Assembly (NCBI RefSeq): GCF_016756315.1
Contig: NZ_AP024235.1
Span: 3,100,001-3,164,000 of the forward strand
DNA from: Alteromonas sp. KC3
GTDB taxonomy: Bacteria > Pseudomonadota > Gammaproteobacteria > Enterobacterales > Alteromonadaceae
Direction: 5' to 3'
Length of the DNA: 64,000 nt
How positions within the stretch are numbered: the first letter of the stretch is position 1; every line of letters begins with the position of its first letter. Positions 1 through 64,000 of the stretch are shown here, in pieces. The translations under genes and the position numbers were made by a program. Below the pieces are notes generated by a model that saw only the letters and a program-made list of their open reading frames with translations, made no database searches and had not been told where the DNA came from.

Positions 1-1020
1 GGTATCTGCTTGTTGACGACCGCGTGTTAGTGCTACTGAGTAGAACTCACCTACACTGTTATCGCCTTTAAGAACACAGCTTGGGTATTTCCACGTAACC
101 GCAGAACCCGTTTCTACCTGTGTCCATGAAATTTTGGCGTTGGTGTGCGCTACACCACGTTTAGTAACGAAGTTGTAGATACCGCCTTTTCCATTTTCAT
201 CACCCGGGTACCAGTTTTGTACCGTTGAGTATTTGATTTGCGCGTCATCCATCGCCACTAGCTCAACGACTGCCGCGTGCAGCTGGTTTTCGTCACGCTG
301 AGGTGCTGTACAGCCTTCAAGATAACTCACGTAGCTGCCTTCATCTGCAACAATCAATGTACGCTCGAACTGACCGGTGTTCATTTCGTTAATACGGAAA
401 TACGTAGAAAGCTCCATTGGGCAGCGTGTGCCTTTTGGAATGTAAACAAATGAACCGTCAGTAAATACAGCGCTATTGAGTGCAGCAAAGTAGTTGTCTG
501 TGCGCGGAACTACCGAGCCAATGTATTTTTTAACAAGGTCTGGGTACTTCTGAAGCGCTTCAGAAATTGGGCAAAAGATAACGCCCGCTTCTTCCAGCTT
601 TTCACGGAAAGTAGTCACAACAGAGACCGAGTCGAATACTGCGTCTACCGCAACACCTGCTAGCATTTCCTGCTCATGAAGCGGGATACCAAGCTTTTCG
701 TAGGTGCGAAGAAGTTCTGGGTCTACTTCGTCAAGTGACTTAGGCTTGTCTTTCATACTCTTTGGTGCCGAGTAATAGGAAATGGCCTGATAGTCAATTT
801 TTGGATAGTCGACGTGCGCCCAGTCTGGCTCTTCCATTTCTAGCCAAGCATGATAAGACTTCAAACGCCATTCAAGCATCCATTCAGGCTCGTTTTTCAT
901 TGCTGATATGCGGCGGATAACCGACTCGTCCAGGCCGCTTTCAAACGTTTCCGATTCGATTTCAGAGTAGAAACCGGCTTCGTACTTTCTTTCTAACGCC
1001 TGTTCGATCTGTTCACTCAT
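1..1020 (-). CDS. sufB: SufB, Fe-S cluster scaffold subunit (partial, C-terminus off the left edge)
   Basis: Translating the complement from the ATG at 1020 gives an uninterrupted 340-codon frame running off the window edge. It starts [17 protein letters not shown] and contains the SufB-typical stretches [34 protein letters not shown] and [10 protein letters not shown]. SufB forms the SufBC2D scaffold that assembles Fe-S clusters in the cytosol. Family members are about 470-495 residues, so roughly the first two thirds is visible. It lies downstream of iscR and an IscS-like desulfurase in the same direction but has its own IscR-controlled promoter at 1209-1237. sufC and sufD are expected just outside the window. 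Confidence 0.95.
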
Positions 1021-1208
1021 GTTGGGATCTCACTTGTTTGCCTGCATTTGCTGCCATTTGCTGTCTACGCAGCACAGTAGCCACCCCACGGTCTTGGTGA
1101 TTACTGGGTTTCTGTGTATTTGAGTGCGTTTACATTCAAAGAATTCACCACGCAAATCTCATACAAACCACTCGCTACAAAAAGGGCAGCCTAAAAAATT
1201 GGTGCGGT

Positions 1209-1237
1209 ATTATATAATACCCGACTATTTCACTCAA
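1209..1237 (-). promoter_or_regulatory. sigma-70 promoter of sufB
   Basis: Read leftward, TTGAGT (complement of 1232-1237) is followed after exactly 17 bp by a perfect TATAAT (complement of 1209-1214). The leader to the sufB ATG is about 180 nt. The -35 element and spacer lie inside an IscR-like box, so IscR binding would block RNA polymerase. Position and function are inferred from sequence only. Confidence 0.7.
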
Positions 1238-1241
1238 ATAT
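1217..1241 (-). promoter_or_regulatory. type 1 IscR binding box upstream of sufB
   Basis: The 25 bp agree with the published E. coli type 1 [2Fe-2S]-IscR consensus (ATASYYGACT, four-base centre, YAGTCRRSTAT) at all but about two positions. The second half reads TAGTCGGGTAT, a perfect match. It overlaps the -35 region of the sufB promoter, the usual place for repression by cluster-loaded IscR. Confidence 0.7.
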
Positions 1242-1300
1242 TCAGCCGTTTATTTACCGCCGCCAAGCTTAAAATTTCTTTAACGCGCTATAACGTTTAC

Positions 1301-2467
1301 TTATGCGATTGCTGCTTCTCGTAATCGAGTAACAACATCCGTCACTTTCGTTATTACGTAATCAATATCGTCTTGGGTTGTAAATCTACCCACACTAAAG
1401 CGTATACCTGCGTGTGCGAGTTCATTACTTCGACCGATGGCCTTTAGCACATAAGACGGCTCAAGGCTTGCTGATGTGCATGCTGATCCCGATGACACGG
1501 CGATATCATTAAGCCCCATCATCAAGCTTTCACCATCTACGCCCGCAAAACTGACATTTAAAATACCTGGAATACGTTGGGTTTCATGCCCGTTTAAATA
1601 CACATCACCTACCTGCTCTATTCCCTTCCACAACGCTTCCCGCAAAGCCATTATGCGTTTACCCTCGTCGGCTAAATTTGTCACTGCAAGCGAAATTGCT
1701 TCTCCCATGCCTACAATTTGATGGGTGGCTAACGTACCAGAGCGCATACCACGCTCATGGCCACCGCCGTGAATTTGAGCAACCAGATTAATTTTAGGAC
1801 GACGACGAACGAAAAGCGCTCCCATGCCCTTTGGCCCATACATTTTATGAGCGGAAATAGACAGTAAATCCACGGGAAGTTCAGCAAGGTCAATCGCTAT
1901 CTTGCCAACACTTTGTGCGCCATCGACATGGAACAAAATCCCTTTGTCTCGACATAACTCACCGATAGTTTGAATATCTTGGATAACACCTAGTTCATTA
2001 TTTACATGCATCACAGAGACTAAGATAGTGTCGTCACGCATGGCGCTTTTTAAATCGTCAAGATTCACTAATCCGTCTTGCTGTACACAAAGGTAGGTTA
2101 CCTCGAACCCTTGCTCTTCAAGGTATTCACAGGTATCGAGCACAGCTTTGTGCTCTGTATTAACCGTAATAATGTGTTTGCCTTTACTTGCGTAACCCTG
2201 CGCCACTCCCTTGATAGCAAGGTTGTTAGACTCGGTGGCCCCTGAAGTAAAAACAATTTCGCGAGGATCGCAATTTAAGGCATCACTAATTTGATTGCGC
2301 GCTACGTCTACCGCTTCTTCCGCCATCCAGCCAAAGCGGTAGCTTCGTGATGCTGGGTTACCAAAGTTTCCGTCGAGTGTCAGACACTTGGCCATAACAT
2401 CTGCAACAGTTGGGTCTACCGGCGTGGTAGCAGCATAATCGAGGTAAATGGGTGTTGATAAAGCCAT
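1301..2467 (-). CDS. cysteine desulfurase, IscS-like
   Basis: A 388-residue PLP enzyme that takes sulfur from cysteine to feed Fe-S assembly. Visible are the PLP lysine in [12 protein letters not shown] (K208), the TEHKAV histidine region near 107 and the mobile sulfur-accepting cysteine in [10 protein letters not shown] (C330), an IscS / class I signature rather than SufS. E. coli IscS has 404 residues. This protein ends at LREAAIA and lacks the C-terminal tail that contacts IscU, which fits a neighbourhood with sufB and no visible iscU. It starts 18 nt after iscR, so the two are probably cotranscribed. I leave the symbol empty because the protein is IscS-like in sequence but SUF-linked in context. 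Confidence 0.93.
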
Positions 2468-2485
2468 GGGTTATTCAAAACCTAT

Positions 2486-2971
2486 TTAAAGTTGAATACT
2501 AACTTCAATGTCGTTAGCGATATTGCGCAATGACGCTGCAGAGTCTTGGCGTCCAGCGACTTCTTGCACATCGCGTTTCGCCATTAACTCGCCTAAAGTG
2601 ATTGAGTCTAAAAACACTGAAATACGATCGCTTAAGTCTTGCCATAAGCTATGAGTTAAGCAACGGTCGCCACCTTGGCAATCGGCTTGCCCCTGGCATC
2701 GAGTAGCGTCGATAGACTCATCTACCGCCCGAATAACTTCACCTATGGCAATTTCACATGCTTCACGTCCAAGCAAGTAACCACCGCCAGGACCGCGTAC
2801 ACTGTCTACAAGTTGCTCTTTGCGCAGTCTAGAAAAGAGCTGTTCTAAATATGATAGGGATATTTCTTGTCGTTCTGATATATCGGCAAGAGGCACTGGA
2901 CCACGCTTAGAGTGCAAAGCTACATCAAGCATCGCAGTTACTGCATAGCGCCCTTTAGAAGTGAGTTTCAT
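2486..2971 (-). CDS. iscR: IscR, Rrf2-family Fe-S sensing regulator
   Basis: 161 residues with an N-terminal winged helix-turn-helix ([18 protein letters not shown], then [15 protein letters not shown]) and the cluster ligands C92, C98, C104 and H107, in the same positions as in E. coli IscR. With a [2Fe-2S] cluster IscR represses its own operon, and demand for clusters relieves this. Its upstream region has two adjacent IscR-like boxes and a promoter whose -35 lies inside one box, so autoregulation is likely. The desulfurase follows 18 nt downstream. The cysE and trmJ genes lie immediately upstream in the same direction, an order also known from Azotobacter-type isc loci. Confidence 0.96.
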
Positions 2972-3001
2972 TGAATTCTCCCGCCGTTTTTGATGGCGGG
3001 A

Positions 3002-3030
3002 ATTTTCACATACCCGACTAAATTGGTCAA
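3002..3030 (-). promoter_or_regulatory. sigma-70 promoter of iscR
   Basis: Read leftward: TTGACC (complement of 3025-3030), a 17-bp spacer, then GAAAAT (complement of 3002-3007). The -10 is weak (4 of 6), but the layout is the same as at sufB, where the -35 also sits inside an IscR box. The distance to the iscR ATG is about 30 nt. Confidence 0.5.
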
Positions 3031-3034
3031 GTAT
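3010..3034 (-). promoter_or_regulatory. type 1 IscR binding box, iscR-proximal
   Basis: On the plus strand it begins ATACCCGACT and ends GGTCAAGTAT. It matches the E. coli type 1 IscR consensus at all but one position (G for A in the second half). It covers the -35 and spacer of the iscR promoter. Confidence 0.75.
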
Positions 3035-3059
3035 AAGACCTAGTAATTTAGTCAGGTAT
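3035..3059 (-). promoter_or_regulatory. second, half-degenerate IscR-like box
   Basis: Directly adjoining the first box. The half at 3049-3059 (TAGTCAGGTAT) is a perfect consensus half-site, while the other half has several mismatches. Tandem IscR boxes are known upstream of E. coli iscR, so this may be a weaker second site. Confidence 0.5.
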
Positions 3060-3082
3060 TATAGATTAACCCAATTACATTC

Positions 3083-3907
3083 TTAGATTGCAGGGTCAAA
3101 CGAGGAATGGGCTTTTTCTCTCTGCTGAGAATCTGTAAGCTCTATACCGGTATTAGCGAAGTCTTCAGCACTAATATTATGCAGATTATCGGTACAAACA
3201 TCGCCACCCAGTGACTGGATAACTTTGCACATTTCTTCCACTTTCGTGTCCATCTGATGCATATGTTCCAACATAATGCCCATTGCATTGGCCACCGGGT
3301 CTGGATTGTCTGGCGCTACTGCATACGCATCGAAGCCGTATTTTTGTGCTATCTTGTCACGCTGTGGATTTGTACTGGCTGTCAATTCTTTCTGCTTAGA
3401 TATGATAATACGACCAGGTATGCCAACGGCGGTAGCGCCATCTGGAATATCCTTAACAACCACTGAATTAGAGCCTACTTTGGCATTTTCTCCAATGATA
3501 ATCGGCCCTAAGACTTTTGCACCTGCCCCTACTACTGCACCATTTTTCAACGTAGGGTGACGTTTGCCCGCTTTCCAACTTGTGCCGCCAAGTGTGACGC
3601 CGTGATAAAGAGTAACATCGTCACCTATTTCCGCGGTTTCCCCGATAACAACGCCCATTCCATGGTCAATGAAAACCCGCCTGCCCAACGTTGCGCCGGG
3701 ATGAATTTCAATCCCGGTTAACCAACGACTGAAGGTCGATAATGTGCGAGCTAACCACTTCCACTCAGCTTTCCACAATTTGTGGCTAAGGCGGTGTAAC
3801 CATACCGCGTGAAGTCCAGGGTAATTGGTTAATACTTCAAACGTATTTCGAGCGGCCGGATCGCGATGAAATACCCCTTGTATATCGTCTTTTATACGGG
3901 CAAACAT
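3083..3907 (-). CDS. cysE: serine O-acetyltransferase CysE
   Basis: 274 residues. It transfers acetyl from acetyl-CoA to serine, the committed step of cysteine synthesis, and so supplies the substrate of the neighbouring desulfurase. The left-handed beta-helix hexapeptide repeats run from about [16 protein letters not shown] to VGIPGRII, with the family stretch [22 protein letters not shown]. The N-terminal helical domain is short, about 60 residues, as in the iscR-linked cysE of Azotobacter-like loci rather than the longer E. coli enzyme. The roughly 100-residue hydrophilic C-terminal extension is variable and unassigned. It begins 6 nt after trmJ ends, so the two form an operon. Confidence 0.93.
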
Positions 3908-3913
3908 AGGTGA

Positions 3914-4675
3914 TTACTCTTTTTCAGAACCAGTGCCAGACGCGCTCTCGTCCTCACCGTTTTGCTTAACAGACTTGTCAATTGACGCCAATATGCCACG
4001 AAGAATGTTTAACTCTTGTGACTCAGGGCGGGCACGGTTGAATAAGCGACGTAGCTTTGTCATCACCACACCTGGGTGACTTTTACGAATAAACGAAGTA
4101 CTTTCTAGCGTTGACTCCAAGTGCACGTAAAAACGCTCTAGGTCTTCATTAAGTGGGTATTCTTCTTCCACACTCGGATAAGTTTCACGATTCAAAAATG
4201 CCATACGAATTTCATAACACAGGGTTTGAACAGCCGCCGCCAAGTTTAGCGAGCTATATTCTGGGTTAGCAGGAATACACATATGAAAATGACACTGTTG
4301 CAACTCTTCATTAGTTAACCCACTGTTTTCACGACCAAATACTAATGCAACCGGGTACTTTTCGACTTCTTGAACCAACTTCTCGCCACAATCGCGCGGG
4401 CCAAGCATTGGCCAAGAATGCGTGCGGGAGCGAGCAGAAGTTCCAACCACTAACCCACAGTCTTTTACCGCTTCTTCCAATGTGCTCACAATTTTCGCGT
4501 TTGCCAACACATCACCTGCACCAGCAGCAAGTGCACTGGCTTGCCCATCTGGTTCATTTACCGGGTCCACAAGATACAGACTACTTAGCCCCATCGTTTT
4601 CATGGCACGCGCCGTTGAGCCGATGTTGCCAGTGTGTGAGGTGTTAACCAAAATAATGCGAATATTTTCGAGCAT
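3914..4675 (-). CDS. trmJ: tRNA (cytidine/uridine-2'-O-)-methyltransferase TrmJ
   Basis: 253 residues, SPOUT-class methyltransferase that 2'-O-methylates nucleotide 32 of several tRNAs with SAM. Visible are the N-terminal [19 protein letters not shown] motif, the knot segments [17 protein letters not shown] and [23 protein letters not shown], and a C-terminal helical extension. I chose the ATG at 4675, giving [10 protein letters not shown], which matches the usual N-terminus. The frame stays open for 12 more codons upstream, but they have no family similarity. It is the first gene of a leftward pair with cysE. TrmJ next to iscR-type loci is common in gammaproteobacteria. Confidence 0.93.
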
Positions 4676-4834
4676 GCCTGCGATACCTACGTACTTTCTA
4701 AAACAAGACACCAGCGACTAATCACGCTGAATCTTACTACTTCATTTGTGAGCGAGTGTAGCACAGTAGCAGTATAGATGGCTATTTAAGGGAAATGGTT
4801 TTAAGCACATCATATCTACCGATGGTAATTTCAT

Positions 4835-4862
4835 TTGCATCACAGAATGATTCTGGTAGACT
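4835..4862 (+). promoter_or_regulatory. putative sigma-70 promoter of suhB
   Basis: TTGCAT (4835-4840), 16-bp spacer, TAGACT (4857-4862), followed directly by the GC-rich CCGCCC. A GC-rich discriminator of this kind is typical of stringently controlled promoters of translation-related genes. The leader to the suhB ATG is about 75 nt. Confidence 0.5.
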
Positions 4863-4942
4863 CCGCCCGTTTTCGAAAACAACTAGCTATTTTTTGTACA
4901 GCTGGTTAGTTTCATTGGTCTTTTACAATTGGTGGTTTATCT

Positions 4943-5719
4943 ATGCATCCTATGCTGAATATTGCGGTGCGCGCTGCGCGTGCGGCTGGAACAGTTATTG
5001 TTCGTGGTTTTGAAAAACATAATGAAGTTGCTACTGAGTCTAAGGGCTTGAACGACTTTGTTACACAAGTTGATAAAGAAGCAGAACAAGCTATTGTTTA
5101 CAAAATTCAGCAATCGTACCCAGAGCACTGCTTCTTGGGCGAAGAAATGGGTGAAATTCACGGGAAAGAAACTGACTATCAGTGGATTATCGACCCGCTA
5201 GATGGCACCACCAATTTTGTTAAAGGCATTCCTCACTTTGCCGTTTCTATTGCACTTCTACACAAAGGTCGTTTAGACCAAGCTGTAGTATTCGACCCTA
5301 TCCGTAGCGAACTTTTTACTGCGAGCCGTGGTCAAGGCGCACAGCTAAACGGTTACCGTATTCGTGCTTCTAAGCCTCGCGATCTCACTGAAACTATTAT
5401 TGCAACGGGTCTACCGTTTAAGAACAAATCTCAATTTGGTGAGTATGCGCTAAGCCTTAATAAGATTTTCCACGAAGTGGGCGACATTCGCCGTGCAGGT
5501 AGTGCGGCACTTGATCTTGCCTACGTTGCAGCAGGTCGTCACGACGGTTACTGGGAGCGCGGTATCAAATCTTGGGACATCGCAGCGGGCGAACTTATTG
5601 TTCGTGAAGCTGGCGGCCTAGTAACAGACTTTAAAGGTGGTAACGATCCATTGCACAAAGGCGAAATTGTCGCAGGTAGTGTGAAAGTGGTTCAAGGGCT
5701 TGTTAAGCACCTTAAATAA
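4943..5719 (+). CDS. suhB: SuhB, inositol-1-monophosphatase family
   Basis: 258 residues. The metal-binding core of Mg-dependent inositol monophosphatases is complete: GEEMG (E67/E68), IIDPLDGTTNF (D84, D87) and the C-terminal WDIAAGELIVREAGG. In E. coli, SuhB also joins the ribosomal RNA antitermination complex, so the enzyme activity may not be its main role. The N-terminus MHPMLNIAVRAARAAG matches SuhB without extension, supporting this ATG. It is a single gene with its own promoter and a strong terminator 53 nt downstream, divergent from trmJ as in many gammaproteobacteria. Confidence 0.95.
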   Translation: MHPMLNIAVRAARAAGTVIVRGFEKHNEVATESKGLNDFVTQVDKEAEQAIVYKIQQSYPEHCFLGEEMGEIHGKETDYQWIIDPLDGTTNFVKGIPHFAVSIALLHKGRLDQAVVFDPIRSELFTASRGQGAQLNGYRIRASKPRDLTETIIATGLPFKNKSQFGEYALSLNKIFHEVGDIRRAGSAALDLAYVAAGRHDGYWERGIKSWDIAAGELIVREAGGLVTDFKGGNDPLHKGEIVAGSVKVVQGLVKHLK

Positions 5720-5772
5720 GTGACCTAGCTCACCTGGCTATTACTCACAGCCATAAACACTGCTACGAATCG

Positions 5773-5803
5773 AAAGGCGCTATCAAATTTAGCGCCTTTT
5801 TTT
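5773..5803 (+). terminator. rho-independent terminator of suhB
   Basis: AAAGGCGCTA pairs with TAGCGCCTTT around a short AT-rich loop, followed by a run of T to 5803. Confidence 0.85.
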
Positions 5804-5871
5804 GTATGTATCAGCGTGTTGTCGCAAGGCAAATACATTCACTTACCCACGGCCATTTAACGGATTTATTT

Positions 5872-7164
5872 TTATTCACTCTTTTGAGCACCCTTTAGCT
5901 TCAAGCCAAACAAAAATCGTAACACTAAAAATCGCTTTGCAATCTCATACGTTATTGCACACCCAACAAGTGTGATTAGCGTGATACCCAAAAACTCTGC
6001 CATTGTAGAAGAAACGCGAGAGCTCAAATAAAATGCGGCTACCACGATAAGTGTTTGATGAACCATGTAATAAGGCAGCACGCCACGGTTTAAGTAGCTA
6101 ATAACTTTGCTCGGTTTAGATAAGTACTTTTGGCCAAACCCCAAAATTGCCGCAAGCCAAGCCCAATGATTGAGCACAACAATAACGCCCACTAATACGC
6201 GAAAGCTAAAAGAGGACTCCATTAATTCTCCTGTCGCGCCAAGCATGTCATGTCGGTCTAGTATAATCACGCTATAAAGCGTTATCGCGAAAGTAAGACT
6301 TATATAGCGCGCTCTCATCACCGCCGTGTATAACGCAGGTCGAAGCACGATTACCATGCCCACAAGCATCACCCAAAAATACTTAGCATGGCTGTACCAG
6401 TCGCTGACAAGATCATGAGTTGTTGGGTAAGCCGTACGTAGTTCAAGCCAGATATAAGTCATCAATGTCACTACAATGATGCTAAACAATGGCAAGCTAT
6501 CGAGTAAGGTAGATTTAACTATCCCAACCCAGCGTATAAGTGGAAACAGAAGCAAGATAAGTACGCTATAAACAAAAAGGTAAGGCAAAAACCACAGGTG
6601 GTTCCACGTAAGTAACCCAATAATCGATTGTTTCTCTTTAAATAAATCGGTATTGGGGTTGATATAGGCAAGGTAGAAATCGATAAACGGCATTTCGAGT
6701 TTTCCACTTACCGTCCACTCAACAAAGACTTGTGGCGCCACAATGACAAACATCCCAAATATCAGTGGCACTAGTATTCTCAGAGTTCGCTTTCCTAGAA
6801 TGCTCAGTGAAAACAACCAACGAGAAGGATGTTGTTCATATCCCCGGCGCAATACAACAGTGAACACCATTGCTGAGATTAAAAACAAGAGTGACATACG
6901 CCATTGATTGGTTAAGATCATGACGTCTTGCAGCAACGAAAACTGTATATCGCTTTTTATATGCCATCCCCAATCAAGAACGTAAAACATGCCTATGTGA
7001 TACAGAATCAATACACCAAATGCGATAACGCGCAACGCATCCAGTTCAAAATAGCGCTGGGTTAACTGCGCATTTGTTATTTCCCTTCCTAGCGAAAACG
7101 CGTCTACTTCTTCAGAAACTAATCGTGGCTCATTAACAACATATGCTTGCGTCAATGCCTTCAC
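5872..7164 (-). CDS. membrane acyltransferase, acyltransferase 3 family
   Basis: 430 residues with about ten hydrophobic segments. The first, after a roughly 40-residue cytoplasmic start, carries the family signature LDALRVIAFGVLILYHIG with the expected histidine, followed by WRMSLLFLISAMVF. Members transfer O-acyl groups to extracytoplasmic sugars or other surface molecules, and the substrate cannot be told from sequence. It is transcribed divergently from a membrane-bound LytTR regulator across a 100-bp gap, which suggests control by that regulator. No polysaccharide genes adjoin it here, so it is likely separate from the large surface-polymer region beyond 37 kb. Confidence 0.8.
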   Translation of the reverse strand: MKALTQAYVVNEPRLVSEEVDAFSLGREITNAQLTQRYFELDALRVIAFGVLILYHIGMFYVLDWGWHIKSDIQFSLLQDVMILTNQWRMSLLFLISAMVFTVVLRRGYEQHPSRWLFSLSILGKRTLRILVPLIFGMFVIVAPQVFVEWTVSGKLEMPFIDFYLAYINPNTDLFKEKQSIIGLLTWNHLWFLPYLFVYSVLILLLFPLIRWVGIVKSTLLDSLPLFSIIVVTLMTYIWLELRTAYPTTHDLVSDWYSHAKYFWVMLVGMVIVLRPALYTAVMRARYISLTFAITLYSVIILDRHDMLGATGELMESSFSFRVLVGVIVVLNHWAWLAAILGFGQKYLSKPSKVISYLNRGVLPYYMVHQTLIVVAAFYLSSRVSSTMAEFLGITLITLVGCAITYEIAKRFLVLRFLFGLKLKGAQKSE

Positions 7165-7264
7165 TCCTATTCAATAGTGACAAATCAACTTGGTATATCT
7201 ACTGTGTTGCGTTGCTGACCAACAAGGCCTAAGTGACGAAAAACAAAGGATTTAGGGATAAGCG

Positions 7265-8155
7265 GTGAATAGTTGGGATGAAAAATGGAGCCAGTATCTT
7301 CGAGATACTGAGCCAAAACATAAATACGCGGCATTTCTTTTACTCGTCGTGTATCTATTTATTAATAACTCAATAAATGCTGCATCTAGTTGGACGGAGT
7401 TTTCGCGAAGTGAAACTAATAACGTGGCACTGTGGGAGCCTTATGTATGGGAATACAGCAGTGCACTAAGTACTGCGATATTGGTTATTCCCCTAATCTT
7501 AGCCATACGTGTTCTTGATAAAAGTAAAAAGTCCAGCGCCGTTTGGTTGGGATGGCATTTTGTATTTGCCAGCGTATTTTCAGTTTCCCATGTCGTTTTC
7601 ATGGTTGCCCTGCGCAAGCTCGCCTATTTGATGTCTGAACGTAGTTACGACTTTGGGGTTTGGATTAGTGAGTTTGTCTACGAATACCGAAAAGATGTCT
7701 GGGGTTATATTACTCTTGTAACCTTTTACTACGTTGCGCGATTTGGCTACCAGCGACTAATAGGTGAAGCGTCACTGATTAAACGTGATACCTCGCTTCC
7801 CGAAGTTGAAAGTGAAGCACTTGCACTACCTGACTATTTACTAGTAAAAAAACTCAATAAAGAATTCTTAGTTAAAGTCAGTGATGTTCAGCGAGTGGAA
7901 GCCTCAGGTAACTATATCAACTTACACACCCACGTTGGTGTTTATCCGCTTCGGTATACCTTAAGCCGATTTTGCGAAGAAGGTGCGGTGCACGGGTTCG
8001 TACGTGTCCATCGATCACATGCCGTAAGAATTCCTTCCATTCAATCTATCACGTATGACGATACAGGAGACGGCCTTATCACCCTTAACAACGGCCAAAC
8101 CGTGTTGCTCTCAAGACGCTACAAAGACAGCTTAAAGCAAGTTTTAGCGCCATAA
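7265..8155 (+). CDS. membrane-anchored LytTR-type transcriptional regulator
   Basis: 296 residues. The N-terminal half has about four membrane helices (AAFLLLVVYLFINN, TAILVIPLILAIRVL, WHFVFASVFSVSHVVFMVAL, ITLVTFYYVARFGY). The C-terminal 100 residues form a LytTR DNA-binding domain (FLVKVSDVQRVEASGNYINLHT through GFVRVHRSHAVRI to LSRRYKDSL). There is no receiver domain, so a signal is probably sensed directly in the membrane. The start is GTG at 7265 with the purine-rich AGGGATAAGC before it. Divergence from the acyltransferase gene and the shared 100-bp region make that gene a likely target. Confidence 0.85.
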   Translation: MNSWDEKWSQYLRDTEPKHKYAAFLLLVVYLFINNSINAASSWTEFSRSETNNVALWEPYVWEYSSALSTAILVIPLILAIRVLDKSKKSSAVWLGWHFVFASVFSVSHVVFMVALRKLAYLMSERSYDFGVWISEFVYEYRKDVWGYITLVTFYYVARFGYQRLIGEASLIKRDTSLPEVESEALALPDYLLVKKLNKEFLVKVSDVQRVEASGNYINLHTHVGVYPLRYTLSRFCEEGAVHGFVRVHRSHAVRIPSIQSITYDDTGDGLITLNNGQTVLLSRRYKDSLKQVLAP

Positions 8156-8184
8156 ACTTCTAGTGAGAGCTCTTATCCGTATAT

Positions 8185-8213
8185 AAAAAAACCGCATCAC
8201 AGATGCGGTTTTT
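8185..8213. terminator. bidirectional terminator between the LytTR gene and secF
   Basis: AAAACCGCATC pairs with GATGCGGTTTT around a 3-nt loop, with an A run before and a T run after. It therefore serves both the rightward LytTR gene and the leftward sec operon. Confidence 0.85.
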
Positions 8214-8234
8214 GTTTTTACGAATCAAATTCGA

Positions 8235-9176
8235 TTAAGGCATGGGATCTAAGTCTGCACCTTCTTTTTCCACTTGAGGTGGCATCAAATCTTCTTTGCT
8301 GATACCTAACGCAAGCGCAACTGAACTCGCAATATAGACAGACGAGTAAGTACCTACTACTACACCAAATAACAATGCAGTAGCAAACCCGTGAATTAAC
8401 GCACCGCCCTTGTAAAACAAGGCTACCAATACCAACACAGTAGTTAATGAAGTGATGATGGTACGGTTTAAGGTTTGCGTCAGTGAGATGTTGATAATCT
8501 CTACCGGTTCACCCTTACGAATTTTACGGAAGTTTTCACGAATACGGTCCGACACAACGATAGTATCGTTCAGTGAGTAACCAATAACAGCTAACACTGC
8601 CGCTAGTACCGTTAAGTCGAATTCAATCTGTAGTACAGAGAATAAACCCAAAGTAAGAATAACGTCATGAGCAAGGGCAGATACTGAGCCCAGTGCAAAG
8701 CGCCATTCAAAACGCATTGCTACATAAACCAAGATACACAGTAAAGCGACTAGCATTGCTAGACCACCCTGCTCGGTAAGCTCTTCACCTACGTTGGGCC
8801 CTACGAACTCGATACGACGCATATCTACTGCGGTGCCATCTGCACGCAAAGCTGCAAGGACTTGCTCACCAATGGTAACAGCTTTTACGCCGTCACGCGG
8901 TGCAATGCGAATAAGCACATCTTGGCTACTGCCAAAGTTCTGTACAATAGCGTCTTCAAACTCTGCGTTATTTAGCTGCTTACGAATAGATTCAAGATTC
9001 GCAGCATCTTCGTAACCGACTTCAATCAAAGTCCCGCCAGTAAAATCAAGGCCCCAGTTGAGGCTATTTACGCCTAGCGATATGAATGAGCCTAAAATAA
9101 GCACCGTTGACAGCACCATCGCAGGAATGCGAAGGCGCATGAAATTGACGGTATCGGAAAGTTTTAATAATTGCAT
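8235..9176 (-). CDS. secF: SecF, Sec translocon accessory subunit
   Basis: 313 residues, six membrane helices. The first helix is followed by the family stretch LNWGLDFTGGTLIEVGYE, and the fourth region carries VIGYSLNDTIVVSDRIREN. SecDF uses the proton motive force to pull exported proteins on the periplasmic side of SecYEG. It is the last gene of queA-tgt-yajC-secD-secF, 10 nt after secD, and is followed by a terminator. Confidence 0.97.
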   Translation of the reverse strand: MQLLKLSDTVNFMRLRIPAMVLSTVLILGSFISLGVNSLNWGLDFTGGTLIEVGYEDAANLESIRKQLNNAEFEDAIVQNFGSSQDVLIRIAPRDGVKAVTIGEQVLAALRADGTAVDMRRIEFVGPNVGEELTEQGGLAMLVALLCILVYVAMRFEWRFALGSVSALAHDVILTLGLFSVLQIEFDLTVLAAVLAVIGYSLNDTIVVSDRIRENFRKIRKGEPVEIINISLTQTLNRTIITSLTTVLVLVALFYKGGALIHGFATALLFGVVVGTYSSVYIASSVALALGISKEDLMPPQVEKEGADLDPMP

Positions 9177-9186
9177 GTTACGCTCC

Positions 9187-11031
9187 TTAAATCGCCAATT
9201 TCTCTACGCGCTTGCCGCCCCATACTGCGTTAACAATAACGCGAGTAACTAAAATAGCGGTAAACATCGACGTAGCAATACCAATCATAAGCGTAATTGA
9301 GAAGCCTTTAATTGGGCCTGTACCCACAGCAAACAAAATAAGGCCTGCAATGAACGTAGTAATGTTTGCATCCAAAATAGTTGAGAATGCACTGTCGTAG
9401 CCATGGTGAATTGCTTGCTGTGGACTGCGTCCGTCACGAAGCTCTTCCCTAATACGCTCAAATATGAGCACGTTTGCATCTACCGCCATACCAACGGTTA
9501 ATACAATACCTGCCATACCCGGTAGTGTAAGCGTTGCACCAGGGATCATAGACATAATGCCAACAATCATGACCAAGTTAGTAACAAGTGCAATATTCGC
9601 TACCACGCCAAACGCTTTGTAGTAAATAAGCATGAAGATAAGTACTGCGGCCAAACCATAGATAATGGCCTGCATGCCCAGCTCAATATTCTCTTTACCT
9701 AAGCTTGGACCGACTGTGCGTTCTTCAACAATTTGGATTGGCGCAATAAGCGCACCAGCGCGAAGTAATAGTGCCAAGTCGCGGGCTTCTTTTGGAGAGT
9801 CTAGGCCTGTGATTTGGAACTTACTGCCAAGCTGTGCACGAATAGTTGCAACAGAAATAACCTGCTCGTGCTTCTCAAAAACAAGTTTACCGTCTTTGTT
9901 GCGCTCGCCAGTCGATTTATATTCGATAAACACCGTCGCCATTGGCTTACCAATATTGCCACGCGTTGAACGCGACATCTTGTTACCACCTTCTGAGTCA
10001 AGCGAGATATTTACATTAGGCAGACCGTATTCATCAACGCCACTGTTCGCATCAATGATATGACTTCCCGTTAGCATTATGCGCTTCTCGAGAAGTTGCG
10101 GAATACCTTGCTGATCTTCAATAACTTGAGAACCAGGAGGCACGCGACCATTTAACGCGTCGCGAATATCGTTTTTCTGGTCTACCATGCGGAATTCAAG
10201 CGTTGCGGTAGCGTTTAGAATTTCTTTAGCGCGTGCAGTGTCTTGAATACCTGGTAGTTGAACCACAATGCGATCAGCACCTTGCTTTTGTACAAGTGGC
10301 TCGGCAACACCTAGTTGATTTACACGGTTACGAATAATGGTGATGTTTTGCTTCACGGCATTCTCGCGAATTTCTTGCAATTTGCTTTCTGCAAATACGG
10401 CGCGAAGCGTAAGGTCATCAATTTGATTAAAGGTTAAGTCACGGCTTTGATTACGCAAAAAGAACTCAGCTTTATCAAGGGCGTCTTCGTCGCGGAACGT
10501 GATGTCAATATGGTCATCTACCTGCTTAACGCCACGGTAACGAATTCCTTCTTCACGCAATGAAGTACGAAAGCCGCTTTCAGCATCTTCTAGTGATTTA
10601 GCGATAACTTCTGTCATATCCACTTCCATTAAGAAGTGAACACCACCGCGTAAATCAAGGCCTAACTTCATCGGCGCGCCACCTAGCCCTTCTAGCCACT
10701 CAGGCGTATCGGGCGCAAGGTTCATAGCAACGAAATAGTCGTCACCCAGCTCTTTTTCTAGCGCTTCTCGCGTGACTAGTTGAGTATCAGAATCTGATAC
10801 GCGCACAAGTATTTGTTCGTTTTCAAATTCAACGCGTTTAGGTGAAATGTTTTTCGCAGCAAGTGTCGCTTTAACTTGTTCAACCGTAGCATCAGTGACT
10901 ACAGCGTCGCGACCCGCAGAAATTTGTACAGCGTGATCTTCGCCGTAAATGTTCGGAAGCGCATAAAGCGCGCACATTGCAACAACAATGAGCGCACTAA
11001 GCACTTTCCAGATTGAGTTTTTGTTTAGCAC
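9187..11031 (-). CDS. secD: SecD, Sec translocon accessory subunit
   Basis: 614 residues from the GTG at 11031 ([11 protein letters not shown]), chosen because AAAGGA precedes it by 7 nt and the N-terminus matches E. coli SecD. The frame stays open 8 codons further to another GTG with no good ribosome site. Visible are the signature [18 protein letters not shown], the periplasmic P1 domain, and the C-terminal membrane half with [21 protein letters not shown] and [19 protein letters not shown]. It acts with SecF and YajC at the translocon and is flanked by both in one operon. Confidence 0.96.
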
Positions 11032-11086
11032 TGGATAATCCTTTCGTGCCAGCACCGGGTAGCATCCCGGCCCCGGCGGTTGTTAC

Positions 11087-11425
11087 TTACAGTGACTTCA
11101 TAGTGCCTTTAGGCAGCACTGCAGTCACAGAAGACTTCTGAACAACAATATTGTTAGCATCGTTAAGTGCCACTTCGATGAAGTCTTTCTCTTCAGACAC
11201 TTTTGTGATTTTACCTACTAAACCACCTTGAGTTAGTACCTCGTCGCCTTTGCTAAGCGAAGACACTAAGTTCTTATGCTCTTTTACGCGTTTCGCTTGC
11301 GGACGGTAAAGTAAGAAGTAAAAAATCAAACCGAAAACCGCCAACATGATCAGCATTTCCATGCCACCGCCTTGTTGAGCACCGCCAGCAGATTGCGCGT
11401 ATGCGTTTGAGATAAATAGGCTCAT
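11087..11425 (-). CDS. yajC: YajC, preprotein translocase subunit
   Basis: 112 residues: a short periplasmic start, one membrane helix (MLIMLAVFGLIFYFLLY) and a cytoplasmic domain with the conserved RPQAKRVKEHK, GDEVLTQGGLVGKI and AAVLPKGT-like (TAVLPKGTMKSL) segments. I use the ATG at 11425 (MSLFISNAYAQ), preceded by GGGGAA at a proper distance. A TTG 12 nt upstream would place that ribosome site inside the coding region. It lies between tgt and secD in the conserved operon. Confidence 0.95.
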   Translation of the reverse strand: MSLFISNAYAQSAGGAQQGGGMEMLIMLAVFGLIFYFLLYRPQAKRVKEHKNLVSSLSKGDEVLTQGGLVGKITKVSEEKDFIEVALNDANNIVVQKSSVTAVLPKGTMKSL

Positions 11426-11449
11426 AAAATTCCCCAAATATTATCGTTG

Positions 11450-12622
<1,173 letters not shown>

Positions 12623-12719
12623 TTATACCAGTAATTCAGCTGAGATCATGCCCCGTATCTATGTTTATCTGTAACTAAACCTGAATAAAACGATACGAGG
12701 CCAATTCGCGGTTAATCAA

Positions 12720-13766
12720 CTAGGCACGTTCAATGAACATTGAGTCGCCATAACTGAAAAAGCGATACTCATTTTCAATGGCTTGTTGGTAAGCGTTCAT
12801 CACATTATCTTTACCCGCAAATGCGCTGATTAGCATCATCAATGTAGATTCTGGTAGGTGGAAGTTTGTGAACATGGCATCCACAACTTTAAATTCAAAA
12901 CCAGGGTAAATAAATATTTCAGTATCTTCGTAAAAGGGCGCAATAATAGCGTCGTGGCTGCGTTCACTACTTGCTTTAGCAGCTGACTCTAGTGAGCGAA
13001 CCGATGTGGTCCCAACCGCTATTACACGCTTGCCGTTGGCTTTGGTTTGCAATACAGCATCTACTACTTCCTGCGGCACTTCTGCGTATTCTGCATGCAT
13101 TTTGTGCTCTTGAATATTGTCAACACGTACCGGTTGAAATGTACCTGCTCCAACGTGCAGCGTAACAAACGCCAAGTTTACACCCTTTTCTTTGAGTGCC
13201 GCCAAAATGGCGTCATCAAAATGAAGACCCGCGGTAGGTGCTGCCACCGCCCCCGGCTTTTCATTGTAGACAGTTTGATAGCGCTCTTTATCAGAATTTT
13301 CGTCTGGACGGTCGATATAAGGAGGTAATGGCATGTGACCGTGTGCCTCAAGCAGCGACAACACAGTCTCTTCGTGATCAAACTGTAGAATAAACAGCGC
13401 ATCATCTCGACCCGTAACGGTCACATTAACTTTATCTTCTAAAATTAGCTTAGTGCCAGGCTTAGGCGCTTTACTTGCTCTAACGTGCGCCAGCGCACTA
13501 TTGTCGGAGGTAATGCGTTCAATCAGCACTTCAACCTGTCCGCCGGTTTCTTTCTTGCCTAGCAAGCGAGCTGGAATAACCCGCGTGTTGTTAAAGACTA
13601 ACAAGTCACCTTCGTCTACCAGTGACAGCATTTCTGCAAACATGCTGTGTGTTACTTTGCCGGTTTTGCCGTCTAAATGAAGCAAACGGCTCGCAGCTCG
13701 CTGCTCCGTTGGATATTTTGCAATTAATTTTTCGGGAAGCTCAAAGCTAAAATCAGATAGTTTCAT
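12720..13766 (-). CDS. queA: S-adenosylmethionine:tRNA ribosyltransferase-isomerase
   Basis: 348 residues. It moves the ribosyl part of SAM onto preQ1-modified tRNA to give epoxyqueuosine. Family stretches are [15 protein letters not shown] at the start, [37 protein letters not shown] and [19 protein letters not shown] near the end. It is the first gene of the queA-tgt-yajC-secD-secF block. The 157-nt gap to tgt leaves room for a second promoter. Confidence 0.97.
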
Positions 13767-13986
13767 AAATACAGTACTGCTTTACTAACTCGGTTAACAA
13801 AATAATAGGATTAAGTCTCATGTTGTGAAACGATCTAGCTGTACGACACCGAACTTCCATTGAAGTTAAGCGAGAACAAATACAAAAAAGCACAACATAT
13901 TTAGTCATTTAACTTTAAAGGTATTAAATAAAATAACGCATTATAAGGTCGCATACTTTTGACAGGGATTTATAAATAGCGCCCAC

Positions 13987-14081
13987 CATCTTAAACGGTT
14001 AAGATACGTACAGATAGTGATGATGTTCTCCCATAACATTCCTTATCTTTTGATACCCAGCTAGGTGCTGGGTATTTTTTT
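13987..14081 (+). ncRNA. candidate small RNA with its own terminator
   Basis: The 385-nt stretch 13767-14151 has no convincing gene. On the plus strand it holds TATAAATAGCGCCCACC (13971-13987), which resembles an rRNA/tRNA-type -10 plus GC-rich discriminator; TTGACA lies at 13959 but is too close to serve as its -35. After it come a perfect 7-bp hairpin (ATCTTAA, loop ACGG, TTAAGAT, 13988-14005), an unstructured pyrimidine-rich stretch, and a strong terminator (ATACCCAGC, loop TAGGT, GCTGGGTAT, then a T run, 14053-14081). The expected transcript is about 95 nt. No upstream gene on this strand needs that terminator. The family is not identified. Confidence 0.4.
14053..14081 (+). terminator. 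rho-independent terminator of the candidate small RNA
   Basis: A 9-bp perfect stem with a 5-nt loop followed by seven T. The nearest rightward gene is suhB, 8 kb upstream and separately terminated, so this terminator implies a local transcript. On the other strand it is not followed by a T run. Confidence 0.75.
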
Positions 14082-14151
14082 GCCTGATTAAAGCGTTGCG
14101 GTACTCATCTCAGGCTGCATGCCGACGCTTTAAACCGACATTTTACGCGGT

Positions 14152-14427
14152 TTATTCATTAAGGTCAGTTAAGATTTCTTCTAAAAGTGCACTATCTAGC
14201 GGTCTTGCCTTTAGTACGTACAATATTTGTAGAAGCAAGTCCGCCCCCATTATCCCTTTGTTAACCTTATTTCTAAGGTTATCTGCACTTTGCTCTACGC
14301 CTATTTCTTCTAAGCGCTGGCTTAATGCTTGATATTTAACCCCTCGCACTGACATTTCAGATTTTACAACCCTTGCGACGGTTTGACGCCATGCATTTTT
14401 AGCACTCAATTGCCACTCCAAAACCAC
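14152..14427 (-). CDS. small DUF6471-like protein, helix-turn-helix-like
   Basis: 91 residues, all-helical by composition, with VKYQALSQRLEEIGVEQSADNLRNKVNKGIM split over residues 31-61, which I recognise as the pattern of the DUF6471 family. The layout (short helix, RL-EIG-V, NLRNK-KG) resembles a lambda-repressor-like DNA-binding fold, but no function is established. The start is GTG at 14427 with a poor ribosome site. A later ATG at residue 25 would cut into the conserved part. It stands alone, convergent with the candidate small RNA and divergent from the yjfI-like operon. Confidence 0.6.
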   Translation of the reverse strand: MVLEWQLSAKNAWRQTVARVVKSEMSVRGVKYQALSQRLEEIGVEQSADNLRNKVNKGIMGADLLLQILYVLKARPLDSALLEEILTDLNE

Positions 14428-14488
14428 CCATTTGTGATATATAATTTACAAAAACACACTTTTTTACACTTAAAAAGCAAATTTGTTA

Positions 14489-14518
14489 TTGACGATTATG
14501 GCACAGTGAGTCTACACT
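14489..14518 (+). promoter_or_regulatory. sigma-70 promoter of the yjfI-like operon
   Basis: TTGACG (14489-14494), an 18-bp spacer and TACACT (14513-14518). The leader to the first gene is about 110 nt and ends in the strong ribosome site AGGAGAAAGG. Confidence 0.55.
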
Positions 14519-14631
14519 GCAAGTCAAGATATTGGCGTAGATGAAAATAGTCGCTACAGTGGAACGGTTGAAATCACGCAACGCGACATTCATATACGAC
14601 ATTATCGCTTCAATAATTAAAGGAGAAAGGT

Positions 14632-15021
14632 ATGAGCTGGGAACTAGAAAGCATCGAAGCCTTATTTACAGAGCACGATGACTTTGTGGTAACACGAGAG
14701 GAAAACTGCTTACTAATTGCTAATCAAGACGGCATTGATGCATGGCTTGCCATTAGCGGTGAGCAAATATTAGTGGAAAGCTTGTTGTTTTCAGCGTCGG
14801 AGGTTAAGGATAAGCCTGCGCTAGATCATGAAATTTTGTCATCTCATATGGTGTTCCCATTAACAACTGTGGGCATATCGAATATTGGAGGTGAAGAATA
14901 CTACACCGCGTTCGGTGCGCTAAGCGCGCAGTCTAAAGCGGAAAGTATTGTTATTGAAGTCGAAACCCTGTTTCAGAATGTTGCATCATTCCTTGATGCT
15001 TACGAAACACACCTTAACTAA
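14632..15021 (+). CDS. YjfI-like protein (DUF2170)
   Basis: 129 residues, acidic and soluble, without membrane segments or a signal. The stretch SHMVFPLTTVGISNIGGEEYYTAFGALS is split by motif SHMVFPL and GALSAQSKAES, typical of DUF2170, the YjfI family. Its function is unknown. In E. coli yjfI precedes the PspA paralogue gene yjfJ, and here too a PspA-like gene follows after 23 nt. It is the first gene of the cluster, with a good ribosome site. I infer a role in membrane stress from context only. Confidence 0.8.
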   Translation: MSWELESIEALFTEHDDFVVTREENCLLIANQDGIDAWLAISGEQILVESLLFSASEVKDKPALDHEILSSHMVFPLTTVGISNIGGEEYYTAFGALSAQSKAESIVIEVETLFQNVASFLDAYETHLN

Positions 15022-15044
15022 AATTTACTTCTAAGGAGAAGCGA

Positions 15045-15725
15045 ATGTCAGTGTGGAAAAAATTAGTAACTGCAGTAAAAGGTGGTGCGACCGAGGCTGC
15101 GCAGTCAGTAGTAGACAGTCAGGCTATTCGAATTCTGGAACAAGAAATTAGAGAAGCCAAAGAAGAATTGCGCAAGTCAGATCATGCCCGTACGCAAATT
15201 TTGGCGAAGTGCAAACTATCACAACAAAAAGTCGATAGCTTTGACTCTTCCATCGCAGAATACGAAGCGCATGCGCGAAAAGCAATTGACACAGACCGTC
15301 AGCTAGCGCTTGATTGTGCCCAGAAAGTTTCAGAACTGAAAGAAGAGCGCGACCAAGAACAAGCCTATCTTGATCAGTTCCAACAGTCTGAAAAACAGCT
15401 TGCTCAGAACATTCAGCAGGCAAAAGCTAACTTGCGCCGATTAGAGCAGCAAGTTGATATGGTGAAAGCAACTGAAAGCGTGCAAAAAGCGCAAGTTGCC
15501 GTGTCATCTCGCCATATGGGGGCTAACAGCAAAATGAAAACGGCGACAGAATCGCTGTCTCGTATTCAAGAAAAACAGAAAATGCGTAATGCAGAGCTTC
15601 AGGCTGCTGAAGAACTTGCTGGTGATGAATCAAGCAGTGATTTGGAAAAGCGCCTAGCAGAAGCTGGTATCAAAGGCGGAAAGACCTCTGCTGATGATGA
15701 ACTGGCACGCATCTTAGGTAAGTAG
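15045..15725 (+). CDS. PspA/IM30 family protein, YjfJ-like
   Basis: 226 residues, nearly entirely coiled coil (residues about 25-195), rich in Glu, Lys, Gln and Ala, starting MSVWKKLVTAVKGGATEA, which suits an amphipathic N-terminal helix for membrane binding. PspA/IM30 proteins polymerise on damaged inner membrane, and the YjfJ branch is less studied. A stem-loop terminator follows immediately at 15730, so the downstream genes may be expressed at a lower level or from another start. Confidence 0.88.
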   Translation: MSVWKKLVTAVKGGATEAAQSVVDSQAIRILEQEIREAKEELRKSDHARTQILAKCKLSQQKVDSFDSSIAEYEAHARKAIDTDRQLALDCAQKVSELKEERDQEQAYLDQFQQSEKQLAQNIQQAKANLRRLEQQVDMVKATESVQKAQVAVSSRHMGANSKMKTATESLSRIQEKQKMRNAELQAAEELAGDESSSDLEKRLAEAGIKGGKTSADDELARILGK

Positions 15726-15729
15726 TACC

Positions 15730-15757
15730 AAAGGGAGCTCACCGCTCCCTTTCTTTT
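15730..15757 (+). terminator. terminator-like hairpin inside the cluster
   Basis: AAAGGGAGC and GCTCCCTTT flank a 5-nt loop, with CTTTTT after. It lies between the PspA-like gene and the channel gene, all in one direction. It may set a stronger level for the first two genes. Confidence 0.75.
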
Positions 15758-15854
15758 TGAACATGGTTTTCAATGCTTTGTTACACATAAACCATAGACA
15801 ATTTTCACGCATAAAGGCAGAGTACTAGCACGCATAACAAGGGCTGTTTGTTTT

Positions 15855-16910
15855 ATGTCTCCATGGATTAAACTGCGTAAAATTATGCTGCAATATTTTG
15901 CAGAATCTCGATGGTACACCATTTTAGGTGCTACTGCGTTTTACGCCGTTTCAAGTTACTGGTTACTTTTCGCTGCAGGTGAAGTTGACCTCATTGCCGA
16001 TGTTGATTTTCTCTACTGGCTTGCAGTTACCGCCTCCACCGTGGGTTACGGTGATCTTTCCCCTGTCACATCTGCAGGTAAGTTAGTAGTCGCACTTTAC
16101 GTAATTCCACTGGGTTTAAGTATTTTTGCAATGGTCATCGGCCGTATTGCCGCGTGGGTCTCTCAGCAATGGAAAAAAGGGTTATTGGGAATGAATAACT
16201 TACATCTTGATAAACATATATTGGTTATTGGCTGGAATGGTCAGCGCACTATGCTGCTGTTAGATTTATTATTGCGAGAGCGCGATGCCATGCCCGATCG
16301 ACCAGACATTGTGTTGTGTGTAAAAGCCGATATCACTAACCCACTTCCTGGCGTAATTGAATTTGTAAAAGTTGACTCGTTCAACAAGGACGAAGATATG
16401 GATCGCGCCTGCATTGCCAATGCCAGAACTATCCTTATTGACAATCCGCAAGACGATATCACTATGACTACCGCACTTTACTGTGCCAAACGAAACCCAG
16501 ATGCCCATCAAGTGGCTTACTTTGAAGATGAAAGCCTAGTAGGACTGCTGCAGGACCACTGCCCTAAGGTAGAATGTACTCCGAGTGTGGCAGTCGAGAT
16601 GCTTGCGAAAGCGGCATTTGACCCTGGTTCAAGTATGCTGCATCACGATTTACTCAGTGTTGATGAGGGCCAAGCCCAATTTTCGGTGAAAATTCCAGAC
16701 GACAGTGCCACTATTTCAGTAGCAAAACTCTTTGTTAATTTAAAACGCAAACACAACGCCATTTTCATCGGCTATGCGCCGAATAGCCAAGTAAAAGAAA
16801 TGGTTGTCAATCCACCACTTGAAGCCACGCTGAATGCGGGTGATACATTATTCTACATTGCCGAGCGACGCATCAATGCTATTAATTGGTCGTCGCTTGA
16901 CGCCGACTAA
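15855..16910 (+). CDS. two-helix potassium channel with regulatory NAD-binding-like domain
   Basis: 351 residues. Helix 1 is at about 22-41, the selectivity filter TVGYGD at 62-67, and helix 2 at about 74-96 (LVVALYVIPLGLSIFAMVIGRIAAW). A cytoplasmic RCK/TrkA-N-like domain starts with HILVIGWNGQRTMLL. This is the pattern of Kch/MthK-type K+ channels. It is not part of the E. coli yjf operon, but ion channels next to PspA- and DUF350-type genes are common in gammaproteobacteria. It lies 6 to 12 nt before the next gene, so it belongs to the operon. Confidence 0.88.
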   Translation: MSPWIKLRKIMLQYFAESRWYTILGATAFYAVSSYWLLFAAGEVDLIADVDFLYWLAVTASTVGYGDLSPVTSAGKLVVALYVIPLGLSIFAMVIGRIAAWVSQQWKKGLLGMNNLHLDKHILVIGWNGQRTMLLLDLLLRERDAMPDRPDIVLCVKADITNPLPGVIEFVKVDSFNKDEDMDRACIANARTILIDNPQDDITMTTALYCAKRNPDAHQVAYFEDESLVGLLQDHCPKVECTPSVAVEMLAKAAFDPGSSMLHHDLLSVDEGQAQFSVKIPDDSATISVAKLFVNLKRKHNAIFIGYAPNSQVKEMVVNPPLEATLNAGDTLFYIAERRINAINWSSLDAD

Positions 16911-16922
16911 AGGGCATTGAGT

Positions 16923-17567
16923 ATGTTCAGCAAACTATTTAAAAAATCAGCGCCAAAAAAACCTAAAGCACCTGAAGTAATGGGGCTTTATTTAGGTGGC
17001 TCGTTTGAATTGGATAACTTAAAGCTCTCTTTACTTGAGCCTGAATTAACCATAGAAGGGGCCGCTCGTTCGCAACTCATTCAAGCGGTAGGCGAAGCTG
17101 CGCTTGATACAGGCGGCACGCTGTTGCGCTTTTACACCGATGACGACGCCTTCCTTCAGGTTATATTAGATGGTGGCATGACGGAAAATCATATTACTGA
17201 TGTAAAGCTGTGGCATTTCTACGATACGAAAACTATTGGCAGTACCGCCCAATGGGATGAGTGCTTGAAGAATATCATCAGCCAACCTACCTACGAATTG
17301 GATGGCAAGATATTTACCCGTGTTTGGGAAGCTGTGGGCGAAGAGTCTCCACCTGTTGCGGTAACTGAAACTACCTACGAAGAAGATGGCGATATTAGTA
17401 AAACTGATCAATTCATGATGCTTTATGAGCGCCCTCTGGATAATGATAGAGTGGAAACACTTTTAGTTGTCGGTGAAGAGAAGCAAGTGGGTTCTAACTT
17501 AGACAGATGCTTAGTGATTTCAACAGGCTTTGATATTCAACCTACTGATATAACAATAAACGGATAA
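16923..17567 (+). CDS. YjfK-like protein (DUF2491)
   Basis: 214 residues, soluble. The basic start FSKLFKKSAPKKPKAPEVMGLYLGG is followed by an acidic, beta-rich body, matching the DUF2491 (YjfK) family, whose function is unknown. I take the ATG at 16923. A TTG two codons earlier would leave no room for the ribosome site AAAGGG at 16909-16914. It is flanked by the channel gene and a DUF350 gene, in the yjfK-yjfL order. Confidence 0.8.
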   Translation: MFSKLFKKSAPKKPKAPEVMGLYLGGSFELDNLKLSLLEPELTIEGAARSQLIQAVGEAALDTGGTLLRFYTDDDAFLQVILDGGMTENHITDVKLWHFYDTKTIGSTAQWDECLKNIISQPTYELDGKIFTRVWEAVGEESPPVAVTETTYEEDGDISKTDQFMMLYERPLDNDRVETLLVVGEEKQVGSNLDRCLVISTGFDIQPTDITING

Positions 17568-17580
17568 AAAAGGATTAACT

Positions 17581-17997
17581 ATGGATACAATTATGCATTC
17601 TCTGGCGGGCCTTGATAACTTCGCGTTGTACTTTGGCCTATCAATCGTTTTCTTATTTATTTTCAAGTTAGTTTACGCATTAGTCACGCCCCATGACGAA
17701 TGGAAGCTAGTTAAAGAAGAAAAGAATGTAGCGGCCGCGATTGGTTTTGGCGGCGCGATTATTGGCTTTGCCATTGCGCTGGGAAGCGCAGCTTCAAATT
17801 CTGTCGCCATTGTCGATTTCGCGATTTGGGCGTTGGTTGCAGTGGTCGCACAGTCACTGGCGTTCGCCATTTTGCGATTTAGCTTTATGCCAAAAATTGC
17901 AGAGCGCATAAACAACAACGAAGTATCAGCAGGCGTTATGTTGGCAAGTATGTCAATTGCAGTGGGTCTGTTAAACGCAGCTTGCATGACCTATTAA
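17581..17997 (+). CDS. YjfL-like membrane protein (DUF350)
   Basis: 138 residues with four membrane helices (FALYFGLSIVFLFIFKLVYAL, AAIGFGGAIIGFAIALGSAA, VDFAIWALVAVVAQSLAFAIL, AGVMLASMSIAVGLLNAACM). The glycine-rich second helix is the DUF350 hallmark. No biochemical role is established. In E. coli the gene follows yjfK, as here with a 13-nt gap. Confidence 0.85.
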   Translation: MDTIMHSLAGLDNFALYFGLSIVFLFIFKLVYALVTPHDEWKLVKEEKNVAAAIGFGGAIIGFAIALGSAASNSVAIVDFAIWALVAVVAQSLAFAILRFSFMPKIAERINNNEVSAGVMLASMSIAVGLLNAACMTY

Positions 17998-18007
17998 GGG
18001 GGCTGTG

Positions 18008-18640
18008 ATGACAACGAATAACGACAAGCTCAGGACAAAGCGCACCAAGCACATTGACTTAACACGCATGCGCAAAGCGTTCAGTGTGAAGCCTATTGCA
18101 TTAGGTGTTGCCAGCGTCATGTTAAGTGCTTGTGGCTCAGAGCGTGAAGATGCCACTATTTATACATCGCTTGAAGACTGCAAACAGGATTTCCCTGATG
18201 CAGTTGAGCGATGCGAAGCAGCCTATCAAACGGCACTAGACGAAGCTATGCGCACTAGTCCGCGCTTTAATTCGGAATATGACTGCGAGTATGAATTTGG
18301 TCCTAATCAGTGCCAATACGTCAACAATAACAGTGGCAGCTTTTTTATGCCGTTCATGGCAGGCTACATGGTAAGCTCATTGCTTTCGCCCAATCGCTAC
18401 TACTCTCAACCACTATATACGTCGTACTCTTATAATTCTCCCTTTCGCTCACGCTGGATAACGGCTGATGGTTACGTGTTTGATGGTGATATTCGCAAAC
18501 GAAACTATCGCGTAAATAAGGACGTTTACAAACCAAAACCAACGGTAAATCGCACGATGAAACGCGGTGGTTTTGGTAGTAGCGTACGCGCCAAATCTTC
18601 GTGGGGAAGCAGCAGCCGTAAAGGCGGCTGGGGCGGTTAA
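18008..18640 (+). CDS. YjfM-like putative lipoprotein (DUF1190)
   Basis: 210 residues. A long basic start (MTTNNDKLRTKRTKHIDLTRM) precedes a hydrophobic segment ending in the lipobox-like LSAC, so an exported lipoprotein is likely. The body has four or more cysteines (DCKQDFPDAVERC, DCEYEFGPNQCQY) and a Gly/Ser/Arg-rich tail ending GGWGG, the DUF1190 (YgiB/YjfM) pattern. I prefer the ATG at 18008 over an adjacent GTG because AAGGGG is 6-7 nt upstream. It is 2 nt before the YjfC-like gene, and the same YgiB-YgiC pairing exists elsewhere in E. coli. Confidence 0.82.
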   Translation: MTTNNDKLRTKRTKHIDLTRMRKAFSVKPIALGVASVMLSACGSEREDATIYTSLEDCKQDFPDAVERCEAAYQTALDEAMRTSPRFNSEYDCEYEFGPNQCQYVNNNSGSFFMPFMAGYMVSSLLSPNRYYSQPLYTSYSYNSPFRSRWITADGYVFDGDIRKRNYRVNKDVYKPKPTVNRTMKRGGFGSSVRAKSSWGSSSRKGGWGG

Positions 18641-18642
18641 CC

Positions 18643-19809
18643 ATGTTTAGAATGCCATGCCAGCCACGCAAGGGCTGGCAGCAGTTGGCCAACGAGTTTG
18701 GCTTTCACTTTCACACTATGTATGGCGAGCCTTATTGGGATGAAAGTGCTTACTATCAGTTCACGCTTCAACAAATAGAAAAGGATATTGAAGACCCCAC
18801 TGCCGAGCTACATCAAATGTGTTTAGCCGTAGCGGATGAAGTGGTCAACAGCGAAGCGTTGCTCTCACGTTTTTGTATTCCTGAACACCACTGGGATTTA
18901 GTAAGAGACAGTTGGCTACAACGAGATCCTAGCTTGTACTCCAGACTAGACCTTGTCTATAACGGAAAAGGGCCGGCAAAACTACTGGAAAACAATGCTG
19001 ATACCCCCACTAGCCTATACGAATCAGGCTTCTGGCAATGGCTATGGCTAGAGCAAAATGTCGACAATGGGAAACTCGCTCGTCATGCAGATCAGTTCAA
19101 TAGCTTGCAAGAAAAGTTGGTGCACCGGTTTCGCGAAATAGCCCTGCATTACAATATCAACCAGCTTCACATGGCGTGCTGTAAAGACACAGCAGAAGAC
19201 AGAGGCACAGTGCAATACTTGCAAGATTGTGCCCGTGAAGCTGGCCTTCATACTGATTTTGTCTTTATTGAAGATATTGGCATTGCAGATACGGGTGTGT
19301 TTACTGATCTGCACAATAGCCCTATTACCGACTGCTTCAAGCTGTACCCATGGGAGTTTATGTTGCGCGAAGAATTTGGTAGCGAGTTAGTAGATGCTGG
19401 CGTGAATTGGCTTGAGCCTCCTTGGAAGGCCGTAATTTCAAATAAAGCGTTACTCCCCCAATTGTGGAAACAATTTGAAGGGCACCCTAATTTATTGCCC
19501 TCTTTCTTTTCGGATGAAATTGGTTCTCAAACACAATCGGGTAAATGGATTAAAAAGCCATTATTTTCAAGGGAAGGGGCCAACGTGTCACTGATTGAGC
19601 GTGGCCACGAAAAAGAACTCAGCAGTGGCCCTTACGGCGAAGAAGGCTTTATAATTCAAGCTTTTGAACCATTACCCGTATTTGAAGGTAACCATACACT
19701 TATAGGCAGTTGGTTAGTTGATGATATGCCCGCTGGCATTTCGGTAAGGGAAGATGCATCTGCAATTACGCAAGACTTATCTCGGTATTTGCCGCATATC
19801 ATCCTGTAA
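18643..19809 (+). CDS. YjfC/YgiC-like ATP-grasp ligase, glutathionylspermidine synthase family
   Basis: 388 residues. It resembles the C-terminal synthetase domain of glutathionylspermidine synthase, with LDLVYNGKGPAKLLENNADT near the start of the fold, WLEPPWKAVISNKALLP, and the ATP-grasp end region KPLFSREGANVSL to IGSWLVDDMPAGISVRED. E. coli YgiC and YjfC are of this type but their substrate is not established; they are thought to be ATP-dependent ligases without the amidase domain, which is also missing here. It is coupled to the DUF1190 gene before it. Confidence 0.87.
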   Translation: MFRMPCQPRKGWQQLANEFGFHFHTMYGEPYWDESAYYQFTLQQIEKDIEDPTAELHQMCLAVADEVVNSEALLSRFCIPEHHWDLVRDSWLQRDPSLYSRLDLVYNGKGPAKLLENNADTPTSLYESGFWQWLWLEQNVDNGKLARHADQFNSLQEKLVHRFREIALHYNINQLHMACCKDTAEDRGTVQYLQDCAREAGLHTDFVFIEDIGIADTGVFTDLHNSPITDCFKLYPWEFMLREEFGSELVDAGVNWLEPPWKAVISNKALLPQLWKQFEGHPNLLPSFFSDEIGSQTQSGKWIKKPLFSREGANVSLIERGHEKELSSGPYGEEGFIIQAFEPLPVFEGNHTLIGSWLVDDMPAGISVREDASAITQDLSRYLPHIIL

Positions 19810-19827
19810 AGGGATTAAGGAGTCTCT

Positions 19828-20367
19828 ATGAAGCCCCTTTCTTTTCAAATACGTGTTCTTTTAACTCTGGGTGCGTTACTTATTGCGATAGAGGTGGCCA
19901 ACCTACTTACTGGCAATGCACTTAACCAGTTTGGTGTAGTACCGCGCTCATTAGCACACTTACCTTACATTTTTACAGCGCCTTTTCTTCACGGCACACC
20001 CACCCATTTAATGGCAAATCTAGTACCGCTGCTGTTGTTCATGTGGCTCACCATGCAGTGGGGCAAACGCTCATTTATTATCGCGACGGTCAGTGCATTA
20101 CTCATTGGTGGGTTAGGCGTGTGGCTATTTGGACGCAGTGCTACGCACATTGGAGCCAGTGGCATGGTGTACGGATACTTCGGCTTTTTAGTGCTCGCAG
20201 GCTTTCGAGGCAACAAAGTACGCTATTTATTAATATCCTTAGTGGTTGCAGCTCTATACGGCGGAATGTTAGTGGGTGTATTGCCCACATCTAAATTTAT
20301 TTCCTTTGAATATCATTTGTTTGGCTTTATTGGTGGCTTATTTGCCGCATGGCACTGGGCACGCTAA
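19828..20367 (+). CDS. rhomboid family intramembrane serine protease
   Basis: 179 residues, about six membrane helices. The catalytic set is present: HLMANLV with N64, the nucleophile in HIGASGMVYG (S111) and the histidine in FEYHLFGFIGG (H163). Rhomboids cut transmembrane segments of substrate proteins inside the membrane. It begins 18 nt after the YjfC-like gene with the ribosome site AAGGAG and appears to be the last gene of this operon. The substrate is unknown. Confidence 0.9.
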   Translation: MKPLSFQIRVLLTLGALLIAIEVANLLTGNALNQFGVVPRSLAHLPYIFTAPFLHGTPTHLMANLVPLLLFMWLTMQWGKRSFIIATVSALLIGGLGVWLFGRSATHIGASGMVYGYFGFLVLAGFRGNKVRYLLISLVVAALYGGMLVGVLPTSKFISFEYHLFGFIGGLFAAWHWAR

Positions 20368-20413
20368 TTTGTTTTTGTATAATTAGCGTCACGATAAGAC
20401 GTTGAAAGTAACT

Positions 20414-21115
20414 ATGTCAGCAGTACAACAACCTACGCAAAAAAATCAAGGTTTCTTTGGAAATCTTGCCTTTAACATCATCATTCCTGTCGTTTTGATG
20501 AGCTACGCAAGTTCCGAAGATTACTTAGGCCCCGAATGGAGCATTGTCGCGGCACTGAGTTTCCCAATTGGCTATGGCTTATGGGATTTAAAAGCGTCGG
20601 GTAAAGTCAATGGCTTTTCTATATTAGGTATTATCAGTGTTTTACTGACAGGCGGGTTTAGTCTTCTTAAATTACCTGCTGATTACATCGCTATTAAAGA
20701 GGCCGCTATTCCTGGTCTTATTGGCATTGCTATTCTTGTCACGCAATACTCAAATAAACCACTGGTTAAGATGTTGGTGCTAAACGATCAAATTATTAAT
20801 TGGCCCCACTTAAATGCTGTGCTTGATGCAAAAGGTAAACAGGCTGAGTTCAAAAAGAAAATAGCGGTAAGCTCTTACATTGTAGCAAGTTCATTCTTCT
20901 TATCATCGGCGCTTAACTACATATTGGCAAAAGTGATTTTAGTGAGCGAACCAGGCACTACTGCCTACACAGAAGAGCTTGGCCGAATGACAGCCCTCAG
21001 CTATCCCGTCATTGTTATTCCAAGCATGGTGCTACTTATTGCAGCGCTATGGTATTTATTTGCTCAGATAAAAAAGGTTACTGGCGAAGAGCTTGACGAC
21101 TTCATCAATCAATAA
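20414..21115 (+). CDS. VC0807-family membrane protein
   Basis: 233 residues with six or so hydrophobic segments and the typical stretches FNIIIPVVLMSYAS, FPIGYGLWDL and a long hydrophilic loop around LNAVLDAKGKQAEFKKK. I recognise it as the VC0807 family, which has no known function. The ATG at 20414 is used; an in-frame TTG at 20402 has no better ribosome site. A TATAAT at 20378 in the 46-nt gap after the rhomboid gene suggests its own promoter, with a weak -35. A terminator follows. Confidence 0.7.
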   Translation: MSAVQQPTQKNQGFFGNLAFNIIIPVVLMSYASSEDYLGPEWSIVAALSFPIGYGLWDLKASGKVNGFSILGIISVLLTGGFSLLKLPADYIAIKEAAIPGLIGIAILVTQYSNKPLVKMLVLNDQIINWPHLNAVLDAKGKQAEFKKKIAVSSYIVASSFFLSSALNYILAKVILVSEPGTTAYTEELGRMTALSYPVIVIPSMVLLIAALWYLFAQIKKVTGEELDDFINQ

Positions 21116-21151
21116 GTACATCTGCGCTACCTGATTACAATACGAGTTTAC

Positions 21152-21187
21152 AAAAGCGGCACTGACAAGTAGTGCGCTTTTGTTTTT
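21152..21187 (+). terminator. terminator after the VC0807-family gene
   Basis: AAAAGCG-CACT pairs with AGTG-CGCTTTT around a 7-nt loop (one bulged G), then TGTTTTT. Confidence 0.75.
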
Positions 21188-21272
21188 ATCATTTGGTTTT
21201 TAACCAAAATGCCATTCTGTTGCGTATACTGAAGACACTGTTTTGTTAGCGTTTTTTTGAGTTTACGCATTT

Positions 21273-21989
21273 ATGCTTACCATCAATGGTCTGTCTAAGT
21301 CCTTTTCTTCTGATGTACTGCTTTTAGACCGTTTGTCACTAACGGTCAAGGCAGGTGAATCAGTGAGCATTCAAGGTGCATCAGGGTGTGGAAAATCTAC
21401 CCTACTCTCACTTATTGCCGGTTTCGATGCACCTGACGAGGGTCAAATCTATGTAGGAAACGAGCGCATTTTTGATAGCCACGTAACTGCCAGCAAAAGC
21501 GCATCTATTAAAGGGCCTGCTACCACGGGCAAACTTGATGATTTTCGCAAGCAATACCTTGGCATTGTATTTCAAAGCTATAACCTTTTTGACTGTTTCA
21601 ACGCTTATGACAACATTGCCTTTACGTCTCGGTTAAAAGGCAATTTTGATGCAGAGTATCAGCAGCATTTAATGCAAGAGTTGGGGATCGCCCATCTTGC
21701 CAAAAAGCCAATTCACCTGCTATCTGGTGGCGAGCAACAGCGCTGCGCCATTGCTCGCGCATTGGTACACCGCCCTGCTTTGGTACTTGCTGATGAACCC
21801 ACGGGAAACTTAGACGAAGCAACCAGTGATGTAGTCTCAACATTATTGTTTGATGTTTGTCGCAGCACTAACACAGCGCTTGTCGTAGTAACCCATAGCC
21901 AAGAAGTGGCAGAAAAAGCCGTTATGAAAACCAAACTTCACGGTGGAAAGCTGGTTTCACTTACCAATAACCAAAGTGCATGCGGATGA
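21273..21989 (+). CDS. ABC transporter ATP-binding protein, LolD/MacB type
   Basis: 238 residues. Walker A is GASGCGKST (35-43), the Q-loop IVFQSYNLF, signature LSGGEQQR, Walker B LVLADEP and the switch VVVTHS. The class is the MacB/LolD/FtsE family, which powers permeases with large periplasmic domains rather than importers. The 3' end overlaps the permease gene by 10 nt, so the two are translationally coupled. An inverted repeat TTTGGTT/AACCAAA at 21192-21208 lies upstream and could be an operator. Confidence 0.9.
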   Translation: MLTINGLSKSFSSDVLLLDRLSLTVKAGESVSIQGASGCGKSTLLSLIAGFDAPDEGQIYVGNERIFDSHVTASKSASIKGPATTGKLDDFRKQYLGIVFQSYNLFDCFNAYDNIAFTSRLKGNFDAEYQQHLMQELGIAHLAKKPIHLLSGGEQQRCAIARALVHRPALVLADEPTGNLDEATSDVVSTLLFDVCRSTNTALVVVTHSQEVAEKAVMKTKLHGGKLVSLTNNQSACG

Positions 21990-24598
21990 AAAGCGACCTG
22001 CACACTTTCGGATTAACATTAAAAACGCTTTTTGCAATGGCAAAAAAGCGATGGCTGGAGCCGCTTCTCATTATTGCTGCTATTGCAGTAGCCAATGCAG
22101 GTCTTATAACAGTATTGCTTATCAATGAAGGCGCAGAACAAGGCGAGTTATTAGAAAGCAAAGACAAGCTATTTACTGACAATGTATTGGTCCCCATCAA
22201 CAGCGACCTGTCGCTAACTAAAGAAGATTATGTAAAAGCGCGATTGGCGGGATTTACTCAACTTGCCGCGCTGGCTCAGCGCACTGTGCGCGTATCATGT
22301 GGCGACACGTCATCAAGAACATTCAATGTCAACGTCATGGGCGTAGACACCCAAGTACTGATGAGTCACTTTGCTAGCGTATCGACTTTACAAAACGGCG
22401 GCGCATGGCTTAGCACAGAAATGCAGGGGCAGAAAAATACCTCTGTGAGAGGCCTCATGCACCCTGCTACATTGGGCGAAATAGCATGTAAAAACCTTGT
22501 GTCGTCAGACGTAAAATGGCCATCGATTATCAATCCTGTTGTGAGTGCTGCTGTTCCCCAAGATACTATAGTTATCGCTATTGCCGACTTTTATCGGCAC
22601 CAAGTTTCACCACAAAATACACCGCTTTCTGGTTTGTTATCGTTAACGCCGTTGTCCAGTCAGGACATAGAAGCGCTAAACAGCATTACGTCAGTCCCAT
22701 TAGTTAAACCTCAAAATACGCTTGCTCAAGAAACAGGGTCACTCCCAGATAGCTTTAAACTGAACCTTTGGGCAATGAGCGCACTTATGGGGGTTGTTGC
22801 GCTGTTCATTGTGTTAAACGCGCTTAACCTGATGTACCGCACGCGTTTGCCCAATATGATTCGACTAAGACAGCTAGGCATTCAAAGCTATATTCTATCC
22901 TTAGCACTTGTTGCTGAGCTTCTGATCTACTGTGTCTTTGGCATCCCCCTTGGCATGATAGCTGGTTTTAATGCGGCCTCCTGGCTATCCCCAGTGATTA
23001 GCGGTACGTTTTCTTCTTTGTTTAGCGCTGTCTTTGTTACGCCAGACGTCAATTTGCTTTCGATATTTTTATTTGCACTTATTGTGACCTTTACTTCGCT
23101 GGTTGTGTTTTCACTGTTGCCAGTTACCCAACTAGCCAATGCCCTCTCGCACCATAAAATAAAGCAAGAAAACCAGGCTTCTTTAGCGCAAGCTAGTGTG
23201 ATTTCATGCATAGTGCTTTTGGTACTTTATCTGTTGTCACACTTCGTTTCTTCCACAACACTCGCACTTGGCTATGTTGCCGCATTACTGCTGTGTAGCT
23301 GCGCGTTGATCTTACTTTGGTTGCCTATTTTGACCAAATGGCTTGCTACAGTTACGCCAAAGCGTTGGGTGGTGTTATTTTTTGTTGTTTCAAATATGCA
23401 GTCGCTTTCATCTAAGTCGCGATTGGCCGTTTGCGCGTTTTTTATCGCACTTACCGCCAATATTGGTATGAATACCATGACAAGCAGTTTCCGAGACGCG
23501 ACTGTTGACTGGTTAAAGCAACGCCTTTATGCCCCTGCATACCTTTATACTGATATGCTGTATTCAGATATCGTGTTGCCAGACAGCCTCGATGCAACCC
23601 CCTTGATGAGGTTGAAAGCCACCTTGAATGAGCAGACCATTTCTGTCTCTAGCTACCCTCTTCATACCGAGGGACAAATCGCATTGCTACTTGATAATGC
23701 TGTGAATGATGCGTGGGAGCAGTTTTCAAAAGGCCAAGGGGTTTTTATTAATCAACAATTGGCACTGATGAACAACGTACGCATTGGTGACACACTTTCT
23801 TTGTCGAACTATTCATTGGCAACAAACAGAAGCGGTTTAGACAAGAACATCACTACCCTTACGGTTGATAGCGACACCCTAGACGATACCCTGTTTAGTA
23901 AAAAGCAAGCGTGGCGTGTACTGGGTATATACCCTGACTACGGCAATACACAAGGGCAAGTATTTGTCCCCCTTCCCCGTTTATTGTCAGCTCGTAAGGA
24001 AAACAGTGGACTAAATAACATGTTGTTTTCTGGGGCTATGGCACTGTATCCAGCCACTCAAAATTCAGCGTCTCCAAGCAACCTAACAGACAGCACACTA
24101 ACAGACAGCGCGATAACCGCGTTGGCGGCACCATTTGGCAATGCCTATTCAAAAACACACCTACTTAACCAGTCGCTTAAGGTTTTTGATCGCACGTTTT
24201 TGCTAACCGATGGACTGAATATCACCACGCTTGTCGTCGCCGGCATTGCCTTTGCGGTATCGTTAACGGTTTTAGCTTTAGGTAACGCTCCGCAATTGAA
24301 TACATTACGGGCACTGGGTGTCAGTCGCCTACAAGTGAAAAGCGCGCTGTTTACGCAATATTTTTTGCTTTGCCTTGTCACCGCGATATTGGCCATTCCC
24401 TTTGGTATTTTCTTAGCTTACGTGTTTATTGTTATGGTAAACAGGTACGCATTTAACTGGGTGTACCCCATCGTTATTCAGACTGACGTAATCATGTCCA
24501 GCGTGATGCTATCGCTTGCCATTGTGTCACTGGTTTTACTTTTGCCACTTGGGAAACTTAAACCAAAGGTAGACCTTCGTCAGGAGGTACAGCTATGA
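21980..24598 (+). CDS. ABC transporter permease, FtsX-like (two FtsX domains)
   Basis: 872 residues. There is an N-terminal membrane anchor at about 20-45, a first periplasmic part to about 260, and then two blocks of membrane helices (about 265-480 and 745-865) separated by a second periplasmic part. This duplicated FtsX layout fits exporters that move hydrophobic molecules or act on the envelope. Two in-frame ATGs (21980, 21986) are possible. It overlaps the ATPase gene by 10 nt and the following lipocalin gene by 4 nt (ATGA type), so three genes act together. Confidence 0.85.
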   Translation: MRMKSDLHTFGLTLKTLFAMAKKRWLEPLLIIAAIAVANAGLITVLLINEGAEQGELLESKDKLFTDNVLVPINSDLSLTKEDYVKARLAGFTQLAALAQRTVRVSCGDTSSRTFNVNVMGVDTQVLMSHFASVSTLQNGGAWLSTEMQGQKNTSVRGLMHPATLGEIACKNLVSSDVKWPSIINPVVSAAVPQDTIVIAIADFYRHQVSPQNTPLSGLLSLTPLSSQDIEALNSITSVPLVKPQNTLAQETGSLPDSFKLNLWAMSALMGVVALFIVLNALNLMYRTRLPNMIRLRQLGIQSYILSLALVAELLIYCVFGIPLGMIAGFNAASWLSPVISGTFSSLFSAVFVTPDVNLLSIFLFALIVTFTSLVVFSLLPVTQLANALSHHKIKQENQASLAQASVISCIVLLVLYLLSHFVSSTTLALGYVAALLLCSCALILLWLPILTKWLATVTPKRWVVLFFVVSNMQSLSSKSRLAVCAFFIALTANIGMNTMTSSFRDATVDWLKQRLYAPAYLYTDMLYSDIVLPDSLDATPLMRLKATLNEQTISVSSYPLHTEGQIALLLDNAVNDAWEQFSKGQGVFINQQLALMNNVRIGDTLSLSNYSLATNRSGLDKNITTLTVDSDTLDDTLFSKKQAWRVLGIYPDYGNTQGQVFVPLPRLLSARKENSGLNNMLFSGAMALYPATQNSASPSNLTDSTLTDSAITALAAPFGNAYSKTHLLNQSLKVFDRTFLLTDGLNITTLVVAGIAFAVSLTVLALGNAPQLNTLRALGVSRLQVKSALFTQYFLLCLVTAILAIPFGIFLAYVFIVMVNRYAFNWVYPIVIQTDVIMSSVMLSLAIVSLVLLLPLGKLKPKVDLRQEVQL

Positions 24599-25869
24599 AT
24601 AAGCCATTGAAACACATAGGTCTATTCTTAGTTGTCGCAGGCATTACCGTGTTTTTTAGCTTTTTGCTGATACCAGAAACAAAGAACACACCTAATAAAG
24701 ACAGTGCGCCTTTAGCCCAAAACGACAGGCCTCGACAATTTTTCGGTGGCATAACAGCACAAGATGCAGACACCGCCGCACGAAGTTTCGCGCAGGTAAC
24801 AAAAGATAAGCCTTTAACCTTGCCTAACGATCACAAAAGCCATCCAGATTATCAGTTAGAGTGGTGGTATCTCACGTTTGTGTTAGAAGATGACCACAAA
24901 AATGAGTACGGCCTTCAGTATACGCTGTTTAGATTTAAGTCCCCTAGCAGTAATAAAGCCAGTGAAAGCAATTGGGCAAATACACAACAATGGATGGGGC
25001 ATGTTTCACTACACACCAACACACAGCACTATTTTGAAGAAAGGTTTGCAGCAGGTGGTGTGGGTAATGCTTATGTTAATGGCAGTCCGTTCGAAGCTAT
25101 TATAGACGACTGGTTATGGAGTACCTCGGCTTCAAACAATATTCAATCCATGTTCCCGTCATCCCTAAACCTATCACTGAAAAGCAAAAATGCCACGGGA
25201 AAAAGTTCGCCATCACGAGACCAAGCACTTGCATTGGGCGAATCAGTGTCTATTGATTTATCGCTAGATACTTCAGGCCCATTTGTAAAGCAAGGCGATA
25301 ATGGATATAGCCGAAAAACGCAAGATGAACGACTTCGCTCATACTATTACAGCCAACCGTTTATCAACGCAAAAGGAAGCCTACTTATTAATGGAAAGTC
25401 AATTGGTGTAAAAGGACTTGGGTGGTTTGACCATGAATGGACCAGTCATCTTGCCAACAGCGATGCCATGGGCTGGGATTGGTTTTCGCTGCATTTAGAC
25501 AATGGAGACAAACTCATGGCATTTCGTATGCACTCTGCTCCATCGAATTCTGCAACTGCCCTGTCAGATATTTTTACTACTGGTACTTATATAACCTCAA
25601 GCGGCCTTAAAAAGACGTTGTCAGATGAACAATTATCAATAATACCTGTAGAAAGCGAAACTATTGCAACTCGAACTGGGCCGCACGATGTCCCCACGTC
25701 ATGGCGTATAGTGCTTAAAGACACGGCCAGTGATCTTGCACTTGATCTTAATATAAGCCCCTTTAAAGCCAATCAATGGAACGAAAGCGCATTTCCCTAC
25801 TACGAGGGACGCGTTAATGTATCGGGTACTCATACTGGAACAGGCTTTTTAGAGCTAACCGGCTACTAA
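24595..25869 (+). CDS. AttH-like lipocalin, carotenoid 1,2-hydratase family
   Basis: 424 residues: an N-terminal membrane anchor or signal (IGLFLVVAGITVFFSFLLI) and a long extracytoplasmic part. The opening HPDYQLEWWYLTFVLED and the central GLGWFDHEWTSHLANSDAMGWDWFS are hallmarks of the AttH/CrtC double-lipocalin fold. No carotenoid genes adjoin it, so a hydratase role is unlikely. Next to an FtsX-type ABC exporter, as in the Agrobacterium att genes, a periplasmic ligand-binding or carrier role is the better guess. Its ATG overlaps the permease stop. Confidence 0.85.
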   Translation: MNKPLKHIGLFLVVAGITVFFSFLLIPETKNTPNKDSAPLAQNDRPRQFFGGITAQDADTAARSFAQVTKDKPLTLPNDHKSHPDYQLEWWYLTFVLEDDHKNEYGLQYTLFRFKSPSSNKASESNWANTQQWMGHVSLHTNTQHYFEERFAAGGVGNAYVNGSPFEAIIDDWLWSTSASNNIQSMFPSSLNLSLKSKNATGKSSPSRDQALALGESVSIDLSLDTSGPFVKQGDNGYSRKTQDERLRSYYYSQPFINAKGSLLINGKSIGVKGLGWFDHEWTSHLANSDAMGWDWFSLHLDNGDKLMAFRMHSAPSNSATALSDIFTTGTYITSSGLKKTLSDEQLSIIPVESETIATRTGPHDVPTSWRIVLKDTASDLALDLNISPFKANQWNESAFPYYEGRVNVSGTHTGTGFLELTGY

Positions 25870-25879
25870 TGCGTAAGGC

Positions 25880-26800
25880 CTAGTAAATTGACCAATTAAT
25901 ACGCTCACTAAGCGATGTTAATGCCGCCACACCCAGTTGTGAATTACCCACACTATTAAGCGCTGGCGAGAATACGCATATAGAAAAACGACTAGGCACT
26001 ACAGCAACAATGCCACCGCCTACGCCACTTTTACCTGGAAGACCTACCTTAAAAGCAAAACTTCCTGCCTCATCATACATACCACTTGTTGCCAATAACG
26101 CATTAACCTGCTTGGTTTGGTATGGCGTGAGTACTTGCTCATTGGCACATGAAGACATGCCCGCATTCGCTAAAAAGCTGGTCGCACGCGCTAAGTCTTC
26201 ACAGCTCATTTCAAGGGCACAGTTATGGAAATAATTGCGAAGTACATCTTCAACCTCATTCTCAAAGTTGCCGTATGCTTTCATCAAGTAAGCCATAGCG
26301 GCATTTCGAGAACGGTGTTCAAACTCAGACTCTGCCACCACTTTGTTTACAACAATGTCGCCATTGCATGACAATCTTCGTACGAAGTCACGCATAGCAA
26401 TATGGGGGGAGGCAAACCGCGACTGAACCATGTCGCTCACCACCAGTGCGCCTGCATTGATAAATGGATTGCGTGGAATACCATTCTCATATTCAAGCTG
26501 TACCAGTGAATTAAAGGGCAAACCAGAAGGTTCACACCCTACCCGTTCCCACATACTTTCACCATAGTGATTAATGGCAAGAACAAGGTTAAACACCTTC
26601 GAAATACTTTGAATTGAAAAAGGGACGCCAGCATCACCTATAGACGTAATTTGACCTTGAGTATCACAAATAGCAATACCAAACTGACGAGGGTTTACAG
26701 ACGCTAATGCGGGTATATAGTCGGCGACCTTACCCATTCCCAGCATGGGTTCGACTTCGTCAAAAATGTCCTGTAGCAAGTTGTGCATGTCGTTATTCAT
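25880..26800 (-). CDS. glsA: glutaminase GlsA
   Basis: 306 residues, serine-dependent beta-lactamase-like glutaminase that hydrolyses glutamine to glutamate and ammonia. The catalytic Ser-x-x-Lys is in SIQSISKVF (S65, K68). [26 protein letters not shown] and [17 protein letters not shown] are also conserved. I start at the ATG at 26800 ([10 protein letters not shown]), which matches family length. The open frame extends 20 codons further, but that stretch is the terminator of the phosphatase gene. It converges with the AttH-like gene. Confidence 0.95.
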
Positions 26801-26825
26801 CAATACCACTTCTGTTATTGGTGTG

Positions 26826-26857
26826 TATAAAAATAAAGCGCCTCTAGGGCGCTTTAC
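26826..26857 (-). terminator. terminator of the alkaline phosphatase gene
   Basis: Read leftward: AAAGCGCC, loop CTAGA, GGCGCTTT, then ATTTTTAT. It lies 19 nt after the stop of the phosphatase gene and just before the glutaminase start. Confidence 0.85.
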
Positions 26858-26875
26858 CAATACAAATCGTTTGTG

Positions 26876-28330
26876 TTAGTTGCAGTGCCAATCTTCTTTG
26901 AAGTTACATGCATCATCGTCATCGGTAAGCTCGATATTGGTTTCTACTTTAGTTTCAGCAGGAACGTTCTTTTTAAACGGCTTTTTATCTAAAAAACTGA
27001 AAATCTTTTTCGCAATATCAGTGTTATCAATTTGGCCCATAAAGCTGGTGTATCCAGCACCGAATGCAAATACTTCTACGTCTACACCCGTGTGGCCACC
27101 GGTAGTCCATCCAGTATTGGTTTTGGTGTCTAAAAACGCCTTAACCGCCATAAAGCGGGATTTGTCATCTTGGTTAGCTACGCTTTCAAGGGTAGCAAGT
27201 TCTTCTTCCGTTAACGACAAGCCAAGATTCTGAGCGACATACTCACCTGGTTTTTCTTCGTTAGGCATTGCCATAGCAATTGTCATTACTGATGCCTGCA
27301 TATTTTTTAGGTGCTCTGGGCTCCAGCGATAATCACCATTTGCACCAATGGTAAGTCCACCCGTGCTGTGGTCAGCAGTGAGTATTACCAAGGTGTCAGG
27401 GTTAGCTTTAACATAGTCGCGCAAATACTCCATAGTTTGCGCAAGGTCGTGCATTTCTGCCATAGCAGATGCGATGTCATTTGCATGGCCCGCCCAATCA
27501 ACTTGGCTCGCCTCTACCAGCAAGAAAAAGCCATTGTCGTTCTCAAGATGCTTGATCGCATTTTTCGTTAGGTACTGAAGGCGATTTTTACGCTTGTCAT
27601 CGAGTACTGCTGGCAACGCTACAGGCGCAAACAAACCAAGTACATTACTACCAGCAGGAATTGATGCTAGACGATTATAAGAATCGGCATATTCATATCC
27701 TGCATCGATAAATTGCGCGAGAATATCGCGATCTTCACGCTCGAAATAAGACGTTCCACCACCTAACATGACGTCGGCAACAAATTTGCCGTCTACACGG
27801 ACGTCATAAAAATCTTCAGCAATTTCGTTGTAGTTTTTACGGCTTTCATTGTGTGCAATATAAGAGGCAGGCGTTGCATGAACAATTTGCGAAGTCACTG
27901 CAAGTCCAGTACGCATGCCTTTACTTTTGGCATAATGCATTACGGATTTAACAGGTTTCTTATTAACGTCTACGCCAATAGCGCCATTATAAGATTTTAC
28001 GCCCGTGGCCAATGCAGTCGCAGCCGCAGCAGAATCAGTTACATAACCAGAGACTTTTGCAGGATACGTTGAGGCATTGCCCACTAAAATGTCGTCAAAC
28101 ACAACCGTTTCAATATTGTCAGTGGCAGGGTCATCAACATAGTTGCGATAGGCTGTGGTATACGCGGGCCCCATACCGTCGGCAACAACCATTATAATGT
28201 TTTTTGGTACATTACTTTGAGACGCGGTTGTTGGCGCAGAAGACGCTGCGTTATCAGTGATGCCACAGCTTGCTAAGAACGTAACTGACGCACACGCTAA
28301 TAACGATGTACGAACAAATTGTTTAATCAT
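26876..28330 (-). CDS. alkaline phosphatase, putative lipoprotein
   Basis: 484 residues of the PhoA family, which releases phosphate from organic monoesters outside the cytoplasm. The nucleophile serine is in VTDSAAAATALATG. Metal-binding segments are IIMVVADGMGPAY at the start, LTADHSTGGLT and GGHTGVDVEVFAFG near the end. The signal sequence ends in a lipobox, LASC (C22), so it is probably anchored by lipid. No clear PHO box is seen upstream, so phosphate control is not shown. It is a single gene with its own terminator. Confidence 0.92.
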   Translation of the reverse strand: MIKQFVRTSLLACASVTFLASCGITDNAASSAPTTASQSNVPKNIIMVVADGMGPAYTTAYRNYVDDPATDNIETVVFDDILVGNASTYPAKVSGYVTDSAAAATALATGVKSYNGAIGVDVNKKPVKSVMHYAKSKGMRTGLAVTSQIVHATPASYIAHNESRKNYNEIAEDFYDVRVDGKFVADVMLGGGTSYFEREDRDILAQFIDAGYEYADSYNRLASIPAGSNVLGLFAPVALPAVLDDKRKNRLQYLTKNAIKHLENDNGFFLLVEASQVDWAGHANDIASAMAEMHDLAQTMEYLRDYVKANPDTLVILTADHSTGGLTIGANGDYRWSPEHLKNMQASVMTIAMAMPNEEKPGEYVAQNLGLSLTEEELATLESVANQDDKSRFMAVKAFLDTKTNTGWTTGGHTGVDVEVFAFGAGYTSFMGQIDNTDIAKKIFSFLDKKPFKKNVPAETKVETNIELTDDDDACNFKEDWHCN

Positions 28331-28703
28331 CTAAACTTCCCTGAAGTATGTACGCACTACCTAGTGATTAATAGACCGATAATGCGCATAAAAAAATGCT
28401 TATTTCTCTGTCGCGCTTAAGTGTGCTTCTTTAGACTTTCGCCCTGAAACGCTTTTTTGTCAGAGCACGCTCTGCGCGTAAGTTTATATTATACGAGTGT
28501 TCTCTGTGCACTAGCGAAAAGCACATTGCACCTGCACACGGCGACAGGTGCCATTAGTGTAAAACACACACAGTGTATCCTCAAAGCTTTCCGCAAAAAT
28601 AATAAGTGTTACAAAAATATTGGCCAAATACAGATTTGGTCACACAAAGGCATGAACCGCCGTCAAATTAAGGCGGAGGTAAGAGAAAGCAGCGGTAGGA
28701 AAT
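28331..28703. other. intergenic region, no gene seen
   Basis: 373 nt between the divergent-end phosphatase and convergent-start cheV genes; both are leftward, so this holds the phosphatase promoter and the cheV 3' region. An 86-codon open frame on the plus strand has no ribosome site, no family features and an unusual composition, so I do not call it. I see no clear terminator after cheV. Confidence 0.5.
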
Positions 28704-29660
28704 TTATTTTTGACTGACTAAAAATTCTCGCAGGCGCTGCTGCGCAACATCAACAAGCATATCTGGCTGAAACTTTGAAATAAAACGGTTACACCCTACT
28801 TTTTCAACCATCGCATCATTAAAACTGCCACTAAGTGATGTATTAAGTGCAATAAACAGGTCGTCCATTCTAGGGTCATTTCTAACCTCTGAAGTAAGTC
28901 TATACCCATCCATTTCCGGCATTTCAGCATCGGTAAACATCAATAGAATTTCGTCCGATGGGCGTTTACCTTCATCTGCCCATGACTGCAATAATTTAAG
29001 CGCTTCTGCACCGTTTTTACGCTCAATAATTGACACACCTAATTGTTCTAGTGTGTCGCGTATTTGTTTACGGGCCGTGCCTGAATCATCAACGATCAAG
29101 ATCTGTTTACCGTTAAAGTGATTTACAATTTCAGTATCAAGCACCTCTTCTGAAATCGAGGTATCGTAATCAATGATTTCAGCTAATACTTTTTCAACAT
29201 CAATGATTTCTACAAGCTCAGTTTTTCCATCAATATTCACCTGAGTTATAGCGGTTAAATAGTTTGACTTGCCAATACCGCTAGGTGGCGGTTGGATATC
29301 GCCCCACGACGTATTAACTATGCTTTTGACTTCACCAATAATGAAGCCCTGAACACTGCGGTTGTACTCTGTGATAATAACGTTTTTGGCAAAGTCTTCT
29401 GCAACTGTAGAGCGCATCTTAATTGCCTGGCGAAGGTCGATGATGGGGATAGATTTACCTCTATAATTCATCACACCTTTCAAATTATAGTGCGAGCCTG
29501 GCATCATATTGAGCTTGGGAACGTTTATTACCTCTTTGATTTTAAAACCGTTCATTGCAAAAATATGACGAGTGCCTAACTGAAACATCAAAAGCTCAAG
29601 CCTATTCTCGCCAACAAGCTTGGTTCTCTGATCGACCGACGATAAGACACTGTTACCCAT
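28704..29660 (-). CDS. cheV: CheV, chemotaxis coupling protein with receiver domain
   Basis: 318 residues: a CheW-like domain (about 20-165, with MNYRGKSIPIIDLRQAI) that links receptors to CheA, and a response-regulator receiver domain (about 187-310) with DD at 191-192 and the phosphorylation site D244 in LMFTDAEMPEMDG. Phosphorylation by CheA is thought to help adaptation. The ATG at 29660 is chosen; a GTG three codons upstream is possible. It is a lone gene, with no other chemotaxis genes in the window. Confidence 0.93.
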   Translation of the reverse strand: MGNSVLSSVDQRTKLVGENRLELLMFQLGTRHIFAMNGFKIKEVINVPKLNMMPGSHYNLKGVMNYRGKSIPIIDLRQAIKMRSTVAEDFAKNVIITEYNRSVQGFIIGEVKSIVNTSWGDIQPPPSGIGKSNYLTAITQVNIDGKTELVEIIDVEKVLAEIIDYDTSISEEVLDTEIVNHFNGKQILIVDDSGTARKQIRDTLEQLGVSIIERKNGAEALKLLQSWADEGKRPSDEILLMFTDAEMPEMDGYRLTSEVRNDPRMDDLFIALNTSLSGSFNDAMVEKVGCNRFISKFQPDMLVDVAQQRLREFLVSQK

Positions 29661-29669
29661 ATCACTCAC

Positions 29670-30059
29670 TTTTCTTTATAAATCAATGCACTTAATGATA
29701 CATATCGCATCATCGCGACAATCTACCTTGCACTTGCGGGCAAGGCAATTACTCTTTTCGGTAATCTATCAATTAAATTGTAGACCCACGCGCCTTACTT
29801 TGCTGTGAAGTGCAAGGTGTAGCGCATAGTGCGTAGGTTCACAGTAACATTTAACTCATCACGTATTTGCCCCCTACTCCACTCGATACTCTACCCGACA
29901 CCTATCCACAAACATTCACCAAATGAATGGCGGCAATGCTGATTATATATTTCTATTATTCAACTTTGCGCACTAGGATGAAATGGAACTAACGGGAACG
30001 CCCTACAGCGTAATCGCTAATAACGTTAAGTATTTTAATTATAGTCGGGAGAGACGCTC
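29670..30059. other. intergenic region between cheV and aceA
   Basis: 390 nt containing the divergent promoters of cheV and aceA. I see no gene. There is an 11-bp perfect inverted repeat, ACCTTGCACTT at 29725-29735 and AAGTGCAAGGT at 29808-29818, 72 nt apart. The aceA ribosome site is GGGAGAGA just before 30060. I cannot fix a -10/-35 pair with confidence. Confidence 0.5.
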
Positions 30060-31655
30060 ATGTCGCAATATCAACAAGACATTGATAACTTCGCCACATT
30101 AAAAGCAGCACAGAAAGGAACATGGGAAGGTATTAACCCTGAGTTCGCTGCTCGCATGAAAATTCAAAACCGTTTTAAGACGGGCCTAGACATCGCTCGC
30201 TATACGGCAAGCATCATGCGCAAAGACATGGCTGAATATGACGCAGATTCGTCTCAGTACACACAGTCACTAGGTTGCTGGCATGGCTTCGTTGGTCAGC
30301 AAAAAATGCTTTCAGTTAAGAAGCATCAAGGTACCACGAATAAAAGCTACCTTTACCTATCAGGTTGGATGGTAGCAGCGCTACGCTCTGAGTTTGGTCC
30401 ACTTCCAGACCAATCTATGCATGAGAAAACATCAGTATCAGCGCTTATCGAAGAACTTTACACTTTCCTTCGTCAAGCTGACGCTCGTGAGCTAGGTGAT
30501 CTTTTCCATAAACTCGACGACGCAAAGAAAAATGGCGGCGATGTAGCGGCCATCCAAGCGGAAATCGACAACTACGAAACACACGTAGTACCAATTATCG
30601 CTGATATCGATGCGGGTTTTGGTAACGAAGAAGCAACTTACCTTCTAGCTAAGCAAATGATTGAAGCTGGCGCGTGCTGTATTCAAATCGAAAACCAAGT
30701 GTCAGATGCGAAGCAATGTGGTCACCAAGACGGCAAAGTAACGGTTCCACACGAAGACTTCCTAGCTAAAATCAACGCAGTTCGCTATGCGTTCTTAGAA
30801 CTTGGCGTAGATGAAGGTGTTATTGTTGCACGTACCGATTCTCTAGGTGCTGGTCTTACTCAAAAGATCCCAGTGTCTACTTCTGAAGGCGACCTAGCTG
30901 CACAATACAATGCATTCTTGAAAACGACTGACGTTGCAAGCGCAGACGACCTAGCTGAAGGCGACCTAGTACTTAAGCAAGGCGGCAAGCTTGTTAAGCC
31001 TGAGCGTTTACCAAACGGTCTATTCCGCTTCAAAGAAGGTACAGGTTTTGACCGCGTAGTACTTGACTGTGTGACTTCACTTCAACACGGTGCAGATCTA
31101 CTTTGGATTGAGACTGAAAAGCCTCACGTGGGTCAAATTGCTGAAATGGTTAACGCTATCCGTGAGCAAGTACCTAACGCGAAGCTGGTATACAACAACT
31201 CGCCATCTTTCAACTGGACGCTTAACTTCCGTCAGCAGGTATTTGATGCATGGACTGAAGAAGGCAAAGACGTTTCTGGTTACGACCGTGCGAAACTTAT
31301 GTCTGCAGACTACGACGACAGTGAACTTGCAGCGGCAGCAGACGAGAAGATTAAGAGCTTCCAGGCTGATGCAGCGCGTGAAGCAGGCATCTTCCACCAC
31401 CTTATCACTCTGCCGACTTACCACACTGCGGCACTGTCAACTGATAATCTTGCGAAAGGTTACTTCGGTGAAGAAGGTATGCTTGCATACGTTCGCGGTG
31501 TTCAGCGTCAAGAAATCCGCCAAGGCCTAGCGTGTGTTAAGCACCAAGCAATGGCTGGCTCTGACCTAGGTGACACGCACAAAGAATACTTCTCTGGTGA
31601 AGGTGCACTTAAGGCATCTGGTGAAGACAACACTATGAACCAGTTCGACGTATAA
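30060..31655 (+). CDS. aceA: isocitrate lyase, 531-residue type
   Basis: It cleaves isocitrate to succinate and glyoxylate in the glyoxylate shunt, for growth on acetate or fatty acids. The catalytic loop is AKQCGHQDGK (C220), where E. coli has KKCGH. The length and the inserted segment around 255-330 fit the long Pseudomonas-type isocitrate lyase rather than the 434-residue E. coli form. The next two genes, a LysR regulator and malate synthase G, complete the shunt. A strong terminator follows. Confidence 0.95.
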   Translation: MSQYQQDIDNFATLKAAQKGTWEGINPEFAARMKIQNRFKTGLDIARYTASIMRKDMAEYDADSSQYTQSLGCWHGFVGQQKMLSVKKHQGTTNKSYLYLSGWMVAALRSEFGPLPDQSMHEKTSVSALIEELYTFLRQADARELGDLFHKLDDAKKNGGDVAAIQAEIDNYETHVVPIIADIDAGFGNEEATYLLAKQMIEAGACCIQIENQVSDAKQCGHQDGKVTVPHEDFLAKINAVRYAFLELGVDEGVIVARTDSLGAGLTQKIPVSTSEGDLAAQYNAFLKTTDVASADDLAEGDLVLKQGGKLVKPERLPNGLFRFKEGTGFDRVVLDCVTSLQHGADLLWIETEKPHVGQIAEMVNAIREQVPNAKLVYNNSPSFNWTLNFRQQVFDAWTEEGKDVSGYDRAKLMSADYDDSELAAAADEKIKSFQADAAREAGIFHHLITLPTYHTAALSTDNLAKGYFGEEGMLAYVRGVQRQEIRQGLACVKHQAMAGSDLGDTHKEYFSGEGALKASGEDNTMNQFDV

Positions 31656-31703
31656 AGGTACGTTTGAAATAAGTTAACTGGAAAGCATCCCAACCTTTCC
31701 AAT

Positions 31704-31726
31704 GGGCACCTTCGGGTGCCCTTTTT
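31704..31726 (+). terminator. terminator of aceA
   Basis: GGGCACC, loop TTCG, GGTGCCC, then TTTTT: a UUCG-type tetraloop hairpin 48 nt after the stop. The rest of the 313-nt gap to the LysR gene is AT-rich and holds that gene's promoter. Confidence 0.9.
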
Positions 31727-31901
31727 CGTTTTTAACGAAAAGCGATCTTAAACGCCTGCCCCATAACATTCATCTCATTTATTTTCTTCGCAAAAAGAAA
31801 TTTTGTACTTTTTAAACTAAGAATCATCAAAAAAACATATAAAAGATAAAATTCAAAAACTTAACTCATCATGAATTTAAAAATTAAGACTAAACGCTTA
31901 T

Positions 31902-31930
31902 CTGACATTCAAAACAAAAACGCGTACAAT
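31902..31930 (+). promoter_or_regulatory. sigma-70 promoter of the LysR regulator gene
   Basis: CTGACA (31902-31907), a 17-bp spacer and TACAAT (31925-31930). The leader is about 32 nt. The surrounding DNA is very AT-rich. Confidence 0.65.
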
Positions 31931-31968
31931 AGATATGTTTAATTAGGTTCAAAAAGAGCATTACAATA

Positions 31969-32913
31969 ATGAATATAGCGAAGGTCGACCTTAATCTATT
32001 AGTTTATTTAGATGTACTGTTACGAGAAGGGAGCGTCACAAAAGCCGCTAACCAGTTGAGTATTACACAACCGGCCATGAGTAATGGTCTAAAACGCCTG
32101 CGCGACTTATTTAAAGATCCACTGCTGGTACGCACCAGTGACGGCATGACACCGACAAAACGCGCGTTAGAACTTCAACCCATTATTCGCGACGTATTAA
32201 GCCGCCTAGAAAGCTCGATTCAACCAGAAACCGACTTCGACCCACTTACGAGTGACAGAACCTTCCGCATTATGACCAGTGACTATGCTGAAAGTACATT
32301 GTTACTCGAACTCGTTGGAAGACTTGCAGATTTAGCGCCCAACATCACCCTCGATTTAATTACTCCCAGTGACGTAACATTTCACGATGTGGAGCAAGGC
32401 AAAGTTGATATGGCCATAAACCGTTTCGACGAATTACCACTGTCATTTCACCAAAAAGTCATTTGGTACGATACCTTTAGCTGTGTGATGAGTGCTGACC
32501 ACCCGCTAGTAGCAAAATGTGATTTAGACGGCTACTTGCGCGCACAACATATTTGGGTAAGTAAAACAGGCTTTGGCGTTGGCGTGGGCATCGACCCCAA
32601 CGAAGTCCAAAAATTAGGTTGGGTAGATGCTGAGCTTACAAAAATCGGTAAACAACGCGCAATTCGCGTTTTCACTCGTCACTATCATGCTGCATTACAA
32701 ATTGCGAAAAAGCAGAAACTTATTGCAACCTTGCCAAGCAAAGCCGCGCGCTTGTTCAAACACGATCCTGATGTGGTGATCAAAGAGCCGCCTTTTGATA
32801 TACCGCCTATTGCGCTAAAAATGGCGTGGAGTGCATTGTTACACCACGATGCAGGTCATATCTGGCTACGTAGGCTAATTAGCGATGTTGCTAGTGAGAT
32901 GAATGCTGGCTAA
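31969..32913 (+). CDS. LysR-family transcriptional regulator
   Basis: 314 residues. The N-terminal winged helix-turn-helix is [20 protein letters not shown] at about 23-42, followed by [15 protein letters not shown]. The C-terminal part is a periplasmic-binding-like effector domain ([18 protein letters not shown]). The branch resembles NodD/PcpR/LeuO-like members. Its position between aceA and glcB suggests that it controls the glyoxylate shunt, which is inference. A large inverted repeat just upstream of glcB could be its operator. Confidence 0.9.
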
Positions 32914-32963
32914 CCCCTATCATTCACAAAATATATGACAAAGATACAAACCATAAATTAAAA

Positions 32964-33017
32964 AACTATCTCTATACACACTACACTGAATGCACAGTTA
33001 AATGTATAGAGGTAGTT
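32964..33017 (+). promoter_or_regulatory. 15-bp inverted repeat at the glcB start, possible operator or RNA switch
   Basis: AACTATCTCTATACA (32964-32978) and TGTATAGAGGTAGTT (33003-33017) are inverted copies with one mismatch, which becomes a U-G pair in RNA. The second arm contains the purine stretch AGAGG serving as ribosome site and touches the ATG at 33018. The intervening 24 nt hold TACACT (32982-32987), a possible -10. Either a dyad operator or a hairpin that hides the ribosome site would fit. Confidence 0.6.
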
Positions 33018-35198
33018 ATGCAAGGATATATTACTCGAGGCCGTCTACAGGTTGCCGAACAACTCGACAACTTCATTAATCAACAGGCCCTCCCAGGAAC
33101 AGGCGTAGAGCAAGACGCCTTTTGGAAAGGTGCAGAAGCCCTCTTCGCAGAATTTATTCCTCAAAACCGAGCGCTGCTAGAAAAGCGAGAACAATTACAG
33201 CGCGCTATCGACGACTACCATAAAGCCGGCAACCCGGTGAATGGCAGCGAATACACTGAATTTTTGAAATCAATCGGCTACTTAGTAGAACAACCATCAG
33301 ACGTGTCAGCAAAAACAACCAATGTCGACGCTGAAATAGCCACAATGGCGGGCCCACAACTTGTCGTTCCCATCAACAACGCTCGCTATGCACTTAACGC
33401 GGTAAATGCGCGTTGGGGCAGCTTATACGACGCCCTTTATGGTACTGATGTTATTAGTGACGAAGGTGGCGCAGAGGCAGGAAAGACCTATAACCCTGTA
33501 CGAGGTGCAAAAGTCGTTGCAAAAGCCAAAGCCTATCTTGATGCTATGATCCCACTTGCTAAAGGCAGCCACGCCGATGTGAGTGCTTATAGCATTGAAT
33601 CGGGTAAGCTTTCGGTAACACTTGTCGATGGTGATGTTACTACGCTTGCCGACAGCGAACAGTGGCAAGGCTATCAAGGTGATATTGCTGCACCTAGCGC
33701 TTTACTGTTTGCTCATAACGGTCTTCACTTTGAAATTCAGATAGACCCTACTCATCCAATTGGTGAAAGTGACCCCGCTAACGTAAAAGACGTACTTGTA
33801 GAAGCAGCACTTACTACCATTATGGATTGCGAAGACTCTGTAGCAGCGGTAGATGCCGAAGACAAAACCCTTGTTTACAGTAACTGGCTGGGCTTAATGA
33901 AGGGTACGCTTAGTATCGAGATGACCAAAGGTGGGAAACAGCTTGTTCGTGCTATGCACGAAGACCGCGTTTATTCGCCATCTAAGCATGTTGCACATCA
34001 AGGCGAACTTTCATTAAGTGGAAGAAGCTTGATGTTTGTGCGTAATGTTGGCCACCTTATGACAAATGATGCCATGTTGTTTGACGGCGAAGAAGTCCCT
34101 GAAGGCATTATGGACGGACTTGTAACATCGCTTATTGCCAAGCACGACTTACTCGGTAACAGCACGTTCAAAAATAGCCGTGAAGGCAGTATTTATATTG
34201 TTAAACCGAAAATGCATGGTCCAGAGGAAGTTGCATTCTCAAATGCGCTTTTCGGCAAAATAGAAACGATTATCGATGTGCCTGCCAATACGTTGAAAAT
34301 GGGTATCATGGATGAGGAACGCCGCACCAGCATTAACTTACAAGCGTGTATTGCCGAGGCAACGTCTCGTGTTGTATTTATTAACACCGGTTTCTTAGAC
34401 AGAACGGGTGATGAAATTCACACTTCAATGCTGGCTGGCCCATTTGCCGAAAAGGCAGCGCTAAAAACAATGCCTTGGATAAAGGCTTACGAAACAGCGA
34501 ACGTTGCTATTGGTTTGCGCTGTGGCTTATCAGGTAAGGCACAAATCGGCAAAGGCATGTGGCCAATACCCGATGAAATGCAAAATATGATGGACGCTAA
34601 AATTGGTCACCCTAAGGCGGGAGCGAACACAGCATGGGTGCCTTCTCCTACGGCAGCAACTCTGCATGCTCTTCACTATCACGATATAAATGTATTTGAC
34701 GTGCAAAAGTCATTAGATGCAGATTTTGATGGTTTAAGCGACATATTAACCATTCCATTATTAGAAGACGCGTCGACACTCACACGCGATAGTATTAAGC
34801 GTGAAATTGATAATAATGTGCAAGGTATTCTCGGCTACGTGGTACGTTGGGTGCACCAAGGTGTTGGCTGCTCTAAGGTACCTGATATAAACGATGTTGG
34901 TTTAATGGAAGACAGAGCAACCTTGCGAATTTCATCACAGCACATAGCAAACTGGCTGGAGCACGGTATTGTCAGCGTCGACCAAGTTAAAGAGTCGTTG
35001 GCTCGTATGGCTGTGTTGGTTGACGAACAAAACAGTGGCGACCCTGAATATATCCCTATGGCACCTGATCTTGAGAATTCGATTGGATTCTTGGCTGCCA
35101 GCGACCTGATATTCAAGGGTAAAGAACAACCAAGTGGTTATACCGAACCATTGCTTCACGCTCGCCGCAAAGAAATGAAGGCTAAATTGGCGAGTTAA
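33018..35198 (+). CDS. glcB: malate synthase G
   Basis: 726 residues, the length usual for the G isoform. It condenses glyoxylate with acetyl-CoA to malate. Conserved stretches include [78 protein letters not shown] and [22 protein letters not shown]. It completes the shunt begun by aceA 1.4 kb upstream. No glycolate oxidase genes adjoin it, so its role here is probably in the shunt rather than in glycolate use. Confidence 0.96.
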
Positions 35199-35220
35199 TA
35201 GTTTGCAATTTGGCACGCTC

Positions 35221-35241
35221 ATATTCTCAATTTGAGAATAT
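35221..35241. repeat. perfect palindrome downstream of glcB
   Basis: ATATTCTCAA, one T, TTGAGAATAT: 10-bp arms around a single base, located between the glcB stop and its terminator. The tiny loop argues against a simple RNA hairpin and for a protein-binding dyad or an mRNA 3' stabiliser. Confidence 0.6.
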
Positions 35242-35249
35242 CTTTTCGC

Positions 35250-35276
35250 AAAAGGCACCACTCGGTGCCTTTTTTG
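35250..35276 (+). terminator. terminator of glcB
   Basis: AAAAGGCACC, loop ACTC, GGTGCCTTTTTT. Confidence 0.9.
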
Positions 35277-35355
35277 TGTCAGATAATTTTACAAAAATAT
35301 AACGTACAAATATCACACCATGTTAAATATTTGTAAATAAAGACAACTCCAAAAC

Positions 35356-35371
35356 TGGTACGTAGTATGCA
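35356..35371 (+). promoter_or_regulatory. putative sigma-54 (-24/-12) promoter of a PEP-CTERM-like gene
   Basis: TGGTACGTAGTATGCA fits the consensus TGGYACR-N4-TTGCW with one mismatch, with GG and GC exactly 10 nt apart. The start codon is 53 nt downstream. PEP-CTERM genes are often preceded by such sites, which fits control by the PrsK/PrsR-RpoN system known from exosortase A organisms. Confidence 0.65.
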
Positions 35372-35424
35372 CCATACAACAGTACATAGTAGTTCCGATG
35401 CAATTGCAGAATTGGAGTTAGCTA

Positions 35425-36375
35425 ATGAAAAGCATAATTAAACGCTTAGCCATTTGTGTAACACTGCTTATCGTTTCTGGTCTTGTTAATGCCACCATAA
35501 TAAGTTCTTCAGTGGGCTGTAACGTTAACAATGTTCAGTTAACCAGCATGACAAATGTCGGCAGTAATACCAACTTATTAAGCCAAGACTATAGTGCAAC
35601 GGAATGTGCTTTTTATTACGGAAATGATGATGCCCACGGCGTAAGCTCACCAAATCCGAATATTGGACAGTTAAACGATGGCCTATTAAACGGTGAAGCC
35701 GGGTTTGACTACTTTCACTTCATTGACCCAAGCGATCTCCAAATACTTGATATAGACCCATCAACAGGTCAACCCGATGGGGTGGCAGATGATCCAGGCT
35801 GGATCCACCTTGCAAATCTCAATAGTAATTTTGTAGAAACATACTCTGACATAGGGCCTGCGCCGCTAGGTGATGGCTCTGTATTGAAAGGGCAAAAATC
35901 TTCACCCAGTGATACTGCACCAAGCCTTGATACCCTGCTAGACATTACTTTTGCATGCACAAGTGGAACAACGGGCGATTGTAATGCCGGTACATGGAAT
36001 TTAGATATTCTTGATTTGTCAGGATTAGTGAATACCGTCAGTCAACTACTTGGGCGCGCAGCCCTATTTGATCAGCTCGCCATATCAATAAAATCAGGTA
36101 CGCCTGGTGGAGCGCATACTTCCATTATTTATAATATCGACTTCAAAGACATTTTTGCCGCGGAAAACAATCCAGCAATACTCAATCTTCAAACGCCCTA
36201 TAACTTAGGCGGTACATTTAATACGAACGACATTGGCGGAAAAGGTGTATCGCATATCAATGTGTGGGCTCGAGACCCCGCACAAGCAATCACGGTTTCA
36301 GCACCTTCCATATTTATGCTTATGACCCTTAGCCTCACGATGCTAATGATATCGAGACGCTTGCGATTTAATTAA
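35425..36375 (+). CDS. exported protein with PEP-CTERM-like sorting tail
   Basis: 316 residues. A Sec signal peptide (IIKRLAICVTLLIVSGLVNA) is followed by a Ser/Asn/Gly-rich, acidic body with no recognised enzyme domain. The C-terminus has VSAPS, a hydrophobic helix (FMLMTLSLTMLMI) and SRRLRFN. This tripartite tail is a PEP-CTERM-like signal with SAPS in place of PEP, so I infer processing by an exosortase and release to the extracellular matrix. Another protein with the same tail is encoded at 46.0-46.9 kb. The ribosome site is TTGGAG, and the promoter upstream looks sigma-54-dependent. Confidence 0.75.
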   Translation: MKSIIKRLAICVTLLIVSGLVNATIISSSVGCNVNNVQLTSMTNVGSNTNLLSQDYSATECAFYYGNDDAHGVSSPNPNIGQLNDGLLNGEAGFDYFHFIDPSDLQILDIDPSTGQPDGVADDPGWIHLANLNSNFVETYSDIGPAPLGDGSVLKGQKSSPSDTAPSLDTLLDITFACTSGTTGDCNAGTWNLDILDLSGLVNTVSQLLGRAALFDQLAISIKSGTPGGAHTSIIYNIDFKDIFAAENNPAILNLQTPYNLGGTFNTNDIGGKGVSHINVWARDPAQAITVSAPSIFMLMTLSLTMLMISRRLRFN

Positions 36376-36510
36376 ACCCAAGTGGCCGTTAGTTGGTAAA
36401 GGATGAAGATAGTTGGCCGTATCTGCTTGATGTATAGACGATGGTCGGGGTGGTTATATAACTGTCCTCGGCTATTATTAATTTATCAGCAGTTCTGTAG
36501 AGTATTATAA

Positions 36511-37386
36511 ATGTCCGCATTACCTACTTTAACACCCACTGTACAGTCTCGTATAGTTCCTATTTTTTCTGGTGGTGGCACACGTTTAAGTGCACATATC
36601 GGTATCATATCAGCGCTGCAGGACATGACCATAGGTTTCGATACTCTGGTCGGAGTGTCTGGAGGTTCTATTATTGCCTCTTTGTATGCCAAAGGTTACT
36701 CGGTAAGTGAAATGCGAGAATTAGCGCTGCTTACTGACTTCAAACAATTCACTGACTTTTCGTTAATACGACTGTTACGCGAAGGGGGGCTTTCTTCGGG
36801 TGATGTGTTTCAAAAATGGATTGATGCCCAGCTTGAGGGAGCGACTTTCGAAGATTTGTCTCTGGATCTCCACATTCTTGCGACTGACGTAAACGGCGGC
36901 GGCCCGGTTTTATTCAATAAAAAAAACGCTCCACAAATGAAAGTTTCAGAAGCGGTGCGGTATTCCATGTCTATACCGCTTATTTTCTCATTTAAACCGT
37001 TTAAAGAGCACCTTTTGGTGGATGGTGCCATTTTGTCTGAAGACGCGTTATTTGAGGATTGGCGAGGTGATGGCACACCTTCAGTGTGCTTTAGACTTCA
37101 AAGCACCGAACAAAAGCGCAAAGCAATAAAGAAAAACGTTCTACAACTCCCTCAGTATGTTGGCATGCTTATTCGTACATTTATGACAGCAATATCCAGA
37201 GAATATGTAAATGCTAAGTATTGGCACAATACCGTTGTTGTAAATACTGGCGATATTTCAGCAGTAGACTTCTCTCTGTCTCCGGAAATAAAGAATACGC
37301 TATATGAGATGGGGTATAGGACAACGAAAGAGTTTCTACCCAAAAAATGTGCAGGACTTATGGCTTATGAGTCAACGCATCTATAA
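36511..37386 (+). CDS. patatin-like phospholipase
   Basis: 291 residues. The oxyanion hole GGGTR (21-25), the nucleophile elbow GVSGG (S50) and the catalytic aspartate in LLVDGA (D171) form the Ser-Asp dyad of patatin-like lipid acyl hydrolases. There is no signal peptide, so it is cytosolic or membrane-associated. Similar proteins (RssA, CapV) act on phospholipids. The neighbourhood does not reveal the substrate, and it has no CBASS-type partner gene, so a defence role is not supported. It converges with the epimerase gene. Confidence 0.88.
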   Translation: MSALPTLTPTVQSRIVPIFSGGGTRLSAHIGIISALQDMTIGFDTLVGVSGGSIIASLYAKGYSVSEMRELALLTDFKQFTDFSLIRLLREGGLSSGDVFQKWIDAQLEGATFEDLSLDLHILATDVNGGGPVLFNKKNAPQMKVSEAVRYSMSIPLIFSFKPFKEHLLVDGAILSEDALFEDWRGDGTPSVCFRLQSTEQKRKAIKKNVLQLPQYVGMLIRTFMTAISREYVNAKYWHNTVVVNTGDISAVDFSLSPEIKNTLYEMGYRTTKEFLPKKCAGLMAYESTHL

Positions 37387-37437
37387 GGCAAAGCGCTGTT
37401 TTATAAGAAAGAGAATGTGGCTTGATAAACGACAGGT

Positions 37438-37475
37438 GGTACACTGCTGCAATAATAGCATTGGCGCAGTGTACC
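37438..37475. repeat. 10-bp inverted repeat between convergent genes
   Basis: GGTACACTGC and GCAGTGTACC are perfect inverted copies 18 nt apart, with a short inner CAAT/ATTG pairing. No T run follows on either strand, so it may act as a weak terminator or an mRNA end stabiliser between the patatin-like gene and the epimerase. Confidence 0.55.
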
Positions 37476-37484
37476 TATTCTAGA

Positions 37485-38501
37485 CTACACCTCGTAGAAG
37501 TTGCGGTACCAATCGACAAATGCATTAACGCCTGTCTCAACATCAGTACTTGGCTTATAACCCGTATCTTTTACCAGTGATGAAACATCTGCGTAAGTGT
37601 CAGGTACATCCCCAGGCTGCATTGGCAACAAATTCTTCTTCGCTTCAATGCCTAATGCATTTTCTAGTGTTTCAATGAATTTAAGCAAGTGTACCGGCGT
37701 TTGCGCGCCAATATTGTACACTTTATATGGCGCCTTACTTGTACTCGGGTCAGGGTTGGCACCATCCCAGTTGTCATTTGGTTTCGCTACGTTATCGAGA
37801 GAACGTACTACACCTTCGACAATATCGTCTATATAAGTAAAATCACGGCGATGATTCCCGTAATTGTATACGTCTATAGTCTTACCTTCTAAAATAGCCT
37901 TCGTGAACTTAAACAGCGCCATATCAGGGCGGCCCCATGGGCCATACACGGTGAAAAAGCGCAATCCTGTAGTTGGTAAGTTGTAAAGATGGCTATAAGT
38001 ATGCGCCATTAATTCGTTAGCTTTCTTAGATGCTGCATAAAGACTAACCTGATGATCTACATTGTGCTGTTCCGAAAACGGCATAGTCTCATTGGCGCCA
38101 TACACCGAACTTGAAGAGGCATACACCAGGTGTTCAACGTTATTGTGACGACAACCTTCTAAAATATTACCGAAGCCCACAATGTTTGAATCTATGTAAG
38201 CGCTTGGGTTTTCAAGTGAATAGCGAACACCAGCTTGTGCGGCAAGGTGTACAACTCTATCAAATTTGTGCGCTTCAAACAGCGAAGACATTTTTTCACG
38301 CTCTTCAACGCCCATTTCAACAAATGAAAACAAGCTAGAGGCATCTGAAGCCTTCAATTGGGCCAAGCGCGCGTGTTTTAAGTTCACATCGTAATAGTCG
38401 TTTATGTTATCAATACCGACTACTTCGTCACCTCTATTAATAAGGTATTGTGATACTGCTGCCCCAATAAACCCGGCAGCGCCGGTGACTAAGATTTTCA
38501 C
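37485..38501 (-). CDS. NAD-dependent epimerase, UDP-glucuronate 4-epimerase type
   Basis: 338 residues, extended short-chain dehydrogenase. The NAD-binding GAAGFIG is at 7-13, the catalytic SVYGANETMPF region near 131, and the Tyr-x3-Lys is Y155/K159 (SLYAASKKANE). The stretch RPDMALFKFTKAILEGK is typical of UDP-GlcA to UDP-GalA epimerases. It would supply galacturonate for the surface polymer. It starts 28 nt after the nucleotidyltransferase gene ends, so it is the last gene of the Tat/PqqD/HprK operon. Confidence 0.87.
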   Translation of the reverse strand: MKILVTGAAGFIGAAVSQYLINRGDEVVGIDNINDYYDVNLKHARLAQLKASDASSLFSFVEMGVEEREKMSSLFEAHKFDRVVHLAAQAGVRYSLENPSAYIDSNIVGFGNILEGCRHNNVEHLVYASSSSVYGANETMPFSEQHNVDHQVSLYAASKKANELMAHTYSHLYNLPTTGLRFFTVYGPWGRPDMALFKFTKAILEGKTIDVYNYGNHRRDFTYIDDIVEGVVRSLDNVAKPNDNWDGANPDPSTSKAPYKVYNIGAQTPVHLLKFIETLENALGIEAKKNLLPMQPGDVPDTYADVSSLVKDTGYKPSTDVETGVNAFVDWYRNFYEV

Positions 38502-38529
38502 TTTTCTCTCCCAAAAATATTAGCGTGAG

Positions 38530-39648
38530 CTATTTAGATGTCCCTTCAGTTTCGAAGACGTGCTTTCCAAAAATTTGCTCTATAAGTGCTCTAATCGACT
38601 TAACAGAAAGATGATAAATCAGCAGCATCAATGGCATTTTGCACCAGTGTCCCCTGACCCAAGCCATAAAGCTAGCAATATTCCTGCCTTTTACGTCACA
38701 CAATGGATGATGAGGCGATAAAGCTTTGTCCATAAAGCTGTCCAACACGAAAAGCTTATGAGCTGTGTAAGGTATATCTTGCGTCAGCTTGCTGGGCAGT
38801 GGAAAACCTAGCTTCTTGCTACTGTAACGGCAAGCCAAAAATAACTCGCGGTAAAAACCGGTTTCTTTCGCTAAACCAATAGCTTCGTCCCAAAAGTCAT
38901 CGTCTCCAAAGTCTGCAATTAGAGACGCTATGTCATAAAGATCGCGATGCGCCTGTTTGAACGTCTCGTTAAATATTAAATGGATACACGAGTGCACAAG
39001 CATTGCATGCGGCTTTAGTACTGTAACGCCATTGACTTCCATTGTTTGTGCAAGAAACGCATTAATGTCGGGCGCTTTCCCTGAAATGGGCGGTACCAAA
39101 TTATGATGGATATCCACCACCGTCCCTCGCCTAGATTGCACCAATGGAGGGATCTCATGTGCCCACTCTCGATAATAGCGCTCGTCATGGTCATTAATAG
39201 GTTTACTCATCCAACCTTTGAATAAAAGGCTCTTTTCCACTTTCTCCAAGCAGTTTTTAGGTACCAGAACGTCAATATCTGAAAACAATCGTCCCTTTGC
39301 CACTGACAAATCTGCTAAGCAATAAGCAGCGCCCTTTAGATAAAGGCATTGTGGTGTAACCGCTTGAATTGAGCTCGACAATAGTGAAACCTCATACTTC
39401 AAATGGTCGGCTTGGCGATTTGCCATTATTCGCGCATTCTCTAAATGTCCTCTTACGACACTGGGAAACGTGTCTAATAAACCATGCTCTTCACTTTTAA
39501 ATGCGAACAGTGCTAACAAGCGCTCAAATCGCAAAATTTTAATGAAGCTAGACCACCAAGCGTCGCTTTTATCAAGGCAAGAAGCTGGGTTTAATACCGC
39601 ATCAATAAATGCTTGTTCTGTGATCGTCTGTTTATGAGAGGACATCAT
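38530..39648 (-). CDS. nucleotidyltransferase family protein (NTP_transf_5 type)
   Basis: 372 residues. The region YLKGAAYCLADLSVAKGR followed by LFSDIDVLVP (D124, D126) is the metal-binding nucleotidyltransferase signature of the PF14907 type. The remainder is helical with conserved HDERYYREWAHEIPP and VDIHHNLVPP. Such proteins occur beside PqqD-like and HprK-like genes in exosortase loci (the HPr-rel-A set) and in some lasso-peptide clusters, and the reaction here is unknown. The start is at one of two adjacent ATGs (39648, 39645), inside the end of the kinase gene (17-nt overlap), showing translational coupling. Confidence 0.8.
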   Translation of the reverse strand: MMSSHKQTITEQAFIDAVLNPASCLDKSDAWWSSFIKILRFERLLALFAFKSEEHGLLDTFPSVVRGHLENARIMANRQADHLKYEVSLLSSSIQAVTPQCLYLKGAAYCLADLSVAKGRLFSDIDVLVPKNCLEKVEKSLLFKGWMSKPINDHDERYYREWAHEIPPLVQSRRGTVVDIHHNLVPPISGKAPDINAFLAQTMEVNGVTVLKPHAMLVHSCIHLIFNETFKQAHRDLYDIASLIADFGDDDFWDEAIGLAKETGFYRELFLACRYSSKKLGFPLPSKLTQDIPYTAHKLFVLDSFMDKALSPHHPLCDVKGRNIASFMAWVRGHWCKMPLMLLIYHLSVKSIRALIEQIFGKHVFETEGTSK

Positions 39649-40501
39649 TTTCCAAGAAACTCTGGAGCTCTTCCAAATTATTATACCTAACTTCAAAGGT
39701 CTTACTTTTCTCTACTAAGTTAGTTAGCGTAGAAAAGCCCAAACCGCCTAAAACACCATAATTGAAGGCATTAGTAGTAAGCGTTGAAAAAGCCTCTGCT
39801 TTACTTAATTCATAAATATCACAATACGTATCAGCTGAGTACTGAGGATAGACAATTGCAACTACTTCAGCCTTTTCCCGACGCGCGTCCCAAGAAGCTG
39901 TTGGTGGAGATAAATGAACGACATCGCCTTTGTGTGTATTAGGTGATATATGAGAAAAGCGCCCCGAAGGAAACCATGACTTGGCTAAATTAATCGCATT
40001 ATTTTTTAGGCAAATGGGCCGTACAAATGGCGTTACCTCAGTAGTATTAGGTGTCATTAGAGCCATTTCATCGGAAAGCAGACGCCAGCCATTGTGACTG
40101 AGCCAACTTGTAAGTGTACTTTTGCCAGAACCAGGTGGTGCAGGAAACAATATCGCTTTGTTATTTTTTGCCAGCACCGCAGAGTGTAAAATTACATGCC
40201 TAAACTCGTGAGCACTTACTATCCAATTGAGTCCCCACTCGAACATGGCGAGCGATTTATCAGATGGCATGGGTAAAAACGGTTCTCGCTGGTCACAGAA
40301 AAATTGTGTTTGTGGTTTTAGCAAGCGCCGAAGCAGGCTGGCATGTTTAATTTCTACATCATAGGTGGGCAGCGTCAGCGTTGAATCATCTCGCAAAACG
40401 TCGCCATAAAGCATTTCAATGCTGTCGGCTACTTGCGGTATGTCTGTTTTTATTGCAAAGGAAAATGGATGGGTATCCAGCAAAAAACTACTTAATGCCA
40501 T
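39632..40501 (-). CDS. HprK-related kinase A
   Basis: 289 residues. The P-loop is APPGSGKST (121-129), preceded by HSAVLAKNNKAILF, with a Walker B-like LLSDEMAL (D144, E145). This matches the C-terminal kinase fold of HPr kinase/phosphorylase but not its N-terminal domain, and no HPr gene is nearby. The family seen in exosortase/PEP-CTERM loci is called HprK-related kinase A. In lasso-peptide clusters, related kinases phosphorylate the peptide, so the substrate here may be a peptide or protein rather than HPr. It overlaps the PqqD-like gene by 10 nt and the nucleotidyltransferase gene by 17 nt. Confidence 0.85.
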   Translation of the reverse strand: MALSSFLLDTHPFSFAIKTDIPQVADSIEMLYGDVLRDDSTLTLPTYDVEIKHASLLRRLLKPQTQFFCDQREPFLPMPSDKSLAMFEWGLNWIVSAHEFRHVILHSAVLAKNNKAILFPAPPGSGKSTLTSWLSHNGWRLLSDEMALMTPNTTEVTPFVRPICLKNNAINLAKSWFPSGRFSHISPNTHKGDVVHLSPPTASWDARREKAEVVAIVYPQYSADTYCDIYELSKAEAFSTLTTNAFNYGVLGGLGFSTLTNLVEKSKTFEVRYNNLEELQSFLENDVLS

Positions 40502-40722
40502 TCTGCTTTAATAAATCCTTTTTTGACGAGCGCCTTTCTGACTTGCTCAGCATTCTCGTCCACATTTTCATTCGCCTCAAATGCGTTTATTAAACTTTGA
40601 GGACCCACTGTTGCAACGAAAACTTCATTACTAAATGTAGAATAAATCGTCATTCCACTATGATCAGAAAAGGCGTGATAAATCACGCCTTTTTCAAAGT
40701 ACAAATGCAGACCATTACACAT
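40492..40722 (-). CDS. PqqD-like small protein (HPr-rel-A system)
   Basis: 76 residues. The pattern (two N-terminal strands HLYFEKGVIYHAF, TIYSTFSNEVFVA, then two helices ending VRKALVKKGFI) fits the PqqD winged-helix fold, which binds leader peptides and presents them to modifying enzymes (an RRE domain). No PQQ synthesis genes adjoin it. Start and stop both overlap neighbours: 8 nt with the Tat-exported protein gene upstream and 10 nt with the kinase gene downstream. I infer that it brings a substrate, possibly the upstream gene product, to the kinase. Confidence 0.75.
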   Translation of the reverse strand: MCNGLHLYFEKGVIYHAFSDHSGMTIYSTFSNEVFVATVGPQSLINAFEANENVDENAEQVRKALVKKGFIKAEWH

Positions 40723-41386
40723 GATGGTCCACTAAGAATGTAGCTAACTCTTCTGCTACAGCTTTCTCATTGCCACTAGCGTTATTGTGCAAATATCTTG
40801 CAAACTCGTACTCATCAGCGAACAGACCCGGATTGCTCGACCCGCCGAGACTAGAATTAAATGTCTTTAGAATTGGAAAATGAATAGTTTCACCACCAAT
40901 AGTCTGGCCGTGGTTTGCAGCATTAAGGATCATCTCTGCAATGTAACAATTGATATTACTAGGCCCAGAACGCTTGCCTTTAATATTGCCGTCGCCACCA
41001 CCAACATTTTTTATTACTTCATAAAGCGTGACATCTAGCATTTCAGAATTCGTAAGAATATCGCCATTTTTATGCTTCATGATACCGGCATTACCATAAC
41101 CAAATGGTTTGTTACCCGTGTATTGAGAGTACTTTGCATTGATTGAAACTGCGCCCCAATGACTCGTCCAGTTCTTCCACTTTCCAGGTGAAAGTAGAGC
41201 AATCGGAGTTGTTCCAGCATAATCAGAACCGTGACCTGATGCGGCGATGGAACCAGCAATTAGAGAGTCCTGCCCCCACACTGATGCAGCAGGAAGTGAC
41301 GCTAGGATTGCGCCAGCAGATGTTCTCTTTAAAAACTTACGACGAGAGCTTCTTTTCGCTTCATCGTTTTTATTCATATTGTCCAT
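40715..41386 (-). CDS. Tat-exported protein of unknown function
   Basis: 223 residues from the ATG at 41386, preceded by GAGGA; other possible starts are GTG 41395 and ATG 41377. The twin-arginine motif is SSRRKFLKRT, followed by a hydrophobic segment ending LPAASVWGQ, a clear Tat signal. The mature part has no family I recognise. It has Gly/Asn/Ser-rich stretches (VGGGDGNIKGKRSGPSN, SSLGGSSNPG) and a helical end (FARYLHNNASGNEKAVAEELATFLVDHHV split after ASGNE). It is the first gene of the PqqD/kinase operon and divergent from a flavoprotein gene. It could be the modified substrate of the trio or an exported cofactor-carrying subunit. Confidence 0.7.
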   Translation of the reverse strand: MDNMNKNDEAKRSSRRKFLKRTSAGAILASLPAASVWGQDSLIAGSIAASGHGSDYAGTTPIALLSPGKWKNWTSHWGAVSINAKYSQYTGNKPFGYGNAGIMKHKNGDILTNSEMLDVTLYEVIKNVGGGDGNIKGKRSGPSNINCYIAEMILNAANHGQTIGGETIHFPILKTFNSSLGGSSNPGLFADEYEFARYLHNNASGNEKAVAEELATFLVDHHV

Positions 41387-41432
41387 TCTAACCACATCCT
41401 CAAAGACTTAACTCAACTACGATTGCATACTT

Positions 41433-41448
41433 TGCAAAAATCAAGCCA
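41433..41448 (-). promoter_or_regulatory. putative sigma-54 promoter of the Tat/PqqD/HprK operon
   Basis: Read leftward: TGGCTTGATTTTTGCA. GG and GC are exactly 10 nt apart and the -12 box TTGCA is perfect; the -24 box TGGCTTG departs from TGGCACG at two positions. It lies 46 nt before the start codon, similar to the other two sigma-54-like sites in this window. Confidence 0.5.
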
Positions 41449-41678
41449 AGAAATAAAACATTGATTTGATTGAAGTTTAATTCGCGCCAGTTGAAAACTG
41501 TAAAAAATACCAACAGTAAAATATACTGCTACTCCCAGATTATAAGCTATATGAAAATTTCGACAACCTCGATGCAGAAGTATTTGACGGGTAGATACGC
41601 TTTAACATTGATTTCGTATTGTTAATCTGCGCTTCTAACTATACTCTGCCATAACAAACCAGTATTTAAGGTATATAT

Positions 41679-43337
41679 ATGAATCCTTTGATCGACATTC
41701 TCTCTCGCGAATTGGCTGATATTTGTGAAATTACTGCCTCTGAAAGCGCTAGAGATAATAAGTTGCTCAACACAGAAGGATTCGAATCAACTATATCCAT
41801 TATCGCTACGCCATCCGATAAACAGGCAATACAAAAAATTCTTCATATCGCAAACTCCCCCGACGTATATGATGTACCTGCGTTTAGCATATACCCTGTA
41901 GGCACCGGCAAGAATTGGGGGTATGGGTCTGGGTTACCGAGTAATCAAAGCGCTACAGTGGTATTACTCGACCTCTCAAAGCTAAACGATATTACCTATT
42001 TCGATAGTGAAAACGGCATTGTCACACTTGAACCAGGTGTTACTCAGCAACAACTATTTGATTTTTTAACTGAACAAAACGCACCATTTATGGTGCCCGT
42101 TACGGGCGCAGGGCCCAGCGCAGGTATAGTAAGTAATGCCCTTGAACGTGGCTATGGAATAACGCCAACTGCAGATCATTTTACCGCCGTTACGAATTTG
42201 AAAGGCTACCTGGCAGACGGCAGCTTTTACGAATCGTCGTTAAAGGTGATGAGTGATGAAGCGGGTGGTGATGAAACCAACTGCTATGTCGATAAAACCT
42301 TCAAGTGGAAACACGGGCCTTACCTAGATGGTATTTTCACGCAGTCAGGCAATATGATTGTTACTGAAATGACAATAGCACTTGCTAGGATAAAACCCGC
42401 TTTCGATTCGTTTTACATGCGCTTTTATGAGAAGGACAGCTTTGAAACAGCTTATAGCGTAGTGAAAGAAATATTCAACAACTTGGAAGGCGTTGTTGGC
42501 TCAATCAATTTAATGGATAAACGCAGAATATGTTCGATGGTCGCGGAGAACCCTCAAGGAGCCCAAAGCCACTCGGTTATGACTGAGCACCAAGTTGAAG
42601 CAATTGCAAAGCAATACGACGTGCCAGAATGGACCGTAGTGGGTACTATTTATGGCACAAATAATGTAGCGAAAGCTGCCAAGCGCGACATTCGTAAAAT
42701 TGCAAAAGGAAAGGCAAACCAAATATTATTTTCAAGTAGCTTGCTAGTAAAAATAGGGCAACTGGTAACCAAGTTGCTGCCATTAAGTGCACTAGATAAC
42801 GCAAGAATACAACTAGAAAAGCTTGAAAAGGGAATGGAAGTAATGCGCGGCAAGCCTAGTGAAGTCGCTCTACCTCTAGCGTATTGGCGTAATCCACGAG
42901 TAAAACCTGGCGTTCAATCTAAGCTATTACACCCAGCAAAAGATAGCTGCGGCTTATTATGGTACGCGCCATTAGTCCCTGCCAAAGCTCCAGATATGTC
43001 TAAGTTCATCGAAATGATTAGGCGCATAACGCCCAAATACAATATCGAACCAATGATTACCTTTACTAATTTAAGTGGTATATCAACGGATAGCACAATA
43101 CCCATTGTATTTGATCGCGAAAACCCTCAAGCGATTAAAGACGCGCAAGCGTGTTTAAACGAACTGGTCTGTGAAGGTTTGAAGCGTGGGTTTATTCCCT
43201 ATCGATTAAACATAGAGCAGCAAAAGAGCCTGAATGCTACGAGTACCTACTGGAAGGCAGCGGGAAAAATAGCCGCCGCACTCGATCCCAACGGCATAAT
43301 AAGCCCAGATAGGTATAACCCTTATAAACCGCAGTAA
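41679..43337 (+). CDS. FAD-binding oxidoreductase, vanillyl-alcohol oxidase / 4-cresol dehydrogenase family
   Basis: 552 residues. The N-terminal FAD-binding PCMH-type domain (about 45-240) contains YPVGTGKNWGYGSGLP and VTLEPGVTQQQLFDFL, and MVPVTGAGPSAGIVSNALERG follows. The C-terminal half fits the cresol-dehydrogenase-like substrate domain and ends AALDPNGIISPDRY. Family members oxidise phenolic or alcohol substrates. There is no signal peptide. It is divergent from the Tat protein gene across about 290 bp, with a TATACT element about 55 nt before the start. It may pair functionally with the Tat protein, but nothing proves it. Confidence 0.85.
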   Translation: MNPLIDILSRELADICEITASESARDNKLLNTEGFESTISIIATPSDKQAIQKILHIANSPDVYDVPAFSIYPVGTGKNWGYGSGLPSNQSATVVLLDLSKLNDITYFDSENGIVTLEPGVTQQQLFDFLTEQNAPFMVPVTGAGPSAGIVSNALERGYGITPTADHFTAVTNLKGYLADGSFYESSLKVMSDEAGGDETNCYVDKTFKWKHGPYLDGIFTQSGNMIVTEMTIALARIKPAFDSFYMRFYEKDSFETAYSVVKEIFNNLEGVVGSINLMDKRRICSMVAENPQGAQSHSVMTEHQVEAIAKQYDVPEWTVVGTIYGTNNVAKAAKRDIRKIAKGKANQILFSSSLLVKIGQLVTKLLPLSALDNARIQLEKLEKGMEVMRGKPSEVALPLAYWRNPRVKPGVQSKLLHPAKDSCGLLWYAPLVPAKAPDMSKFIEMIRRITPKYNIEPMITFTNLSGISTDSTIPIVFDRENPQAIKDAQACLNELVCEGLKRGFIPYRLNIEQQKSLNATSTYWKAAGKIAAALDPNGIISPDRYNPYKPQ

Positions 43338-43373
43338 TTTACATTTTATGAATGGCCACACATAGGAACAAGT

Positions 43374-44150
43374 CTATAAGCCGTGCTGCTTCAGTAATGA
43401 CAATGCATGAGTAATTGGGATTGCGTAGCTAATACCGCTTGGCGCTGACAATGCCGACTCTTTACCTTGACTGACAAATACCTTGTTAATCACGCCAACC
43501 GCGTGTCCTGTTTTGACATCATAAACTGGGCTTCCAGAGTTCCCTGGATACGCAGTGGCATCGAGCTGATACACTAATTCAGGTTGCTTTAAGCGCTTGA
43601 GCATACTAACTGTTAACTGATCTGCATTTTGCGCAGGTATTGCGTCTGGTGTGATAGCCGAGATCATTCCTTTGTGGGTAGCAGGATATAGCCCTATCGC
43701 AGCACCTATTGGGAACCCAGTGAATGCAACATCAGTCCCCGGGGGCAGCAAAGCGCCCTCTGCTAGATTGACTGGTTTCAATTTACCTTCGAACTTTAAT
43801 ACGGCGAGGTCGTGCACAGGGTCGATACCCAACACCTCAGCTTTATAGGTTTTAACGTCTCTGCCCTCCCCCGAAATAACGACAAAATACTGCACAATTG
43901 TTGGGTCGAGGATCTTTGATACAACGTGATAATTCGTAATAACATGTTTGCCATCAGCAACTACAAATCCCGTCCCTAAAACCTGATTGCCGTTCGCTTC
44001 AAGCGGTGTATAAAGCCCAATGGCTACTACAGACGGCGTGACTTCTTTCACTACCTCAGGAAACACCGCAAACGCTTTAGCGCTAAAAAGCATAAAACTG
44101 AATACAAATGAAGTTAGCAGGCGACGAGTAAATATCGTAGTCTTTGCCAT
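43374..44150 (-). CDS. exported trypsin-like serine protease
   Basis: 258 residues after a Sec signal (LLTSFVFSFMLFSAKAFA). The catalytic triad is visible: H75 in VITNYHVV, D114 in DPVHDLAVLKF and S205 in YPGNSGSPVY. The fold is that of the DegP protease domain but without a PDZ domain. Serine proteases of this kind are often found in exosortase/EPS loci. I start at ATG 44150 (MAKTTIF), preceded by AAAGGAG; a further ATG at 44180 would overlap the divergent gene. It converges with the flavoprotein gene. Confidence 0.87.
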   Translation of the reverse strand: MAKTTIFTRRLLTSFVFSFMLFSAKAFAVFPEVVKEVTPSVVAIGLYTPLEANGNQVLGTGFVVADGKHVITNYHVVSKILDPTIVQYFVVISGEGRDVKTYKAEVLGIDPVHDLAVLKFEGKLKPVNLAEGALLPPGTDVAFTGFPIGAAIGLYPATHKGMISAITPDAIPAQNADQLTVSMLKRLKQPELVYQLDATAYPGNSGSPVYDVKTGHAVGVINKVFVSQGKESALSAPSGISYAIPITHALSLLKQHGL

Positions 44151-44178
44151 ACATACTCCTTTTAAAGTTAAATTAAAC

Positions 44179-44928
44179 ATGGAATTACTTAAGCTTATAG
44201 TGGTTGAGTTGGTATCACCACTAAAGTTTTCATTCTTACTAATGCTCTTAGCGCTGCTATTAAAAATAATGAAGCGTGAACGGGGCTGTTACTGTGTGAG
44301 TATATTTGCAGTAGCGTGGTTGTTACTTTGGTCGCAACCCTACGCTAGTAAGTTACTGCTAAGCAAAGTGGAGTATCAATTGCCCACTCACGACGATACC
44401 TCTCTTGATAGTCCTGACTACATTTTTGTTCTTGCTTGCTATTACAATACCGAAGGCGCTCTACCAGAAATAAGCCGGTGGCAAGAGTGCTCATTGCAAA
44501 GGAATGTAGAAGCAGCGAGACTTCACTTCTTAACAAAGGCGCCAATAATAATCAGCGGCGGCTATTTCTTAGACGACGAGAAAGTCAACTTCAGCGACAA
44601 AGCCGCAGATTTTTTTCAATCGTTAAACATAAATGCATCTGAACTTATTCTTACACGTCAAGGAACAAACACTCATGAGGAAATTGTTTCAGTAAAACCA
44701 TACATTACTGATAAGAACATCTGGGTTGTTTCGTCAGCTAGTCATATCGCTCGAATTAAACTGGAACTTGGATCGACTGCAAATTCAGTAACGTACTTTC
44801 CGGTTGATTACCATCACAATGGCGACACAACATTTTTCATCACATGGCCTTCAGAAGAGTCACTTCAAAATGCGAGGAGGGGGTTATACGAACTTTTGGC
44901 GAGAGTTAAATATAAACTGCTAAATTAG
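44179..44928 (+). CDS. YdcF/ElyC-family membrane protein (DUF218)
   Basis: 249 residues. Two N-terminal membrane helices (LKFSFLLMLLALLLKIM, YCVSIFAVAWLLLWSQPYA) precede a periplasmic DUF218 domain with YIFVLACYYN, RNVEAARLHFLTKAPIIISGG, GTNTHEEIVS and VVSSASHIARIK. ElyC affects peptidoglycan or envelope polymers in E. coli. I start at ATG 44179, which gives the expected N-terminus. The frame is open further upstream, but that would run through the start of the divergent protease gene. Only 28 nt separate the two divergent starts. Confidence 0.82.
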   Translation: MELLKLIVVELVSPLKFSFLLMLLALLLKIMKRERGCYCVSIFAVAWLLLWSQPYASKLLLSKVEYQLPTHDDTSLDSPDYIFVLACYYNTEGALPEISRWQECSLQRNVEAARLHFLTKAPIIISGGYFLDDEKVNFSDKAADFFQSLNINASELILTRQGTNTHEEIVSVKPYITDKNIWVVSSASHIARIKLELGSTANSVTYFPVDYHHNGDTTFFITWPSEESLQNARRGLYELLARVKYKLLN

Positions 44929-45044
44929 TGAGTTATACGAAAGTAGTGAATAGAATAAAGTGTGACTTATAACGAATTATTGGTTCCGCATTGTAAAGAT
45001 AATCTGCTAAGCTTAGAAAACGTTAAAAATAAAAATGATTGTGT

Positions 45045-45872
45045 ATGAGTAACCAGAAACAGAAAAGCGTACTCGATAGAGTCACTCAACTTGTGGGTAA
45101 AAATAACAAGTTGGGCAAGTTGTTGTCTGGTTACAGCAAGCTTAAAGAAGCTAGCTATATCTCAACGCATTTCTCGACCTACCTCACGCCCTGTGTTGCG
45201 CTTGAAGAAGAGCTTCGTAAAGAAGTATTCAAGATTAGACATAACGTTTACTGTGAAGAGCTTGGGTTTGAGCCAATAAAAGATGATGGATTAGAACTCG
45301 ATGAGTTTGACGCCTTCTCACTACACTGCTTAATTCAGCACGTAAGCTCAAAAAACTATGCGGGCACAGTGAGAATAGTTCGACCTACTGAACCCCATCA
45401 ACAGTTGCCTATAGAAAAGTACTGCTTAAATTCAATTACCGACGACAAACTGAATCCAGCGAATTTCGCCAGAGAAGATGTGTGTGAGGTATCAAGGTTG
45501 GCAGTACCCAAGCAGTTTAGACGCCGTCAAATGGATAACCATGACGGTGCAGCGGTTGGTATCATTAACCAACAAACCTATTCAGAAACTGAGTTGCGCT
45601 GCTTTCCGTTTATTGCTGTCGGATTGTATTTTGCAGCCGCTGGCTTAACGATAGAGAATAATATTAAACATGCCTATGTAATGATGGAGCCTAGATTAGC
45701 GAGAAGCATGGGCTTTGTGGGTATTAAGTTTCAGCAGATTGGCCCTGTGATTGACTATCACGGAAAGCGCGCCCCTTATTACATAAATCAAAAACTTTTA
45801 GAAACTAGTCTTTCACCTAGCTTTGCCAAAATGCTTGCTGATATACGGAAAGGGTTAAATCAAAAACATTGA
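45045..45872 (+). CDS. PEP-CTERM/exosortase system-associated acyltransferase
   Basis: 275 residues, a GNAT-fold protein like N-acyl amino acid synthases. Conserved parts are EVFKIRHNVYCEELGFEP, LHCLIQHVSSKNYAGTVRIV, CEVSRLAVPKQFRRR and MMEPRLARSMGFVGIKFQQIG. This family accompanies exosortase / PEP-CTERM loci; its reaction is not established but is probably acyl transfer from acyl carrier protein. I use the ATG at 45045; a TTG two codons earlier is less likely. No clear ribosome site is visible. A terminator follows 28 nt after the stop. Confidence 0.85.
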   Translation: MSNQKQKSVLDRVTQLVGKNNKLGKLLSGYSKLKEASYISTHFSTYLTPCVALEEELRKEVFKIRHNVYCEELGFEPIKDDGLELDEFDAFSLHCLIQHVSSKNYAGTVRIVRPTEPHQQLPIEKYCLNSITDDKLNPANFAREDVCEVSRLAVPKQFRRRQMDNHDGAAVGIINQQTYSETELRCFPFIAVGLYFAAAGLTIENNIKHAYVMMEPRLARSMGFVGIKFQQIGPVIDYHGKRAPYYINQKLLETSLSPSFAKMLADIRKGLNQKH

Positions 45873-45900
45873 CTCTTAACTTATCCAAATAATACCTATT

Positions 45901-45927
45901 AAAAAACACGGCAATGCCGTGTTTTTT
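45901..45927 (+). terminator. terminator of the exosortase-associated acyltransferase gene
   Basis: AAAAAACACGGC, loop AAT, GCCGTGTTTTTT: near-perfect and symmetric, so it may also work leftward. Confidence 0.85.
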
Positions 45928-45972
45928 ATTGCTCTTAATTCTTGAAAATTAATTCCAGTAATCAACAGACAC

Positions 45973-45999
45973 AAAAAAGCCCAGCTACTGCTGGGCTTT
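45973..45999 (-). terminator. terminator of the PEP-CTERM-like gene at 46.0-46.9 kb
   Basis: Read leftward: AAAGCCCAGC, loop AGTA, GCTGGGCTTTTTT. Confidence 0.85.
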
Positions 46000-46039
46000 A
46001 ATATTTAGTGTGCTACGCTTTCGCGTGACAAGTCGTTAA

Positions 46040-46912
46040 TTATGCTTTACGACGAGTCATCGCACCTAGACCAACTAGCGCTAGACCAAACATAGCGATA
46101 GTAGAAGGAGCAGATACTGTAGCAGCTTCAACGTTACCAGAACCACGTACGCTGTACTCAGAAATGTTTAGGTCAGCAGGTGAAGCAGGAGCACGGCTGT
46201 TATCGTCGAAAGTAGACGCTAGACCAAATGCATCAGCTTCATACGCACCAGCGAAGAAGTCAGAGATGAAGTTAGACTCAGCGATACCGCCAATTACTTC
46301 ACCGTAGAACAATGTTGTACCAGAGATTAGTGGCTCACCAATGGTTGCATATGCTGGGTCAGCATAGTATTGGAAGTCACGTAGGTTTAGGCTTAACCAT
46401 AGGTCGCCGTCAACTGCGCGCGCAGCGTGGTCAGTCGCGTCAGCAAAGTTATCCATTTGCGCTTCGTCGAATGCACCGCCTGTTTGAGCGTAATCAACAT
46501 AAATGTTCAACCAGCCGTTAGTAGAGTCGATTGGCGCATTCGCATTTTGAGGGTCAAAGAATAGACCACCAAAGCTGAATGTAAGCTCACAACCATTACA
46601 GTTTGGCTCACCTAGACCATTACCTAGGTTGAATTTACCAGCACCAACTAGCTCTGGTGCATCACCACCTGCGTAAGCATTAGAAATGCTTGAAAGAGTT
46701 GGAGAAATTGTTTCAGCTGAAACAGCAGTATTTAGGTCAGCAACACCAGTAGTGTTAGTAACTGTCCACCACTGTGTGAAATCGATAGTAGCGCTAAAGT
46801 TTGGAAGTCCACCATCTACTTCCCAAGACACACCACCAGCTGCACTTACTACACCAGCGTTCGCTGCAGAGCTTGCTGCTAACATTGCGGTTGCTAATAA
46901 TAATTTTTTCAT
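46040..46912 (-). CDS. exported protein with PEP-CTERM-like sorting tail
   Basis: 290 residues. There is a Sec signal (MKKLLLATAMLAASSAANA), then an acidic, Gly/Ala/Asn-rich extracellular body with a CNGC pair near residue 105. The C-terminus is VSAPSTIAMFGLALVGLG followed by AMTRRKA, a PEP-CTERM-like tripartite signal with SAPS in place of PEP. I use ATG 46912, preceded by AGGACG; earlier in-frame starts would destroy the signal peptide. It is probably cut by an exosortase and released into the matrix. A near-perfect sigma-54 promoter precedes it and a terminator follows. Together these suggest a well-expressed single gene. Confidence 0.85.
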   Translation of the reverse strand: MKKLLLATAMLAASSAANAGVVSAAGGVSWEVDGGLPNFSATIDFTQWWTVTNTTGVADLNTAVSAETISPTLSSISNAYAGGDAPELVGAGKFNLGNGLGEPNCNGCELTFSFGGLFFDPQNANAPIDSTNGWLNIYVDYAQTGGAFDEAQMDNFADATDHAARAVDGDLWLSLNLRDFQYYADPAYATIGEPLISGTTLFYGEVIGGIAESNFISDFFAGAYEADAFGLASTFDDNSRAPASPADLNISEYSVRGSGNVEAATVSAPSTIAMFGLALVGLGAMTRRKA

Positions 46913-46959
46913 AACGTCCTCATTAAAAGAAAATGGTTTCATTCTATCGATATTAGTAA

Positions 46960-46975
46960 AGCAACCAGCGTGCCA
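46960..46975 (-). promoter_or_regulatory. sigma-54 promoter of the PEP-CTERM-like gene
   Basis: Read leftward: TGGCACGCTGGTTGCT, a full match to TGGCACR-N4-TTGCW with correct spacing. It is 47 nt upstream of the ATG. This is the strongest sigma-54 site I found in the window. Confidence 0.85.
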
Positions 46976-47044
46976 ACTTTTATGTCATTGATTTTAAACA
47001 ATTTTCCAAAAACCCATTTTATCAATGTAAAAAAACCAGACAGT

Positions 47045-49759
47045 TTAAACAGGCTTGCTATTTAGAATGCGATTAATTTCCTTATCCAACTCAGCTGAAC
47101 GTCCAGTAAGTGGAGACAACATATTCTCAGCACGGCCCATTTTACCAGCTGAAACCAACGCTTCGGCATAATGCAACAATATAGAAAGGTTGGTTGTAGC
47201 CAAGTTGTGTGCCTTATTCAAGATAGCTTCAGCCTCAACCACGCTATCTAACCTTAGGTAAATCATACCTAGGGTATCGAGGTAATCAGGGTTATCCCCT
47301 TCTATTTTTACTGCTCGCTCAGCGTATTCTAGTGCCTTATCATTTCTTGAATTAACATGATGCAACCACGCTAGATTATTAAGCACCATCGCACTTTCAG
47401 CGCCATTTCTTAACAGTCTTTCATAATGCATGATTGCTTTGTCATGATCTGTTTTTATATAAAGCTCTGCAACATATAGAGAAACACGTGGATCAACACC
47501 ATTTGTATTTATGTAATCTTCACAAGCTTGAGTTGCCTTCTCTATCGCTTTTTGACCGCGATACGCCTGAAGCAACAACATGAGCGAGTCATATGTCTTG
47601 TATTCGTTATAATACGATTCTAATTTCTCTTGAGCTTCATCAAAATTCTCATCAGCTAGCGCGAGGCGTCCAGCAATGAGGTTATATGGCAACCCAGCTT
47701 GTGCTAATGAAGGCGTGCTATTTATGATTTTTCTAGCACCGCGAATGTCATTGGTGCTTAATAAGGTCGACGCTAGTAGCAGTTTGATATCGTTATCATT
47801 TGGAAATGCCAACTGTGCTTTTCTTAGAATACGTACTGACTCGGCGTAATCGCCATCTGCCTCGAACAAATTTGAAGCCAGTAACACAGCTGGCTTGTAA
47901 TCAGGAACAATTGTCACCCATTTTTTTGCGAGTTTTTTTGCAGCTTCATCATTACCTAGTACAGACTCAGCCTTGATCAACGTTAGCCAAAATATAGGTT
48001 TTGCAGCACTATCGACCGAAAAGTCAGACAGAACACGTTTTGCTTCAGACGCTTGCCCCTGATTGAAAAGTTCTGATGCATATAATGAAGCTATGTTTAC
48101 ATTTTGCTCTTCTTGCTCATAAGTGCGTTTTAAAAACGTAAGTAATTCTTCGTCTCTTTCCATAGAAGACAGCACTTTTATATGTGTGGTCACCGCAATT
48201 ACTGAGCCTGGTATTTGATTTTGCAGACGCTCAGAAAACGCAAGTGCTTGTTCATACTGTTCCGCCTCAATATTCTCATTAATAAAATAGAACAAGGCTG
48301 GAAGCGAATTTTCGTCAAGCTCAAACAACAAATTGAATTTTTCAGATACATCTGGAGCTTCTTGCTTTAACGCAATAAATGCTTCGATCACTTTGGCGGT
48401 ATAAAGGGTTTCTTCAGACTGTGCAAAGTCATCTGCAATCTTCCCAGCTTTATCAAATTCATTGCGAGACAGGTAAAAAGAGGCCAATGCAGTTTTTACT
48501 GAATCAGAAGATTGCGCCTCATCGAGAGATTCTAAGTTAGCTAGTGCATTCAAATCATCTAGAGCAAGTTTATTAATATTGAGCTCAACAAAAGTGTCAG
48601 TTTCACCCTCAACTAAGTTGTCAAAGCGTTTTAGCACTGAAAGTGCCTCATCTGATTTATTAGTGCTAGATAACGCCTTTGCTGCAGATGTGTAGAGCGG
48701 CAAGTCACTGAGCGAAACGTTATTCATTTCTTCTAACGCTGAAATCGCTTTTTCCTTATACCCAAGGGCTAGCAGCGTCGATGAATAAATACGATACTCT
48801 GGAGAATCTTTGCTTAACACTCCAGCAATCGATTCGAAGTGATTGTGTGCCTGCTCAAACGCTTCAAGGTTGTAAGCGCTAATTGCAGCTATCAAACGCG
48901 TTCTAGCATTATCAACACCGTTTTGTATTGCTTTCTCGGCAAACGATTTACTATTTTCAAAATCTTGTTTTTCAAAACTAACAACCGACTTGAGGTAGTT
49001 TAGGAAACCTTGGTCTGGATATTTTTTTAATAGTGGCGTGATTTTAGATTCTGCTTTTTCAAATTGCTTGTTTCTTACTAAAGCGTCCGCGTTTAATATT
49101 TGAAACATTGCAGACTGCCCAAACGCGCTCGCTAGCTTAGCAACAGCATCGAGAAAGACCTCGTGTCTACCTTCATACATAGAGTATGTCGCTAGTTCAT
49201 AGAAATATTCGTTGTCGTCACCGTCCTTTGCACTTTCTATACAATCAACAGTTGTAGTGGCACCGCGCTTTGCCGCAGATATACATTCAGCGACTTTGAA
49301 AAAACCTTTTGAATCGGGAGTGGATTCGGGCATATCAGCATCGCGCCCTGCTTTGCTAGCATAATAGTACGCAAGGTCTTTCGGTAACTTGCTCTCATGT
49401 GAAGACAGTACATTATTTATCTGTTGAAGGCTGTCAGTAAACAGCAAAGACTGAAGCCAGTACCTAACTGTGGTAGCGTCAATATCATCTGCATTTTTTA
49501 GCTTTTCAAACTCTTTAAGCGCACTTTCAAACTCACCTTGGAAATAATAAGCGGTACCAAGTTGCAGGCTTGCAGCACTGGATGTACCGCTATCCAGAAG
49601 TACATTCTTGGCAATGAGTTCTGCTTTTTTATATTCCCCTTGCTCGATAGCCTGTTGAGCTTGTTTCAACTGTTCTTCAGAAGTTTCACTTGAACATCCG
49701 CTGATAGATAAAGTACCAGCAACAACAGCTGAGAGAACGCTAAGTCTGAAAGGTGACAT
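47045..49759 (-). CDS. PEP-CTERM system TPR-repeat lipoprotein (PrsT type)
   Basis: 904 residues from ATG 49759. The signal ends in the lipobox SISGC, with SSETSEEQ after. The rest is continuous tetratricopeptide-like helical repeats, such as QLGTAYYFQGEFESALKEFE, NLAWLHHVNSRNDKALEYAE and YLDTLGMIYLRLDSVVEAEA. Length and architecture fit the PrsT family of exosortase loci, thought to scaffold export of polymer or protein at the periplasmic face. The gene follows the glycosyltransferase gene after 10 nt. The frame is open 27 codons further upstream, which would overlap that gene and lose the signal. Confidence 0.85.
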   Translation of the reverse strand: MSPFRLSVLSAVVAGTLSISGCSSETSEEQLKQAQQAIEQGEYKKAELIAKNVLLDSGTSSAASLQLGTAYYFQGEFESALKEFEKLKNADDIDATTVRYWLQSLLFTDSLQQINNVLSSHESKLPKDLAYYYASKAGRDADMPESTPDSKGFFKVAECISAAKRGATTTVDCIESAKDGDDNEYFYELATYSMYEGRHEVFLDAVAKLASAFGQSAMFQILNADALVRNKQFEKAESKITPLLKKYPDQGFLNYLKSVVSFEKQDFENSKSFAEKAIQNGVDNARTRLIAAISAYNLEAFEQAHNHFESIAGVLSKDSPEYRIYSSTLLALGYKEKAISALEEMNNVSLSDLPLYTSAAKALSSTNKSDEALSVLKRFDNLVEGETDTFVELNINKLALDDLNALANLESLDEAQSSDSVKTALASFYLSRNEFDKAGKIADDFAQSEETLYTAKVIEAFIALKQEAPDVSEKFNLLFELDENSLPALFYFINENIEAEQYEQALAFSERLQNQIPGSVIAVTTHIKVLSSMERDEELLTFLKRTYEQEEQNVNIASLYASELFNQGQASEAKRVLSDFSVDSAAKPIFWLTLIKAESVLGNDEAAKKLAKKWVTIVPDYKPAVLLASNLFEADGDYAESVRILRKAQLAFPNDNDIKLLLASTLLSTNDIRGARKIINSTPSLAQAGLPYNLIAGRLALADENFDEAQEKLESYYNEYKTYDSLMLLLQAYRGQKAIEKATQACEDYINTNGVDPRVSLYVAELYIKTDHDKAIMHYERLLRNGAESAMVLNNLAWLHHVNSRNDKALEYAERAVKIEGDNPDYLDTLGMIYLRLDSVVEAEAILNKAHNLATTNLSILLHYAEALVSAGKMGRAENMLSPLTGRSAELDKEINRILNSKPV

Positions 49760-49769
49760 GTTTAAATTC

Positions 49770-50849
49770 CTAATTCTTATTGTAGTAAATTGATGTATAG
49801 CGAGCAGACATGGCTTGTAGCGAGTAACTGCTCTTAACAAGTTCGAATGACTTTTTTATTTTTTCTTGTTGTTCAGGCAAGTATTGTAAGGAGCGTAACA
49901 AATGATCTGCTAACTCCTCTGCCTTGCCGGGCGATGAATATGCAACGTAAGTGTCGTCAACAAAATGCCTTATTCCCCCGACATCCGTTGTTACAACAGG
50001 GCAGCCTACCGCCATCGCCTCTAAAATAGTCATGGGCATGGCCTCATAATGTGAGGACAGTACAAAAACGTCGCTCGTTGTAAGCTGCTCTCGCACATCC
50101 TCACGATACCCCATAAAGTCTACAAATTGTGCAACCTCTAGCTGCGCAGCCTCGCGCTCAAGATTTTCACGTTCAGGACCATCCCCTACTATCTTCAATC
50201 TTGCATTAGCACATTTATCGTGAACAATTTTAAACGCATTGAGGAGCAGAGTTTGATTTTTAACAGGGTCAAGCCTACCTACAGTACAAATAATAGGTGA
50301 TGTGGGAGCCGTTGTTTTTATATTTGAAAGCGAGTCAGGTACTTCAACGCCATTTTGGATAAGGTGTAAACGATTTGGTTTTACACCAACCACCTTTGTT
50401 ACCCAATCCATTAGGTCTTGAGAAACTACAACGTAGTCATTGATGAAGAATGATGACACTTTACGAATAAAGTTATTCTTTTTGTTTAAACCGTCTTGGG
50501 CATCGCCGCCATGTCCGTGATCACTGTGAACGCGCGTCTTTACTCCAGCAAGAAATGCGGTAACGTGATACTCAATAGTTCCGAAGTTGTAGGTATTTAT
50601 TGCATCAGGGGAGATCTTCTTCAACAACTTATATAAGCGATAATGACAGCCTATATCTTTGCCTGGTTTTTTGTCCAAACAGAATATTTCGACGTCGGGA
50701 ATGATACCTGCCGTCATTTCGAACTCAGGAATTAGCGAGATAATGATGTGTTCAACATCTTCGTACGAGCCATTGATGAGATTTACAATTACTTTCTCTA
50801 ACCCTCCGCACCCCATACTGTAAACAAGATGCACTACCTTCTTTTTCAT
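49770..50849 (-). CDS. glycosyltransferase family 4, PEP-CTERM/XrtA-associated type
   Basis: 359 residues, GT-B fold. The N-terminal VVHLVYSMGCGGLEKVIVNLI and the C-terminal ICTVGRLDPVKNQTLLLNAF, FVLSSHYEAMPMTILEAMAVGCPVV (split at MPM) are typical of GT4 retaining transferases. The opening and the SDHGHGGDAQDGLNKK stretch resemble the XrtA-linked sugar transferase family. It probably adds a sugar to the lipid-linked repeat unit in the cytoplasm. Start ATG 50849 has GGTGAG 5 nt upstream. It is in operon with the PrsT-type gene. Confidence 0.88.
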   Translation of the reverse strand: MKKKVVHLVYSMGCGGLEKVIVNLINGSYEDVEHIIISLIPEFEMTAGIIPDVEIFCLDKKPGKDIGCHYRLYKLLKKISPDAINTYNFGTIEYHVTAFLAGVKTRVHSDHGHGGDAQDGLNKKNNFIRKVSSFFINDYVVVSQDLMDWVTKVVGVKPNRLHLIQNGVEVPDSLSNIKTTAPTSPIICTVGRLDPVKNQTLLLNAFKIVHDKCANARLKIVGDGPERENLEREAAQLEVAQFVDFMGYREDVREQLTTSDVFVLSSHYEAMPMTILEAMAVGCPVVTTDVGGIRHFVDDTYVAYSSPGKAEELADHLLRSLQYLPEQQEKIKKSFELVKSSYSLQAMSARYTSIYYNKN

Positions 50850-50933
50850 TGACTCACCGATTCTCATTTTCCATACTGAGGTTAATATGATGCTGGAATA
50901 CTATATTCGATTTAACAGAAGAAAAACATTGTT

Positions 50934-52046
50934 TTGAGTGAAACCATCCCATCGTCCGAGATTATCGTTAAGTCTCATAAAGTAAATTCCACGGCACAAC
51001 TTCTCCTTTTAGAAAATAAGTGGACCACACTTTTTAATCGTGCTGATAGTGCATTCTTTTTGAGTTGGCGTTGGATAGCCAGTTTTGCTCACAATGCATT
51101 GGATAGTGGCTATACACTCTACCTCACCGAGGCTGTGCATTGCGATGAAACAGTTGGTCTAGGCCTTTTTGTTAAAACACAAGAAACCCGAAATATTCTA
51201 TTTCGCTATACACAATTGTATCTTCACAAAACTGGTGATGACGCACTGGATAAGAGTTGGATAGAGTACAACGATTTTGTGCTTGATGCGCGTGCCCCAA
51301 AGGCTATTCGCGCGGCAATGTGGTCTTTTGTCACCTCTCATTTCCTTGACGTTGACGAGTTTATTTTAGGCGTTAGCGAAAAAGGCGTGTGCGATGAAAC
51401 AAGTGCAATTCTCAAAGATTTCTGGGTAAGAGACTACCTTCATTCAGTTGGATACAAGCTGCCAATAAGTGCTGACGGCGATACCAAGTACAAAAGTGCA
51501 CAAGCACGCTCTCAAATTAGAAGAAGTAATAAATTAATTGAGCAGATGGGTATCGCTTTTACCGTTTCCAGAGATACTAAGGACTATTTGTCTGCACTTA
51601 CTAAATTGCAGCCAATGCATGAAAACACGTGGCAAGAAGAAAGCGGATTTTGCACCGACACTTTCGTCAGTCACATCGAATTACTAGCAAAATACAACGA
51701 CAGTACTGAACTGATTAGTGCCGAATTGTCAGATGCAAACAATGTTGTTGCAGTGCTGATTGGATTTGTGCACAAGGATACGTTTTATTACTACTTATCA
51801 GCCAACGAGAATAGTACCAATAACAAAATAAAATATGGTCTCAGTCTTCATCACTTTGTGATTCAGTGGTGCTCCCAACAAGGCTTAAAGCATTACGATT
51901 TTTTGGCGGGAGATTACCGCTACAAGCGTTCATTTACTGACAACACACTTCAGTTCAGCTACTTATTTTTTCAACGCCCTTCTTTAAAGACGAAACTTGA
52001 GCATTGGTTAAGAGGAATAAAAAAAAGGCTATTCTCTAAGGAATAG
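50934..52046 (+). CDS. GNAT/FemAB-like N-acyltransferase (BioF2-like)
   Basis: 370 residues. The central KSAQARSQIRRSNKLIEQMG and the C-terminal KYGLSLHHFVIQWCSQQGLKHYDFLAGDYRYKRSF (two motifs joined) fit the PF13480 acetyltransferase fold common in EPS loci, where they are thought to acylate sugar precursors. The start is TTG at 50934 (MSETIPSS); no ATG or GTG lies at a better position. Its 3' end overlaps the convergent FemAB-like gene by 11 nt. The two proteins share a fold type but are not obviously duplicates. Confidence 0.8.
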   Translation: MSETIPSSEIIVKSHKVNSTAQLLLLENKWTTLFNRADSAFFLSWRWIASFAHNALDSGYTLYLTEAVHCDETVGLGLFVKTQETRNILFRYTQLYLHKTGDDALDKSWIEYNDFVLDARAPKAIRAAMWSFVTSHFLDVDEFILGVSEKGVCDETSAILKDFWVRDYLHSVGYKLPISADGDTKYKSAQARSQIRRSNKLIEQMGIAFTVSRDTKDYLSALTKLQPMHENTWQEESGFCTDTFVSHIELLAKYNDSTELISAELSDANNVVAVLIGFVHKDTFYYYLSANENSTNNKIKYGLSLHHFVIQWCSQQGLKHYDFLAGDYRYKRSFTDNTLQFSYLFFQRPSLKTKLEHWLRGIKKRLFSKE

Positions 52047-52051
52047 CCTTT
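52019..52051. terminator. hairpin terminator covering two convergent stop codons
   Basis: AAAGGCTATTC (52024-52034), loop TCTAAG, GAATAGCCTTT (52041-52051). An A run at 52019-52026 gives a T tract leftward, so it terminates the FemAB-like gene from within the end of the opposite coding region. The TAG stops of both genes lie inside the hairpin. Confidence 0.8.
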
Positions 52052-53094
52052 ACAATATGTGGCCCGATTATTTTGGTAATTGGTATTGGCAGCTTTTGCC
52101 ATACTTTTATTGCCAAACCAAAACTTTCGTTATCAGGAGACAAGTCGGGAAGATCTTTCCCTTTTGGTACATAGTGGTACCAATAACATTGCTGTGGCTG
52201 TGCCCCCCACTGCTTTTTAAACTTGTAGGTACCCGCATCAACTGTCGAGCGCCCAAAATCAAACTGCTTAAAGCCGGTTTCAATGGCATAAGAAAGAATT
52301 TGCCAATACAAATACATGTTTACTGAAATTCTATTGGCATAGCGCACAGTACTTGCCCACGGAATTTCTAATCGATCTCTATAATGCATTAAAAAGCCTG
52401 TAGATACTGGCTTTCCTTCCCAATACACAACGCAGATTTTTGTGTTTTCAGGAAATATTTCAAATATGCTCTCGAACAATTTTTTACTGTAAACAGGTGT
52501 ACCTAAGTCTCGCATGTTGATGCAGAACACTTCGTAAAAATCATCAACTAATTCTTTCCCACCAATTTTGTGGCTTACACCTTCTCGAATTGGCCGTTTA
52601 ATTTGAGAGCGACGTTTCGAACCAATCGATTTACCTAGCGCATCTTGTGATTCTGGTAAATCTAAAATCATATTAACTTTGTGCGTAGCAACTGGGAATG
52701 CCTCTGGCATACACTCAGAAGAGCAACGATACTGAACATGCGACACGTTCAGTTTATCTGCAATGTCTGTCGACGCGTTAACCAGCGCCGAGGCTATCTC
52801 TTCGCTATCAGCTAAAACGCCTCCGTAATTAAAATACGGCATAGACACCAAAAAGTTACCAAACACTAAACTCTTTAAATTGACGAGAGGCAAAACACCT
52901 ACAATTTTCCCACTAGAGTCTTGTGCCTTTAGGTAACGAGGAGTTTGACCTAAAGTTTTTCGAATAAGTCCAGCCCAATCGGCTTTGTGATAAAGCGTCC
53001 CTTCAGGATGTCTATCAACGTAGCTATCCCACGCCGCTGCATCACTGTCTGAAAATTCACTCACAACATAAGATGCGTTGTTTCCATCAATCAT
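52036..53094 (-). CDS. FemAB-like protein, XrtA/PEP-CTERM-associated
   Basis: 352 residues, two tandem GNAT-like halves. Conserved are KADWAGLIRKTLGQTPRYL, SKRRSQIKRPIREG, RDLGTPVYSKKLFESI, FLMHYRDRLEIPWASTVR and FKQFDFGRSTVDAGTYKFKKQWG. This is the FemAB subfamily confined to exosortase A loci; its acceptor is unknown, and transfer of an amino acid or acyl group to a sugar is inferred from the fold. Start ATG 53094 (GGTGAAG 6 nt upstream) overlaps the beta-helix gene stop by 8 nt, so they are coupled. Confidence 0.87.
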   Translation of the reverse strand: MIDGNNASYVVSEFSDSDAAAWDSYVDRHPEGTLYHKADWAGLIRKTLGQTPRYLKAQDSSGKIVGVLPLVNLKSLVFGNFLVSMPYFNYGGVLADSEEIASALVNASTDIADKLNVSHVQYRCSSECMPEAFPVATHKVNMILDLPESQDALGKSIGSKRRSQIKRPIREGVSHKIGGKELVDDFYEVFCINMRDLGTPVYSKKLFESIFEIFPENTKICVVYWEGKPVSTGFLMHYRDRLEIPWASTVRYANRISVNMYLYWQILSYAIETGFKQFDFGRSTVDAGTYKFKKQWGAQPQQCYWYHYVPKGKDLPDLSPDNESFGLAIKVWQKLPIPITKIIGPHIVKAIP

Positions 53095-54118
53095 TTTGTG
53101 CTTCACCAATAATTCTTATTCTGTCCATTACAATTTGTTTTTCATGGATTTGAGGTAAATAGGGCGCTGATGTAACGTGTGCTTTTGCTCTAGACATATA
53201 CCACAAATTGCCTTCAACAAACTCGTTTGGGTTATTAAAATCCCCAACAAATACGTTACCACTTATAATACGTTCATCTTCCAAACGACTTCGCACCAAT
53301 ACATTTGCTTGCCTGCGGTCAAAGAAAATCAAGTTATCCTTAATTACTATTTTATTAATCTCAAACTCTTGTTTAATTCTCTTTTCCAACCCGTAGGCAA
53401 TGAGTTGGCTATTGGAAGAGTTGTTACCCTGCTGAAGTATGCTGTCGCGAATTATAAGCTCGCCGTAATTTGCCATATCAATTAAACGGCTATCTACCCC
53501 ATCTAGGGCAGCAATGATGCTATTTTCAATAATAACCTTCTTTGAGCGAGACTTAATTCCCGACCCCTGCATTTTGGTACTCAAAATGGAAGAGTAGCGA
53601 AAATGCAATTCATCAGCTTTGATATACAACGCATGAGCGTAACCATTGCGGTTGCCAAGCCTTTCAAACCGAGAATATGACACCTCGACTTTTCCTGCAT
53701 CACCGGCGGTCATAATGCCCGATTCACAATCATGAACATGTATATCACGCGCAACAAGGTTAGCCCCTTCAAAACGGATACATGCGCCATTACCCGCGGG
53801 GGCTGTAATATTCGCGCACTCTACTGACTCTACCTCTACGTTATCCCCGGTAAGAACCAGAGCCGCTTTGCCATCGGCCAATGCACCGTCAAAAACAACA
53901 CCTGGCTCACCTAATATAGCAATATTACTCGCCTTGATGTATGCACCTTCGGTATACACGCCAGCCTCTAAATAAATTCGACTGCCATCTTTTATGCTAG
54001 AGATTGCACTTTTCAATGATGCGAATGGTTTACCGTCTACGAGCACACCATTCGCCGACGCATTAAAAGCCAATACTGACAATGCTAAGTACAAAAAGCC
54101 CTTTTTAGCGAATTCCAT
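53087..54118 (-). CDS. exported right-handed parallel beta-helix protein
   Basis: 343 residues with a signal peptide (KKGFLYLALSVLAFNASA). The body has repeated short strands (NIAILGEPGVVFDG, LVARDIHVHDCESGIMTA, KVIIENSIIAALDG, ELIIRDSILQQG) that form a right-handed parallel beta-helix as in pectate lyases and polysaccharide-modifying enzymes. Catalytic residues cannot be assigned. In an EPS locus it may be a polysaccharide lyase, hydrolase or epimerase in the periplasm. Its end overlaps the FemAB-like gene. Confidence 0.78.
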   Translation of the reverse strand: MEFAKKGFLYLALSVLAFNASANGVLVDGKPFASLKSAISSIKDGSRIYLEAGVYTEGAYIKASNIAILGEPGVVFDGALADGKAALVLTGDNVEVESVECANITAPAGNGACIRFEGANLVARDIHVHDCESGIMTAGDAGKVEVSYSRFERLGNRNGYAHALYIKADELHFRYSSILSTKMQGSGIKSRSKKVIIENSIIAALDGVDSRLIDMANYGELIIRDSILQQGNNSSNSQLIAYGLEKRIKQEFEINKIVIKDNLIFFDRRQANVLVRSRLEDERIISGNVFVGDFNNPNEFVEGNLWYMSRAKAHVTSAPYLPQIHEKQIVMDRIRIIGEAQND

Positions 54119-54326
54119 TACCCTAGTTCCTTGCTAGATTAGTTGCTTTTTGACTTCCCATTATTCTGCCCTACCTTTTGCTATAATTACAGCCAATAAT
54201 GCGTAAACTATACACTTATCAATTCACTTCAATTCATTCACCATGTATTCTGGTTGCAATATTTGATTGAAGGTAAGCACCATAACACAAGCTGCCTAAC
54301 TAGAATTGACTCGGGAATGGAAATAT

Positions 54327-55283
54327 ATGCTTTCTGTTGTATTAAAAGCAGTGGATGCCGTTAATAAGATAAAGCTTAAAAGTAACCCTCTCCCAGTGTT
54401 GTATTTTCACAGAGTACTCCCCACTGCCACTGCGTTCTGCCCAGACGATTGGCACCTTGATAATTTTCAATTATTAATTAGAAAGCTGAGTAAGCACTTT
54501 ACCTTGATGTCACTGGAAGATGCATTGCAGTGCCTAGAAAATAATACACTTCCTAGTAACGCCCTGTGTCTTACGTTTGATGACGGGTATCAGGATAATT
54601 ATGAATTAGCAGCACCTGTTATCGAGTCTGTAGGAGGCAAAGCCAGCTTTTTTGTTTCGACACAAGGTACTGAACGTGGCTACCTATGGAACGACGAATT
54701 GTTAGAAATAGTAAAGTGCACCGAAGCAAAAAGTTTAGTGTTTCATGGCAAGCATTTTAACCTTGATACAGAAGAGCAAAAAGCCGCCGCTTACTTATCT
54801 CTTGTCGGTCAGTTGAAAGTACTGCCCAATAGCACACGAGACAGCCACCTAATAGAATTACAACAAACTCTTGGTAAGGCAGAAACGCCACGGTGCATGA
54901 TGACAGCATCTCAACTGGTTGAATTACAAAACAGAGGTCATTGCATTGGCGCCCATACACACACCCATAGTATTTTGGCTTATCAGGCAGACGATGTAGC
55001 TTTCAACGAAATCGAGCTCTCTGTGAGGTTTCTTAACAAGCTACTTCCCAAAAATGTAACGTGTTTCGCCTATCCAAATGGTTGGTTTGGTCGAGATTTC
55101 AACGAACAACATGAGGAGATGTTGCGGCAAAGCGGTGTAGCGTATGGTTTTGCCACCAATGACGGCGGCATTACGTTAAACAGCCCCAAAACAAGACTTC
55201 CCAGATTTATGCCTCACAGAAAAGAGCTCAATCAGTTTTGTATTTCAATAAAAAAAATAGCAGGAGAGAAACTCAGTGACTAA
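54327..55283 (+). CDS. polysaccharide deacetylase family protein
   Basis: 318 residues of NodB/carbohydrate esterase 4 type. The first metal and catalytic motif is LCLTFDDGYQDNYELA, the zinc histidines are in HCIGAHTHTHSILAY, and CFAYPNGWFGRDF follows. Preceding it is LPVLYFHRVLP. Such enzymes remove N-acetyl groups from the polymer or its precursor. No signal peptide is evident; the N-terminus is amphipathic. I use ATG 54327, although a TTG 7 codons earlier keeps the frame. Its 3' end overlaps the following glycosyltransferase gene by 8 nt. Confidence 0.88.
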   Translation: MLSVVLKAVDAVNKIKLKSNPLPVLYFHRVLPTATAFCPDDWHLDNFQLLIRKLSKHFTLMSLEDALQCLENNTLPSNALCLTFDDGYQDNYELAAPVIESVGGKASFFVSTQGTERGYLWNDELLEIVKCTEAKSLVFHGKHFNLDTEEQKAAAYLSLVGQLKVLPNSTRDSHLIELQQTLGKAETPRCMMTASQLVELQNRGHCIGAHTHTHSILAYQADDVAFNEIELSVRFLNKLLPKNVTCFAYPNGWFGRDFNEQHEEMLRQSGVAYGFATNDGGITLNSPKTRLPRFMPHRKELNQFCISIKKIAGEKLSD

Positions 55284-56502
55284 TCATGGCAAAACACTTT
55301 TAATGATAGCCTTTGAGTTTCCCCCTAGTAACGGAGCGTCGGTACCTAGAATAGAAAGCTTCTATCGTTACTTGAAACAATGGGGATGGAAAGTTGTTGT
55401 ATTGACGGCCTCTTCTAAGGCCTATCAACGCATTGATAATAGCTATCAAGACGGTAAAGACGACTTAGTTTATCGAGCGATGGCACTTGATGTACCACGA
55501 CATCTATCAATAAAAGGGAAATACCTATCTTCAATGGAAATGCCTGATAGATGGGGGTTAACGTGGATCCCATGTGCACTTGTAAAAGGCAAAAAGCTGT
55601 TGAAGCAATACAAACCCGATGTAATTTGGTCGTCATCGCCCATTCCCAGCACACATTATATCGCTCAGAAATTATCTTCTGAAGGTAACATTCCTTGGGT
55701 TGCAGATTATAGAGACCCATTTCATTACATGAACGGTTCTGCAGGCAAGCGCCTTGACAAACAGCATAAAAAAATAGATTCACAAACATTAAAGCAAGCC
55801 AGCACGCTTACATTTGCCACGCAACAAGTACGCGACTTGTATTGCAAAGAATATGGCGACTTAGTAAGTGAAAAAAGCATGGTAATTGAGAATGGTTTTG
55901 ACGAAAGCAACTTTAAAAAGTTAGCCGAGTTACCCGCTATGGAATCTCCGTTTTCAACTGACAAGTTTAGTTTATATTATTCAGGCGTATTGTACCCCCA
56001 TGGCAGAGATCCTAAGCCAATCTTCAGTGCTCTTGCATCATTGCAACGTGAAGGAAAGATCAACGAAGACAACTTTGAACTTATATTTCAAGGCGCTGGT
56101 GATGGCCAAGACTTTCATCATACGCTTAATGAATTAGGTATAGTAAACCTTGTCAAATTTATTCCTCCCGTTCCTTTCATTAACGCTTTGTCTAATATGA
56201 TGCAGTGTAGTGCACTTTTACTTATACAGGACGAAAGGTTTAACAAGCAGATACCTGGAAAACTTTACGAATACTTGAGAACACAGAAACCACTTTTGGT
56301 TAAATCTCCTACAGGTAGCGCTACGCAAACTTTAGCCGCAAATCACGCTGGTGTAGTAAGTTGCTATTCTGAAGCAGAATCAAAAGCCGCACTTTTGGCT
56401 ATCATTGAACAGCAATCCGCTGAAATAAAAAGAAATCTTGACGGTCACAGTAGAGAACACAAAGCAAGACAATTGCACAACGCGCTTATAGCACTGGTTT
56501 AG
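55276..56502 (+). CDS. glycosyltransferase family 4-like
   Basis: 408 residues, GT-B fold. The N-terminal MIAFEFPPSNGASVPRIESF has the GT4-like glycine-rich start, the middle IWSSSPIPSTHYIAQKL and WVADYRDPF are typical, and the C-terminal QIPGKLYEYLRTQKPLL contains the nucleotide-binding E-x7-E-like region. The donor and acceptor are unknown. The start is GTG at 55276, preceded by AGGAG at 9 nt and overlapping the deacetylase gene, which shows coupling. Confidence 0.85.
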   Translation: MTNHGKTLLMIAFEFPPSNGASVPRIESFYRYLKQWGWKVVVLTASSKAYQRIDNSYQDGKDDLVYRAMALDVPRHLSIKGKYLSSMEMPDRWGLTWIPCALVKGKKLLKQYKPDVIWSSSPIPSTHYIAQKLSSEGNIPWVADYRDPFHYMNGSAGKRLDKQHKKIDSQTLKQASTLTFATQQVRDLYCKEYGDLVSEKSMVIENGFDESNFKKLAELPAMESPFSTDKFSLYYSGVLYPHGRDPKPIFSALASLQREGKINEDNFELIFQGAGDGQDFHHTLNELGIVNLVKFIPPVPFINALSNMMQCSALLLIQDERFNKQIPGKLYEYLRTQKPLLVKSPTGSATQTLAANHAGVVSCYSEAESKAALLAIIEQQSAEIKRNLDGHSREHKARQLHNALIALV

Positions 56503-56621
56503 GTTGAGAATGAATGCTCATAACTAGTTTCTTAAACACACACCCAATGTAACTTGAACAAAAAATGTACATATCTACACTTGTAATCACTTTGTTGTTA
56601 GGTGCTTTCAGGAGTAGTTGT

Positions 56622-59237
56622 ATGAAGAGCCTATTGAGTGTTTTTACCGCTGTTACAGTAAGTACAGCACCCGTTATTAATGCAGAACCCGATGTTTTTA
56701 TGTCGTTCGATTTCCAGAACGGTGAATTAGAGCGCGGCTTTGACGATTGGTATTATTCGGATAAGGGAGAAAATCCCTGCCAAATATACAATGGCGAAGC
56801 GCAATCTAAGCTTTGTCGAGCAGATGGTTCCAAGTTTTATCCCTATTATAATGAAAGAAACTCTGATCATATGGGTTGGCTTCAATACGGATATATTGAC
56901 TCAAGTTCTGAGTTTTCTGTCGAAGGAACATCGCTTCGAGTTCATCTCACAGGCGGAATGTATAAAGATGCTAACGGTAACTCACAATCCGATGGCACAC
57001 CGCTTAGAAGTAAAAAAGAGTTCGTCTCTGATGAAGACTTAGGTGTACAGTCGCTTCTACCAGGCGATATAGCCTTATATTACAAGGGCCCGACACCAAC
57101 GAGCAAGATTGAACAATTTTCGGGAAAGAACCGCTTAACTGTGTGGGTTTTAATGCCGAGAAATAGTGTAGATATCGATAAGTATTCTGCAGAGTTCTAT
57201 AATTCACCAGTCAAAAGCTTTTCGTTTTATCCATTTGTAGATACGAGTAAAGGTGCACATTACTATCACCACGCCGCTAATATTCCTATGGGGGGATGGA
57301 CTAAAATACAGTTTGATGCAAGCCCCACTCACAAAAATAGTGGTGGTGTTAACGACCTTCACGCATTCGCTGAGGGCGGGACAGAATATGCAGGCAGCGG
57401 TACAGATTATTTTGCCAATATTGCGGCATTTAACCTTCGAGCTGATTTTTCTAAATATTTGCCAGCAAACAGTGTGTATTACATTGACGAAGTAAGCACA
57501 AATTATAAGCCTTACGAAAACGAAGAAACTATCAAAACGCTTGCAGTAGGCTACTCGCCCGATTCAAGCGAATTCGACATTTCTTTTGAAGATAAATATC
57601 GTTGTTTAGATTGCTCAGCAAAGTATGAGGTACGGTACTCTTTCGAGCCAATTGACAATAGCAATTTTGAGGGCGCATTCACACCAGCTTTTGTCACAAA
57701 TTTCGACAGAAGACAATCAAATGCAGAAGGCGTTATCTACAAACCTAATAATGGCTACAATCTACTTTGGGCATCTTTGAAACTAAGAGGTGAGCACCTT
57801 ACGTACCTATCGGAACGTAGCACTGTCTACTTCGCCGTTCGCGATATTTCAGAGCGCGCTGAAGGTAATTATTATGAAGAAGACAATATGCTTGTTGATG
57901 TTCCAGGAGTTGGCCAGGTAGCGAAAAAAAACCTTGTTAAGACTATCGACTACACTATTGTAGATGTTAATTACCCATTGCAAATCAAGACGTCTGAAAT
58001 CAATCAACCGGTTGTTGGTTATAATTACGAGCAGGAAATTGTGGTTGAAGGTGGTAAAAGCCCCTACAATCTTCAAGCAATAGGGCTGCCCAATGGCCTA
58101 ACGTTAGAGGGCAACAAGTTAGTTGGTGTTGCATCACAAGCAAGCTCCGACACCGTCATCCTTTCTGCGATTGATAACGTAGGCCAAACAACTGATGTTG
58201 AGCTAGAAATAGATGTACGAACTGAAGACCAATTGAGAGTTGGTCAATGCAAAGTGCTAGTAGAGTTCGGCCAAACCTATTTACCATCAAGCTACTTCGA
58301 CAGCGTTTTTCATGACATATACACGGGCGTATATCAAAGTGGAATGACGACTTTAGTTGGTTCCAACGCGGAGTATAACTATCAAGGGATCTCAGGCTCA
58401 GGCATCTATCTGGATGCAGGCGATAAAATAAGACTTGTTTGGAGAAATATTGGCGAAGACGCTATTTCATTTGCTCCACGCCTTTCTTTTTCAGTACAAA
58501 ATCGATTTAACCAAGCAGAAAGTCATGAGTGGATATCGCTAGATATTGCGAATGCAACGAGTGGAAATACAACCGTTTCCGAGCTAATGGTACCTGCGCC
58601 ATTAAATCCGTACAGCATTAATGTAAATAGCAACTTTTCTAACAACAAAACACTTTTGTTAGAAAGAATCGAAGTGGTAAGTGCCCAATTCGACCAATCT
58701 GATTATTGTGAAATGCCAATAAACTTTACGAAGGCGATAGAAGCGCAAGCATCTCAAACAAGTGTGGTTTTGGCAGACTTTTCTTTACAAAACTCGAGTG
58801 AATTCGAACTTCATGAAAGCCTAAACTCGGTATTTATGGATAACTACACGGGGTTTTACGAACAGGGGCTCGGAATAGTAATTGGAAATAACGGAAAATA
58901 TAACTACCAAGGAATAAAAGGTGACGGCATTAATATTGAAGCTAATGCGCAGTTAAAAGTTACCTGGAAGAATTTTAGTAGCGAAGAATTAGTGTTTGCA
59001 CCAATGGTTTCTTTTGATTATGAGGGTAGACAAATTCATGGGGGCACTTGGTTTGAGCTATCACAAACAACAGTTTCTGGCTTCGATCAAATCGCGCAAG
59101 AGCCTGGCACAGGGTACAGTCAGTTTGAATTGGCTGATTTAAACATTACATGGTTAGATTTAATAAATATAAGTTCAAACGTATCAGTTAACAGTTCGCT
59201 AGTTGTCGAAAAAATAGAGCTAATTTATGGCGCTTAG
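56622..59237 (+). CDS. large exported protein with a repeated C-terminal domain
   Basis: 871 residues from ATG 56622 (CAGGAG 7 nt upstream). A Sec signal (MKSLLSVFTAVTVSTAPVINA) is followed by a long N-terminal region of about 430 residues like a carbohydrate-binding/lyase-associated fold with many aromatic residues (FDDWYYSDKGENPC, FYPYYNERNSDHMGWLQYGY). Next comes an Ig-like He_PIG-type domain near 455-545 (GGKSPYNLQAIGLPNGLTLEG). Last are two copies of one module of about 130 residues, each with a similar D-YTG-Y start, a YNYQGI motif and a V-W-N end. I do not recognise the whole protein. It is likely extracellular or outer-membrane-associated, binding or modifying the polymer. It has no PEP-CTERM tail. 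Confidence 0.7.
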   Translation: MKSLLSVFTAVTVSTAPVINAEPDVFMSFDFQNGELERGFDDWYYSDKGENPCQIYNGEAQSKLCRADGSKFYPYYNERNSDHMGWLQYGYIDSSSEFSVEGTSLRVHLTGGMYKDANGNSQSDGTPLRSKKEFVSDEDLGVQSLLPGDIALYYKGPTPTSKIEQFSGKNRLTVWVLMPRNSVDIDKYSAEFYNSPVKSFSFYPFVDTSKGAHYYHHAANIPMGGWTKIQFDASPTHKNSGGVNDLHAFAEGGTEYAGSGTDYFANIAAFNLRADFSKYLPANSVYYIDEVSTNYKPYENEETIKTLAVGYSPDSSEFDISFEDKYRCLDCSAKYEVRYSFEPIDNSNFEGAFTPAFVTNFDRRQSNAEGVIYKPNNGYNLLWASLKLRGEHLTYLSERSTVYFAVRDISERAEGNYYEEDNMLVDVPGVGQVAKKNLVKTIDYTIVDVNYPLQIKTSEINQPVVGYNYEQEIVVEGGKSPYNLQAIGLPNGLTLEGNKLVGVASQASSDTVILSAIDNVGQTTDVELEIDVRTEDQLRVGQCKVLVEFGQTYLPSSYFDSVFHDIYTGVYQSGMTTLVGSNAEYNYQGISGSGIYLDAGDKIRLVWRNIGEDAISFAPRLSFSVQNRFNQAESHEWISLDIANATSGNTTVSELMVPAPLNPYSINVNSNFSNNKTLLLERIEVVSAQFDQSDYCEMPINFTKAIEAQASQTSVVLADFSLQNSSEFELHESLNSVFMDNYTGFYEQGLGIVIGNNGKYNYQGIKGDGINIEANAQLKVTWKNFSSEELVFAPMVSFDYEGRQIHGGTWFELSQTTVSGFDQIAQEPGTGYSQFELADLNITWLDLINISSNVSVNSSLVVEKIELIYGA

Positions 59238-59260
59238 CGTCGCTTTCGAAGTATATGTCT

Positions 59261-59290
59261 AGGGAGCCCAAATAGGGCTCCCTTGCTTTA
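59261..59290 (+). terminator. terminator-like hairpin after the large exported protein gene
   Basis: AGGGAGCCC, loop AAATA, GGGCTCCCT, then TGCTTTA; the T tract is weak. It may work in both directions between convergent genes. Confidence 0.6.
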
Positions 59291-59318
59291 TTAGCCCTTT
59301 AAATTTGTTAGCCAATAC

Positions 59319-60740
59319 TTAACTACTTTTTTTTGGCATCAAGCTCAGCAACATCTTAAGCAACGGATGCTCGGTGACTTTCAATGCAGTGAACCAAAAC
59401 ACAGCTACAAATAAAGAGTGTAAAGAAACAACTAACAGTGACCCTGCATCCCATGAAAATACGTGAAGTGGAACTATTGGCAAAATACAAATCATCATCA
59501 CAGCCATACTCTTGCTGCAAGACCTGATAAAATCACTAGGTCCAATATTAAGGTATTTATTGAGATAGAAGGAAGTGACAATAAACCTAAATAACTCCAC
59601 TAGTATTAAAGACATAGCTATTGCTTCTAATCCATACGGTGCAACCAATATTAATGTCACTAATCGCGCAACTGTGGTAACAACACTTGTCCTCAAAAGC
59701 TGAACTTCTAAGCCTGTACTGGTCAGTAATTCGTTCACATACCGACTAATCGTCGCGATACCAAAAGCAACACATAGGTATGGAATAAGAACGATGGCGT
59801 CCACCCACTGTTCCCCGAATAGAACTAACACTACAAGTTCCGCATGATAGCCGAGGTAGACCAAAAACGGCCATGCGATACAGGTGACTACGCAAACTAT
59901 CTCTAAGTAGGTTCCTTGAACATTTTTCTTTTCTCGTTTTAATTTTGAAAAAAGAGGAACCAAAACACGCTTTATCGCATTAAACAAAAAGTGGTCAAGC
60001 ATCATAATGGCGGCAGTTCCCTTATCGAGTATCGCAACGGCCTCTTCAGTTAACAACTTTCCTACGATGATAGGCTGCCCTTGTTCATTAGAGCTATTTA
60101 GGATATTTGCCCCTCCGACTCGAAAAACAAACGGTAGCACTTGTTTAGCATATTGAAATTTTGGGAAGTAAAAACGGCGATTTGGCGCTAATAACTTAAC
60201 CATAATAATGGTCGTGATTGTTGCTGATAAAGATGCATAGGCTAGACTCAGCGCACCGAACCCGTCATAAGCAAGATAGATTGCAATAGTCAGATGCACT
60301 GTTTGACTAAACACAGTAACGCAAGCAAGCCTTTTGAAATCTAGATTTCTTCTAATCTGGCTTTGTTCCAGTATACCTATAGGGATAAGCAAAAGGTTAA
60401 TACAAAAAATATTGAGGATTTCGCCAATTTCAGCGTTCGAATAATATTTTCCAATTGAATCGGAAGAGCAATAAATTATGAAACTGAGTGAAATACATAT
60501 AAACCATGAAACAAAAAGTGCACCCGACTTCTTTTCATCAGTTAATTGCTCTTCTTTTATCAAATAGCTTGATAGCCCCATATCTCTAAACATCTGAGCA
60601 ACCGCGAAAATAGCACCTGCTATTGCAAATGTTCCGATTTCTGTTGGAGTAAGCAACCGTGCAAGAACAACTACAGAAACAATCCTAATAATGACTTCAA
60701 GATAATTTGATGCAAAAGACCACAAAAATGCACTTCTCAC
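59319..60740 (-). CDS. polysaccharide flippase, Wzx/MOP family
   Basis: 473 residues, about 12-14 membrane helices. The N-terminal FASNYLEVIIRIVSVVVLARLLTPTEIG and GTFAIAGAIFAVAQMFRDMGLSSYLIK stretches are characteristic of PST-type flippases (for example of the colanic acid WzxC kind). It would move lipid-linked repeat units across the inner membrane. It is a single leftward gene, separated by 258 nt from the sulfotransferase gene upstream. Confidence 0.9.
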   Translation of the reverse strand: MRSAFLWSFASNYLEVIIRIVSVVVLARLLTPTEIGTFAIAGAIFAVAQMFRDMGLSSYLIKEEQLTDEKKSGALFVSWFICISLSFIIYCSSDSIGKYYSNAEIGEILNIFCINLLLIPIGILEQSQIRRNLDFKRLACVTVFSQTVHLTIAIYLAYDGFGALSLAYASLSATITTIIMVKLLAPNRRFYFPKFQYAKQVLPFVFRVGGANILNSSNEQGQPIIVGKLLTEEAVAILDKGTAAIMMLDHFLFNAIKRVLVPLFSKLKREKKNVQGTYLEIVCVVTCIAWPFLVYLGYHAELVVLVLFGEQWVDAIVLIPYLCVAFGIATISRYVNELLTSTGLEVQLLRTSVVTTVARLVTLILVAPYGLEAIAMSLILVELFRFIVTSFYLNKYLNIGPSDFIRSCSKSMAVMMICILPIVPLHVFSWDAGSLLVVSLHSLFVAVFWFTALKVTEHPLLKMLLSLMPKKSS

Positions 60741-60998
60741 GGATATACCTGTAGTGAAAAACGGAAGGAAAAATATAAGAGCTAGACAAGCTATTCTGCT
60801 AGCTAAACCTTAAACCTAAAATAAAGTGGTAGATAAGGCTGACCCAATTCCATTGAAGAAAACCAAATGTTATCTACGCTGCCAATATTACTTGTTTCTT
60901 ATAAGCTTGTCTTAACTAAGTACTTCTTTAATTGGAGCTAAGTAACGAGAAAAGCCTAAAGACTTTCTTTTTCAAAGAGCCTTAAAGGTTGCGCTTAG
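60741..60998. other. intergenic region upstream of the flippase gene
   Basis: 258 nt with no gene and no strong terminator. It is moderately AT-rich and includes short repeats of AGCTAG/GCTAGCT around 60782-60805. It should hold the flippase promoter. Confidence 0.4.
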
Positions 60999-61823
60999 TT
61001 AACTCACGCAATGTGCATCAAGTTTAGTCATCAACGTTTGACAAAGCCTCTCCACCTCATCATTTAACTTAGTACCACTTTCTTTTTTTATAGAGCTTTT
61101 TGAAAATGTCTTTGAAAAATCATAGTCTAAAAGGTCTACTTTTAGTTTGTCAGATAGCTTTGAAAAATGTTTCTCTGGTTCAAACATGAGGTTTTCATAT
61201 TTCCACAGAACCACATCTTCACGCTTTTCCAACCCTTGATAGAAAAATAGTGAGTTTCTTACAAACCAAAACAGACAAGCACAATCCAATTCTGTGAGTG
61301 AATCTGAATAAACTGCCTTTACAGTTTCAACTAATTCTTTAGGAACATTTTGTGAGCGCCAATTATTCTCATCACGATCGAGAATAGGTTGCAAATTTCC
61401 TCGGCCAGATGTTTTTGGAAACTTTTTAAGGTCAGAGAGTGCCACATCGAGATAATTCCGATACAACCAAACAGCAGTAATATTCTCAAGCGTGTCCAAT
61501 AGACTAATGGCATTCTGGCTCTCGACTAAGGGCTTCATGACTATTAGAGGAGCTTTGACTTTACCTAGCGTCACTTTTACATCTGATAAACCGTTTAATC
61601 TTATGTTATTCGGGCATTCTGATGATAGCGAACTAAATTCTCCAAAAGTACGAGTGTAGGTAAAAGAGTCGAGTACTCTGGATAGTAATGTTGTGCCTGA
61701 CCTTTGACACCCTAGTATCGCGACGATTCTTGACGACGAGTTAGTGGCATATCTAATTTGCTGATAGAACGGCTTAATATATTTTGAAATTTTTGTTGTG
61801 GAGTCTGTAACTTTACTTTTCAT
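60999..61823 (-). CDS. sulfotransferase family protein
   Basis: 274 residues. The 5'-phosphosulfate loop of PAPS-dependent sulfotransferases, VAILGCQRSGTTLLSRVL, is at 34-51, with the 3'-phosphate region WLYRNYLDVALSDLKKF. Downstream KYENLMFEPEKHFSKLSDKL is also typical. It would add sulfate to a sugar hydroxyl, pointing to a sulfated exopolysaccharide as in many marine bacteria. It is 8 nt after the upstream glycosyltransferase gene. Confidence 0.88.
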   Translation of the reverse strand: MKSKVTDSTTKISKYIKPFYQQIRYATNSSSRIVAILGCQRSGTTLLSRVLDSFTYTRTFGEFSSLSSECPNNIRLNGLSDVKVTLGKVKAPLIVMKPLVESQNAISLLDTLENITAVWLYRNYLDVALSDLKKFPKTSGRGNLQPILDRDENNWRSQNVPKELVETVKAVYSDSLTELDCACLFWFVRNSLFFYQGLEKREDVVLWKYENLMFEPEKHFSKLSDKLKVDLLDYDFSKTFSKSSIKKESGTKLNDEVERLCQTLMTKLDAHCVS

Positions 61824-61831
61824 TTTGTGTT

Positions 61832-63013
61832 TTACTCATCAAATGTCTGTTTTGCACACCAATCCCACGTGTACTTTCCAAATACTTCAGCACGTTGCTG
61901 CCTATCATTTTCTTTAGCTAAAAGCTGTAATAGGGCATCTCTCATGTTGTGGCTGTCGTCTACGTCAACCAAAACACCCAAACCTTTTTCGCTCTCCATA
62001 ATATCAGGCGCACTGCCAACCTTGGTACTTACCGCTGAGCAACCACAAGCCAATGCTTCTGTAAGCACATTGGGGCTCCCCTCCCCTCTACTTGATAAGC
62101 AAAAAACATCTGCTGCATTATACCAGTCGACTAGTGTTTCGTTAGGAACGGCACCTACAAAATGCACGAAGTTTTCTAACTCTTTTTCCCTTACCAGTTT
62201 TTTCAACTCGCTTCTGTAATCGCCTTCAGGCCCTTCTGAACCTAATATGTAGAAGTGAAACAGCTTTTCTTTCGATTCAATTTCAGCCATGGCCTTAATG
62301 ACAACATCGAAGCCCTTTCGATGAATAAGCGATCCTACGCCAAGCACAATTCTATGCTCTTTCGGCAGCTTTAAAAGCGCTCTACTCTCTTCAACAGGCT
62401 TGTAGTAAAACATTTCGGTGTCTACGCCATTTCGAATTACAGTGACCTTTTCCGGGCTTACTCCCATTGATATCGCTTGATTAGCCATCTCAGTACTAAG
62501 CGAAATAATGCTATCAACTTTATTTAAATACTGTGCTACAGACGCCTGACGTACGTCACCATCTTGAATATGAAAGGCTTCCATCCCTCTAAGTGTTACT
62601 CTATACGGCACACCATAACGGTTACTTAAATAGTCACCTGTTGGAAGGTCTGGGAAAGTCCAATGCAAGTCAATCAAATCAAAATCGAAGCCTATTTCGT
62701 TAATCACCTTTTTCACTGCGCTGCGATAGGTAGGAATTTCAATCCCTTTTGCATATCCTGGAATTGACAGGTATCTGGGGTGATATATGGTCAGATTACC
62801 ACGCTGGGTCTTAGCAGGAATATTCCTTAGGTGTTTAAACTTATCAATAAAGGAATGCAACGGTGACCAAGGTATAGGGTTAATAACCGTGACATCGGCA
62901 TACTTAGCCATGGCATTTAAGCGGTTATACACAAATATACCGTGATTAGGTTTTTCCGAATTTGGAAACAAATAACTGATAGCGAGTATTTTTTTTCTGT
63001 TGCTAGATGACAT
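61832..63013 (-). CDS. glycosyltransferase family 4
   Basis: 393 residues, GT-B fold. The N-terminal ILAISYLFPNSEKPNHGIFVYNRL, IDLHWTFPDLPTG, the central VTVIRNGVDTEMFYYKP and the C-terminal HRIVLGVGSLIHRKGFDVVIKAM and SSRGEGSPNVLTEALACGCSAV are GT4 hallmarks, with the E-x7-E nucleotide-sugar motif. It acts in cytosolic repeat-unit assembly. It is 3 nt after the acyltransferase gene and 8 nt before the sulfotransferase gene, in one operon. Confidence 0.9.
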   Translation of the reverse strand: MSSSNRKKILAISYLFPNSEKPNHGIFVYNRLNAMAKYADVTVINPIPWSPLHSFIDKFKHLRNIPAKTQRGNLTIYHPRYLSIPGYAKGIEIPTYRSAVKKVINEIGFDFDLIDLHWTFPDLPTGDYLSNRYGVPYRVTLRGMEAFHIQDGDVRQASVAQYLNKVDSIISLSTEMANQAISMGVSPEKVTVIRNGVDTEMFYYKPVEESRALLKLPKEHRIVLGVGSLIHRKGFDVVIKAMAEIESKEKLFHFYILGSEGPEGDYRSELKKLVREKELENFVHFVGAVPNETLVDWYNAADVFCLSSRGEGSPNVLTEALACGCSAVSTKVGSAPDIMESEKGLGVLVDVDDSHNMRDALLQLLAKENDRQQRAEVFGKYTWDWCAKQTFDE

Positions 63014-63016
63014 AGC

Positions 63017-64000
63017 CTACTTAACTTTCCCTACAAACTTTGTGCACAAATCATTCAAGATGTTTTTTAAGTTGCTTTTTTGTTTTTCTGACCAATAACC
63101 TACGGTAAATACGATTAATAAGGGAATCAATAGAAGGCTTAATCTATAAAAAGAATCTTCGAGGTCGGTAGGTGTAATAGCAGCAATCAGCTGTATAAGT
63201 GGCCTATGAAAAAGGTAAAGCGCAAAAGTACACGCAGCAACCTTCCTGATGGCACTAGCATACCTCTCTAATATGTAGCCTCCATAATGTAATATCGACG
63301 GTGCAAAATAGAGGTGTATGCAAAACATTATTGCATCAAAGTAATCGCCATATACTTCTTTTCTAGCTATAAGGGAACTTGAAAACTCTATTTTACGTAT
63401 TTCAGGACCCACAAGGACCATCGCAACTACCGCACTAAATGAAATTAGCACTGAAAGAAGTGAGTTAGTTTGGCGCGCATTATTTGACATCACTCGATAT
63501 AAATAATAACCCAGTAACCAAATAGGGAAAAGCGCCACAATCGTAGGCCCGGCCAAAACTAAAATCAATGCAAGCCAAGCATACTTCCAGTTAGACTTAA
63601 AATAAAATACGGCAGCAAATGCAATGTAGTAAATCCATTCAAACGTTAATGACCAAAATGGTTGATTGATACCTGGATTTAACCCAAGGTCCCAAACATT
63701 TTGAATCATCAAGAAAGACAGGAAATATGTAAGTAGATAGCTATCAGTCTCAAACGGCCAAGGCCCTTCCGTGTAGAATTCAGGGTTAATAGAATAACCA
63801 ATGGAGTCGGCAATAAAAGTGATCAACAACGCAGGAACTACAACTGAATAGAGCCTACTTACTCGTGCTATAGAGTAGTCTTTTAATTCAGTCTCTTTAG
63901 TCGATGATATATATGAAATGACGAATCCTGACATGACAAAGAATATCATCACAGCAGTTTGGTCATAATGTTTAGTCTGCCAAAACAAACCATTACTTAT
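63017..64000 (-). CDS. membrane acyltransferase, acyltransferase 3 family (N-terminus off the right edge)
   Basis: The frame is open through position 64000 with no stop, so the N-terminus is outside; a TTG at 63988 inside the family fold is not a convincing start. The visible 327 residues have about eight or nine membrane helices. MIFFVMSGFVISYISSTK belongs to the second conserved block, so the first helix with its RG..A....YH motif should be just beyond the edge. INPFWSLTFEWIYY-like (GINQPFWSLTFEWIYYIAF) is typical of OafA-like O-acyltransferases. It probably acetylates the polymer and leads an operon with a glycosyltransferase and sulfotransferase. Confidence 0.88.
   Translation of the reverse strand: MSNGLFWQTKHYDQTAVMIFFVMSGFVISYISSTKETELKDYSIARVSRLYSVVVPALLITFIADSIGYSINPEFYTEGPWPFETDSYLLTYFLSFLMIQNVWDLGLNPGINQPFWSLTFEWIYYIAFAAVFYFKSNWKYAWLALILVLAGPTIVALFPIWLLGYYLYRVMSNNARQTNSLLSVLISFSAVVAMVLVGPEIRKIEFSSSLIARKEVYGDYFDAIMFCIHLYFAPSILHYGGYILERYASAIRKVAACTFALYLFHRPLIQLIAAITPTDLEDSFYRLSLLLIPLLIVFTVGYWSEKQKSNLKNILNDLCTKFVGKVK

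Follow-up and report, generated by a model that had tools for sequence, protein, structure and literature searches.

A predicted Tat-exported protein family accompanies the HPr-rel-A kinase set of exosortase bacteria and may be its substrate

The closest described relatives of the gene set studied here are the LPP systems, in which an RRE, an HprK-type kinase and an NTP transferase occur in capsule loci and the kinase phosphorylates the core residue Ser3 just past the leader. The available portion of that description restricts LPPs to Bacillota, and it describes the lasso-peptide kinases PadeK and PsmK as HprK-like (PMC13381572). PsmN has been linked to hexoses on phosphoserine, according to the accessible part of PMC9266682. 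Further afield, the available text of PMC3712460 presents NapD as a cytoplasmic Tat proofreading chaperone that acts on the signal peptide of NapA. In PMC1569441, on the PEP-CTERM/exosortase system, the main text, as far as it was available, uses none of the terms HPr, PqqD and nucleotidyl. No paper on the present cassette, nor any using the names of the system, was found in open-access PubMed Central, a collection that most subscription papers lie outside.

The window analyzed here is the whole 64-kb stretch of DNA, in whose ORF list four genes and a following epimerase gene all lie on the minus strand (Table 1). Their coordinates bear out the layout given in an earlier note on this DNA: the order of the genes, overlaps of 8, 10, and 17 nt in series among the four, and a gap of 28 nt to the epimerase gene. 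The first gene could equally well start at an ATG, at 41386 or 41377, instead of the GTG. We propose, with a probability of roughly two in three, that the four genes form one cassette making a modified, Tat-exported cell-surface protein of exosortase bacteria, by RRE-guided serine phosphorylation and a nucleotidyltransferase step followed by Tat export.

Table 1. Positions of the cassette, its parts and its neighbors in the window
Feature	Position	Strand	Details
Tat protein (predicted export)	40715-41395	-	226 aa from GTG
Tat signal region	41273-41395	-	residues 1-41; R18 R19; cleavage region SVWG
Ser49-x3-Ser53-x3-Ser57, predicted acceptor segment	41225-41251	-	
Mostly confident helical domain	40724-41215	-	residues 61-224; SPGKW 69-73, LNA 157-159
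PqqD-like protein (predicted RRE)	40492-40722	-	76 aa
HprK-related kinase A	39632-40501	-	289 aa
NTP_transf_5 nucleotidyltransferase	38530-39648	-	from ATG; longest ORF begins at TTG 39696
NAD-dependent sugar epimerase	37485-38501	-	PF01370, E 3.8e-56
Trypsin-like peptidase	43374-44180	-	PF13365, E 7.8e-25; recurrent neighbor
PEP-CTERM/exosortase-associated acyltransferase	45039-45872	+	TIGR03694, 250.9 bits, cut-off 111.95
Protein with PEP-CTERM-like end	46040-46942		score below curated cut-offs
XrtA/PEP-CTERM TPR protein PrsT	47045-49840	-	TIGR02917, 329 bits, cut-off 312.2

The identities that the earlier note assigned to the last three cassette genes stand. The kinase scores 298.7 bits against HprK_rel_A (TIGR04352; cut-off 200), and its residues H106, G124, G126, K127, S128, T129, D144, E145, K166, and N247 are invariant in 86/86 loci of the bacterium's family; we take those up to D144 (Walker A, His/Asp) to be equivalent to the catalytic residues of HprK. 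Relatives of the kinase are widespread: a search across species genomes of bacteria and archaea confirmed at least 575 of them, the TIGR04352 cut-off not having been applied to each. Among the carriers of the cassette is Methylotuvimicrobium buryatense 5G (locus L289). The nucleotidyltransferase matches NTP_transf_5 (PF14907; E 2.7e-40) and, numbered from the TTG start, carries K121, G122, R136, and D142 in 86/86 family loci and D140 in 85/86; the R-x3-D-x-D motif formed by R136, D140, and D142 is a hallmark of NTP_transf_5. Its gene adjoins that of the kinase in 86/86 family, 79/79 testable named, and 31/49 phylum loci. The PqqD-like protein of the window has no NCBIfam match at E 0.01 and falls short of every Pfam gathering score, and TIGR04353 (“HPr-rel-A system PqqD family peptide chaperone”) is matched by 15 of its 58 aligned counterparts (E <=0.01, best 4e-17). 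An RRE fold, on which the earlier note had also relied, is predicted for it, since the closest PDB matches of its AF2 model (pLDDT 84.7) are the lasso B1 RREs 5v1v, 5v1u, and 6jx3 and the RRE of PbtF. A PqqD profile recovers 78/86 family, 34/51 phylum-set, and 72/80 named loci, and some counterparts in the family, as picked, have just 35–62 aa.

The earlier note staked its reading on the Tat family and the trio occurring together, and they do so almost without exception: in a search of 196 genomes of the bacterium's family with the single Tat sequence, which is not circular, 45 of 46 matches sit directly upstream of HprK_rel_A (238–1039 nt away, same strand), and the remaining one is cut by the end of its contig. 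With a profile, the counts of which partly reuse the sequences it was built from, a Tat protein is found upstream in 86/86 HprK_rel_A places of the family, and only seven of 95 matches fall elsewhere: one at a contig end, one weak (E 5.7e-4), and five spanning just the first 46–61 of 211 columns. An ORF finder based on a regular expression was too strict as initially set, giving 61/86 family loci (controls 0, 0, 0) and 38/51 phylum loci (controls 0/51, 2/46, 4/46). Its relaxed form detects an upstream Tat-like ORF in 84/86 family loci (controls 1/86, 0/86, 1/84), 43/51 phylum loci (controls 7/51, 8/45, 7/46), and 75/79 testable named loci (controls 10/79, 8/75); in the phylum and named sets, which are GC-rich, its background is 10–18%. 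Upstream of 20 HprK paralogs below the cut-off, one such ORF was found, by eye an ordinary signal peptide.

Loci missed by the finder proved to be of several kinds. The Tat gene is present by eye in L146 (a KR variant) and L201 and on inspection in L278 (named), it is broken in L147, and in L192 a clade-B copy lies on the opposite strand. Two named loci, L256 and L258, have two tandem Tat copies right after the nucleotidyltransferase gene, at the other end of the operon; thus the partner remains in the operon though its place changes. No recognizable Tat gene occurs in the fetched locus of 6/51 testable phylum loci (L193, L194, L200, L208, L215, and L226) and of 1/79 testable named loci (L247). 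These co-occurrence counts mean that the grouping of the genes is not due to chance, and the near-constant presence of the Tat gene beside this trio of chaperone, kinase, and nucleotidyltransferase genes points to the exported protein as the substrate of these enzymes, although genetic linkage does not establish an enzyme-substrate pair. The epimerase, which the earlier note listed as following the four genes, was rejected as a cassette member because it directly follows the nucleotidyltransferase in only 13/86 family loci (8/80 named); the proposal of that note, phosphorylation or nucleotidyl transfer on a peptide or protein, perhaps the product of the first gene, fits the co-occurrence, the RRE fold, and the invariant residues.

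Sequence features of the Tat protein point to where a modification could be placed. It scores 17.3 bits against the Tat signal model TIGR01409 (cut-off 16.7), with the cleavage site positioned by eye, and the twin arginines are kept in 141/142 (R18) and 142/142 (R19) non-redundant relatives; with this signal and a translocase gene (TatC, PF00902) in its own genome, it is a predicted Tat substrate. After the twin arginines, the best-conserved residues in these 142 proteins are Ser53 and Ser49; serine occupies positions 49, 53, and 57 in 137, 137, and 126 of them. The serine segment, with the pattern SGxxSGNxS, lies just beyond the signal and is predicted to be disordered (AF2 pLDDT <50 at residues 47–54). 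The helical domain that follows is modeled at pLDDT 84–94 in most 10-residue blocks (56–77 at 101–120, 131–140, and 181–190), has no PDB match at E <3, and contains conserved residues of its own (N158 in 127/142, W73 in 115/142). Compared with Pfam and NCBIfam, 83 relatives match Tat-signal models only, apart from two single weak matches, and 10 further Tat proteins likewise have no family model of their own; PEP-CTERM models gave zero matches among the 83 at E 0.01. The SxxxSxxxS segment is missing from two other clades that occur with the same kinase, namely B (28 proteins with a C-terminal [ST]CWxS[FLI]) and C (nine proteins with a post-signal Ser and TC[FY]ASLQ), so the acceptor may differ there or be located elsewhere.

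The cassette is located in an exosortase/PEP-CTERM locus. The earlier note likened the trio to a set found in such loci but omitted that the present locus is itself one, as shown by the genes matching TIGR03694 and TIGR02917. The exosortase gene lies 36.5 kb from the kinase, ~12 kb past the end of the window. Among the 196 family genomes, exosortase is present in 85/85 with the kinase versus 62/111 without it (Fisher p 2e-15, with no correction for ancestry).

From the gene content, synteny, exosortase co-occurrence, predicted RRE fold, invariant catalytic-type residues, and conserved, predicted disordered serine segment, we infer the following route, with the Tat protein as substrate. In the cytoplasm, the PqqD-like RRE would bind the product of the first gene at its N-terminal leader, the Tat signal region, and the kinase would phosphorylate conserved serines just past it (Ser49 and/or Ser53). 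The nucleotidyltransferase would next act on the phosphate, adding a nucleotide or sugar. The folded, modified protein would then be exported by Tat and its leader removed by signal peptidase, leaving the modified N-terminus in an exosortase/exopolysaccharide-related envelope. A more specific form of this route, offered tentatively and in our judgment doubtful, would make the RRE a Tat proofreading chaperone, with the folded protein phosphorylated and then nucleotidylated or glycosylated on its serine cluster before export, and with the phospho-linked group tying the protein to, or priming, exosortase-associated exopolysaccharide.

Other readings of the same locus have to be weighed. The trio could modify a different protein, for instance one of the PEP-CTERM type or a small precursor peptide of separate origin, with the Tat protein as an extracytoplasmic partner or receptor of that product. 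The exosortase in all 85 kinase genomes of the family, the nearby protein with a PEP-CTERM-like end (below curated cut-offs), and the two clades in which quite different Tat proteins occur with the same kinase would all suit such an arrangement. However, in the 80 family loci where every gene could be picked, no gap within the cassette exceeds 144 nt, which leaves no space for a further precursor ORF; none of 13 other window genes matches the constancy of the cassette (the best reaches 57/86); and known RRE/HprK/NTP-transferase sets act on a co-encoded precursor, according to the available portion of PMC13381572. We therefore regard this reading as unlikely.

Somewhat less probable still is a small RiPP-like product, in which the Tat protein would be modified and then cut, perhaps by the trypsin-like protease, to release an active, short phosphorylated N- or C-terminal piece. 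Its appeal lies in a conserved N-terminus with a variable remainder, as in LPP precursors of 35–200 aa (PMC13381572, available part), in the C-terminal Ser motif of clades B and C, which resembles the C-terminal Ser of paeninodin (PMC9266682, available part), and in the peptidase itself, which occurs on either strand of the fetched 5- to 6-kb flanks in 57/86 family and 34/80 named loci. Yet the peptidase was not found near the other 29/86 family loci, and in the clade of the window what follows the N-terminus is modeled, for the most part confidently, as a folded domain that conserves N158 and W73, features unneeded in a disposable tail. HPr-like phosphorylation regulating carbon or nitrogen use, as by canonical HprK, with the Tat gene linked for other reasons, is very improbable: a profile match of the kinase to the HPr kinase structures 1jb1 and 2qmh speaks for it, but is weak (E 0.024) and stands among other P-loop proteins, and the RRE partner, the operon structure, and the exosortase co-occurrence all argue against it.

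We found no description of the Tat protein family or of the way it pairs with the HPr-rel-A trio. The earlier note called the role of the set undescribed, which needs qualifying for the kinase and chaperone, to which NCBIfam already gives names. With a partner gene that is nearly constant, and with two serines of its product all but invariant next to the signal peptide, an orphan kinase/nucleotidyltransferase set becomes a case for mass spectrometry. If the cassette works as proposed, RRE-guided phosphorylation would extend from small Bacillota peptides to a folded, Tat-exported protein, and the exosortase/exopolysaccharide system, whose carriers of the four-gene set include many environmental bacteria, would gain a link to a covalent modification route. 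Should the proofreading role of the RRE also prove right, the cassette would be a protein-level relative of RiPP biosynthesis and, in Pseudomonadota, a pathway devoted to phosphate-linked surface proteins.

The HPr-rel-A names (TIGR04352, TIGR04353) cover the kinase, above cut-off in the window, and the chaperone, whose model is matched by a minority of counterparts; no model of its own exists for the family of the Tat protein, which may be the partner that this system lacks. With the PEP-CTERM/exosortase system, as described in the available text of PMC1569441, the cassette shares a genome and locus context, and the Tat protein has no PEP-CTERM model match. The likeness to NapD and NapA (PMC3712460, available part) is one of proposed role, a chaperone that would be held on the Tat signal until maturation ends, rather than of compared folds, and the cargo differs. 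As in paeninodin and pseudomycoidin (PadeK, PsmK, and PsmN; PMC9266682, in the part available), a kinase and a nucleotidyltransferase would act on a serine of a ribosomal precursor, although here the substrate would be an exported protein. Among the 14 genes that were scanned from 35.4 to 52 kb (some against one library only, 49770–50867 left out), there is no macrolactam cyclase or B2 leader peptidase, as the earlier note had said of lasso functions, and no SpI-like peptidase or MsbA-like transporter; the LPP leader motif YxxPxVLxHQ appears neither in the consensus of 83 Tat proteins nor among the columns conserved in 142. Measured against the accessible description of LPP systems (PMC13381572), the cassette differs in its occurrence in Pseudomonadota and in exosortase loci, in a Tat signal instead of a YxxP leader, and in a folded domain within the putative precursor. 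It resembles them in an RRE, an HprK-like kinase, and an NTP transferase encoded beside a precursor, the part that the Tat protein would play here, in a conserved N-terminus with a variable remainder, in surface-polysaccharide loci, and in a candidate acceptor serine just past the leader, where LPPs have Ser3.

Five minus-strand genes span 37485-41395; remeasured, the first four overlap by 8, 10, and 17 nt, and 28 nt separate them from the epimerase, exactly the values that an earlier note had claimed. That note also likened the trio of PqqD-like protein, kinase, and nucleotidyltransferase to the HPr-rel-A set. The kinase scores above the TIGR04352 cut-off; the PqqD-like protein itself reaches no family, although 15 of 58 aligned counterparts match the model "HPr-rel-A system PqqD family peptide chaperone." The genome is a single contig of 4.56 Mb, and its nearest named relative by kinase, among the matches listed (from which very near records are possibly absent), is Alteromonas marina, at 81% identity. 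A patatin-like phospholipase gene occurs near the cassette in 28/86 loci of the bacterium's family.

Genes of the cassette and three neighbors, with family matches
Gene	Coordinates	Strand	Family match
Tat protein	40715-41395	-	generic Tat signal only
PqqD-like protein (76 aa)	40492-40722	-	none reached in Pfam/NCBIfam scan
HprK-related kinase A	39632-40501	-	HprK_rel_A, TIGR04352, 298.7 bits (cut-off 200)
Nucleotidyltransferase	38530-39648	-	NTP_transf_5, PF14907, E 2.7e-40
Epimerase	37485-38501	-	ordinary sugar epimerase
Patatin-like phospholipase	36511-37386	+	
Trypsin-like peptidase	43374-44180	-	

Across 196 genomes of the family, the window's Tat protein as a single query matched 46 places in 45 genomes, 45 of them directly upstream of HprK_rel_A and the remaining one cut by a contig end. 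For neighborhood counts, 86 family kinase loci were fetched; a relaxed finder detected an upstream Tat ORF in 84 (control stretches: 1/86, 0/86, and 1/84), missing one locus with a KR variant of the Tat gene (L146) and another in which the Tat and kinase genes are both broken, as if the set were decaying as one (L147, genome G035). A Tat profile matched upstream of 86/86 kinases, in what is a partly circular test, and elsewhere in these genomes gave one match at a contig end and six that were short or weak. The nucleotidyltransferase adjoins the kinase in every family locus, and one genome (G149) has two kinases and two complete sets. HprK-like kinases under the TIGR04352 cut-off are common in the family, mostly as open frames of ~300-480 aa, and a Tat-like ORF lies upstream of 1/20 of these lower-scoring paralogs (L309-L328).

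At the level of the phylum, 61 of 398 genomes carry the kinase above cut-off, eight of them from the bacterium's own family; 52 loci were fetched from kinase genomes outside it, of which 51 were testable. The relaxed finder detected an upstream Tat ORF in 43/51 (controls 7/51, 8/45, and 7/46) and a strict finder in 38/51 (controls 0/51, 2/46, and 4/46), and inspection showed the gene in two of the eight misses, L201 and L192, in the latter encoded on the other strand. With profiles built from the family alone, the nucleotidyltransferase was adjacent in 31/49 phylum loci and a PqqD-like gene was present in 34/51. Among 80 named records (Massilia, Thiobacillus, Methylotuvimicrobium, Photobacterium, Dechloromonas, and others, some apparently genomes of the family set), 75/79 testable loci had the upstream ORF (controls 10/79 and 8/75), and the gene is also present in L278, which the finder missed. 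L256 and L258 carry two tandem Tat-family genes directly after the nucleotidyltransferase, ~2.0-3.5 kb past the kinase start, and none upstream; their products keep the segment CTISGQ(L/V/I)SGN(T/L)S. Thus, the Tat gene has switched operon ends while remaining in the set, and the cassette can hold more than one Tat-family protein. The fetched stretches of six phylum loci (L193, L194, L200, L208, L215, and L226) and one named record (L247) contain no recognizable Tat gene.

In 142 Tat proteins remaining from 162 at <80% identity, R19 is invariant and R18 occurs in 141; Ser49 and Ser53 each occur in 137 (with Thr at position 49 in three more), followed by N158 (127), Ser57 and L157 (126 each), and W73 (115). 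The top two serines, Ser49 and Ser53, lie shortly after the signal, where AlphaFold2 leaves the chain disordered; the helical domain that follows is for the most part modeled with confidence (pTM 0.70) and had no match in a PDB structure comparison. Against Pfam and NCBIfam, 83 family members matched only Tat-signal models, apart from two single weak hits. Two further clades (B and C, within L178-L227) sit beside the same kinase and keep the Tat signal, and lack the serine triad. The 28 proteins of clade B share invariant cysteines, and [ST]CWxS[FLI] stands at the C-terminus in 28/28; clade C (nine proteins), which we take to be sphingomonad-type, has a post-signal Ser and ends in TC[FY]ASLQ in 9/9. 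The ends of these two unrelated-looking groups are a possible shared C-terminal acceptor motif. Ten other Tat proteins, five from these clades, had zero Pfam/NCBIfam matches.

The locus belongs to an exosortase/PEP-CTERM cluster: an exosortase-associated acyltransferase and PrsT both lie within the window, and an exosortase gene lies 36.5 kb from the kinase. In the family set, exosortase is above cut-off in 147/196 genomes and HprK_rel_A in 85/196, with exosortase in 85/85 HprK_rel_A genomes versus 62/111 others (Fisher p 2e-15, ignoring shared ancestry); in a selection of 57 listed pairs that share a contig, 47 are separated by 10-64 kb.

Among experimentally tested systems, the nearest parallel is offered by the LPPs of Bacillota, with an RRE, the HprK-like LppK, and the NTP transferase LppN. 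Their genes sit in capsular polysaccharide loci, the precursor has a conserved N-terminus and a variable remainder, phosphate goes on Ser3 just past the leader, and LppN had no visible effect in the host tested (PMC13381572). For pseudomycoidin, PsmN has been linked to hexoses on phospho-Ser (PMC9266682). By analogy, we infer every step of a route in which the predicted RRE would bind the Tat leader region, the kinase would phosphorylate Ser49/53, the nucleotidyltransferase would elaborate the phosphate, and the modified protein would be exported by Tat; synteny, fold prediction, and conservation are what we observed. Another recurrent neighbor, on either strand, is the gene for a trypsin-like peptidase (57/86 family and 34/80 named loci); its median offset puts it just upstream of the Tat gene, and its product may process the exported protein.

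The kinase and chaperone are already named in NCBIfam. Searches of the open-access literature did not find the names "HPr-rel-A," "HprK-related kinase A," or "HprK_rel_A," nor PqqD together with exosortase, and the words Proteobacteria, Pseudomonadota, and exosortase are absent from the main text on LPPs (PMC13381572). New relative to these systems are the Tat protein family, which accompanies the trio almost without exception; the association with exosortase in the genome counts above; and the serine cluster, a putative acceptor open to test.
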